From: a virus
DNA length: 36,311 nucleotides
Direction: 5' to 3' (one strand)
Virus record (IMG/VR): IMGVR_UViG_3300036828_000227
Span: 1-36,311 of that record
Part shown: positions 1 through 36,311 of the stretch, piece by piece
Position numbering within the stretch: position 1 is the first letter of the stretch
Layout: each line of letters begins with the position of its first letter
The notes under the pieces: generated by a model
What the model was told of the DNA's origin: nothing
Databases searched by the model: none
Seen by the model: only the letters and a program-made list of their open reading frames with translations
Made by a program: the position numbers and the translations under genes

Positions 1-126
1 CGGTACAGCGTCACCGGTTTCACCCGCGCCGAAGCCGAACGGGAGCTCGATGATCTGATCGAACGTGGTGGAGCGCCCGCTCCGGTTGACAGCCGCAAGG
101 GGATCACGACGGTCGGCGGTCTGCTG
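1..126. repeat. Terminal direct repeat, copy 1 (circular assembly overlap)
   Basis: These bases are identical to 36176-36301. The integrase frame is continuous across the join, so this is the overlap of a circular or circularly permuted assembly and the unique genome is about 36,175 bp. It is not a biological repeat inside one molecule. Confidence 0.93.
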
Positions 127-1047
127 CCGCTGTGGCTCGACAAGCAGCGAGGCAAGTCGAAGGGCACGATGGACGGCTACGAGTGGGCGATCGAGCACCT
201 GCGCCCGTTGTGGCCGATCCCGCTGGTCGATCTCACCGTTGACGCTGTCGAGGATTTGCTGGACACGAAGTCCGATGGCAAGAAGGCACTCGGGAAGCGT
301 TCGCTCGTCTCCCTGCGAACGACGCTCGCCATGGCGATCGACTTTGCGATCAAGCGCAAGCTGCCCGGTTATCCGACGTTCAACGCGGCACGCCAGGCGG
401 AACTCCCAAAAGACTGTAAGCCTCAGAAGGTCACCTGCGCTCTGAGTCGTGAGGAAGCTCGCGGCTTGCTCGAGGTGGCGAAGGACGACCGGCTGGGGCC
501 CCTGGTCGTGATCTCGCTCTACGTTGCGCTGCGCCCGGGCGAAGTGGCCGGGTTGACGTGGTCGGCCGTCAATCTCGATGCCGGGCAGCTGGTGGTTCAC
601 CAGCAGCGCCGGCGTGAGCCCGACGGCACGCTGACGATGAGCGATCCGAAGGCTAAGAGCGGTCGACGGCTGACGATGCCGCCGGCGTTGGTCGACTACC
701 TGCGGCTGCACAAGAAACGCCAGACCGCTGAACGGTTGCGGTCCCGGCCGGGGGTGTGGGACGACAACGATCTCGTGGTCTGCACCCGTACCGGCGCTCT
801 GCTCGATCCGAGCAACTGCCGCCGGGCGGTGGCGGTGTTCTGCAAGGACGCCGGGATCTTCCAGCACGTCACGCCGAACGATCTGCGCCGAACCGCCGCC
901 ACGCTCAGCGCCCACTCCGGCGTGCCGTTGGAGGAGCTGCGCTACGTCATGGGCCACAAGGATGAACGGATGCTCAGAGACTTCTACGTCAAGGCGCCGC
1001 CGGTGGTCGAGGCCGGGCAGCTGCAAGCCGTTCTCGGGGCCGTCTGA
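1..1047 (+). CDS. int: Tyrosine site-specific integrase (3' part; gene begins at 36080)
   Basis: Tyrosine recombinase that integrates and excises the phage at attP. With the 32 codons at 36080-36175, the full protein is 380 aa. Order: AP2-like arm-binding N-terminus (about 10-60), SAM-like core-binding domain (about 70-165), catalytic domain (about 175-375). Catalytic residues visible in full-length numbering are R210 (ALRPGE), a lysine near K251, N325-DL-R328 (TPNDLRR), H351 (MGHKDE) and nucleophile Y361 (DFYVK). The usual His of the HxxR box is Asn, a substitution I recall from other actinobacterial integrases. The stop overlaps the next start (TGATG). The tRNA-derived attP lies just upstream of the gene. 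Confidence 0.95.
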   Translation, partial: RYSVTGFTRAEAERELDDLIERGGAPAPVDSRKGITTVGGLLPLWLDKQRGKSKGTMDGYEWAIEHLRPLWPIPLVDLTVDAVEDLLDTKSDGKKALGKRSLVSLRTTLAMAIDFAIKRKLPGYPTFNAARQAELPKDCKPQKVTCALSREEARGLLEVAKDDRLGPLVVISLYVALRPGEVAGLTWSAVNLDAGQLVVHQQRRREPDGTLTMSDPKAKSGRRLTMPPALVDYLRLHKKRQTAERLRSRPGVWDDNDLVVCTRTGALLDPSNCRRAVAVFCKDAGIFQHVTPNDLRRTAATLSAHSGVPLEELRYVMGHKDERMLRDFYVKAPPVVEAGQLQAVLGAV

Positions 1048-1406
1048 TGGCGACCACCGAAACGCCTCCGGCGCTCAAGCGCGCCATGCGGACCCTCGAC
1101 GATGACTTCTTGGAGTGTCGTGACGTCAAGCATTGGTGGGGCGTCATCGGATACTGGCGAGCACCCGACGGCGTGATCTGTCGTGATCTCGTTTGCCAAC
1201 GCTGCGAGACGCAACGCACCGATCGCTGGATTCGTGCCACGGGCGAACGCCTGGATAGCCGTTACAAGTACGCCACCGGGTATCAGGTCGAAGCCGACGG
1301 TGATCGACCGCACTTCACCGACGTCCGTCTCGAGGTCATCCGTCGAGCCGACGTCTACGCCAACGAACAGCAGATGCTCAAAGCCATGACAGGAGCAAGC
1401 AAGTGA
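1047..1406 (+). CDS. Small zinc-ribbon-like phage protein
   Basis: 119 aa, first gene of the cassette behind the integrase; its ATG overlaps the integrase stop as TGATG. Visible motifs are FLECRDVKHWW near the start and CQRCETQRTDRW in the middle, giving CxxC plus an upstream Cys/His set that could bind one zinc. The C-terminal third is charged. I recognise the general pattern (ECRD..H.W / C..C.T.R.D) from uncharacterised actinobacteriophage proteins, but no function is known to me. Probably cytoplasmic. It overlaps the next gene by 4 nt, so it is probably translated in series with it. Confidence 0.8.
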   Translation: MATTETPPALKRAMRTLDDDFLECRDVKHWWGVIGYWRAPDGVICRDLVCQRCETQRTDRWIRATGERLDSRYKYATGYQVEADGDRPHFTDVRLEVIRRADVYANEQQMLKAMTGASK

Positions 1407-1813
1407 CGACTCGAATCGAACGCTGGCGGGCCAACCCCGATGGTCCGACGGCCGCTCTAGGTCTGCGCGTCCTGGGCGGCGAATGGACGACTTCGGTCGA
1501 CGCCGAGCAGATGGGGATTAGCGGGTCCAACCTGAGCCAGATCATCGGGGCGATCAGAGACGAGGGCTACAAGGTCGAGGTAAAGTCCGCCGGTGGCAAC
1601 GCCCGGGCCTATCGTGTGGCTAAGGTCACTAAGGCCCGTAAGAACGGGTCGCGCCCGATCAAGCGTGAGACGGCGGGTGTCACGCACCCGTCGCTTGGCG
1701 ACCGCTTGACGGTGCGCGGCCTGTTCCTCGTCGACGGTGAGCTCGTCCTGCAACTGGTCGGCGAGCAGGGCGGCGCTTGGCAGGCCATCATCTCGGGGCA
1801 TGTCGAAAGCTAA
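1403..1813 (+). CDS. Putative winged-helix DNA-binding protein; candidate regulator
   Basis: 136 aa, GTG start with AGGAG about 8 nt upstream, overlapping the previous stop as GTGA. Residues about 25-75 (GGEWTTSVDAEQMGIS, then NLSQIIGAIRDEGYKVE, then a Gly/Ala wing and YRV) read like a winged helix-turn-helix. A basic linker (KARKNGSRPIKRE) and a short beta-rich C-terminus follow. Its place next to the integrase and its predicted DNA binding make it one candidate for the protein that recognises the genome-wide palindrome, but that is inference. It could also be an accessory recombination or control protein. Confidence 0.7.
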   Translation: MTTRIERWRANPDGPTAALGLRVLGGEWTTSVDAEQMGISGSNLSQIIGAIRDEGYKVEVKSAGGNARAYRVAKVTKARKNGSRPIKRETAGVTHPSLGDRLTVRGLFLVDGELVLQLVGEQGGAWQAIISGHVES

Positions 1814-1901
1814 GCGCCTTCTCCGGTGGCTGCTGACGCCGTTGCGCTGGTGGGCGAACAACGACGTTGCCGAGCAGTCGTATCTGAGCCATTTTCGGTG
1901 A
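1800..1901 (+). CDS. 33-aa basic, Trp/Leu-rich small ORF
   Basis: ATG at 1800 inside the last codons of the preceding gene, TGA at 1899-1901 overlapping the next GTG start (GTGA). The peptide begins MSKAKRLLRWLLTPLRWW and is short, basic and amphipathic. The tight overlap at both ends matches the translational coupling seen throughout this genome, the main support for its being real. No clear Shine-Dalgarno is present. Function unknown; a membrane-associating peptide is possible. Confidence 0.45.
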   Translation: MSKAKRLLRWLLTPLRWWANNDVAEQSYLSHFR

Positions 1902-2251
1902 GTCGGCACCTGTTCCACTTCACCTGCGACCACAGTTACCCGAAGATCGGTCGGCGTGGGCTGCTCCTGCCGCAGCAGAAGCCGAAGCTGTTCGGTGTAC
2001 CACTGCCCGATTTCGGTGTGGTGTGGCTGACCGAGGGCAGTTACGAGTCGACGGGCATGGATCAGTCCGATCTTGCGATCTGCGACCGTTCGGCGTACCG
2101 CTACATCGTGACCGACGATCGGCACTGCGAACACTGGATCGACTCCATGGTGCGCCAGCGGTTCCTCGAGCACGTTGCGGTCCTCGAGGCCGTTGGCAAG
2201 CCCGAGCTGTGGTGGGTCTCGAGTGCCCCCGTGCCGGTGCGCCTCGGATGA
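1898..2251 (+). CDS. Conserved actinophage-type protein with FHFT motif
   Basis: 117 aa from GTG 1898, chosen because it overlaps the 33-aa ORF stop by GTGA; the frame is open further upstream but without a good start. It begins RHLFHFTCDHSYPKIGRRG and later has CDRSAYRYIV and WWVSSAPVPV. The opening 'HFT...I...G.L' resembles the start of ADP-ribosyltransferase-like folds (DarT-type proteins), but conserved catalytic residues cannot be confirmed by eye. I treat it as an uncharacterised phage family. Confidence 0.75.
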   Translation: MSRHLFHFTCDHSYPKIGRRGLLLPQQKPKLFGVPLPDFGVVWLTEGSYESTGMDQSDLAICDRSAYRYIVTDDRHCEHWIDSMVRQRFLEHVAVLEAVGKPELWWVSSAPVPVRLG

Positions 2252-2445
2252 CCGAGTCCCGCCCCCGCTACGTCTACGAGGACCACGGCCACGATGTCAT
2301 GGACCCCGACTGCGTCAAGTGCTGGATGAAGATTGCCCACGAGTCGCAGTTGGCCGGTGCTTATCTGATGGAGGCGCTGAACGAGGTTGCGGCCGAACGG
2401 GATCGGTTGGCGGTCGAGCTGCAACGGATCAACGCCAAGGGCTGA
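2248..2445 (+). CDS. 65-aa small protein with CxxC motif
   Basis: ATG overlaps the previous stop as ATGA. The N-terminal half has HDVMDPDCVKCW, where Asp/His with CxxC could bind a metal. The C-terminal half (YLMEALNEVAAERDRLAVEL) is a predicted alpha helix with coiled-coil character. It is the last gene of the integrase-side cassette. Its TGA stop (2443-2445) forms the first three bases of a 16-bp operator. Function unknown. Confidence 0.7.
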   Translation: MTESRPRYVYEDHGHDVMDPDCVKCWMKIAHESQLAGAYLMEALNEVAAERDRLAVELQRINAKG

Positions 2446-2458
2446 TAGACGCCTGTCA
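2443..2458. promoter_or_regulatory. Operator site 1 (TGATAGACGCCTGTCA)
   Basis: Match to the 16-bp palindrome TGATAGACGTCTATCA with two differences. The first TGA is the stop codon of the 65-aa gene, and a hairpin follows immediately. The placement at the end of the cassette fits a transcription-blocking site. Confidence 0.8.
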
Positions 2459-2473
2459 TGCCAAAATGGCATG
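2457..2473 (+). terminator. Hairpin after the integrase-side cassette
   Basis: CATGCCA-AAA-TGGCATG, a 7-bp perfect stem with a 3-nt loop, directly after operator site 1. There is no U-tract, so it may be a weak or protein-assisted terminator rather than a classical intrinsic one. Confidence 0.45.
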
Positions 2474-2819
2474 GGCCTGCGCTCGGCGTCACCGGAGCAC
2501 GGCGAGGGGTTTCTCGTTCGTCCCAGCCCGGGCGTTGGCCCAGCATCTCTTTACCCGCTCTACCAGGGCTAATGGCTCTCACGAGGTTCTAGCGCCGTCT
2601 CGGGTCGTTTGCGGAACCGACTCATAACCACCCGACCTCGTCGTTTCCGGGCGCTAGGCCCGACGCAGCCAGCACGCGATGACCGAATGGGACACTCGCC
2701 GGCGTGCGATCGTGGCGGGCCCGCTGGCAGCGTTGGCGTATGCGCCGCCGGCGTGCTCGCTTGCGCCCGTTCGATTGGGTCGAGCACGAACCGCCTCGGC
2801 TGGTGTCGCGCTGGCCGCG
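2474..2819. other. Intergenic region between convergent modules
   Basis: About 350 bp between the end of the rightward cassette and the end of the leftward late operon. I see no convincing gene on either strand; the open frames lack plausible starts and protein-like composition. It contains one copy of a 24-bp direct repeat (2617-2640), shared with the region upstream of the terminase genes, and a short shared word near 2548-2562 (ctcttTACCCGCTC against ctctcTACCCGCTC near 20220). Confidence 0.5.
2617..2640. repeat. 24-bp direct repeat, copy A
   Basis: Exact match to 20372-20395 in the same orientation; the core reads CTCATAACCACCCGACCTCG. The two copies lie just outside the two ends of the late structural module. 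Role unknown. Confidence 0.75.
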
Positions 2820-2985
2820 TCAGCGTTGATCGTCGTCGTTGAGGATGAACGCGGCGAAGCGGGCGTCGAACTCGGACGTGAAGCGTCGGTTGGCCGGGAT
2901 CGCAGTCGTGGGGTCGTCGTGGGCGTCCCTGACCTCCCAGCGCATCGCCGTGTCGTTGTAGACGGCCAGGAAGCGGACTTCGTTA
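2820..2985 (-). other. Coding-like extension of the endolysin in the +1 frame (possible frameshift)
   Basis: Just beyond the endolysin stop, the other - strand frame stays open to a TGA at 2820. It reads like protein (NEVRFLAVYNDTAM, then RWEVRDAHDDP, then ANRRFTSEFDARFAAF) with high GC at third positions. It has no ATG/GTG/TTG start before an internal ATG at 2948 and no ribosome binding site. Removing one base in the GGGG/CCCC cluster at 2995-3004 would fuse it to the endolysin (about 317 aa). Options: assembly error, genuine frameshift mutation, programmed frameshift, or a separate 42-codon ORF. Confidence 0.5.
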
Positions 2986-3771
2986 GAAGCGATCGGGGCG
3001 CCCCATGAACTGAGCCGAGCCGAAGGCCAGCACGCCGCCGTCCGAGGCGAACAGCCAGTAGCCGTCGTTGCTCTTGCCGGCGATGCCGACGCACTCGCCT
3101 GTGACCACGTCAGGGTCGAAGCCGCCGCCGTGGTACTCGGCGTCACCGAACGCGCCCACGGCGCCGTCGTGGCTGACGGTCCAGTAGCCCTCGCCGGTGT
3201 CGGTTGAAGCGATCATGTTGCGTCCTTTCAGAGACGTATCGGAAACATCTGTTTCGCCACCGACCTGCGCAGCCATCTTGAGCACCCGGTCCATCGGGAA
3301 CCCGGAGCCGCAGTCCCAGTGGTTGCCGCCGGAGACGCCGAGGTCGACGTGCTGGCAGACGCCGGTTTCGCCGCCCTGAGCCTGCGCCGGTGATAGACGT
3401 CTAACAGGGATGCCGAACGCTGCACATTCTTCGGCGACCCATTCGGCACAGTTCTCGAGCATGGACTGGTGGATGTCCCACTCGGGCCCGGTCCAGGCGG
3501 CGAAAGCGCAGAGCTCGGCCGATACGGAGTACGGGTTGGCGTCGGCCTGGGTCCATGCCTTGTCGCCCCGCCGGACGTACTCGCCGATCACGCCGGGCGT
3601 GTCGTCGATCCCGACGTGGCTCGAGACGCCGGCGCTGGGACTCGAGAAGTACGACCCGAGCGACTGATACGTGCGCGCCCCCTCGGCCGTGTGCAGAACG
3701 ACGAGACGAACCTTCGTCCCGCCACGGCTCGAGTAGTTGGGCGACCAGATGGGCTCTCGTCTAAGCGCCAT
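2983..3771 (-). CDS. Endolysin: N-acetylmuramoyl-L-alanine amidase with C-terminal repeats
   Basis: 262 aa. Residues about 15-170 are an Amidase_2/PGRP domain that cleaves the lactyl-amide bond in peptidoglycan at lysis; likely zinc ligands are H27 (VVLHTAEG), H141 or H151, and C154 (HWDCGSG). Residues about 185-262 hold two copies of a repeat (GYWTVSHDGAVGAFGDAEYHG and GYWLFASDGGVLAFGSAQF), probably a cell-wall-binding beta repeat. This type is, in my experience, common in Acidimicrobiia surface proteins, so it hints at the host. The start overlaps the 38-aa gene by 11 nt. The stop may be premature (see 2820-2985). Operator site 2 lies inside the gene. Confidence 0.9.
   Translation of the reverse strand: MALRREPIWSPNYSSRGGTKVRLVVLHTAEGARTYQSLGSYFSSPSAGVSSHVGIDDTPGVIGEYVRRGDKAWTQADANPYSVSAELCAFAAWTGPEWDIHQSMLENCAEWVAEECAAFGIPVRRLSPAQAQGGETGVCQHVDLGVSGGNHWDCGSGFPMDRVLKMAAQVGGETDVSDTSLKGRNMIASTDTGEGYWTVSHDGAVGAFGDAEYHGGGFDPDVVTGECVGIAGKSNDGYWLFASDGGVLAFGSAQFMGRPDRF
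3391..3406. promoter_or_regulatory. Operator site 2 (TGATAGACGTCTAACA), inside the endolysin gene
   Basis: One mismatch to the 16-bp consensus. It is intragenic, so it must also encode residues near the linker that follows GIPVRR. An intragenic copy fits a roadblock function better than a promoter operator. Confidence 0.7.
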
Positions 3772-3877
3772 TGTTCTCGTCGTCGTCGACGTCAGGCTCC
3801 GGCGGATCGCCTTCGGCGCCCTGGTGCGACGGTTCTTGCTCCGGTTCGCCGGCCGGGTCCGGGGGTTGGGTTTCCAT
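3761..3877 (-). CDS. 38-aa acidic, proline-rich small protein
   Basis: ATG at 3877 preceded by AAGGAGG at ideal spacing, one of the best ribosome binding sites in the window. The peptide is METQPPDPAGEPEQEPS and so on, ending DVDDDENNGA: highly acidic, no hydrophobic segment, probably disordered. It sits between the fibre gene and the endolysin and overlaps the endolysin start by 11 nt. A role in coupling endolysin translation is more likely than a lysis function of its own. It is not a holin, having no membrane span. Confidence 0.7.
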   Translation of the reverse strand: METQPPDPAGEPEQEPSHQGAEGDPPEPDVDDDENNGA

Positions 3878-3903
3878 GTTGCCTCCTTGCTCCTGTTTTG
3901 GTC

Positions 3904-5289
3904 TTATGTCCAGCCGTACAGCGTGCAGAGCGATCCGACGAGATTGCCAGCCATCAGCGTGAGGTCGATCCGGTTGATGCCGGCGCCCGAGTACCACAGC
4001 CCGCTTGTCATGCCGACCAGATGGGAGCCCGCGGCATGGGCCGTTGTGCCGATATAGCACGCGTAGTCGATACGCACTTGCCGCACGTTGAAAGCGCCCC
4101 AGTTGACGCCGGGAATAAGAATCCGAAACTCGCCTCCGACGGCGCCCGCGGGGTAGGCCTGCGCCGCTGGGACATAGAAGTTGCGGATGCCCGCAGCCGT
4201 CGCGTTCTCGCTGGCGGCCACCGCCCCGCCGCTCCCTTGCACCACCCCGGACTGGTAGTTGTTGCCGGCGTCGGTGTTGAAGCGCAACAGCACCTCGGCG
4301 AAAGCGGCGGCGGCGTCGCTCGCCATGTAACAGATCAGCTCGAGATGCCGGAACCCGCCGGGGATAGCGGTGAACGAAACGCCGTTCAGGCCGTTGTTGT
4401 AGCCGATGACCTCAGCGATCTTGGTGAGCAGACCCGCCGGTCCCTGGACGCCCTGCGGACCTTGCGGACCTACCGCGCCCGTCGCGCCCTGCACGCCTTG
4501 AGGACCCTGCGCACCCGTATTGCCGGTCGCCCCGGTGTTGCCGATCGGGCCCTGCGGGCCAACCGGACCCGGCACGGTCGACGCAGCTCCGGTAGCCCCG
4601 GTCGCGCCCTGCGGTCCCGTCAAACCCGTCGCACCCGTCGCACCCTGCGGGCCTTGCGGACCGGGGACGGTCGACGCGGCGCCAGTGGCACCGGTCGCGC
4701 CTTGCGGTCCTGTCAGCCCCGTTGCACCCGTGTCGCCCTTCGCTCCCTGCGGGCCGGTCGGTCCTGCGGGTCCGGGCACGGTCGAGTCGGCACCAGCCGC
4801 GCCCGTTGCACCGGTCGCACCTTGAGCTCCGGTTGCGCCCTGCGGACCTGCTGGCCCCGCGGGTCCGGGCACCGTCGAATCGGCGCCCGTCGCGCCCGTT
4901 GCTCCAGTCGCGCCTTGCGGACCGACAGCGCCGGTTGCCCCGGTGTCGCCCTTGGGACCTTGCGGACCCGTCGGACCCGGGACCGTTGAGTCAGCGCCGG
5001 CGGGGCCCTGCGCACCTGTCGCGCCAGTGTTACCGGTCGGGCCCTGCGGACCCGCCGGACCCTGTGGACCTTGCGGGCCCGCCGGACCTGGGACGGTCGA
5101 GGCATCGCCTGGTGCTCCCTGCGGGCCCGGTGGACCTAACTGGCTGATCTCGGTGATGACCGGCTGAGCGTCGATGCTCGTGGTGACCTCGACCGGCCCA
5201 CTGTCCTCGGTCTGGAACACGACCGAGGGGTCCTCGATGGTGGTGACGACCTCGATGTCTTCGAGTGTGGTGGTGACGGCGATGGTCAT
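3904..5289 (-). CDS. Collagen-like tail fibre / receptor-binding protein
   Basis: 461 aa. ATG 5289 overlaps the upstream stop as ATGA; in-frame sequence further upstream is a shadow of the neighbouring gene. Residues 1-50 are a Thr/Val-rich anchor. About 52-286 is a Gly-X-Y collagen-like shaft interrupted six times by STVP, with module lengths 37, 37, 31, 37 and 31 aa. About 287-461 is a globular, Gly/Ala/aromatic-rich head that probably binds the host. Such shafts form triple helices, so a trimer is expected. It lies directly before the lysis genes, the usual place for fibres. Confidence 0.88.
4432..5100 (-). repeat. Modular collagen-like repeat tract in the fibre gene
   Basis: Codes for Gly-X-Y triplets in units each starting STVPGP. 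Unit lengths differ only by whole pairs of triplets (37 or 31 aa), and several units share near-identical blocks ([18 protein letters not shown]). The tract is GC-rich low-complexity DNA and likely to expand or contract by recombination. Confidence 0.85.
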
Positions 5290-5747
5290 GGCGGGGTCAC
5301 GTCGTCCACGACGCTGATCGTCCCACGGTGGGTGGTCCGCACGACACCGTTCGGGTCGGTTCGCTGAATGTCCCACGCCAACGACGCGTCGCTCGGTGCC
5401 GGGAGTCCCCCCGTCTCGGCGCCGGTCAGCGAGATCACGATGACCCCGGTCGCCGCGTTGGAGGCGTCGACGGTGAAGGTCTGGAGCGGCGGGTCCGTCT
5501 CGAGCGCGTTGATCGGCTTGATCGAGGCGGACCACGTTCCGCTCATGTCGATCGGGGCGCTGGCAGCGTCGACGAATGTGAACTGCATCGCCAGGTCGTC
5601 ACCGGCATAGATGGTCAGGTCGAGCTCTGCGGGCAGCAGCGACACGGACTGCGGCGCGAGGGGATTGGCCGTGCCGGCGAGCGGTGTCACGGTCGGTGGA
5701 CCGATCCGCCGCGGCGCGGCCCTGGCCTGATGAGCTGGTTCGGCCAT
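5286..5747 (-). CDS. Tail/baseplate protein with Ig-like (BppU-like) fold
   Basis: 153 aa. After a basic Pro/Arg leader (1-20) the protein reads [20 protein letters not shown], later [21 protein letters not shown] and [19 protein letters not shown]. This 'YAGD....F...D..G.P.D.SG' pattern matches beta-sandwich domains of phage baseplate-upper or fibre-adaptor proteins. It sits between the tail hub and the collagen fibre and overlaps the fibre start, so it probably joins the fibre to the tail tip. Confidence 0.7.
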
Positions 5748-5757
5748 GATGGGTCTC

Positions 5758-7086
5758 CTATCTCCTCGCGAGGGCGTTGAGGTCCTGGTCCACGGATTGA
5801 AACATCCCGGCGAGCGTGGTGGGCGGCTTGCCGACGATGAGCGCCACGTCCTCGTTGCCGTCGTCGCCCACCGTGTAGGTGAATCCGAGAACGCGGATGG
5901 TGGTGTTCACCTGCAAGCGCCCTGACTGGATTCGCAGCGGCATCGTGTCGCCCATTCCGAACAGACCGGGGTAGTACCAGGCGGGTGCGAGCCCGAGCTC
6001 GTAGCTCGGGACCGGGGCGCCGCCGGTGTAGGCGAGAGCGAGGTTCCCAGCGACGCGTTGGTTGAGCGTCGACTGGTCGATGATGTCGGAGGCGTTCTCC
6101 GACAGCGGCCAGACACCGTAAGGGCCGGCGTCCGAGTCGGCGGTGTAGGAGTCGGCGTAAAACTGGTTGGCCGGGGCGGCGCTCTGGTTATTGCCGAGCA
6201 GGAAATCGTAGTTGGCGAAGGTCGCGCTGTCGACCTTGCGCTTGATGGTGGCGATGCTCCTGCCGTACTCAAGGATCGGGGCAGTGCGAGTGACTCCCTG
6301 GTTGGGGTAGAAGATGCGGAGCGCATCCGTCTGACCGTCGGGCATCCCGAGTGCCTTGACGTCGTACTCAAACCCGTTGATGCACTTCGCCAGGTCGTCG
6401 AACGCCGTACCGAGGTTGTAGCCACCGAGGTAGGAGCGGGTCCGCATGATGCCTGACAGCGCCGCCCGTGCCGAACCGTCGGGGTTCACTCGCTGCGCGA
6501 TCATCGGCATGTACGCGCCGGACCCGAAGTTCCACGTCTCGGCACCGTTGTAGTAGGCGATCATGAACCAGTTGACGAAGTAGTTGGCGACGAGCGTGTC
6601 CTGGTCGATGTTCGCGTAAGCGGTCCCGCCGCTGGAGGGGAAGGTGAAGTTCCGCCGGGCCAGAACGGCGAAATAGTCGTGGCAGGTGAACGTCACCGTA
6701 TGACGCTCTGCGGTGATGTCGTCTGCGCTCTGGCCGATGATGCCGCGGAACATCGGCCGGTCGACGCCGGAAGTGTCATCCCAGCGCCACGCGATGACGT
6801 CGTGTTGCAGCTCCTTGATGTAGGCCGCTTCCTCGTCGTGGCCGTCGAGCGCGAACACAAACTGCGCCGAACTATCCCATGCTTGCGTGAGTACACGCTT
6901 GGCGGCGTGTGGCAGTTCGCAGATGAGCGTCGATTGCCACGATTGTGCCGGTGGTGGCAGCGAGTTGTTGTATTGGAACTGCCGGCGGTGCAAGGTCAGG
7001 CGCCACCGGCCCCGCCCCGGCGGCACGGGGTAGGTGCCCGGTGCGGCGAGCAGCTCGGGGACGTCGAGGTAGTCGGTGAGCGTCAC
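5758..7086 (-). CDS. Tail-tip hub protein (minor tail, Gp37/Tal-like)
   Basis: 442 aa from GTG 7086, which overlaps the previous stop as GTGA. The N-terminus contains RGRWRLTLHRRQFQYNNS; the middle has AWRWDDTSG, PMFRGIIGQ, HTVTFTCHDYFAVLARR. These suggest a hub protein of the Gp37-like/Tal class that rings the tail tip. Position after the Dit-like gene and before the fibre adaptor supports this. No peptidase or lysozyme motif is evident. Family assignment is by pattern and position only. Confidence 0.75.
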   Translation of the reverse strand: MTLTDYLDVPELLAAPGTYPVPPGRGRWRLTLHRRQFQYNNSLPPPAQSWQSTLICELPHAAKRVLTQAWDSSAQFVFALDGHDEEAAYIKELQHDVIAWRWDDTSGVDRPMFRGIIGQSADDITAERHTVTFTCHDYFAVLARRNFTFPSSGGTAYANIDQDTLVANYFVNWFMIAYYNGAETWNFGSGAYMPMIAQRVNPDGSARAALSGIMRTRSYLGGYNLGTAFDDLAKCINGFEYDVKALGMPDGQTDALRIFYPNQGVTRTAPILEYGRSIATIKRKVDSATFANYDFLLGNNQSAAPANQFYADSYTADSDAGPYGVWPLSENASDIIDQSTLNQRVAGNLALAYTGGAPVPSYELGLAPAWYYPGLFGMGDTMPLRIQSGRLQVNTTIRVLGFTYTVGDDGNEDVALIVGKPPTTLAGMFQSVDQDLNALARR

Positions 7087-7925
7087 AGCAGATACCAGTT
7101 GTTCCACTGGACGACGGCCGCCGTGATGTTCGTCTGCGCGAGGCCGTTCGGGTCTCCAGTCATGGCGAACATGGTGTCGTCGACCGAGATGATCGGGAGC
7201 ACCGGCCACTGGGTCGCCGCCCAGTCGACCTGATTGAACACCGACTGGTTCGGGTCACCGTTGAGCAAGGCCGTCTTCGCCCGCGTGTCGATTACCACGT
7301 TGGAGTTGGCGGGAACCGAATAGCCGGCGACGAGCGCCACGGCGCCGATCTTGGAGTTGTCGGAGAGACGGGTGAACGTGACCACCGGCCGCGTGATCGG
7401 GCCGACGATGATGACCACGGGCGGCACGGGAAGCTGGCCGCCGTTGCGGCATCGGCCCGAGAGACCGCCATGCACACTTTGCTCCTGCAAGGTGACTCCC
7501 TTGGCGATCGGGTCACCCGCCACCCAGGTCATCTGGAATGGGCGCTCGGGCGGAATCCCCATCGGTGACGAGAACTGCGAGCCGCGCAGGATGAGCACGC
7601 GCTCCTCGCCGCCGTAATCGTCCGCGTAGTGCAACGCCGGACGTGAGCCGGGATCGAGGAACGGCATGAACTGTCGGACAACGGAGTCGAGCCCCCAGCC
7701 CGGCGCTGCGACCGCCATGATCTTCGCCGAGACGACACGCTGGGAGAAGAACGCCGTCCGGTCAACGGTGCCGTGTTGGTCAGGGCTGTTGTCGATGACC
7801 TCGCGCACGCCGGGGTAGCCGAGGTCGAGCTCCTGGCAGATCCAGCCCTGGTCGGGGTTGTCGAGGTAGAGCGTGGTGTTGCCGAGCTCGAGAGCGGCCC
7901 AGCGGTTGTAGAGCGATTGCGGCAT
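7083..7925 (-). CDS. Distal tail protein (Dit-like)
   Basis: 280 aa from ATG 7925, overlapping the tape-measure stop as TGATG. Motifs: NTTLYLDNPDQGWICQELD near the N-terminus, then VDRTAFFSQRVVSAKIMA, the typical first domain of siphophage Dit proteins. A galectin-like second half contains RPVVTFTRLSDNSKIG. Dit hexamers cap the tail tube and hold the hub. The gene order tape measure, Dit, hub is standard. Confidence 0.82.
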   Translation of the reverse strand: MPQSLYNRWAALELGNTTLYLDNPDQGWICQELDLGYPGVREVIDNSPDQHGTVDRTAFFSQRVVSAKIMAVAAPGWGLDSVVRQFMPFLDPGSRPALHYADDYGGEERVLILRGSQFSSPMGIPPERPFQMTWVAGDPIAKGVTLQEQSVHGGLSGRCRNGGQLPVPPVVIIVGPITRPVVTFTRLSDNSKIGAVALVAGYSVPANSNVVIDTRAKTALLNGDPNQSVFNQVDWAATQWPVLPIISVDDTMFAMTGDPNGLAQTNITAAVVQWNNWYLL

Positions 7926-10066
7926 CAGAGTTTCCCGGTCTGGACGGTCCACGCGGCTTGTCGCATGAACGATTCGATGTCGGCCTCGTTGGTGAACGTG
8001 GCGTTCTGGATCACGACCGCCGGCCCGTTGTAGGCGGCGGGTCCGAGTGCAGCCGCAGCTCCGGCAACGGGGCCGCCTAGCCCGGGCACGGCGGCTGCCG
8101 CGGGCGTGATCATCGCGGTCGCTGCTTGTCCGACGGCGTTGGCGCTCTTGGTCAGGCCCGCGGCGAGCATGTTGCCGATGTTCTCGCCCATCCAGCGCGG
8201 ATCGCCTTTGGCTCCCGAGAAGGGACCAGTCTGCGCCGGCGAGAACGGGATGACGCTCTTGATGACGCTCATGGCGGCGCTGGCTGCGCCCTTGAGCGCC
8301 GAGCCGGCGGCTGAGGTGATCCCGTCGGCCAGCCGCTGAATGATGTGGGCGCCCCAGTCGTAGAGCTGCGTCCCGACGTCGCCAAAGGCGTCGAGGATTC
8401 GCTTCGCCATGCCGCTGGCCCAGCTCGAGATGGCGCCCCAGGCCGAGCTCAGCGCCTGCGGTACGTCGATGCCGAGAGCTCGGAACGGCGCCAGCAGCGA
8501 GTCCTCGATCTCCCGGCCCAGCCCTGAGATGACGTTGGTGACGTCGTGGAACAGGTTGATGACCTCGTTCCAGGCCGGACCCCAGCGGCCGGTCAGCAGG
8601 TCGACGACGAGACCGAGGGCGTCGAACAGCGTTTTGATCAGCGGAGCGGCGAGCCGGAACTGGTCGGCCATCAGTGTGCCGAATGTTTGGAACAGTGGCG
8701 TTAGCGTTTTGATCACGCCGGGCAGATCCTGAGACAGCGTCTGCATCAGCGGCGTGATGTAGTTCATGATGTCGATGAGGCCTTTGTTGATGCCCTGGAA
8801 CAAGGCTGTCGACAGTGGAGCGAAGGCGACTTCGGTGGCGTTCTTCATCTCGTGGAACGAGCCGGACACGGTCTGCGTCCGCTTGCCGGTGTCGGTGATC
8901 GAGTTGCCGGCGTCCTTGAGCGAGTGGGTCATCTCGTCGGCGCTGAACCGGCCTGAGCGGATGGCCTCGGTCATCTGCACCGCGCCGCGGGTCCCAAACA
9001 ATGTCGACGCGATCGCCAGAGCATCGGTGCTCGTCTTGGCGTTCTTGATCGCGTTGATCTGCACCTGCATCTGCTGCGCGACCGAGCCACTGTCCGTGGC
9101 CGCCTTCTTCTGAACGACCGACAGTTTCTCCGATGCGACTGTCACGGCCTGGTGGGCGCTAACCAGGTTCTTGCCGCTGGCCGTTGCCAGCTTGAGGTGC
9201 GCCGCTGTCAACGCGTCCTCGGCCTTCTGGATTGCTGTGTTGTCGGTCGTTTGCTGCTTTGCCAGCTTGGACGAGCCCATCATCAGCGCCGTGATCATGC
9301 GCTGGCTGTTGAGGCCCTCTTTGGACCACTGGGCGATCATGGCGGCCGATTGGGTGAACGAGTAGCCCAGTTGGCGCATCCCGGGTCCGAACTGCGTGAC
9401 CTGCGAGGCCAGTGTCGAGAAGCTGACGCCCGACTTCTGGCTGGCCGTGAACAGCTCGTTGAGGTAGGTCGGTGCGATCTTGGCCGGGACGTTCCAGTTC
9501 TCGAGCGCGTGGACGCCGGCTTCGACGTTGCTGGCAACGTCCGTGCCGCTGATGCGGCTCAAGGTCAGGAACTGACCGCTCAGCGCGTCGAGGGATTTGC
9601 CGGTCGGCCCGGTGTACCGCTGCACCTCGTCGATGGCTTGCGTCACTTGACCGAAGCTGGCGGCGCTGTGTGAGGCGACGTCGCGGAAGCTCTGGTCGAG
9701 GGAGGCCAGTTGGGTGCCGGTGGCCCCGGTGTTGCGGGCGATGGTTCGGTACTGCGTCTCGAAGTCCGAGCCCATCTTGTAAAGCGCCCCGCCGATGGCG
9801 GCAGCACCGGCGACGGCAGCACCGGCGGCGATGCCCCACGGACCGGCGGCGTCGAGCAGCCCTGACAGCGATGTGATCTTGGCGCCGGCGTCCTCAGTCG
9901 CGGGCGAGAGCGCCGCCGACAGTTTGGTGCCGAGCGCCATGCCGGCGGTCTGGCCGAGCGGACCGAACTTGGCGCCGAGCTCGCCACCGAGGGCACCCAG
10001 GCTGTCTTGGATGCCCTTGTTGTCGAGGTAGGTCGAGATGTAGCCGGTGCCGACCTCAGTTGCCAT
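7925..10066 (-). CDS. Tail tape measure protein
   Basis: 713 aa, the longest protein in the window. An alpha-helical N-terminal half includes a TP901-type tape-measure domain (about 100-350: SFGQVTQAIDEVQRYTG, GLNSQRMITALM). A hydrophobic central stretch (about 390-480) and a Gly/Ala-rich C-terminus follow. It sets tail length; at about 1.5 angstrom per residue the tail would be roughly 105-110 nm. The start overlaps the preceding chaperone ORF by 11 nt. Confidence 0.93.
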   Translation of the reverse strand: MATEVGTGYISTYLDNKGIQDSLGALGGELGAKFGPLGQTAGMALGTKLSAALSPATEDAGAKITSLSGLLDAAGPWGIAAGAAVAGAAAIGGALYKMGSDFETQYRTIARNTGATGTQLASLDQSFRDVASHSAASFGQVTQAIDEVQRYTGPTGKSLDALSGQFLTLSRISGTDVASNVEAGVHALENWNVPAKIAPTYLNELFTASQKSGVSFSTLASQVTQFGPGMRQLGYSFTQSAAMIAQWSKEGLNSQRMITALMMGSSKLAKQQTTDNTAIQKAEDALTAAHLKLATASGKNLVSAHQAVTVASEKLSVVQKKAATDSGSVAQQMQVQINAIKNAKTSTDALAIASTLFGTRGAVQMTEAIRSGRFSADEMTHSLKDAGNSITDTGKRTQTVSGSFHEMKNATEVAFAPLSTALFQGINKGLIDIMNYITPLMQTLSQDLPGVIKTLTPLFQTFGTLMADQFRLAAPLIKTLFDALGLVVDLLTGRWGPAWNEVINLFHDVTNVISGLGREIEDSLLAPFRALGIDVPQALSSAWGAISSWASGMAKRILDAFGDVGTQLYDWGAHIIQRLADGITSAAGSALKGAASAAMSVIKSVIPFSPAQTGPFSGAKGDPRWMGENIGNMLAAGLTKSANAVGQAATAMITPAAAAVPGLGGPVAGAAAALGPAAYNGPAVVIQNATFTNEADIESFMRQAAWTVQTGKL

Positions 10067-10331
10067 GACTCACCCGCCTCTGGAGCTCACGCCAGTTGAC
10101 GGCTCGCCGCACCGGCAGCCCGGGTCGAGGCACGCTGAGCGGTTGCGGGATGTTCTTGGCGCCCATTAGCGCGAGCAGCACTCGGTAGCTGGCGAAGCTG
10201 ACCTCGAGCAGGTTGGCGAGCATCGTCTCGGAGGTCCAGCCGAGCTGGTTACGTTCGGTTGCTCGATCGAGCAGCGCGTCGAAGTACGCCCGGCCGCCGG
10301 CTTTCAGCTCGGCTGGACCGAGGCCGGTCAT
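10056..10331 (-). CDS. Tail assembly chaperone, second ORF (probable -1 frameshift product)
   Basis: The ORF from ATG 10331 is 91 aa (GRAYFDALLDRATERNQLGW and onward). The frame is open upstream and overlaps the end of the 98-aa ORF in the -1 frame, reading GPYGNGATDQRDGADAGRLL, then ADLTLMTG. This is the classic tail-assembly chaperone arrangement before the tape measure: a shorter protein and a frameshifted longer fusion. It probably acts only in the cytoplasm on the tape-measure protein. Confidence 0.85.
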   Translation of the reverse strand: MTGLGPAELKAGGRAYFDALLDRATERNQLGWTSETMLANLLEVSFASYRVLLALMGAKNIPQPLSVPRPGLPVRRAVNWRELQRRVSHGN

Positions 10332-10336
10332 CAGCG

Positions 10337-10633
10337 TCAGATCGGCGAGGAGTCGGCCGGCGTCGGCGCCGTCCCGTTGGTCGGTAGCACCGTTCCCGTA
10401 GGGTCCAGCTTGGCGACGTCCGTGGCGATGAACTGCTTGAGCCAGCTGAGCAGCTCGTCGTGGTCGTTTGGTGGCCGATCGTGGATGTCGTAGAACGCCA
10501 TCCAGCCGTTGTCGCCGGCCGTGTCGGGGGCCTTGTGGAATGTGTCCTCAAAGAGGACCGCCAGGAAGGGCGATCCGATGTGTGCGATCTCGGTCGTCCC
10601 GTCCCGGCGCGTGAGCACCAGGACATCTGCCAT
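10337..10633 (-). CDS. Tail assembly chaperone, first ORF
   Basis: 98 aa, MADVLVLTRRDGTTEIAHIG and so on. It lies between the tail tube and the tape measure and its start overlaps the tube stop (TAATG). Acidic central part with AFYDIHDRPPNDHDELLSW; Thr/Pro-rich end. By position it is the G-type chaperone. A fraction of ribosomes probably shift to the -1 frame near its end to make a fusion with the next ORF. Confidence 0.85.
   Translation of the reverse strand: MADVLVLTRRDGTTEIAHIGSPFLAVLFEDTFHKAPDTAGDNGWMAFYDIHDRPPNDHDELLSWLKQFIATDVAKLDPTGTVLPTNGTAPTPADSSPI
10391..10397 (-). other. Candidate -1 slippery site (GGGAACG)
   Basis: On the - strand, G GGA ACG lies in the overlap of the two chaperone ORFs, both frames being open here. 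It is an imperfect X-XXY-YYZ heptamer: the P-site GGA slips well to GGG, the A-site re-pairing is weaker. The shift site could be elsewhere in the overlap. Confidence 0.4.
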
Positions 10634-11277
10634 TACGCCGCTGCCCCTGCCTTGTCGCGCTCGTTCTTCCTGGTTGCCGGTTCGTCAGCTTCGAGCATCG
10701 ACGTGCCGAACGCAGTCGGGAAGACGAAGTTGAAGTTGTCGCCTGTAGCGGCAGCCTGGATCGAGAACGTCAGCGGGTACATCGCCTCGCCTGTCTTTTT
10801 CCAGGGAAACACGACGTTGTCGCTCAGGATCGCTCGCGGGCACCAGAACTCCCATATCTCACCGCCGTCGTTCGCTGAGATGAACAGGGCGACGATCTGG
10901 AGCTGTGAGGACGGTGGCGGGTGATAGATCCCGGGCGGCGGGCCGACGGGGTCCACCGTGCCGCCACCGAGGGCGAGGATCAGGTTCGACGCATTGGACT
11001 GCATCAGCGAGAACTTGACCGACTTCGGTGCCTCGGTTGTGATGAGTCGCAGCGTGTCGAAACTCTGCCAGCCCTTGATGGCGTCGGTCGTTTTGCCGAA
11101 CGTGAACTCGACCCCGTCTTCGGTGGCGTAACCGTGGTCGACCCACGGTGACGCCGGCGGCGATGCAGCCGGGATCGGCGTGTCCGCCGGGGCCGTATAG
11201 ATGTTGCCGGTGCCAGCGACGTAAATCTGACTGGCGTTGATGCCACCCGTGGTGGCTCGTTCGTCAACCGTTGTCAT
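10633..11277 (-). CDS. Major tail tube protein
   Basis: 214 aa. TTGGINASQIYVAGTGNIYTA at the N-terminus, then VDHGYATEDGVEFTFGKTTD and IKGWQSFDTLRLI, a strong pattern for siphophage tail tubes (lambda gpV-like fold, hexameric rings). The end includes NFNFVFPTAFGTSML. It follows the tail-completion genes and precedes the chaperones. Good ribosome binding site (GAAAGGAATC) upstream of ATG 11277. Confidence 0.9.
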   Translation of the reverse strand: MTTVDERATTGGINASQIYVAGTGNIYTAPADTPIPAASPPASPWVDHGYATEDGVEFTFGKTTDAIKGWQSFDTLRLITTEAPKSVKFSLMQSNASNLILALGGGTVDPVGPPPGIYHPPPSSQLQIVALFISANDGGEIWEFWCPRAILSDNVVFPWKKTGEAMYPLTFSIQAAATGDNFNFVFPTAFGTSMLEADEPATRKNERDKAGAAA

Positions 11278-11321
11278 GGTTGATTCCTTTCTCGGACGAG
11301 GCTGTCGTCCGGTTTGCTGCT

Positions 11322-11340
11322 GACCAGAGGCTTTCTGGTC
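11322..11340 (-). terminator. Hairpin upstream of the tail tube gene
   Basis: On the - strand GACCAG-loop of 7-CTGGTC, 6-bp stem, immediately after operator site 3 and before the tail tube gene. No U-tract. It could attenuate transcription between the head and tail genes or stabilise the tube message 5' end. Confidence 0.4.
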
Positions 11341-11345
11341 GGCGT

Positions 11346-11361
11346 TGATAGACGTCTGTCA
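11346..11361. promoter_or_regulatory. Operator site 3 (TGATAGACGTCTGTCA)
   Basis: One mismatch to the palindrome. Its last three bases (TCA) are the stop codon of the 202-aa - strand gene. A hairpin follows downstream in the direction of transcription. Confidence 0.85.
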
Positions 11362-11967
11362 CTGCGGTGTCGCGGTCTCGACGAACAGGATCGCCGCGCC
11401 GTGTGTTGCTCCGATCGGGTAGTTGCCGACCTGCGCAAAGCGATTCGCCATGAGGATGACGGGACTCACGCTGGTGAACTTGGCGGGAACCATCCGATAG
11501 TTAGCTCCGGCGACTCTGGCCGACAGAGGATTGAGGCCACAGCCGGGGTTGTTGGGCGCGGTTCCTTGGAGGATTTCGCCAGCGTTCTGCCCCATGGTGA
11601 CGTCTGCCACAGACAGGTCGATCGGTCCTCCGAACCAGCCGAACCAGCCGTTGCCGTAGATGTCGTATTGCCCAACGTCGGCGCAAGCCTCCGCGAGCCC
11701 GCCGCTGCTGAGTGTCGTGCCGTCCCAGGCGGTGTCGACCTCGAACCAGGCGTCGATCAGCAGATCACCGATCTTCGGTGTGAAGATTTCGATTCCGGTG
11801 TCCAGCCCCGCTGTGTCGAACGCGAACGGGAAGGCGCGGATACCGGGGCTCGCGGCGACTTTGGCTCCGAGGTCGTTGAGCGCGTCAGCGATCGCCTGGT
11901 GACTGGGAACGTGCTCGCTGGAGAGTGGATCGGTCAGAGCGCCGACGGGGATGTCGTAGTAGCTCAT
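11359..11967 (-). CDS. Putative virion structural protein (beta-rich)
   Basis: 202 aa. Begins SYYDIPVGALTDPLSSEHVP; the middle reads FTPKIGDLLIDAWFEVDTAWDG, which recalls beta-sandwich decoration or minor structural proteins in other phages ('GD.v.d..vevtTAwdGt'). Located between the tail terminator and the tail tube, an unusual place for an extra gene. I cannot assign a precise role; decoration of head, neck or tail tube is possible. Confidence 0.65.
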   Translation of the reverse strand: MSYYDIPVGALTDPLSSEHVPSHQAIADALNDLGAKVAASPGIRAFPFAFDTAGLDTGIEIFTPKIGDLLIDAWFEVDTAWDGTTLSSGGLAEACADVGQYDIYGNGWFGWFGGPIDLSVADVTMGQNAGEILQGTAPNNPGCGLNPLSARVAGANYRMVPAKFTSVSPVILMANRFAQVGNYPIGATHGAAILFVETATPQ

Positions 11968-11968
11968 G

Positions 11969-12445
11969 TCAGCCCCACGTCGCCGTGGCGTCGGCCCACT
12001 CGGCCGTCGAGTCGCCCCAGGACGCCGCTGGCGTAGGTCGCGGGTGTGTCAGAAGCGTCGCCGTGAAGCGGTAGCGGGGCTTGGGAGGATCGAAGTCGGG
12101 GTCGCTGGTAGCGACCAGAGCGGTAACCCTGGCCGAGACGACGACGCCTTCGGGCCAGGCTCCGGTCAACGTGGCAACGCACGAACGCATTTGCTCGGCC
12201 AGGCTGTACGCCTCGACGAAACCGCTGTTGGCCCAGATGTCGAACTGCAACATGACGCTGTCAACCCAGTAGGGCTCACCGCCCCACAGCGGATCGCCGC
12301 CGAATCGGCTGACTCGAGCCAGCGGGAATGTCCGGTTCTTGGGCGTCACGCCGTAGATCCGGCCACCCAGCGAACTGAGCTCGGCCATGCCCAAGAGCGC
12401 GTTGATGACCAGTTGCTCGGTGTCGGGCAGCAGGACGGTGGTCAT
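11969..12445 (-). CDS. Tail terminator / tail completion protein
   Basis: 158 aa, start overlapping the previous stop as ATGA. LLPDTEQLVINALLGMAEL, then GDPLWGGEPYWVDSVMLQ, FDIWANSGFVEAYSLAEQM and VTALVATSDPDFDPPKPRYR fit the small alpha/beta tail terminators (gpU/DUF3168-like) that cap the tail. Position between the HK97-gp10-like gene and the tail tube agrees. The C-terminal 20 residues are Ala/Trp-rich. Confidence 0.78.
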   Translation of the reverse strand: MTTVLLPDTEQLVINALLGMAELSSLGGRIYGVTPKNRTFPLARVSRFGGDPLWGGEPYWVDSVMLQFDIWANSGFVEAYSLAEQMRSCVATLTGAWPEGVVVSARVTALVATSDPDFDPPKPRYRFTATLLTHPRPTPAASWGDSTAEWADATATWG

Positions 12446-12759
12446 GTGAACTCCGTCTTGTTCGCCATGTAGGTCAGCGTGTTGGTCAGCACCCGGAACG
12501 GTCGGTTGTGGATGGTGCCGTACTCGAGATAGGTCCAGTACGCCGTGCCGACCGAGACCGTGGCGCCGGGTCGGGCGCCGTTGTCGGATGCGGACTTGAT
12601 GCTGTCGCGGTAGGCCCCGGTGCGGACCGGAGCGATGGTCTGGGCGTACTTTGCCCCGTCATCGGCGACTCGTGCCAGATATTCGCGGGCCTCGGGCGTG
12701 TTGGCGACCTTGTCGCCGGCGTCGGGGAAGATTTCGATTCGAGACGCGAGGGCGACCAT
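12442..12759 (-). CDS. HK97 gp10-like neck / tail-completion protein
   Basis: 105 aa. The end of the core reads APVRTGAYRDSIK and YWTYLEYGTIHNRPF, the hallmark of the HK97 gp10 family (P.rTG.l..S and E.GT...a.pfl). It connects head and tail. It overlaps the genes on either side (ATGA downstream). Confidence 0.88.
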   Translation of the reverse strand: MVALASRIEIFPDAGDKVANTPEAREYLARVADDGAKYAQTIAPVRTGAYRDSIKSASDNGARPGATVSVGTAYWTYLEYGTIHNRPFRVLTNTLTYMANKTEFT

Positions 12760-12974
12760 CAGAGTTCGGTTGCTTTGTCGTACTCACCGCACCAGTCCGT
12801 GTCGAGAACGATCATCGGCCACTGATGCTCGTAGTTCGATCCCGCCGGACCATACGGTGTCGGGGCGTGACGCCGGCAGAGTGCAGGCTCGACCGTAGTG
12901 TCGACGAATCGGCAACTGGCGCAGCTCGGTGATGGTTTGAGGCTGGTTTCGTTTGATAGACGTCTGTCACTCAT
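12759..12974 (-). CDS. 71-aa Cys-rich small protein within the neck genes
   Basis: MSDRRLSNET at the start, then CASCRF, CRRHAPTPYG and WCGEYD, a CxxC...CxxH...C spacing that may bind zinc. ATG 12974 overlaps the upstream stop as ATGA. The first codons coincide with operator site 4, so the SDRRLS residues are imposed by the palindrome. Small Cys-rich proteins like this occur beside neck genes in some phages; function unknown. Confidence 0.7.
   Translation of the reverse strand: MSDRRLSNETSLKPSPSCASCRFVDTTVEPALCRRHAPTPYGPAGSNYEHQWPMIVLDTDWCGEYDKATEL
12954..12969. promoter_or_regulatory. Operator site 4 (TGATAGACGTCTGTCA)
   Basis: One mismatch to consensus. Lies immediately after the stop of the 110-aa gene, within the first codons of the 71-aa gene. 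Confidence 0.8.
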
Positions 12975-13303
12975 GCTGCTCTCCAGACGGTCGCTTCGAT
13001 GTGGTCGGGTACGCCTCGAGGAGTCACCGTGAGCCAGCCGTCACCGTGGAAGTTGTATTCGACGCCGTTGACGTTGAGTCGATCAGTTGAGATCGGGATT
13101 GCTTCGTCTGGCGGGATGTAGACGGTCCACAGCGAGACGCCGATCTGACCGTCGCCGGGATTTTGCAGCCGGGACTTCTCTTGAAAGACGACGACGGTGT
13201 CGACCGAGGTGAAGTCGTCGGTCGGGACGTTGTGTTCGTCGGGCGGTCCGGCTTGCCAGTAGAGGATCGTGGCCGGTTGGTTGTAGATGCCGGCGGCCAG
13301 CAT
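12971..13303 (-). CDS. Head closure / stopper-like protein
   Basis: 110 aa from ATG 13303 (overlap TGATG with the upstream stop); longer frame upstream is a shadow of the adaptor gene. Sequence LAAGIYNQPATILYWQAGPP, then VVVFQEKSRLQNPGDG and RLNVNGVEYNFHGDGWL. Size, beta-rich composition and position between adaptor and gp10-like protein fit the head-completion 'stopper' (SPP1 gp16-like). Confidence 0.7.
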   Translation of the reverse strand: MLAAGIYNQPATILYWQAGPPDEHNVPTDDFTSVDTVVVFQEKSRLQNPGDGQIGVSLWTVYIPPDEAIPISTDRLNVNGVEYNFHGDGWLTVTPRGVPDHIEATVWRAA

Positions 13304-13893
13304 CAGTCCCGAACTCCATCGCTGAACGGAGCGCCCCCGCTCGGTGGCACGGTCGTCGACCACGGCCATTCGGTGACGTTCTCGCCCCAGCCGTCGTAGT
13401 ACGAGGGATCGGGCGGTGCCTCGCCTTCGAGCGTCGGGAACCACCACGTCCAGCCCCAGCCGCCCATGCCGTACTCCATCGGGTGCGGCACGGTGAGCGG
13501 TATGGACGCCATGACCGGGGCACGCCAGGGCTTGAGGAGCCGTCGCCAGGCCACCGGTAGCAGCCCGTCGACGTCACCGCCCGGGGCGTATTGCTCGGCA
13601 CTGAATCCGACTCGCTGCATCTGGATACGCCCGCCGTTGCCGGTCGGGTTGTTGACGATGTTCGACGTGGTCTGACAGGTGACGAGCACCGCGGGTTCGG
13701 GCACCGGAGTCGGCGTCACACCGTCCGATTCGAGTGGTGGCGTGCCCTGAGCCCACGGCATGAGCCCTGGCGCAAACTGAGCAACGACCGACGACGCGAC
13801 GAGGATCAGGTAGTCGATCTTCGGTTCGTCGGCGGCCGCGACGGGTGCTATCAGCATCTCGTAGTCGCTCAGTTGCGCCAGGGGTGTCGTCAT
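13303..13893 (-). CDS. Head-tail connector (adaptor) protein
   Basis: 196 aa. LAQLSDYEMLIAPVAAADEP, then KIDYLILVASSVVAQFAPGL, VLVTCQTTSNIV and RRLLKPWRAPVMASIPL fit the gp6/gp15-type adaptor family that docks on the portal. It follows the capsid and a small membrane protein. The C-terminal 50 residues are Gly/Trp/Pro-rich and may be a phage-specific extension. Confidence 0.8.
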   Translation of the reverse strand: MTTPLAQLSDYEMLIAPVAAADEPKIDYLILVASSVVAQFAPGLMPWAQGTPPLESDGVTPTPVPEPAVLVTCQTTSNIVNNPTGNGGRIQMQRVGFSAEQYAPGGDVDGLLPVAWRRLLKPWRAPVMASIPLTVPHPMEYGMGGWGWTWWFPTLEGEAPPDPSYYDGWGENVTEWPWSTTVPPSGGAPFSDGVRD

Positions 13894-13897
13894 GTCG

Positions 13898-14089
13898 TCA
13901 GGTCAGGAACAGCACGGCCAACGCCAGCAGACACAGCCCGCCGCCCACGAGCGCGGGATGACCCACGCGCTCGAGGACGGCGAAGATCGACGTCAGCTGG
14001 GCCACCGCGGCGAGGAAGAAGAACGCCGCCGCAGCGATCGCCAGAATCTGCGTCGTCAGGGGACTGGCGCTGACGATGTCCGCCAGCAC
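13898..14089 (-). CDS. 63-aa two-span membrane protein; holin candidate
   Basis: Two hydrophobic segments, about 13-33 (TQILAIAAAAFFFLAAVAQL) and about 45-63 (LVGGGLCLLALAVLFLT), separated by a short loop (AVLERVGHP). It lies between capsid and adaptor genes, 4 nt downstream of the capsid stop. No other membrane-spanning gene is evident in the window and the endolysin neighbourhood has none, so this is my best holin candidate. It could instead be an uncharacterised membrane protein. Confidence 0.65.
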   Translation of the reverse strand: MLADIVSASPLTTQILAIAAAAFFFLAAVAQLTSIFAVLERVGHPALVGGGLCLLALAVLFLT

Positions 14090-14092
14090 GGC

Positions 14093-15172
14093 TTACGCCT
14101 CGCTGTGTCCGCTGCCGCTGCCGCTGCCGCGACGGCCCGTGGACTTCGGCTGCTCGCCGACGACCGGTGGGGTCGGGGCGTCAGGGTCGAAGTCGGGGTC
14201 GGAGGGTTGCGACATCTCAGTGAACTCGGGGAGGTCGTCGATAGCGCCGAACAGGCCGGGCGCCATGCCGATGGTGGCGTGGCTGAACGGCTTGGCCGCA
14301 GCGTTGAGGCGGGTGGTGAACGGCTGACCGATCACGCAGCCCAGACGCATGTGGACACGCATGATGACCTTGTCGTCTTGGAACGCTGAGACCAGCACCT
14401 TGCCGGTCGAGTCGGCCAGCACGGCCTCGCTCGACTGGTCGACGGTCACGTCCCGGCGGATGCCGACGCGTAGACAGTCCCAGTCTCCGGCGACGGCGAC
14501 CAGGCCGGTCGCTGGCGTCAGGTCGAACACGCCGCCCACGCTCCATTCGACCGGGTAGCCGTAGATGGTGTCGGGCGTGTCGCCGGCAACCGATGGCACC
14601 CACAGAGGAGCGCCAGTCGAAATGCGGGCACCACGCAGCGAGCCACGCACGACGACGTCGGCTCCGAAGCCGCCGGGATCGAGGCCCTGACGCTCGACGG
14701 TTTCCAGCATGGCGTTGAACGCTCCGACGATGTCGTTGGCCGGCGCCGCCGGCAGGGTCGCCAGCGTGGAGAAGGCGCGTACGCCGCCGACCGGGAAGCT
14801 GGCCGGGGCGTTGGTGCCCAGCAGAATGGCCTGGTCGATGGCGCGGGCCAGCGAGTTGACCATCATCGGCTGGATGGATTCCCACAGCGGGAAGCCGGCG
14901 TCGTCGATGTAGGCCGTGGGTACGTCGATGGTGGCAGCGATTTCCTCGGCCTTGAGGACCTGGCTGGTCCATGCCATCGAGTTGGTCGGCTTGCGGCCGC
15001 CGACGCTGACCCAGCCCGCAGTCGGGATCGACCCGAGGACTGGTACGGCTTCGGCGCCCGTAGGCATGGGTTGGACCGTGGCGAGGCTCAACGCGACCGA
15101 GTCTTCGACGACTCCGTCGATCACCTGCTGTTGGACCTCGACCGGTATGAGTGTTTGGTCGATGGTTGTCAT
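14093..15172 (-). CDS. Major capsid protein (HK97 fold)
   Basis: 359 aa. The order scaffold, capsid, adaptor and motifs such as VPVLGSIPTAGWVSVGGRKP, MAWTSQVLKAEEIAATIDVP and AIDQAILLGTNAP fit HK97-fold capsid proteins; 'AiD.a...G....P' near residue 130 is typical. No prohead protease gene is visible, so scaffold exit without capsid cleavage is likely. The C-terminus is an acidic-to-basic Ser/Gly tail (GRRGSGSGSG), possibly exposed. Confidence 0.92.
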   Translation of the reverse strand: MTTIDQTLIPVEVQQQVIDGVVEDSVALSLATVQPMPTGAEAVPVLGSIPTAGWVSVGGRKPTNSMAWTSQVLKAEEIAATIDVPTAYIDDAGFPLWESIQPMMVNSLARAIDQAILLGTNAPASFPVGGVRAFSTLATLPAAPANDIVGAFNAMLETVERQGLDPGGFGADVVVRGSLRGARISTGAPLWVPSVAGDTPDTIYGYPVEWSVGGVFDLTPATGLVAVAGDWDCLRVGIRRDVTVDQSSEAVLADSTGKVLVSAFQDDKVIMRVHMRLGCVIGQPFTTRLNAAAKPFSHATIGMAPGLFGAIDDLPEFTEMSQPSDPDFDPDAPTPPVVGEQPKSTGRRGSGSGSGHSEA

Positions 15173-15187
15173 GCAACCGCTCCTGAG

Positions 15188-15793
15188 CTATCGGGAACCC
15201 CGGAGCACGTCGTCCATGCGCTCTGCCGGCGTCTCGGTCGCTTGCTTGCCGGGTGGCGTGTGTCGCCCGGCGTCAGCCGATCCGATGCGAGCGGGCCCGT
15301 TGGCGGACCGTAGGTACGGTCGCTGTTCGAGCAGCTTCGCCACGGCTTTGGTGACGTCGCCTTCGACGGCATCGTCCTTGACGCTGAACTGTTCGACCAG
15401 CAGCGCGACCACCACGTCGGGGTCGATGGCACCAGCTCGTGCCGCCTCGGCCGTGATGGCTGAGCGGATGAGCAGGCCGTCGGCTCGAGCAGTGGCTTTT
15501 TGCGCACTGGCCGCAGCTTCCTGAGCTTTGGCGTTCGCCTTCTCGAGCTCGGATTGGCTCGCACCTTCCAGCGTGGTCAGCTTCGACTTGATCTCGTCGT
15601 AGTCGCCGTACTTGGTTTGGTTGCGTCGCCGTTCCTCGTTGAGGAAGCGATCCAGTTGCTCCTGGGTGTAGGTCTTGTCGGCGCCGGAACTGCCTTGACC
15701 CCCCGGCTCGGAGCCTGCGCCGGAACTTTTGCCCCCCGGCTCGGGACTTGCGCCAGTCGCTGCCCCGCTGGCTCCGGGTCCTGCGTCAGTCAT
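15188..15793 (-). CDS. Scaffolding protein
   Basis: 201 aa, directly upstream of the capsid. Gly/Ser/Pro-rich disordered N-terminus (1-40), then a long predicted coiled coil (TQEQLDRFLNEERRRNQTKY to about residue 105) and a helical C-terminus with ITAEAARAGAIDPDVVVALL, a pattern typical of phage scaffolds. Guides procapsid assembly and is then lost. Start overlaps the portal stop. Confidence 0.88.
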   Translation of the reverse strand: MTDAGPGASGAATGASPEPGGKSSGAGSEPGGQGSSGADKTYTQEQLDRFLNEERRRNQTKYGDYDEIKSKLTTLEGASQSELEKANAKAQEAAASAQKATARADGLLIRSAITAEAARAGAIDPDVVVALLVEQFSVKDDAVEGDVTKAVAKLLEQRPYLRSANGPARIGSADAGRHTPPGKQATETPAERMDDVLRGSR

Positions 15794-17337
15794 CCTGCTC
15801 CTCTCGTGGCAGAGGCGTCAACCGGCGGCTGTTGGTCGGCGGCGCCTGATGGTTGCGGTGGCTGTGGCCCGCCCGGGATGGGTGGTCCCGGTGGCGGTAC
15901 GACCGGCTTGTCGACGTTGGCCTGTGCCAGCGCCTCGTCGGCAGCCTGTTTCGTCATGCGGGCGATCTGTTGCGGGCTGAAATAGCCCGACAGCTCCCAG
16001 AGCGCCTCCTTGGGCGTCCCGAGTTGGGCCAGCTTGATCAGCATGTCGCCCATCTGGGCGTCGGACTTGGTCTCGGGCGATTGCCAGATCGTCTCGCAGC
16101 TCTTATCGAGGGCGGTGTCCGAGCCCTGCATGGTCAGCGCCGTCCGCATCATCAGCTCCCACGCCTCGCCGAAGAACCGTTGGCGGCGCAGGACCTTCTT
16201 GACCAGTCCGGTCTCGGCCGCTTTGAGGGCTTCGCCGCTCGGCATCTGCCCACGAGGCAGGAGGTAGTACGCCGGCGTCCGAGTGATCGAGGCCAGATGC
16301 GCGATGTCGGCTTCGGCGGCGGCGATGTAGTTCTCGAGGCTGGCTTCGCCGAACTCGCCGAACTTGGCGTCGGGGTTCTCGGTCATCCAGAGTCGATCGA
16401 CGGCGGCTCGGAACGGTTCGACCGGTGTCCCCGTCTCGGGATCGCGTGGGATCTCCATGCCGCTGATCCACTTCTGGCGGAACGCTGAGAACTGCGCCGC
16501 CAGCATCCGGTTGAACACCGTCTCGTTGATGCGGTCCATCATTTCGATGGCGCCGCCGGAGAGCTCGCTGCGTCCGCCTGTCAACAGACGTGGGTTGTTG
16601 GGGAACTCGATCATCGGCACGACGCCGAACGGGTTGGGTAGCGGCCACGGTTCGCCGTTGACCTCGCGAGGTGACCAGCTGCCTGTCGGCGGCATCGTGC
16701 CGGCGGTGCCGGTGCCTTGGTCGGCGGTGTATTTGTAGATGAACGCCGGCGTGTAGAGGGTGGCGTGCCAGTAGCCGTTGTCGTCGCACCAGCGTTTGAG
16801 GCCCATAGTGGTCTGGTGGCGATCAGCGGCCGGGGCGTAGGTGATGCACTCGCTCGGATGCTCAGCCGTGATGTGAACGTCGCCTATGTCGTCGGGCCAG
16901 CAGAGGCAGTAGGCCGTACCCCAGACCAGCGCCTCGACGTGGATTTCGTCTGATCGAGCGTCGAGGTTGTTCGTCTGCCAGACGTCGTCCCACGCTTGCA
17001 GGTCGGCGTCAAGGTCGCCCGTGGCCGGGAAGCGAAATCCGACGACCCGCAGTCGTTCGTTGACAGCGTCGACGATCAGCTCGGCCCAGTTGGAACGTGA
17101 CTCGGATAGCAGTCGCCGATAGACGACCTGCGCTTGTGTCGGGCCGAACCAGAGCCGATGTTCGCCGCGGTAGTACCAGTCGTAGACGCGGGCGCGTTGC
17201 CAGCGGTACGTCAGAGCCGATCCGAGGAACACGATCCAGTCGTGCGGATCGAAGTCCTCGTCCAGCTCCGGCGCCAGATGCCACATCGTTACGCCGTCGA
17301 CAACGAGCGGCGACGGCGAATACATGATGTTGGTCAT
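15790..17337 (-). CDS. Portal protein (SPP1 gp6-like)
   Basis: 515 aa. WAELIVDAVNERLRVVGFR, the internal 'ELSGGAIEMMDRINETVFNR' and 'SITRTPAYYLLPRGQMPSGE' are diagnostic of actinophage portal proteins of the SPP1-like class. The dodecameric ring is the DNA channel for packaging. C-terminal about 60 residues are Pro/Gln-rich and probably flexible. Starts 3 nt after the 45-aa gene. Confidence 0.95.
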   Translation of the reverse strand: MTNIMYSPSPLVVDGVTMWHLAPELDEDFDPHDWIVFLGSALTYRWQRARVYDWYYRGEHRLWFGPTQAQVVYRRLLSESRSNWAELIVDAVNERLRVVGFRFPATGDLDADLQAWDDVWQTNNLDARSDEIHVEALVWGTAYCLCWPDDIGDVHITAEHPSECITYAPAADRHQTTMGLKRWCDDNGYWHATLYTPAFIYKYTADQGTGTAGTMPPTGSWSPREVNGEPWPLPNPFGVVPMIEFPNNPRLLTGGRSELSGGAIEMMDRINETVFNRMLAAQFSAFRQKWISGMEIPRDPETGTPVEPFRAAVDRLWMTENPDAKFGEFGEASLENYIAAAEADIAHLASITRTPAYYLLPRGQMPSGEALKAAETGLVKKVLRRQRFFGEAWELMMRTALTMQGSDTALDKSCETIWQSPETKSDAQMGDMLIKLAQLGTPKEALWELSGYFSPQQIARMTKQAADEALAQANVDKPVVPPPGPPIPGGPQPPQPSGAADQQPPVDASATRGAG

Positions 17338-17340
17338 GCG

Positions 17341-17478
17341 CTAGTCCTTGGTCAGCGGCCCCATGTCGTCCGGCATCAGCGAGCTGGTGTCGAGGTCTTC
17401 GGGATTCATGCCGAACTCGTCGGGTGAGGTGTCGACGTCGCTGTTGTCGGGCACCCATTGGCCGTAGCGGTCATACAT
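17341..17478 (-). CDS. 45-aa acidic small protein between terminase and portal
   Basis: ATG 17478 overlaps the previous stop as TGATG; TAG at 17343-17341, three nucleotides before the portal start. Sequence begins MYDRYGQWVPDNSDVDTSPD and continues acidic. The coupled start and tight spacing support it as a real gene. Function unknown. Confidence 0.65.
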   Translation of the reverse strand: MYDRYGQWVPDNSDVDTSPDEFGMNPEDLDTSSLMPDDMGPLTKD

Positions 17479-17717
17479 CAGCGGTTCCTTCGCTTGTCGA
17501 CCACCGCTTTGACCGTGGAATGTGAGCCCCTGGTGTTACTGGACGCAGCGAAGGTCAGCGCGGCGGCATGGATGTTCTGGCGTTGACGTTCGCTGATGCC
17601 GGCCTTGGCTGCCATGGCTTTGGTCGGCACCGGATAGCGCCAGTTCGACCGTGGTCCCGAGCTGTAGACGAACGCCTCCTTGGGGAGTTTGTTGCGTTGT
17701 TTGCTGGTGAGAGCCAC
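17478..17717 (-). CDS. 79-aa basic protein of the terminase-portal junction
   Basis: Motifs LTSKQRNKLPKEAFVY and YPVPTKAMAAKAGISERQRQ. The 'LP..AF.Y....R.YPvp....A..a' pattern also appears in small domains near portal or protease genes of other phages (DUF6582-like), where its function is not established. Basic and probably soluble. Follows operator site 5 and couples to the 45-aa gene. Confidence 0.75.
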   Translation of the reverse strand: MALTSKQRNKLPKEAFVYSSGPRSNWRYPVPTKAMAAKAGISERQRQNIHAAALTFAASSNTRGSHSTVKAVVDKRRNR

Positions 17718-17737
17718 GAGTCCCAGTCTGCACCCGT

Positions 17738-17753
17738 TGATAGACGTCTGTCA
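17738..17753. promoter_or_regulatory. Operator site 5 (TGATAGACGTCTGTCA)
   Basis: One mismatch to the consensus palindrome. Lies in the 44-bp gap between the large terminase stop and the 79-aa gene. Confidence 0.85.
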
Positions 17754-17761
17754 GCAAGGAG

Positions 17762-19219
17762 TCAACCGAAGCCGGCCGATAGGTAGTCGTGGGAGACCTG
17801 TGGCGGGGCTGTGATCAGGCCCCAGCGAGCCAACGTGGCGGCGACGAGCGGTGAGATGTCGGCGTTCGCTCGGCGGGCCCAGGCCCACGATTCGCCGACG
17901 CGGCGCTTGGTCGCAGCGGTCACGGCGTCGCTCAGGCGATAGTCGCCACGGTGGCTCAGACGAGCGTGGACAGCGGCATCGTGGAAGTCGCCGCAGGCCC
18001 GCACGAGGTCGGTCAGCGGGATCAGCCGGACCTTGTGACGGCCCTTGTCGTCGCTGGTCAACCGCTCGAGCGCCGGGATGGCCGAGGCAGCCGGCGAGCC
18101 ACGGTCGAGGGTGATCAGACCGTTCCACTGGTTTGCGACCTCAGCGGCTCGCATGACGATGCGGTCGAGGTCTGAGCCCGATTCGAGGAGCTCGATGGCG
18201 GTGATGTCACCCGAGCCGGTCATGCCTGCCACGGCCAGAGCGCCACGATCGCGCTCCGGCGTGAAGTCCAGTCCGAACGCCACCGGCACGACGGGCACGA
18301 GGTCGTCCCGGCGACAGGCTGCCCACGTCACGGCGTCGATGCCGGTGATGGTGTTGGCCTCGGTCCAGACGTTCAGATGCTCACGCAGAAACGTCGATCG
18401 GTCCATGGTCAGCGCCCCGTCGCTCAGCGCCGTCTCGAGCACGCCGCCGGGTTGGCCGAGGGACGGGTTGGCGTCAGACCACGCCTGGTGGTCGTAGACA
18501 TCAGCGTCAGGATCGGCGGCGTACTCGAACCAGCACATCGACGATGCCGGGTTGTCAACCTCGAGCCGGCCGATGTCGGTGTAGTGGCGCCACAGCACTG
18601 AGCGCAGGTCGCCGGCGTTGGACAGCAGCCAGATTTGGGCGTGCGCTCGAGCCGCCATGGCCGGAGCGATGGCCGACACGACGCCCATGTCCTCGTGTGC
18701 GTGGGCCTCGTCGATGACGGCCAGGTCGATGGACAGTGAGCGACCGGCTTTGCGTGAGTTCGGCGTGACCGGTAGATAGCGGCTGCCGTTGTCCATGACC
18801 AGCATCTCGCGGTGGTTGGTCCGATCGACTCGAGCAACGCGCTGGGCGAACGGTGTCGTCATGAGCAGATCGACGTGCTCGTCCCACTTGGTCTTGGCGA
18901 GCCCGCGGTCCTGTGCCGTGTACGCAACCGTTTGTCGAGGCGGAATCAGCTGTCGGGCTATGCGAGAACAGACGAGTGTCGTCTTGCCGTTCTGACGGGC
19001 GACGCCCACGCCGACCGTTCGATAGAGCGGGATCTTCGAGATCGGGTGGTACTCGCCAGCCACGTCGACGACGTCGTTCTGCCAGTCGAAGAACGGCCAG
19101 CCGAGCAAGGCTGCGACTTGACGATCGAGCGGGCCACGCGTCGGCAGCTCGAGACGACGCTTGGTTCCGAACCGTGGGCTAGAGGTCAGCGATCGGGGCG
19201 TTTGCTGGATCGAGCTCAC
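17762..19219 (-). CDS. terL: Terminase large subunit
   Basis: About 485 aa from GTG 19219, which has GGGAGC about 10 nt upstream; the exact start is uncertain because the frame stays open to 19324. ATPase domain: Walker A GVGVARQNGKTT (about 70-81), Walker B LAVIDEAHA (about 166-174). Nuclease domain: GLDFTPERD and LITLDRGSP supply the acidic metal-binding residues. It packages DNA into the prohead with TerS and the HNH protein. It overlaps terS by about 40 nt. Confidence 0.94.
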   Translation of the reverse strand: MSSIQQTPRSLTSSPRFGTKRRLELPTRGPLDRQVAALLGWPFFDWQNDVVDVAGEYHPISKIPLYRTVGVGVARQNGKTTLVCSRIARQLIPPRQTVAYTAQDRGLAKTKWDEHVDLLMTTPFAQRVARVDRTNHREMLVMDNGSRYLPVTPNSRKAGRSLSIDLAVIDEAHAHEDMGVVSAIAPAMAARAHAQIWLLSNAGDLRSVLWRHYTDIGRLEVDNPASSMCWFEYAADPDADVYDHQAWSDANPSLGQPGGVLETALSDGALTMDRSTFLREHLNVWTEANTITGIDAVTWAACRRDDLVPVVPVAFGLDFTPERDRGALAVAGMTGSGDITAIELLESGSDLDRIVMRAAEVANQWNGLITLDRGSPAASAIPALERLTSDDKGRHKVRLIPLTDLVRACGDFHDAAVHARLSHRGDYRLSDAVTAATKRRVGESWAWARRANADISPLVAATLARWGLITAPPQVSHDYLSAGFG

Positions 19220-19730
19220 GAGCGATCCGCTCCCACGGGTCTTCGGTGTCGTCGTCGGTTCCGAGTTCGATGCCTTGCAGTTCTTCGATGCTGACGATGA
19301 GCGTGGAACGCTCGAGCTTGGCACCGAGCTCCATGAGACGGGCGATGATGCTGGCTGGCATCGTCTCAGCGTCGAGCATGGTCAGCGCCTGCAACGCTTT
19401 CATGATGGCGGCGCGGCCAGCACGCCGATGAACAGCGTGCATCGAACGGATCGCCTCTAGGCGCTCGCGGTCTTCGATGCGATGGCAGGCGTCGTCCCAG
19501 GCGCTGACCCGCTCATGCCAGTCCCACTCGACAGCGATGGCACGCAGACGTCGAGCGGACAGATTGGCTTGATCGGCGATGCGGTCGAACGACCGCTGCA
19601 TCGGCGTGAGGTCACGGAACAGACGAAACGCGCTGTAGTTCTTGAGCGGTTCGCCGGCCTGACGATCCCACGGCGTCTGGTCAGGTAGGTCGAAGTCGGA
19701 TGCGTCGGGGAACGAGGGCGCTGTAGTCAT
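19179..19730 (-). CDS. terS: Terminase small subunit
   Basis: 183 aa. N-terminal third is Asp/Pro-rich; about 45-75 is a helix-turn-helix (QRSFDRIADQANLSARRLRA), then a helical oligomerisation region and acidic C-terminus. Recognises the packaging site and hands DNA to TerL. Located 13 nt after the HNH gene and overlapping terL. Confidence 0.88.
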   Translation of the reverse strand: MTTAPSFPDASDFDLPDQTPWDRQAGEPLKNYSAFRLFRDLTPMQRSFDRIADQANLSARRLRAIAVEWDWHERVSAWDDACHRIEDRERLEAIRSMHAVHRRAGRAAIMKALQALTMLDAETMPASIIARLMELGAKLERSTLIVSIEELQGIELGTDDDTEDPWERIARELDPANAPIADL

Positions 19731-19743
19731 GATCCCGCAGTAG

Positions 19744-20037
19744 TCACCAGTGCCGAGATGGTTGTGGTAGCGGTCGGCCGTTGCTGTCGCGTTGCCGCTG
19801 ACGCAGAAGGTCGGCCAGCAGCTTGCCTTGCTGATGTTGGCAAGGAGCGCACGCTGGTAGGAGCTGGCAGCAGCCAGACCCGTTGACGTGGTCGTGGAGG
19901 GCCAGGGGCGGATCGTGGTCAGCGGTGGTCGAGGTGGCTCCGTGGCAGGTCAGTCGCAGGACGCAGGGCAGACCCAGCAGACGCTGTCGTTGTTGGCGGT
20001 AGCGGTAGTCGTAGGGGCTGCCTCGTCGTGGCACCAT
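19744..20037 (-). CDS. HNH endonuclease (terminase-associated)
   Basis: 97 aa. LPCVLRLTCHGATSTTADHD, followed by PPLALHDH and LLPACAPCQHQQGK, the ββα-metal HNH fold: the His-His pair in DHDPP...HDH with paired cysteines holding a structural zinc. HNH proteins of this type next to terS are required with terminase for cos cleavage in HK97-like phages. The location at the start of the late module supports cos-type packaging. No clear Shine-Dalgarno; TAACGT five bases before the ATG could be the -10 of a leaderless start, only weakly supported. Confidence 0.85.
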   Translation of the reverse strand: MVPRRGSPYDYRYRQQRQRLLGLPCVLRLTCHGATSTTADHDPPLALHDHVNGSGCCQLLPACAPCQHQQGKLLADLLRQRQRDSNGRPLPQPSRHW

Positions 20038-20371
20038 CCCTGACGTTACGCCCGAGCGTCGAGTGGCTGTTAGTAGTAGCTAGCTGACTCACCATCCCCC
20101 GTCGTTGCAGCAGTAGCTGGCCGCCGCCTGCCTCGTCGATCGGCTACGCGCCGTGGTCCAGATCCCCCCCCCCCACCTGACGTGGGGTTCCAATCCTCGG
20201 CACCACTCACTCCCAAAAATCTCTCTACCCGCTCGGATCGCAAAAGGCCGAACCGGCCAGTAGAGAGCCCGCAGTCGTCCGCCAGAGCTCGTCGCAAACG
20301 CCCAAGAGCGAAAGGCCCACACGAGGCCCACCCGCCCACGAGTGCTCAAGCGCCGCTCAAGCGCAAACCGG

Positions 20372-20395
20372 CCGACTCATAACCACCCGACCTCG
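20372..20395. repeat. 24-bp direct repeat, copy B
   Basis: Exact copy of 2617-2640, same orientation, in the candidate cos region. Together the copies bracket the late structural module. Confidence 0.75.
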
Positions 20396-20556
20396 CTGAT
20401 TGAATCGCCCACGGACAACCGCCTGATCGGCCGTGGTCCGCAGCGAGGTCTGGACCACCGGACCCCGACGGCTCATGAGGCTCCTGAGAGTTGATGCCGG
20501 CCTAAGAGTGCGGCTGTCTCGCCCCGGCCTACCACCAACGCAACTGCACAGAAATC

Positions 20557-20572
20557 GGCGCCTTTTGGCACC
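20557..20572 (-). terminator. Hairpin after the ParB-like gene
   Basis: On the - strand GGTGCC-AAAA-GGCGCC, a 6-bp stem with one wobble, right behind operator site 6. The loop and position mirror the hairpin behind operator site 1. No long U-tract. Confidence 0.4.
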
Positions 20573-20574
20573 TC

Positions 20575-20590
20575 TGATAGACGTCTGTCA
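20575..20590. promoter_or_regulatory. Operator site 6 (TGATAGACGTCTGTCA)
   Basis: One mismatch to consensus. The terminal TCA is the stop codon of the ParB-like gene on the - strand, and a hairpin follows. Confidence 0.85.
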
Positions 20591-21367
20591 GCCAGCCTGT
20601 TCCGCCTCGCTCGGCCCCGCCATCGCTCCCGCCTTCGCCGTTTCGACCGCTCGCAACGCCGTGGTCGTCAGCACGTCGATCGCCACCGCCATGTTCTTGA
20701 TGTTCCGGCTCCGGGCGAACGCCACGAGGGCATGGCTGAACTCGTCGAACTGGTCGAGGCTGGCCGCCCCGATCATCTCGGCCCCGCCCTCGCACGCCTT
20801 GACCAGCTCGTCGATCTGCTCGATCTGCGTGGGCAGGAACAAGAACATGACCATGCGCCAGTCGAACTCCGCATGTGGGATCAGCAGGTCGGTGTCCTGG
20901 CCCTGTGGCGACGGCAGCCAGTTCTCGTCGAGGCCCGACATCAGCATGTCGTCGACCGACTCGAGGGCCGCGACCAGCTGGGCCAGGATCGCTTCGTCGG
21001 GAGCACCGACGAGCTCGTTGTGGGCGATCTGCTTGGCGATGATCCGGCCCTTGCTCATGGCCTGCTTGTCGACCATGACCGGAATCCGCCGGAGGCCGGC
21101 GGCTCTGGCCGCCCGGACCCGGTGGTGCCCCGACACGATGGAGATGGGCCCGACGCCGCCCGGCTGGTGGCAGTACGGCAGGGACTCGATCATGCCGCGG
21201 ATGCGGATGTTCTCGGTCAGGCGGTCCATGTGGCGGGGCTGCATCTGCTGGGCGTTGACGTCCTGCTCACGCAGCTCGGCGATGTCGACCCACTCGATCC
21301 AGAGGTCCGGCGCCAGCTCCATGCTGGTCTCGGTTACGCCGGGGTTGATGCTCTCGCTTTTTGCCAC
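20588..21367 (-). CDS. ParB/sulfiredoxin-fold protein
   Basis: 259 aa. IEWVDIAELREQDVNAQQMQ, then RHMDRLTENIRIRGMIESLP and VSGHHRVRAARAAGLRRIPV form a ParB/Srx-like N-terminal domain with the characteristic GHHRv.A (G.HR) box that in ParB binds CTP. There is no ParB helix-turn-helix after it; the C-terminal half is helical and Ala-rich, so a chromosome-partition role is unlikely. Phage ParB-like proteins often sit beside DNA-modification genes, as here (overlapping the methyltransferase-like gene by 34 nt). Nuclease or modification roles are possible. Confidence 0.82.
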   Translation of the reverse strand: MAKSESINPGVTETSMELAPDLWIEWVDIAELREQDVNAQQMQPRHMDRLTENIRIRGMIESLPYCHQPGGVGPISIVSGHHRVRAARAAGLRRIPVMVDKQAMSKGRIIAKQIAHNELVGAPDEAILAQLVAALESVDDMLMSGLDENWLPSPQGQDTDLLIPHAEFDWRMVMFLFLPTQIEQIDELVKACEGGAEMIGAASLDQFDEFSHALVAFARSRNIKNMAVAIDVLTTTALRAVETAKAGAMAGPSEAEQAG

Positions 21368-22770
21368 GATTGCTCCTTTGCGAGGAAGTCGGTCACGACG
21401 TTGTCGTAGTCGCCATGCTGCCAGTCGGCTCCGTAGATCAGCGCGTGGCCGTCAGGGTGTGGTTTGCGTTCGACCAGACGCATGAGCCCCCGCAGGCCCT
21501 TCGCTTCGGGGTGCCGTGAGTATTCGACCGTCACCAGGCCCTTGGAGGCTTGGAGGAACACGGCGTTCAGCGGGGTCGAGGTGAGCTGGACCGTTCGCTT
21601 TTGCAACGCGACCATCGTCATGAGCCGGGTCGTCCGCAGGGTGTCATGCGGCGCCCCGACGGCAAAGCGCAGGATGATGTGGCTCGTCCATCGGCTCGAG
21701 GACTGGTGCGGGAACGACATCGACGCGTGGCTGTAGCCGATCACGCCGGCCGCGTGGCCGTCGACGATCACCAGCAGACCGCTGCCGCCGTCGGTGACCG
21801 CCAGGCGGTGCATCCACAGCCCGCGGTAGTAGTCCACGACCTCGCGCTTGACCACGACGACCTTGATCTCGCTGTCGGGCCGGATCTCGTAGTCGTAGGG
21901 CATGACCGGCAGATCGGCCGGCGTCACCGTGACGCTGGCCCGACGGCTGACGACGGGCCCGCCGGTGATGTCGAAGATTTCGTCGGGCCGGTTGCTGATC
22001 AGGTAGACGTACTGGCCCAGCGACAGATCCCGGGCGAAGATCGGCCGCGGGTGGCTGGCCGTTCCCGGTTCCTTCTGCTGGAGGCACAGCATCAGAGCTG
22101 GAGCGTCCTCGAACATCTCGATCATGCGGTCGACGCCGTTGGCCGGGTCGAAGAACTCGTAGGTCGGCTCGGCCCACGTCAGTCGGCCCTTGGTGTCGAA
22201 GAACCGCTCGAAGCCCTTGAAATACGTCGGCGGGTTGCAGTTGACGATGGTGTGGGGATCGTTGATGACCTCGGTCATGTGGCTCCACATATCCTGCGCC
22301 CGGTAATCCAGCCCGGACAGGCGCTCGACGAGGCCCCGCAATCGCTCGGTGATCGAGTCGACGTGGGTCTGGCGATTCTCGGTCAGGTCGATGATGAGGG
22401 TCTTCCAGTAGTCGGCTTCGCTGCGAGCCTGCGTCCGGGCCAGCAGTTGGACCCACAGCAGATGCGCGGCTTGGTCGATCGGCTTCTCGGGGAGCTCCAC
22501 GACGGCGCCGTCGACCCGCACGTCGAGGCTGGTGAGATCGCGGCCGGTCAGCAGTCCGCCGACGATGGCGGTGTAGAGGCTGACATCGCTGCACTCCATC
22601 TGGCCCGGCGCCCAGCCGGCGTTATGGGCGACCATCGGCATGGCGAAGGCGCCGGCGCAGGGCTCGACGTAGCGGGTGTAGCCGCGCTGGCGGGCGGCTC
22701 CGAAGACCTGATGGCAGAAGGCGCGTTCGGGGGCGTCCCAGCTGTTGAGGAACAGGATGGCGGGCGACAT
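21334..22770 (-). CDS. DNA methyltransferase-like protein with C-terminal GNAT/Mom-like domain
   Basis: 478 aa from ATG 22770; a GTG at 22782 would lie in the tRNA end and is less likely. N-terminal domain: YVEPCAGAFAMPMVAHNAGW resembles motif I of D12-class adenine methyltransferases (EPFAG), and IVNCNPPTYFKGFERFFD resembles motif IV (DPPY), here NPPTY. C-terminal part (about 330-460): LLVIVDGHAAGVIGYSHASM, then HIILRFAVGA and LMTMVALQKRTVQL suggest a GNAT-like acyltransferase related to Mu Mom. I infer base modification of phage DNA; the catalytic state of each half needs checking. Confidence 0.72.
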   Translation of the reverse strand: MSPAILFLNSWDAPERAFCHQVFGAARQRGYTRYVEPCAGAFAMPMVAHNAGWAPGQMECSDVSLYTAIVGGLLTGRDLTSLDVRVDGAVVELPEKPIDQAAHLLWVQLLARTQARSEADYWKTLIIDLTENRQTHVDSITERLRGLVERLSGLDYRAQDMWSHMTEVINDPHTIVNCNPPTYFKGFERFFDTKGRLTWAEPTYEFFDPANGVDRMIEMFEDAPALMLCLQQKEPGTASHPRPIFARDLSLGQYVYLISNRPDEIFDITGGPVVSRRASVTVTPADLPVMPYDYEIRPDSEIKVVVVKREVVDYYRGLWMHRLAVTDGGSGLLVIVDGHAAGVIGYSHASMSFPHQSSSRWTSHIILRFAVGAPHDTLRTTRLMTMVALQKRTVQLTSTPLNAVFLQASKGLVTVEYSRHPEAKGLRGLMRLVERKPHPDGHALIYGADWQHGDYDNVVTDFLAKEQSWQKARASTPA

Positions 22771-22783
22771 GAAGCCTGGCACG

Positions 22784-22856
22784 ACCGCCGCCCAGGACTC
22801 GAACCTGGGACCTCCGGCTTCGTAGGCCGGTGCTCTGTCCCCTGAGCTAGCGGCGG
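22784..22856 (-). tRNA. tRNA-Arg (anticodon ACG)
   Basis: Full cloverleaf on the - strand: acceptor stem CCGCCGC/GCGGCGG (7 perfect pairs, 22850-22856 with 22785-22791), D-arm GCTCAGGGGACAGAGC, anticodon arm CCGGC-CTACGAA-GCCGG with anticodon ACG (22823-22821), T-arm CCAGG-TTCGAGT-CCTGG. CCA is not encoded. It lies 13 nt before the methyltransferase start, inside a leftward gene block, so the transcript must be processed. ACG (read as ICG) serves CGU/CGC/CGA codons. Confidence 0.95.
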
Positions 22857-22893
22857 ATTGGTTACCGCCTGAGAGATGCGGGCTGCACGCAGG

Positions 22894-23112
22894 CTAGGCC
22901 AGGGTCTCGGGCCACGCATCCGCGCAGGGCTGACACAGCGCCACGCCGTCGCTGCTGGCGTAGATCGAGTTGAGGTGGACCAGCACGCCGCTGTGGCGTA
23001 GGTCGCCCAGGCACACGCCCATGCGGTCAGGGTGTCGGGCACCGCAGAAGCAGTGGCAGGGACGCGGCGACGGTGACAGCTGCTCGACCTCGAGCACGGC
23101 GGGTCGGCTCAC
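22894..23112 (-). CDS. 72-aa small zinc-binding-like protein
   Basis: GTG start overlapping the previous stop (GTGA). CHCFCGARHPDRMGVCLGDL and later LCQPCADAW give several Cys pairs in a zinc-ribbon-like spacing. Follows the ribbon-helix-helix gene and precedes the tRNA. Function unknown. Confidence 0.68.
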   Translation of the reverse strand: MSRPAVLEVEQLSPSPRPCHCFCGARHPDRMGVCLGDLRHSGVLVHLNSIYASSDGVALCQPCADAWPETLA

Positions 23113-23267
23113 AGATACGCCTCGAGGGCGGCAGCGATGACCTCGCCCATGGTCAGCTCCGGCTCCTGGCTGACGCAGTAGACCCGCAGCTTTCGATGCA
23201 GGCGGTTGGGCAGCGGCACGTTCACGTTGGTGGTCTTCGATTGGGCTGTGGTCTGTGTCGGTGGCAT
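23109..23267 (-). CDS. Ribbon-helix-helix DNA-binding protein (leaderless)
   Basis: 52 aa from ATG 23267. TTNVNVPLPNRLHRKLRVYC (beta strand plus helix) followed by ELTMGEVIAAALEAYL (second helix) is a CopG/Arc-type fold that binds palindromic DNA as dimers. The start is chosen because TATCAT lies exactly 7 nt upstream with no Shine-Dalgarno, implying a leaderless message. A perfect copy of the 16-bp palindrome lies 64 bp upstream, so this protein is one candidate for the regulator of that network (inference). Confidence 0.75.
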   Translation of the reverse strand: MPPTQTTAQSKTTNVNVPLPNRLHRKLRVYCVSQEPELTMGEVIAAALEAYL

Positions 23268-23274
23268 AAGCCCG

Positions 23275-23280
23275 ATGATA
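23275..23280 (-). promoter_or_regulatory. -10 box (TATCAT) of a leaderless promoter
   Basis: TATCAT on the - strand matches TATAAT in 5 of 6 positions; 7 nt separate it from ATG 23267, so transcription should start at or next to the A of the start codon. No good -35 is seen 16-19 bp upstream. Confidence 0.5.
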
Positions 23281-23330
23281 GCGCCTAGCGGGCTTAGAAC
23301 GCAGTCTTGTTGCAACCTCGAAAAACCTGT

Positions 23331-23346
23331 TGATAGACGTCTATCA
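23331..23346. promoter_or_regulatory. Operator site 7 (perfect palindrome TGATAGACGTCTATCA)
   Basis: The only fully symmetric copy. It lies about 50 bp upstream of the leaderless -10 of the leftward block and in the region between the leftward and rightward early genes, so it may be the master regulatory site. Confidence 0.85.
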
Positions 23347-23568
23347 CACGCCCATAAGTCCGCTTAGCCAACTAAGCTGGGACTTGCCTCCCAGCGGGGA
23401 GGTCGGGACAGTCCACCGCCCGGAACCGACGTGGACACGGAAGCTCCATGGTTGGAGCAGCGGACGGTCCGCTCGAAGTTCGAGCAGCAGGTTCGCCAGA
23501 GGCACCCGGTCGTAGTTCATGGCCGCGGAGAGAGCTGGCGGATTCGGATAGCCGTCGCCTATCTCCAA
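23344..23568 (-). CDS. Doubtful small ORF (- strand) in the divergent region
   Basis: Up to 74 aa (TTG start) or 58 aa from ATG 23520: NYDRVPLANLLLELRADRPL and onward. In its favour, the stop codon is supplied by operator site 7, as for other genes here. Against it: no ribosome binding site, and an overlapping + strand ORF (23431-23697) looks equally coding. At most one of the two is likely real. Confidence 0.27.
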   Translation of the reverse strand: MEIGDGYPNPPALSAAMNYDRVPLANLLLELRADRPLLQPWSFRVHVGSGRWTVPTSPLGGKSQLSWLSGLMGV

Positions 23569-23697
23569 CCCACGCAGTCGGTAGCGAGTCCCCGCAGCGG
23601 AGATGCCACCGTGCCGGTGCGGGAGATGACGGCCGCCGTAGCCGTCGACGGTGCGATTCGGCAGGCAGAGGCCGGACGGTTGATCGGCTCACCGTAA
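23431..23697 (+). CDS. Doubtful small ORF (+ strand) in the divergent region
   Basis: 88 aa from GTG: DTEAPWLEQRTVRSKFEQQV, later VREMTAAVAVDGAIRQAEAG. Composition is protein-like, but the ribosome binding site is weak (GGAA) and it overlaps a - strand ORF. The rest of the gap, 23698-23812, shows only a near-perfect inverted repeat CCGGAT-C-ATCCGG just before operator site 8. Confidence 0.27.
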   Translation: MDTEAPWLEQRTVRSKFEQQVRQRHPVVVHGRGESWRIRIAVAYLQPTQSVASPRSGDATVPVREMTAAVAVDGAIRQAEAGRLIGSP

Positions 23698-23812
23698 CGA
23701 AGCAAGCCGAACACCAACCACCAACCGGGTGACGATTCAGCCCGGAGGGTGGTCCGGTGCGCGCTGCTACCGCACTCACGTTGGCGGCGCACACCGGATC
23801 ATCCGGCGACGT

Positions 23813-23828
23813 TGATAGACGTCGATCA
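23813..23828. promoter_or_regulatory. Operator site 8 (TGATAGACGTCGATCA)
   Basis: One mismatch to consensus. It ends 16 nt before the ATG of the first rightward early gene and just before its ribosome binding site, where a bound protein would block transcription or elongation. Confidence 0.8.
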
Positions 23829-23844
23829 CCGAAAGGAAAGCCAG

Positions 23845-24081
23845 ATGCAACAGTGCATCCACACCGACTACACGCACGGCGTTGGTCCACGCGACCTGCC
23901 GTGCAACCGTCCCGGCCAGATCGAGGTCGAGTTCTGCCCGATCCACGGCACCGACCATCGGGTCGTTGACAGCGACTCGGTGCCGTCGATGCTCGGCTAC
24001 GGCTCGGACGACTCAGTCAAGTTGGCCTGCGGGCACAGCCTCACCTGGGACCCGTTCACCGGCAAGCCGTTCGCACGTTGA
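23845..24081 (+). CDS. 78-aa Cys/His-rich early protein
   Basis: ATG 23845 with AAAGGAAAG upstream. Sequence MQQCIHTDYTHGVGPRDLPC, then EFCPIHGTDH and LACGHSLTWDPF; Cys and His pairs (CIH, C...C, CPIH, CGH) suggest a zinc-binding fold. First gene of the rightward early operon, directly under operator site 8. Function unknown. Confidence 0.72.
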   Translation: MQQCIHTDYTHGVGPRDLPCNRPGQIEVEFCPIHGTDHRVVDSDSVPSMLGYGSDDSVKLACGHSLTWDPFTGKPFAR

Positions 24082-24116
24082 TTGTCAGCGGGCGCTCACC
24101 TGTCCCCGAACAGGTT

Positions 24117-24189
24117 GGGCGCACGATGCCAACCAGCATCCCGTCTGCTCGAGATTCGGGCTGACGGTGTTCCCGAAAGGAACGCAGTA
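24117..24189 (+). ncRNA. Structured 5' leader RNA, copy 1
   Basis: Upstream of ATG 24190. P1 GATGC/GCATC (24125-24129 with 24136-24140, 6-nt loop). P2 CCGTC/GACGG (24141-24145, 24063+100-24167 region: 24163-24167) enclosing P2b GCTCG/CGGGC (24147-24151 with 24157-24161, 5-nt loop), separated by a T-T mismatch. P3 GTTCC/GGAAC with loop CGAAA (24069+100 region: 24169-24173 with 24179-24183), which covers the AAGGAA ribosome binding site. Similar in sequence and fold to 25863-25937, with compensatory changes. No known riboswitch class recognised. Confidence 0.72.
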
Positions 24190-24918
24190 ATGACTACCAC
24201 CGAAACCACAGTCGCCACGCCAGCGGCCAACGGCAACGGGTTCAAGATGGACGCCGTCATCGACGCGATGCGCGAGCTCCACGACGAGCACGACCGTTGG
24301 TACTTGTCCGAGGTGCTGTTCGAGCAGATTCCGGCCGGTCTGGCCGGGTTCTCTCAGATCCTCGACAAGGCCAAGACCGAGGGCGTTGCCGGCAGCCTCA
24401 GCGTGAACACGCTCCGGCTCTACCGGGACACGGCCAGCCGTTGGCCCGCCGACAAGCGGGTCAAGGGCATCACGTTCAGCGCCCACCGTGAGGCGATGAA
24501 CCTGGGCGACGTGACCGCAGCCAACAAAATGCTGCGGGATCTCGCTCGTCAGGGCGGGACCGGAAACGTCACCGTCAAGAGGGTCCGAGAGGCCGTGGCT
24601 GTGGCACAGAACAAGCCGGTCCGTCAGCCGTCAACAACGGCGAACGCCAAGACGAAGGCGCTCGACGTGCTGAACGACCTCGAGGCCGGGGCACCGCTGC
24701 TGATCGCAGCGATCGGGCCCGCCACCGACGACGCCGCTCTCGACAAGCTCCACCAGGGGCTGACGAAGGCGATTGCGCACGTCGAGCGGCTCCGCGCGAA
24801 GGCCGCCCGCAAGGCGGCAGCGGCCAAGAAGCCGGCGCCGGCGACGGCGAAGGCAACAGCGGCCAAGAAGGCTGCATCGTCCACCAAGAAGGGCGCAGGC
24901 GACCTGCGCGGTCTGTAA
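24190..24918 (+). CDS. DNA-associated-like protein with histone H1-like Lys/Ala tail
   Basis: 242 aa. Thr/Ala-rich N-terminus; helical core about 20-130 with LSVNTLRLYRDTASRWPADK and FSAHREAMNLGDVTAANKML that may include a helix-turn-helix; C-terminus (about 200-242) of repeated KAAAAKKPAPATAKATAAKK type, as in H1-like bacterial DNA-binding proteins. Probably binds the phage or host DNA. It is translated from a structured leader and lies 15 nt before the MoxR-type ATPase gene. Confidence 0.7.
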   Translation: MTTTETTVATPAANGNGFKMDAVIDAMRELHDEHDRWYLSEVLFEQIPAGLAGFSQILDKAKTEGVAGSLSVNTLRLYRDTASRWPADKRVKGITFSAHREAMNLGDVTAANKMLRDLARQGGTGNVTVKRVREAVAVAQNKPVRQPSTTANAKTKALDVLNDLEAGAPLLIAAIGPATDDAALDKLHQGLTKAIAHVERLRAKAARKAAAAKKPAPATAKATAAKKAASSTKKGAGDLRGL

Positions 24919-24933
24919 GGAGGCAGACGACAC

Positions 24934-25812
24934 ATGGACACGACCACAGTTGCATTTGACCTCGACACGGTCCCGGCTGACGACCGGGACCGCGTCGCGG
25001 CCCTCATCCCAGACCCACGGATCGCCGAGGCTTACGTCCACCGGACGGTCGATGGGTTTGAGGACTTCGACATTCTCGATGTTGCGGTCGAGGAAGCCGA
25101 AAACGTCATCCTTGCCGGTCCCACCGGGTCCAGCAAGACCACGCTGTTCCGGGCCTACGCGGCCGCACGAGGCTTGCCATTCGTGGTGGTCGAGTGCAAC
25201 GCCGCCATGGACCCCGGCACGATCATCGGTCGCACGACGATCGGCCCCGACGGTTCGGTCCGTTGGGTCGACGGCGACCTCACGTTGGTCGTGCGCTACG
25301 GCGGCATCGCCCTGATCGACGAGATCAACATGGCGCACCCGCGGATCACCGCGGCATGGCACCAGCTGTTGGCCGTCACCCGGGCGATGTCGGTGCCGGA
25401 GAACGGCGAGACCGTCAAGGCCGGTCGAGGTGGTGTGGGTGAGCCGCAGCAGACGCTGTTCGCTGCGGCCTACAACCCGCGCTATCAGGGCACGGTGCGG
25501 TTGAACGAGGCTCTCGGCAACCGCTTCCCGATCCCGCTCGATTGGGATTACGACCGGACCGTCGAGGCGCAGTTGGTCACGTCGGAACGGTTGCTCGATA
25601 TGGCCGAGAACGTGCGGTCGTTGGCCGAGATCCGCAGTCCGTTGTCCACGAACATGCTGATGGAGTTCGAGCGTCACGTTGGTCGTTTCAACATGGCGTT
25701 CGCTCAGCGTTGCTTGGTCGGTCACTTTGCGACTGAGGAGAGGGCGGCGGTGGCCCGTGCGTTCGAGGCCAACAGCGGTGCGATCGCCGCCGAGCTTGGT
25801 CAGCCCGTTTGA
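24934..25812 (+). CDS. MoxR-type AAA+ ATPase
   Basis: 292 aa. Walker A GPTGSSKTT (62-70), Walker B IALIDEIN (125-132), sensor-1 region AAYNP with N181, and NRFPIPLDW with R197 as likely arginine finger. The sequence after Walker B (HPRITAAWHQLLAVTR) fits MoxR/CbbQ AAA+ proteins. Such ATPases act with VWA-domain partners in remodelling or metal insertion; the VWA partner is the next gene. AAGGAGGC precedes the ATG. Confidence 0.88.
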   Translation: MDTTTVAFDLDTVPADDRDRVAALIPDPRIAEAYVHRTVDGFEDFDILDVAVEEAENVILAGPTGSSKTTLFRAYAAARGLPFVVVECNAAMDPGTIIGRTTIGPDGSVRWVDGDLTLVVRYGGIALIDEINMAHPRITAAWHQLLAVTRAMSVPENGETVKAGRGGVGEPQQTLFAAAYNPRYQGTVRLNEALGNRFPIPLDWDYDRTVEAQLVTSERLLDMAENVRSLAEIRSPLSTNMLMEFERHVGRFNMAFAQRCLVGHFATEERAAVARAFEANSGAIAAELGQPV

Positions 25813-25844
25813 CCGATCCGTTGGCTGCCAGCGGGCGGCCACCT

Positions 25845-25860
25845 TGATAGACGCCTATCA
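25845..25860. promoter_or_regulatory. Operator site 9 (TGATAGACGCCTATCA)
   Basis: One mismatch to consensus. In the gap between the ATPase and VWA genes, immediately upstream of the second structured leader. Confidence 0.85.
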
Positions 25861-25862
25861 CG

Positions 25863-25937
25863 GTGGTCGCACGATGCAAGTCAGCATCCCGTTGTCCGAA
25901 GTCCGGGCAACGGTTCGCCTCCCGAAAGGAGGAACCG
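25863..25937 (+). ncRNA. Structured 5' leader RNA, copy 2
   Basis: P1 GATGC/GCATC (25873-25877 with 25884-25888). P2 plus P2b form one continuous 10-bp helix: CCGTT/AACGG (25889-25893 with 25909-25913) then GTCCG/CGGGC (25894-25898 with 25904-25908, 5-nt loop). P3 CCTCC/GGAGG with loop CGAAA (25918-25922 with 25928-25932) hides the AGGAGG ribosome binding site of the VWA gene. Relative to copy 1, P2 changes C-G to T-A and P3 changes G-C to C-G and T-A to C-G, preserving pairing. Confidence 0.75.
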
Positions 25938-27803
25938 ATGAACACCGACCGCCGGCAGCGGTACGGTTCGACCACCGTTGACGTGGCCGACGCCGAACTC
26001 ACGCCGGAGCAGATCGTCCGGCTGACACGCTTGGGTCGTGAGCTTCGCTTGGTGGATCAGATCCTGTCGACCGATGTCGACAAGGTGCAGATCGTCAGCA
26101 AAGGCCCGGCGCCAGCATGGTCGTCGCTCGAGGGTGACAAAGTCAGCTTCGCAGCGACGCGGATGCCGGACCCGGTTGACCGCTACGACCTGGCGGTGTG
26201 GTTAGGGACGAACGCCCACGAACTCGGGCACGTTCTCTACTCACCCCGTCGTGAGTCGCCGCTGATGCAGCGAGTGATCGCGGGCAGCGACTCATACCTC
26301 GAAGGTCTGGCTCGGATGCACAACATCGTCGAGGACCAGCGCCAAGAACGGCTGATCCTGGCACGCTTCGCTCCGTGGCGTGGCTACTTGGTCGCTGCGC
26401 TCGGTCATCACCTGCACGCCGACAACGATTCGGCATGGCTGCTGATGGCCGGACGGACGTGGCTGCCCGAAGCGACGAGGGCCAAGGCGCGGGCGCATTT
26501 TGTGGCGCACCGTTCCGAGGCCGTTGCCGTCGAGGTGGCCGAGCTGATCGGCCAGTACCAGCGGCTGACGGACCCAGGTTGGACCGACAGCGACGAAGCG
26601 TGGGACGTGCTGATCGCCCTGCACTCCTTGTTCGACAATGAGATCCCCGAGGGGATCGGTTGCACGATCATGGAAGGCGGCGAGCCCAGCACCGATCCTG
26701 CTGACGCTGATGGTGCGCCAGTCACGGCCGACGAGGCCGAGGCCGAACGCCAGGCTGAGGCCGGCGGCGAGGGCGCCGAGGACGCAGGTGACGACGGGGG
26801 CGACCCCGGCGATGCCCGCAGCCAAGGCACTCCCAACCGGGACAGCAAGCCCGACGACAGCCGCGACGATGCGGCCGACGCCGGCAGCCAGGGCAAGGGC
26901 GCGGGCACGCAGTCCGCTCCCCCGTCCAAGCGTGAGCAGCGAGACGCGCTGCGGGACGAGCTGCGTGACGCGGCCGAGTCTCAGATCGACGAGGACGATG
27001 ATTCGCTCGACGAGCTGGATTCGATCCTCGACGCTCTCGACCACGGCCGGGCGGCCGACGACGTTGACGGCACTCCTGCCGAGGGCCATTACGTCGAAGC
27101 CACCGATCACGCCCGCCAGCTCCACCGTGAGATCGGCGAAGTCCTGTTGGATTTCAAGGACGCCACGGAGCCGGGCTGGAACAAGCGGACTGATTCGGGT
27201 CGGTTGAACGTGCGACGTTTGCTCGACCCGTTCGCTGACGCCGACACGCTGTTCGACCGCTACGAGCCGGGGCAGATGGACGCCACGGCTCTCGAGGTCG
27301 TTCTGCTGCTCGACATCAGCGGTTCGATGGCCCAGGACGTCGACGATCTGGCTGAGGCAACGTGGGCCATTCGTCAAGCCGTCGACGATGTCGAGGGAAC
27401 GATCACGGTGTTGACCTACGACACCCGTCAGTACGTTCTCGCGGCTCCCGGCGAACGGCCGGACGACCGCATGTTCGTCCCGGCTGCGATGGGCGGCACC
27501 GATCCCACGTCGGCGATCGGTGAGGCCTGGCAGATCCTGGCCGGTAGTGAGGCCCGCAACAAGCTGTTGATCATCATGACCGACGGCTCGTGGTCGTACA
27601 GCCAGCGGCCGGAAGAACTGATCGACGCGATGCGCCGTTATGGCGTCGCCACGATCATGGCCTTCCTGCCGCCGAAGTACGGCGACAACGGTGAAACGCC
27701 GATGCACCACTGCGAGTTTGGTGGCCGCATCGCAAGCCTGGTCGAGCTGCCTCGGCTGTTCCAGCACGTCGCACTCCGGCAGATGCAGCGAGTGTGGCTA
27801 TGA
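25938..27803 (+). CDS. HExxH metalloprotease-like / VWA-domain protein
   Basis: 621 aa. N-terminal domain has HELGH (94-98), a zinc metallopeptidase signature, with a following acidic helix (NIVEDQRQE, about 129-137) as possible third ligand. About 245-365 is a highly acidic, disordered linker (runs such as GDDGGDPGDA). The C-terminal VWA domain has a complete MIDAS: DISGS (459-463), T521 and D549 (IIMTDGS). This matches CobT/CoxE-type VWA proteins that pair with MoxR ATPases, here the preceding gene. I infer an ATPase-VWA machine acting on a metalloenzyme, cell envelope or host target; the role in a phage is unknown. Confidence 0.85.
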   Translation: MNTDRRQRYGSTTVDVADAELTPEQIVRLTRLGRELRLVDQILSTDVDKVQIVSKGPAPAWSSLEGDKVSFAATRMPDPVDRYDLAVWLGTNAHELGHVLYSPRRESPLMQRVIAGSDSYLEGLARMHNIVEDQRQERLILARFAPWRGYLVAALGHHLHADNDSAWLLMAGRTWLPEATRAKARAHFVAHRSEAVAVEVAELIGQYQRLTDPGWTDSDEAWDVLIALHSLFDNEIPEGIGCTIMEGGEPSTDPADADGAPVTADEAEAERQAEAGGEGAEDAGDDGGDPGDARSQGTPNRDSKPDDSRDDAADAGSQGKGAGTQSAPPSKREQRDALRDELRDAAESQIDEDDDSLDELDSILDALDHGRAADDVDGTPAEGHYVEATDHARQLHREIGEVLLDFKDATEPGWNKRTDSGRLNVRRLLDPFADADTLFDRYEPGQMDATALEVVLLLDISGSMAQDVDDLAEATWAIRQAVDDVEGTITVLTYDTRQYVLAAPGERPDDRMFVPAAMGGTDPTSAIGEAWQILAGSEARNKLLIIMTDGSWSYSQRPEELIDAMRRYGVATIMAFLPPKYGDNGETPMHHCEFGGRIASLVELPRLFQHVALRQMQRVWL

Positions 27804-27822
27804 GCCCGAAAGGAGGGCAGTA

Positions 27823-28428
27823 GTGGTAGCGAAAGTCGTTGCCATAGTCGAACGACGATGGGTCGTGGTGTACGCCGGCACGGTTGTCGGTGTTCATGAG
27901 GAGAAGCGGGACGCCGAGGCGCAAGCCGAACGCATGAACGCCATCCCCGAATCGGAGTTGTTCGACGATGTGCCGGTCTGTAGCGCAGACCTGGACGACG
28001 AGGAGGTCACCGACGAAGTGACGGCCGATCTGGCCCAGCTTCATCTGACCGAGATCGTCACCAGTCGCTACGCCGGGTTCAAGCGTGAGTTCGGTGTCCC
28101 GGTGCGAATCACCGTCGGGGCGCCGAGGTTCTGGAAGACCGCCTCTCAGGGCCAGCTCGAGGAAGTCAGCGAGCTCGCTCCGAGGGAGCGGATCTTCTGG
28201 CGTGAACCGATGCCGTCGGACGGCGAGATGATCCCGGTCTACGAACAGCGGCTCGCCAAGTACGCCACGTCGATCTTCGCCAAGTTGGCGGCGATCGCAC
28301 GGGCGCATCCCGGTGAGCGGTTGGTGCTGTTGTGTTACGAGAAGCCGGGCGAGTCCTGCCACCGCTGGTGGTTTGCAGCGTGGGCGAAGCGTTATGGCCT
28401 GTCGATCCCCGAGCTGGAGGTGACGTGA
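27823..28428 (+). CDS. DUF488-like protein with N-terminal extension
   Basis: 201 aa from GTG 27823 with AGGAGGGC upstream; the frame upstream is a shadow of the VWA gene. Residues about 90-195 match the DUF488 pattern: TSRYAGFKREFGVPVRITVG, and the signature LLCYEKPGESCHRWWFAAW. The N-terminal 80 residues (VVAIVERRWVVVYAG) form a separate small domain. DUF488 proteins are of unknown function, with suggested nucleic-acid links. Translated right after the VWA gene. Confidence 0.8.
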   Translation: MVAKVVAIVERRWVVVYAGTVVGVHEEKRDAEAQAERMNAIPESELFDDVPVCSADLDDEEVTDEVTADLAQLHLTEIVTSRYAGFKREFGVPVRITVGAPRFWKTASQGQLEEVSELAPRERIFWREPMPSDGEMIPVYEQRLAKYATSIFAKLAAIARAHPGERLVLLCYEKPGESCHRWWFAAWAKRYGLSIPELEVT

Positions 28429-28661
28429 TGCGGCTCGAGTTTCAGGACGTCGGGACGGAGCGGGACTTCTGGTCCAACCTGTCCGGCTACACCGTCGAGA
28501 TTGACGGCGTGGACTACGTCCTCGACGGCAGCGTCGACTTCGACCTCGAGTCGGGGGCGGTCACCGTGACCGCGAAGCATTGGGACGATGAGAAGTCAGG
28601 TGGCGTCGGTGACGACGTCGCCGTTCCCGTTGGCCCGATGTCAACCGTGAGCATCTACTGA
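28428..28661 (+). CDS. 77-aa acidic beta-rich small protein
   Basis: ATG overlaps the DUF488-like stop as TGATG. RLEFQDVGTERDFWSNLSGY, then TVEIDGVDYVLDGSVDFDLE: alternating beta strands and acidic loops. No motif recognised. Part of the early operon; tight coupling supports it. Confidence 0.68.
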   Translation: MRLEFQDVGTERDFWSNLSGYTVEIDGVDYVLDGSVDFDLESGAVTVTAKHWDDEKSGGVGDDVAVPVGPMSTVSIY

Positions 28662-28674
28662 AAGAAGGTGAGAA

Positions 28675-28980
28675 ATGTCTGAGGACAACGAAGAACTCGG
28701 CTGCGACGACAGCGAGGAACATCAGCGGCTCGAGGTCACGATCGGCGTCATGGTGCCGTTCGTGCGCCAGGCCGATGGTACTTACAAGCTGATGGCCGAC
28801 GAGCTGGTGACCACGACCGGCGGTCTGTTCAGCGACGCCGAGGAAGGCCCGTGGTGTGAAGCCTGCCAAGAGTGGGTCGATGGCCCCGGGGCGATCATGT
28901 CGCGGGCTGACCACGTCGTCGGTCGGTTGCTCGGCTCGGTGGCGGCGTTGATGACGTCGCTGGAGGCCGGCGATGGCTGA
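28675..28980 (+). CDS. 101-aa acidic protein with CxxC
   Basis: AAAGAAGGTGAG precedes the ATG. EVTIGVMVPFVRQADGTYKL, then WCEACQEWVDGPG with a CxxC. Overlaps the next gene by 8 nt. Function unknown. Confidence 0.68.
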   Translation: MSEDNEELGCDDSEEHQRLEVTIGVMVPFVRQADGTYKLMADELVTTTGGLFSDAEEGPWCEACQEWVDGPGAIMSRADHVVGRLLGSVAALMTSLEAGDG

Positions 28981-29335
28981 CCGCGTGAAGTGCGCCGATT
29001 GCGGCGAGACGCTGCACCAGGTTCCCGGCGGTCACGGCCCGGTGTGGGTGAACCCCGGCGGGTACGCCGCCTGTCTGGCAAGCGACGGGTCGCTCCCCCG
29101 GGTGCCGCACGCGCATCGCCCGGAGGCGACCGAGACGGTTCTGACTGGCACCGGCGAGAAGTCGCTGCCAATCGACACCGTCGATCGGTTGTACGCCTAT
29201 CGCAGCGGCCAGGACCCCGATCGCCGGGCCTGTCCCGAGTGCGGGACGTTGCTCGACGAGGACGGCTACTGCGTCGACGTCGGGTGCTCGCTCTGTGGCA
29301 AGACGCCGCCGCCCGAATCACACGAAAGGAGGTGA
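28973..29335 (+). CDS. 120-aa double zinc-ribbon protein
   Basis: N-terminal CADCGETLHQVPGGHG and C-terminal CPECGTLLDEDGYC then CSLCG: four CxxC-type knuckles, probably two zinc sites. Members of this class in phage early operons are usually uncharacterised; they may bind nucleic acid or host proteins. Ends just before the next start. Confidence 0.7.
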   Translation: MADRVKCADCGETLHQVPGGHGPVWVNPGGYAACLASDGSLPRVPHAHRPEATETVLTGTGEKSLPIDTVDRLYAYRSGQDPDRRACPECGTLLDEDGYCVDVGCSLCGKTPPPESHERR

Positions 29336-29336
29336 G

Positions 29337-29504
29337 ATGGCTACCCCGCCGAAATGCTGCTTCTGCCGTGATCCGATCCAGCCGGTCGATGGCCGCTGGG
29401 TCGGGATCGTCAGCGGCCAGCCCGACTGCCGACACGCACCCGACGGAGCGCACGCCCGTCAGGTTGTGATCCAGCCGGCTGACCGCTCGACGACCTGCTC
29501 CTGA
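29337..29504 (+). CDS. 55-aa small Cys-rich protein, last gene of the early operon
   Basis: ATG 29337 with AAAGGAGGTGAG upstream, a near-perfect ribosome binding site. Sequence ATPPKCCFCRDPIQPVDGRW and CRHAPDGAH suggest CxxC...C.H zinc binding. Its stop codon TGA is the first three bases of operator site 10, with a strong terminator after it. Confidence 0.68.
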   Translation: MATPPKCCFCRDPIQPVDGRWVGIVSGQPDCRHAPDGAHARQVVIQPADRSTTCS

Positions 29505-29517
29505 CAGACGTCTAGCA
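29502..29517. promoter_or_regulatory. Operator site 10 (TGACAGACGTCTAGCA)
   Basis: Two mismatches to consensus. Supplies the stop codon of the last rightward early gene and lies 3 bp before the terminator stem. Confidence 0.75.
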
Positions 29518-29520
29518 CAT

Positions 29521-29572
29521 CCGCCCGTCCGTGGCCCCGTTCAGCGCGGGGTCGCGGGCGGGCCCTTTTTTT
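29521..29572 (+). terminator. Intrinsic terminator of the rightward early operon
   Basis: GC-rich stem (outer CCGCCC/GGGCGG, inner CCCCG/CGGGG) followed by GCCC and seven T (29566-29572). It is the best canonical terminator in the window and overlaps the 3' end of the convergent 62-aa gene. Confidence 0.8.
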
Positions 29573-29729
29573 GTCGCTCGGCGATGGCCGTCAGCACCGT
29601 CAGGACCTGATCGGTCATGGCCCGGTGGTGGAGCCCGGTCGCCTCGCGCTCGAGCTGCGCCCGGCGAACACCGGCGGCTTGGGTCTGGCGGGTCTTGGCG
29701 CTCTTGTGGCGGTGGGGCCTCTCGGACAT
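29541..29729 (-). CDS. 62-aa basic small protein, last gene of the replication operon
   Basis: From ATG 29729: SERPHRHKSAKTRQTQAAGV, then RRAQLEREATGLHHRAM and a Lys/Pro-rich end. Basic and helical, perhaps nucleic-acid binding. It is 283 nt downstream of the primase gene and its 3' codons overlap the opposing terminator. Existence moderately supported; function unknown. Confidence 0.5.
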   Translation of the reverse strand: MSERPHRHKSAKTRQTQAAGVRRAQLEREATGLHHRAMTDQVLTVLTAIAERQKKGPPATPR

Positions 29730-30012
29730 CAGGCCGGTCGGCCCGGTCCCAGTAGAGGCGCAATCGGGCTCGCTGGAAAAGCCCTCGCCGCCCCTCACCG
29801 TTCGGCCCGGCGGAAGGCTCGGCGGGCTCGGTGCCACTCGTCGATGCCGACCAGCGCGTCGTCGATTGAGCGGCGCCAGCGGCGGGCGAGGCGGCGTCGT
29901 CTCAGGGTCTCAAAACGGTTCCCGTGGCCCAGACCCAACCACCCCCTACGGGGGTGGTGGTTGGTATCGGAGCCAGGATCGAGGTAGTTCCGAGTGGGTC
30001 CCATGCTGTTCC
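29730..30012. other. Region downstream of the primase gene with a strong hairpin
   Basis: About 280 bp without a convincing gene. The main feature is a GC-rich hairpin at 29935-29964: CCAACC and ACCCCC pair with GGGGGT and GGTTGG, with a 3-nt bulge and loop TAC. It lies about 50 nt past the primase stop on the - strand and could be a weak terminator or RNA-stabilising element; no U-tract. Confidence 0.45.
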
Positions 30013-31998
30013 TTACTGGTTCCCGCTTGGTTCCGAGGTCACGGGAACCTCGGGAACCTGTTTGGGAACCTGGTTGTCTGCATTGGCGGTTGCAGAGCTG
30101 GTATTGGCGGCTTGTGCAGCCGCTGTTTCCCGCCGGAATCGGAGGGCTGCCAAGAGCACCGCGACACGACCTGGTTTCAGACTCGCGGCCCGTAATGCGG
30201 CGATCGCATCTCGCTTGGAGATGTCGACGGCCAGACCCAGTCGGTCGAGCTGCGCGGCCTTGTCGGCGGTGCCGGCGGGCCAGCCGAAGGAGACCGGCGT
30301 GGCGTAGCGCAGTGTCGGCACCATCACTCGGTCGAGGCGCAGTCGAGGCTCGACCCAGTTGAGGCGACTCGAGCCGGTGCAGTCGAGCTCGACCCCGACG
30401 TCGGTACGGCGCATCGACCACACGACGTCGACGTCGTCGCGCTTGGCCGAGCTGCCCCGCTGGCCCTGCGCCCGGTCCTTGCCGGCGTGGTCGGTCCGCA
30501 GGTAGCCGATGCCGAGGGCCTTGAGCCGGTTACCCGTGTGACGGAAGAACGCCCGCACCGTGTCGGCGGCGTTCTCCTCGCCGGTCACGGCTCGGGTGAA
30601 GGTGTCGATGACGACGGCCTGCGCTCCGCAGCCGATGACCAGCTTCTCGACGGCCGCCCCGCCGGCCTCGGTGTCCAGCCCGTTGAGGGCCGGGTACAGG
30701 GCGTAGTGCAGACGGCCGAGACGGAGCGGGTCGATGTCCATTTCCGCCAGCCGCTCCTCGAGGTCGTCGGCCGTCATCTCGTAGTCGAAGTAGGCCACGT
30801 CGATGGGCGGGACGCGATCGCCGGTCCACGGATGCTCGCCGACGGCCAGTTTTGCGGCGCACCACAGGGCGAGCTCGGACTTGCCCGACTTGGCGTCGGC
30901 CCACAGCGCGACGCCCCGGCCCCACGGCCAGAAGCCTTCGATCAACCACGAACGCGGCGCCTCGTCGCGGTTGACGAACGCCGACCAGTCCAGCCAGAAG
31001 TCGTCCTGATAGACGTCTGTCATCGGCTCGCCGGCCGAGAAGCCTGTCAGCATCGGCACGCCGGCCACGTCGTCGTGCAGCTTGTCGATGTCGGCTTGTG
31101 GTTTGGCCTCGACCTTGCCGATGGCGTGGCGCAGCATGGCCTCGAACTCGGTCGTGCGCGAATCGCTGAACAGCACGGCCCGTCGGGCCTCGTCGGGCCC
31201 GAACGCCTTGATCCAGACGTCGCTGAGGGCGGCCAGCGTTTTGCGCCCCGGCGCAATACCGGCCCGGACGCACTCCATGGCCCAGATCAGGCAGTGCTGC
31301 ATGGTGTCGTGCCTCGAGTAGCCCATCCCCCGGCGCTCGGCGAAGTGGACCGCGATGGTCCCGATGTAGCTCTGGGCGTCGGCCTGCTCGTGCTCGTCGA
31401 GGAACGTCACCAGGCCTTCGTGGTCGACTGCTCGGCTGCGCACGTCGTCGCTGGCGGCCCGGCTGAACTCGGCGATCCACGGCCACGGCAGCTCGGGCAG
31501 GTCCTCGACGTCGGGCAGTTCGACCGTCGTGAAGAACTCGGTCTGATCGAACCAGGCGTAGGGCCGCCCGTCGGGGTGGACCGACGGCCAGACGACGGCG
31601 TAGCGGTGGTTGCGCTGGATCACGTCGACGCCGCTGATGCCGAGTGTCCAGCTCATCCACGCCGGCACCCGGTAGAAGCGGATGCCCGAGCCGTCGTCCC
31701 GGCTGCTGTGGCTGATCCAGGTGTTGGGCAGCGGGCCCAGCCGGGCGAGCAGGCTTTGGAGCGTTCCGCCGCCGCCCCGGTAGACGTCGATGTCGAGGCC
31801 GATGACGTCGACGGGCATCCGCAGCGCGATGTTGCCGGACCAGGGCATGACCTCGTAGACCTCGGCCTCGGTGAGATCGACGCCCCCGTAGCCGGTCCGG
31901 CCCTCGGGCGGCGGCGATTTGGCTCGAGCCGGCAGCTCGAGCGGATGCCAACCAGCCTCGAAGTAGGCGATGGCTATTCGACGGTGTTCACCGTCCAT
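30013..31998 (-). CDS. Primase-polymerase with RepA-like AAA helicase domain
   Basis: 661 aa. N-terminal bifunctional primase-polymerase-like domain (about 1-175) with acidic pair GLDIDVY (D69, D71) and SSRDDGSGIRFYR. A central helical region precedes a RecA-like/RepA (AAA_25) ATPase: Walker A WADAKSGKSELAL (about 366-378), Walker B AVVIDTF (461-467), then RTDHAGKDRAQGQRG. A C-terminal helix-turn-helix (SKRDAIAALRAASLKPGRVA) and a Pro/Gln tail encoded by repeated GGGAACC/GGTTCC words follow. Initiates phage DNA replication. Operator site 11 encodes the residues MTDVYQ. Confidence 0.85.
   Translation of the reverse strand: MDGEHRRIAIAYFEAGWHPLELPARAKSPPPEGRTGYGGVDLTEAEVYEVMPWSGNIALRMPVDVIGLDIDVYRGGGGTLQSLLARLGPLPNTWISHSSRDDGSGIRFYRVPAWMSWTLGISGVDVIQRNHRYAVVWPSVHPDGRPYAWFDQTEFFTTVELPDVEDLPELPWPWIAEFSRAASDDVRSRAVDHEGLVTFLDEHEQADAQSYIGTIAVHFAERRGMGYSRHDTMQHCLIWAMECVRAGIAPGRKTLAALSDVWIKAFGPDEARRAVLFSDSRTTEFEAMLRHAIGKVEAKPQADIDKLHDDVAGVPMLTGFSAGEPMTDVYQDDFWLDWSAFVNRDEAPRSWLIEGFWPWGRGVALWADAKSGKSELALWCAAKLAVGEHPWTGDRVPPIDVAYFDYEMTADDLEERLAEMDIDPLRLGRLHYALYPALNGLDTEAGGAAVEKLVIGCGAQAVVIDTFTRAVTGEENAADTVRAFFRHTGNRLKALGIGYLRTDHAGKDRAQGQRGSSAKRDDVDVVWSMRRTDVGVELDCTGSSRLNWVEPRLRLDRVMVPTLRYATPVSFGWPAGTADKAAQLDRLGLAVDISKRDAIAALRAASLKPGRVAVLLAALRFRRETAAAQAANTSSATANADNQVPKQVPEVPVTSEPSGNQ
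31007..31022. promoter_or_regulatory. Operator site 11 (TGATAGACGTCTGTCA), inside the primase gene
   Basis: One mismatch to consensus, intragenic. It must encode MTDVYQ on the - strand, showing the palindrome is kept even where it constrains protein sequence. Confidence 0.8.
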
Positions 31999-32019
31999 GC
32001 CTCAGCGTTCGGTCTGTGC

Positions 32020-32469
32020 TCAGGAGGCGAACAGGTCGGCGGGAACGCTGGCAGCGGCCGGCGCACGGTACTGCGCCGTGTAGAGCTTCGGTGCGTTCTG
32101 CCCGGCTTTCGCTTCGCCCATGCCGGTGTAGGCCACGGCCAACGTGCCGCCGGTCTCGAGCGCCGTGGCGCCGGCTGCACGCACCGCGGTCCCGATGGCG
32201 CTGAGCATCGACTCGCCCGAACCGCTGACGGCGGTGAACTTGCCGCCCTTGGCAAAGAGCACGGCGGTTTCGCCGTCGTTCTCTTGCAGCGTGATGGCCC
32301 ACAGCATCATCGGTTCACCGCTGTCGAACGTGCGCGCTTTGCCGCTGATGTCGGTCTGCTGGCGCTGGTTGATGGCGGTGATCGTGCCGGCGTGCTTGTC
32401 GCCGGGATTGTCGAACTTGGCGCTCGGGCTCGATTCGAGGTCGGCCAACGGGATCGAGTTCGTGGTCAT
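32020..32469 (-). CDS. Putative ssDNA-binding / recombination accessory protein
   Basis: 149 aa from ATG 32469, overlapping the nuclease gene stop (ATGA). AGTITAINQRQQTDISGKAR, MMLWAITLQENDGETAVLFA and ALETGGTLAVAYTGMGEAKA suggest a small beta-barrel. I recall similar uncharacterised proteins next to RecB-like nucleases in actinophages. A role in coating ssDNA with the primase and nuclease neighbours is inferred from position only. Confidence 0.62.
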   Translation of the reverse strand: MTTNSIPLADLESSPSAKFDNPGDKHAGTITAINQRQQTDISGKARTFDSGEPMMLWAITLQENDGETAVLFAKGGKFTAVSGSGESMLSAIGTAVRAAGATALETGGTLAVAYTGMGEAKAGQNAPKLYTAQYRAPAAASVPADLFAS

Positions 32470-33767
32470 GGTGATGGCTCCTTGTCTGTGACGGTGGCGT
32501 TGGGGAACAGGCGAAGCAGGTGCTCGAGGTCCTGTTCCCCGTTGGCGTCCGGCCGATCGGGCGGGAACTGCAACCGATGGGCCGTTTCGACGTCGTCGAG
32601 CAGCTTCTCGATGACGGCGATCTGTTCGGGCGTGTGCTCGTTCGAGGCGCGCAGCGTCGGGACGTCGGCGGGCCAGCGGGCGCCGAGGTCGGCTCGGGCT
32701 GCGGGATGTTGGCCGATCTCGTTGATGCGGCCCTGGAGCCAGTCGCGCTGGCGGGCCAGGATCGAGGTGACCGACGGGTGCTCGGCCTTGGATTGCTCGA
32801 CCTGGCGGACCGACGCTTCGAGCAGCTCGGTCAGGTCGCCGCCGGGCGCCGTGATTCCCGAGTCGGTCCGTAGTTCCTCGAGTGGTGTCCCGACGTCGCG
32901 CCGATTGCGCCAGCCCCGTGTCCACATGGAGTGCTCGAACGCCTCCCAGCCCGCTTGCAGGTCGACGAGGTAGAGCTCGAGGCTGGCGCTGCCGCCGGCT
33001 TTGACGTCGAGCCACATGATCAGGCCCCAGTTCTGGTCGACCTCGGGCATGGGCAGCCGCTCGTCGGCGCTGCCGTCCTTCTCGGGGCCCTGGCGGTAGA
33101 GCGCGTTGGCCCGTGAATACGCCGACAGCTGCACGGCGAAGGGGTGCCACGAGTACGCCAGGTTGGAGCCGGTCTTGAGGTCGGCGACGAGGGGCAGGGT
33201 GAAGCCCGGCACGATCGCCAGCCGGTCGAAGGTCCCGGCCACGCCCCATTCGTCCAAGACGACGGTTAGCTCGACGTGGCCGGGGACGAAACGCACACCG
33301 GCAGTGGCGAGTCCGGCGGTGTACGCCTCGATGTCCCGCTCGGTCTCCTCGGTGAGGTGGGTCGGCGTTCGGCCCAGGTCGACCAGAGCGGTGATGGTGT
33401 GCAGCGCCGAACCGACCTCCTTACGGTCGTTGGCGCCGCCGACGGCGGCACAGTCTTCGACCAGCCGCTTGCAGCGAGCCTTAGCTTCCTCTGAGGCGTA
33501 CCAGGGATCGCCGTGCTCGGCCAGAAGGGCCTCCCACTGGGCCCGCAGACCTCGGCGCATGATAAGACCGCAGGCGGCCATTGTGGCCTTCCAGGGTCCC
33601 AACCCGCCCTCGGAGTCGAGGGCCTTGGCGACGGTTGTGACCCGGGTGTAGCCGATGGGGTCGCCTCCCGTTTGCGGCACAACGAGGAGGCGGCCCCATT
33701 GGTCGCGCCGGAGATTGTCGCCGGCGTCGCCGGTCATGGCTGCGAGCGGGATGGTCTGGGTGGTCAT
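32466..33767 (-). CDS. RecB/Cas4-like PD-(D/E)XK nuclease
   Basis: 433 aa. A nuclease core around 120-220: GSALHTI (H123), VELTVV (E166), GTFDRL (D181), VADLKTG (D196, K198) and QLSAYS (Q213), the PD-(D/E)XK order seen in RecB, Cas4 and phage exonucleases. Probably processes DNA ends for phage recombination. No cysteine cluster for an iron-sulfur site is evident. Starts with ATGA overlap to the coiled-coil gene. Confidence 0.83.
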   Translation of the reverse strand: MTTQTIPLAAMTGDAGDNLRRDQWGRLLVVPQTGGDPIGYTRVTTVAKALDSEGGLGPWKATMAACGLIMRRGLRAQWEALLAEHGDPWYASEEAKARCKRLVEDCAAVGGANDRKEVGSALHTITALVDLGRTPTHLTEETERDIEAYTAGLATAGVRFVPGHVELTVVLDEWGVAGTFDRLAIVPGFTLPLVADLKTGSNLAYSWHPFAVQLSAYSRANALYRQGPEKDGSADERLPMPEVDQNWGLIMWLDVKAGGSASLELYLVDLQAGWEAFEHSMWTRGWRNRRDVGTPLEELRTDSGITAPGGDLTELLEASVRQVEQSKAEHPSVTSILARQRDWLQGRINEIGQHPAARADLGARWPADVPTLRASNEHTPEQIAVIEKLLDDVETAHRLQFPPDRPDANGEQDLEHLLRLFPNATVTDKEPSP

Positions 33768-34147
33768 GGCGCCTCCAGAAAGTCCTCGAGGGTGCGGTAC
33801 GCGTTGATGATCTGCGGGATGGACGGGCGGCCACGGCGACGGTTCTCGGGGTCTTCGCCGAGCATGAGGGCGGTCAGCGTGTCGAAGCGTCGGTCGACCC
33901 GGGCGCCGGCGGCGTCGATGGCTGCGTTGAGGCTCGTCTTGTAGCCCTCGAGCCCGGCCGCGACCTGTTCGCCGATCGTTTCGTCGACGTGCTTGCGAAT
34001 GTGGGTCGGCATGTCGGCCATGGCGGCGTGGGCCTCGTTGATGGCCCGGTGTAGGTCCTTGATGGCGGCGTGCGCTTCGCGGATGAGCTCTCGGAGCTCG
34101 GACCCGACCTTGCCGGCGTCGTCGATCCAGTCGAGGGCTTGGGTCAC
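33764..34147 (-). CDS. 127-aa coiled-coil protein
   Basis: GTG 34147 overlaps the previous stop (GTGA). Long helical sequence with heptad pattern (ELRELIREAHAAIKDLHRAI, NEAHAAMADMPTHIRKHVDE) then a basic RRRGRPSIP hinge and a short C-terminal helix. Function unknown; may be structural or DNA-associated. Confidence 0.7.
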   Translation of the reverse strand: MTQALDWIDDAGKVGSELRELIREAHAAIKDLHRAINEAHAAMADMPTHIRKHVDETIGEQVAAGLEGYKTSLNAAIDAAGARVDRRFDTLTALMLGEDPENRRRGRPSIPQIINAYRTLEDFLEAP

Positions 34148-34554
34148 GTCGCCTCCTCGTGGTACTCGGGATGCCGCGTCGCCATGTGGCGCTCGACGTT
34201 GGTGAAGTGGCGGTTGCAGCAGGGGCAGACGCCTTTGCCGACCCGCTTCTTGAGCTTCGTCATCTGGCCCTTGGTGGCTGAGTGGCTGCGTCGCTCGGTC
34301 TCGAGCGCGGCGAGGTTGGCGCGGGAGCGGCTGTTGGCCCGGTCGAGGTCGCGTTGCAGTTGCGCTGCCTTGCCTTCGCCGGCGGGTGCGTGTTCGTGGC
34401 CGAGCGGGCAGAAGATGGATGTGACCGGTTCGCCGTCGCGGTGCTGGCGCAGTTGGAAGTCGCGCAGGTTGTTGGGAACGGCGTGGTTGATCCCGCACCA
34501 GCACGTCACGACGACGAGCTTGTCGGTGAAGCTGATGGTCAGTTCGTTGTTCAC
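34144..34554 (-). CDS. 136-aa protein with C-terminal C2H2-type zinc finger
   Basis: GTG 34554, overlapping the previous stop (GTGA), with AAAGGAAC upstream. N-terminal VVVTCWCGINHAVPNN and SIFCPLGHEHA; helical middle; C-terminal CPCCNRHFTNVERHMATRHP, a C-x2-C...H-x4-H finger. This family (WCG...CPLGH...CPCC.R.F....RH...HP) is familiar among actinobacteriophages; exact function unknown, DNA or RNA binding likely. Confidence 0.8.
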   Translation of the reverse strand: MNNELTISFTDKLVVVTCWCGINHAVPNNLRDFQLRQHRDGEPVTSIFCPLGHEHAPAGEGKAAQLQRDLDRANSRSRANLAALETERRSHSATKGQMTKLKKRVGKGVCPCCNRHFTNVERHMATRHPEYHEEAT

Positions 34555-34772
34555 GGTGTTCCTTTCAGGGCCGCTCGATACGACCCCCACTCGATGACGC
34601 CGCCGACGGGCACGGTGTTGGTGCGGATGGCGCCTCGGGCTTCGAGGCAGCTCGGGTTCGGGCACAGATGCACAGGCACGCGCCATAGTGCGCCGTCGTT
34701 GTCACGGTGATAGGTGACCCGCATCACCGTCGGCGTGTGGCAGTGCGCGCAGCGCACGTCGGCGGCGGTCAC
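34551..34772 (-). CDS. 73-aa zinc-ribbon small protein
   Basis: GTG 34772 overlaps the RusA stop (GTGA). CAHCHTPTVMRVTY and later CPNPSCLEARG supply two Cys pairs of a zinc ribbon. Function unknown. Confidence 0.7.
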   Translation of the reverse strand: MTAADVRCAHCHTPTVMRVTYHRDNDGALWRVPVHLCPNPSCLEARGAIRTNTVPVGGVIEWGSYRAALKGTP

Positions 34773-35281
34773 GGCTCGTCCATGACCGAGCTGACGGTGA
34801 TGAACACGCCCGGGGGCTCGGCGTATCGCTTGGCGGCGTGGATGGCGATGACCTGCGCATCGTCGTGCCAGAGCCCGGCGTCGGTGATGGCGTCGCCGAT
34901 GCAGCGGGCCAGTTTGTCCAGATCGGGCATCACCGCCGGCCACCCCGGCGCCGAACGTCGGACCAGTCCGGCGTTGCGCCCGGTGCCGAAGTGGCCTAGC
35001 GGACGTGGCAGATCGAATCCGAGCCGGAGGACCACAGGTCCAACGAACGGTTCCAGCTCGAGTTCTGCCACGGCTTGTTGGACCTGACTGCGCCAGGCCC
35101 AGACTGGTGCGGGGTACTTGGTGGCGAAGCCGGGGCCGTGTTTGCGAGGCACGACCTTCATCGACCCCTGCGGCCTCGGCACCCCGCGCACGTCGACGTG
35201 GACGATCCTCGACCCGCCGGCGTGCTCGCCCTCACGGCCGGGGCCGGGATCGAACATCAGCAGCTGCTCCTGCACCGTCAC
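34769..35281 (-). CDS. rusA: RusA-like Holliday junction resolvase
   Basis: 170 aa from GTG 35281, which overlaps the upstream stop (GTGA); ATG 35257 is an alternative. RGVPRPQGSMKVVPRK (conserved N-terminal segment), then PDLDKLARCIGDAITDAGLW (D120, D122, K123, D130) and HDDAQVIAIHAAK (D140, D141), the acidic active-site pattern of RusA. Resolves branched DNA during phage recombination and replication. Confidence 0.9.
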   Translation of the reverse strand: MTVQEQLLMFDPGPGREGEHAGGSRIVHVDVRGVPRPQGSMKVVPRKHGPGFATKYPAPVWAWRSQVQQAVAELELEPFVGPVVLRLGFDLPRPLGHFGTGRNAGLVRRSAPGWPAVMPDLDKLARCIGDAITDAGLWHDDAQVIAIHAAKRYAEPPGVFITVSSVMDEP

Positions 35282-35451
35282 GGCAGGCCGACCGCGTGCT
35301 CGTGCTCGTGCGCCGCCTCGAGGGCGGCTTCTCGGGTTTGGCGTTCGGCCGAGAACCAGCAGCCGTCGACGGGGCATTGGGCGTACCAGCAGTCGGCCGC
35401 GGCGTCGTAGCGAACGGTGACGCACGCCCGGCTGTGGCGGGTGAGGGTCAC
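35278..35451 (-). CDS. 57-aa small protein between HTH and RusA genes
   Basis: GTG 35451 to TGA 35278, overlapping both neighbours by GTGA. Reads TLTRHSRACVTVRYDAAADC, then WYAQCPVDGCWFSAERQTRE and a His/Glu tail. CPVDGC beside WFSAERQTREAALEAA looks like a small zinc-binding fold. The double overlap and protein-like composition support it. Confidence 0.68.
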   Translation of the reverse strand: MTLTRHSRACVTVRYDAAADCWYAQCPVDGCWFSAERQTREAALEAAHEHEHAVGLP

Positions 35452-35672
35452 GGCTCGATCGAAGCGGTGCCGCCGGCGGCCAGGAACTCGTCGAGGGCAG
35501 CCCGCTCGATGCGGACGGCCTTGCCGACTCGGAACGCTCGGAGGCGGCCGGCGTAGACCAGTCGTTTGACCGTGAGAGCGTGGACGCCGAGCTCGTTGGC
35601 GACCTCTTGGTAGGTCAGAGCATGGCCGTCCGACGCCGACTCATCGCGTCGCTTTGCCGCAGATCGAGGCAC
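35448..35672 (-). CDS. xis: Excisionase-like helix-turn-helix protein
   Basis: 74 aa from GTG 35672, chosen for GGGAGG 7 nt upstream. LTYQEVANELGVHALTVKRL, then VYAGRLRAFRVGKAVRIERA and ALDEFLAAGG: the MerR/HTH_17 excisionase pattern (helix-turn-helix, then 'G.L.afrvGk..ri....l..fl'). First gene of the leftward replication operon, about 130 bp from attP arm repeats, so it may direct excision, regulate the operon, or both. Confidence 0.8.
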   Translation of the reverse strand: MPRSAAKRRDESASDGHALTYQEVANELGVHALTVKRLVYAGRLRAFRVGKAVRIERAALDEFLAAGGTASIEP

Positions 35673-35759
35673 GAGTGCCTCCCTTCCAAAACTCCCCAGC
35701 AACCCACGTTGTCCCTGGTAGGCGGCGGCTGCTCGACCTCTGTTCCGGTTAGCGACGGG

Positions 35760-35788
35760 AAGTTATGACTGGTTACGGCCAGAATCAA
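35760..35788 (-). promoter_or_regulatory. Promoter of the leftward replication operon
   Basis: On the - strand, -35 TTGATT (35788-35783), 17-bp spacer, -10 TAACTT (35765-35760, fits TAnnnT). Start site would be near 35753, giving an about 80-nt leader before GTG 35672. Operator site 12 lies about 67 bp upstream. Confidence 0.5.
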
Positions 35789-35812
35789 CTGGTCGCCGGT
35801 GACAGGTGCTAT

Positions 35813-35833
35813 TTGGCCGCAGATTGGCCGCAG
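35813..35833. repeat. Candidate integrase arm-type sites (two direct TTGGCCGCAG copies)
   Basis: TTGGCCGCAG at 35813-35822 and 35824-35833, spaced 11 bp, on one side of attP. Further copies lie at 36031-36050 on the other side. Confidence 0.6.
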
Positions 35834-35854
35834 GCTATTTCGGAGAGCTCTCGC

Positions 35855-35870
35855 TGATAGACGACTATCA
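35855..35870. promoter_or_regulatory. Operator site 12 (TGATAGACGACTATCA)
   Basis: One mismatch to consensus. Between the attP core and the replication-operon promoter. Confidence 0.8.
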
Positions 35871-35892
35871 GGCAAAAGTCCTGCTCAGAGGG

Positions 35893-35930
35893 GGTGGGCC
35901 GTAGAGGACTCGAACCTCTGACCCCTTGCG
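35893..35930. other. attP: attP core (3' end of a host tRNA gene)
   Basis: The - strand reads as the T-arm and acceptor end of a tRNA: AGAGG-TTCGAGT-CCTCT followed by ACGGCCC, discriminator A and CC. The rest of a tRNA is missing, so this is not a gene. Tyrosine-integrase phages carry such segments in attP to restore the tRNA after integration. The acceptor end implies a host tRNA starting GGGCCGT (tRNA-Lys is one possibility). Confidence 0.82.
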
Positions 35931-35992
35931 CGTCATCGAAGCCGAGGCAGCGGGCTGACCTGGACAAATGGCCCCTGACCTGCATGGATGAT

Positions 35993-36022
35993 TCGACAGG
36001 ATACGCCCAGATACGCTAGATT
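35993..36022 (+). promoter_or_regulatory. Candidate integrase promoter
   Basis: -35 TCGACA (35993-35998; 5 of 6 to TTGACA), 18-bp spacer, -10 TAGATT (36017-36022). Start near 36029, at the edge of the 20-bp palindrome, about 50 nt before GTG 36080. The spacer holds phased GATACGC-type repeats. Confidence 0.5.
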
Positions 36023-36030
36023 ACGTCTGA

Positions 36031-36050
36031 TTGGCCGCAGCTGCGGCCAA
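36031..36050. repeat. 20-bp perfect palindrome TTGGCCGCAGCTGCGGCCAA
   Basis: One direct and one inverted copy of TTGGCCGCAG, the same word as at 35813-35833. Located between the putative int promoter and the int start: either arm-type integrase sites or an autoregulatory operator. Confidence 0.65.
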
Positions 36051-36079
36051 ATGGATGTGGTGGGAGATCGGGGGACAGA

Positions 36080-36301
36080 GTGCCGAGAGCACGCAAGCGC
36101 GAGCACGGTATGGGGGCCGTGACGAAGGACACTCGCCGGGGTAACTGGCGTGGGCGGGTGATGATCGACGGCAAGCGGTACAGCGTCACCGGTTTCACCC
36201 GCGCCGAAGCCGAACGGGAGCTCGATGATCTGATCGAACGTGGTGGAGCGCCCGCTCCGGTTGACAGCCGCAAGGGGATCACGACGGTCGGCGGTCTGCT
36301 G
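36080..36301 (+). CDS. int: Tyrosine integrase, 5' part (continues at position 1 on the circle)
   Basis: GTG 36080 with GGGGGA about 4-9 nt upstream. The first residues PRARKREHGMGAVTKDTRRG, then NWRGRVMIDGKRYSVTGFTR form a basic AP2-like arm-binding domain. From 36176 the sequence repeats bases 1-126 in the same frame. After 36301 the last 10 bases differ from the true continuation and match the reverse complement of nearby integrase sequence (positions 73-83), an assembly end artefact. Confidence 0.92.
36176..36301. repeat. Terminal direct repeat, copy 2 (circular assembly overlap)
   Basis: Identical to 1-126. It shows the window is one full circle plus an overlap; the trailing 36302-36311 is an 11-bp fold-back match to 73-83, not phage continuation. 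Confidence 0.93.
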
Positions 36302-36311
36302 GAGCGGGCGC

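Follow-up and report, generated by a model that had tools for sequence, protein, structure and literature searches.

Actinophage repeats associated with gene starts have been known since 2011; they have no agreed function, and whether they act as DNA or as RNA is open. The SAS (Start-Associated Sequence) and ESAS (Extended SAS) repeats of cluster K mycobacteriophages occur where some of the non-structural genes start (Pope 2011, PMC3203893). The authors favored DNA sites over RNA hairpins, for which they saw scant support (PMC3203893). Promoters lie within the ESAS of phage Adephagia (PMC11373665), and the function of SAS/ESAS is still termed open (PMC12699233). We describe here a leader family whose covariation and strand asymmetry point to RNA, at least in one group of phages.

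The DNA analyzed (the window) is a complete IMG/VR record of 36,311 bases. Its two ends carry genes for an integrase (169-1047) and an excisionase-like protein (35448-35702), respectively, as found in temperate phages that are integrated or circularly permuted; the window is therefore a temperate phage or prophage. The leader family has 12 members, distributed over four phage contigs that are related to each other: two in the window, three in IMGVR_UViG_3300047160_003675 (L003, found through an ATPase protein scan together with a core pattern), six in IMGVR_UViG_3300036828_000346 (G013, also L235, one of the more distant ATPase relatives), and one in G002. All 12 copies are sense-oriented and lie shortly upstream of early-operon starts. 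The window features are as follows.

24076 to 24090, + strand: tentative hairpin H1 of leader 1 (CGTTGA-TTG-TCAGCG), weakly supported by the window and L003 copies
24086 to 24091, + strand: conserved CAGCGG of leader 1, preceding P0; unchanged in 11 copies, with CAACGG in the twelfth
24092 to 24122, + strand: long hairpin P0 of leader 1, from folding and covariation over 12 copies
24125 to 24140, + strand: hairpin P1 of leader 1 (GATGC-N6-GCATC), from folding and covariation
24141 to 24167, + strand: hairpin P2 of leader 1, from folding and a covariance model match
24169 to 24183, + strand: hairpin P3 of leader 1, containing the ribosome binding site, from folding
24190 to 24918, + strand: gene downstream of leader 1, protein of unknown function
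24934 to 25812, + strand: AAA ATPase gene, between the two leader-bearing genes
25819 to 25833, + strand: tentative hairpin H1 of leader 2
25829 to 25834, + strand: conserved CAGCGG of leader 2, preceding P0
25835 to 25870, + strand: long hairpin P0 of leader 2, from folding and covariation
25845 to 25860, + strand: P0 loop palindrome of leader 2 (16 bp, TGATAGACGCCTATCA); the window has 12 such sites
25873 to 25888, + strand: hairpin P1 of leader 2, from folding and covariation
25889 to 25913, + strand: hairpin P2 of leader 2, from folding
25918 to 25932, + strand: hairpin P3 of leader 2, containing the ribosome binding site, from folding
25938 to 27803, + strand: gene downstream of leader 2, for a protein with a VWA domain (score 23.3 in Pfam, slightly below the cut-off of 23.8)

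The AAA ATPase gene has no leader of this family in the window and has one in L003 and G002. The three L003 leaders precede a gene resembling 24190 (the first leader), the ATPase gene, and the VWA gene, respectively. In G013, nearly every early gene is preceded by a copy, and the single G002 copy is upstream of the ATPase gene. A search with the protein of gene 24190 as the query retrieved no relatives. The ATPase and VWA genes (24934-27803 in the window) are also adjacent in Gordonia phage GMA6, in which the short gaps upstream of these genes are without such a leader.

The SAS/ESAS of cluster K is the nearest known kind, and the leader family shares its position and form but is not a member. 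As in ESAS, the leaders precede a subset of non-structural starts, immediately 5′ of the ribosome binding site, and contain imperfect inverted-repeat arms (here, those of P0) around a variable spacer, with an arm sequence that varies from phage group to phage group. The 13-bp SAS GGGATAGGAGCCC was not found at the starts with up to two mismatches, and its matches in the window with up to three mismatches numbered 11 against 12.1 expected, with none at the leaders. Unlike ESAS, the leaders have arms that covary as RNA, additional hairpins P1 and P2, and a spacer that often holds a genome-wide palindrome. A simple consensus scan of 23100-26100, which actinobacterial promoters may escape, detected no sigma-70-type promoter and, unlike in the Adephagia ESAS, no sigma-A-like promoter. 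The SAS/ESAS-like elements of cluster EF Microbacterium phages (PMC7302621) likewise combine a repeat whose sequence is conserved at the ribosome binding site with a weakly conserved upstream part, but differ in the repeat itself (SAS GGGAAAGGACCCC, ESAS centered on GTAGAG), as judged from the repeats printed in that paper. In cluster O mycobacteriophages, an array of 17-bp palindromes (PMC4351075), and in cluster A the stoperators, resemble the 16-bp palindrome of the present phages in having many copies spread over the genome, within and between genes. However, their words are different and are not reported to be tied to a hairpin leader, and the cluster A sites are asymmetric.

The original prediction was that the leaders of genes 24190 and 25938 are homologous over approximately 72 nt. 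Homology was confirmed, as leader 2 used as a query against its own record returned leader 1 (E 8.9e-9), but the proposed extent was too short by approximately 40 nt on the 5′ side. This part includes hairpin P0, which is directly upstream of P1 and belongs to the homologous unit in both leaders (24092-24122 and 25835-25870). The z-scores of the minimum free energy (MFE) for leaders 1 and 2 were − 2.0 and − 3.4 over roughly the span originally considered, and − 3.4 and − 5.9 once the 5′ part was added. The MFE folds of both leaders agreed with the proposed common fold, consisting of P1 (GATGC/GCATC), P2 abutting P1, and P3 with the loop CGAAA. The pair changes listed for P2 (C-G to T-A) and P3 (G-C to C-G and T-A to C-G) were all correct. 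The leaders had not been recognized as a known riboswitch class, in agreement with the Rfam scan: only a tRNA exceeded the curated threshold in the window, nothing exceeded it in L003, L235, or L005, and weak matches were at the chance level. The leader is a candidate RNA family absent from Rfam.

A covariance model built from leader 1 and two L003 copies recovered leader 2 (E 1.2e-12) and the third L003 copy (E 3.2e-9). The original prediction is supported as far as it concerns a structured leader RNA that has compensatory changes and homologues. A plain descriptor (CA[GA]CGG, at least eight of nine arm positions paired, ACG[AG]TG) matched exactly the 12 copies, whereas background sequence gave one match in 3.45 million strand-bases. 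The ATPase genes of G006 and G009 follow leaders that are similar but have diverged further and were left out of the 12, and most relatives with 60-72% identical ATPases have no recognizable leader of the family. A search of 50,697 phage records with leader 2 gave no match. Matches of the core pattern in genome contigs were scattered across unrelated bacteria and were rejected as chance by their context and count. R1 matches in L020, L309, and L315 were also rejected, as they lack the leader anatomy.

We examined covariation over the 12 copies, with the loops replaced by a fixed spacer to give rows of equal length and the row register set by hand from the flanking CAGCGG and ACG[AG]TG. In P0 and P1, 97.0% of the cells were paired compared with 87.2% in the shuffled sets, and 14 cells showed both-sided changes compared with 3.4 expected from shuffles. 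Pairs with a both-sided change numbered six compared with 2.9, and the covariation score was 0.404 compared with 0.208. P0 alone had 10 both-sided cells against 2.7. When the partner was slid by one to three columns, pairing fell to 28-51%, and every slid register failed. The sequences are related and the significance from shuffling is therefore overstated, so that differences between copies within one genome weigh more. Pair 3 of P0 is A-U, G-C, and C-G across the three L003 copies, and pair 4 is C-G and U-A among the G013 copies. In addition, in distinct rows only, the sense strand of P0 contained G-U in 10 cells and A-C in one cell. This ratio and the pair changes between copies of the same genome indicate that the sense RNA is the selected molecule, and three different identities of pair 3 in L003 would hardly be tolerated by one DNA-binding protein. 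The analysis shows that the copies are homologous, sense-oriented, and consistent in position, that pairing in P0 and P1 is under selection, and that the leaders match no known class.

Each copy is situated between two cistrons and is arranged in the order CAGCGG, P0, AC, P1, P2 (where present), and then the next gene's ribosome binding site. The P0 arms form nine counted pairs with 12-37 nt between them; ESAS arms are 17 bp long. P2 is absent in 5 of the 12 copies, which are five of the six G013 copies. CAGCGG and AC are the only conserved unpaired letters, while the junctions and loops vary; CAGCGG, AC, and most of GATG are conserved in sequence beside the covarying stems. Extended pairing of CAGCGG with ACGATG would compete with P1, and these letters vary too little among the copies to show covariation. 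H1 was rejected as a fifth hairpin, as it is kept only in the window and L003 and not in the G013 and G002 copies. P3 had been proposed to sequester the ribosome binding site. P3 does pair this site in the two window leaders and in the majority of the copies, but the pairing did not exceed that of 99 crudely called control genes from the same GC-rich phages (mean 0.79 vs 0.75, p 0.17).

The palindrome that leader 2 carries in its P0 loop belongs to a larger set. With up to two mismatches to TGATAGACGTCTATCA, the window contains 12 sites, compared with none in 100 shuffles, at the following positions.

2443, 3391, 11346, 12954, 17738, 20575, 23331, 23813, 25845, 29502, 31007, and 35855: palindrome sites in the window

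G002 contains 19 exact copies of the palindrome, and G013 contains 22 copies of another word, TGACATTCGAATGTCA, approximately one per 2 kb. These sites probably form a repressor-site array of palindromic type, comparable to the cluster O repeats (PMC4351075) or to stoperators. The palindrome is located inside the P0 loop in 8 of the 12 leader copies, including leader 2 and the G013 and G002 leaders. The other four copies (W1, which is leader 1, and La, Lb, and Lc) keep the P0 stem without the palindrome, and the hairpin is therefore apparently maintained for its own sake. Hairpin embedding was not seen as a general property of palindrome sites outside the leaders.

Several explanations were weighed against these observations. 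Chance similarity or coding constraint might be suspected because GC-rich genomes fold readily, but it is refuted by the E-value between the two leaders, the copy number against background, and the shuffle controls for covariation, and we give it practically no weight. The original prediction suggested a translational switch responding to a ligand, protein, or temperature. As a metabolite riboswitch or RNA thermometer, P3 would keep the ribosome binding site hidden and release it upon ligand binding or heating. The pairing of this site in most copies and the series of several hairpins fit such a device, and absence from Rfam is compatible with a new class. However, no ligand core is conserved among the copies, with only CAGCGG and AC conserved among the unpaired letters, and the downstream genes (ATPase, VWA protein, and small unknowns) have no evident common ligand pathway. 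Because the binding-site pairing is ordinary, P2 is lost in five copies, and the loops vary, the switch reading has no specific basis, and we consider it very unlikely. The leader could alternatively be a DNA element, in which a protein recognizes the arms and palindrome as an operator, stoperator, or promoter, in the way proposed for ESAS, and the RNA fold is a by-product. The genome-wide palindrome in most P0 loops is in favor of this explanation, as are the reading of the same-form cluster K ESAS as DNA sites (PMC3203893) and the Adephagia promoters (PMC11373665). It is opposed by the compensatory arm differences between copies of one genome, the 10 to 1 excess of G-U over A-C in the sense strand, covariation that extends to P1, the lack of promoter hexamers in 23100-26100, and the four P0 hairpins without a palindrome; on balance, it is unlikely.

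We favor a phage-specific, repeated, cis-acting leader RNA of the early non-structural operon that sets translation and mRNA stability, to which we assign roughly an even chance. Judging from their position and anatomy, the hairpins would act on the mRNA post-transcriptionally. Each cistron would become a separate unit, with a structured, degradation-resistant 5′ end and a start that the leader shields from the ribosomes and the RNA structure of the preceding gene, and several early genes may thereby be expressed together at set levels. In copies with the palindrome in the P0 loop, the same DNA would also serve lysogen silencing, as a probable repressor site. Against the leader-RNA role, the copies are few and come from four contigs related to each other, pairing at the ribosome binding site is unremarkable, and most relatives with similar ATPases lack a recognizable leader. 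The palindrome in eight P0 loops and the ESAS precedent with the Adephagia promoters (PMC11373665) also leave room for a DNA role. The leader RNA might instead be a docking site for a small RNA or for a protein of phage or host origin, which would turn several early genes on or off jointly at translation. The same element does precede several genes of one operon, and CAGCGG, AC, and most of GATG are conserved next to covarying stems, but the conserved unpaired letters are few and no candidate regulator emerged; we regard this possibility as doubtful. Finally, the leader may be a dual DNA and RNA element with the repressor site as the apex of the hairpin, so that the same regulator or fold would silence the early genes in transcription and translation, and the palindrome word would be swapped across relatives while the hairpin frame is kept. 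We judge this quite improbable. The leader copies are natural compensatory variants that can be used for a direct test of RNA pairing.

A search with the ATPase profile against 396 genomes of the phylum of L115 gave no match at 1e-50, and no host was therefore found. The palindrome word varies among related phages (TGACATTCGAATGTCA, TGTTAGACGTCTATCA, and TGCTAGACGTCTAGCA; G013 (L286, L287) versus G002, G008, G007, G009, and the window), and the genome-wide spread is kept in most relatives despite the change of word, as if repressor specificity had been swapped. Some palindrome sites in the relatives adjoin promoter-like sequences. L235 has two further leaders, preceding the ATPase gene and the first operon gene (G013 sites 37699 and 39024), in which the palindrome is capped by hairpin arms of unrelated sequence that form 11 perfect pairs each. 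L010, another relative, carries its own pair of hairpin leaders that are similar to each other, one upstream of the ATPase gene, where the match runs from 4001, and one upstream of the following gene (after 4882); these leaders precede the same two genes with a sequence unlike that of the 12-copy family.
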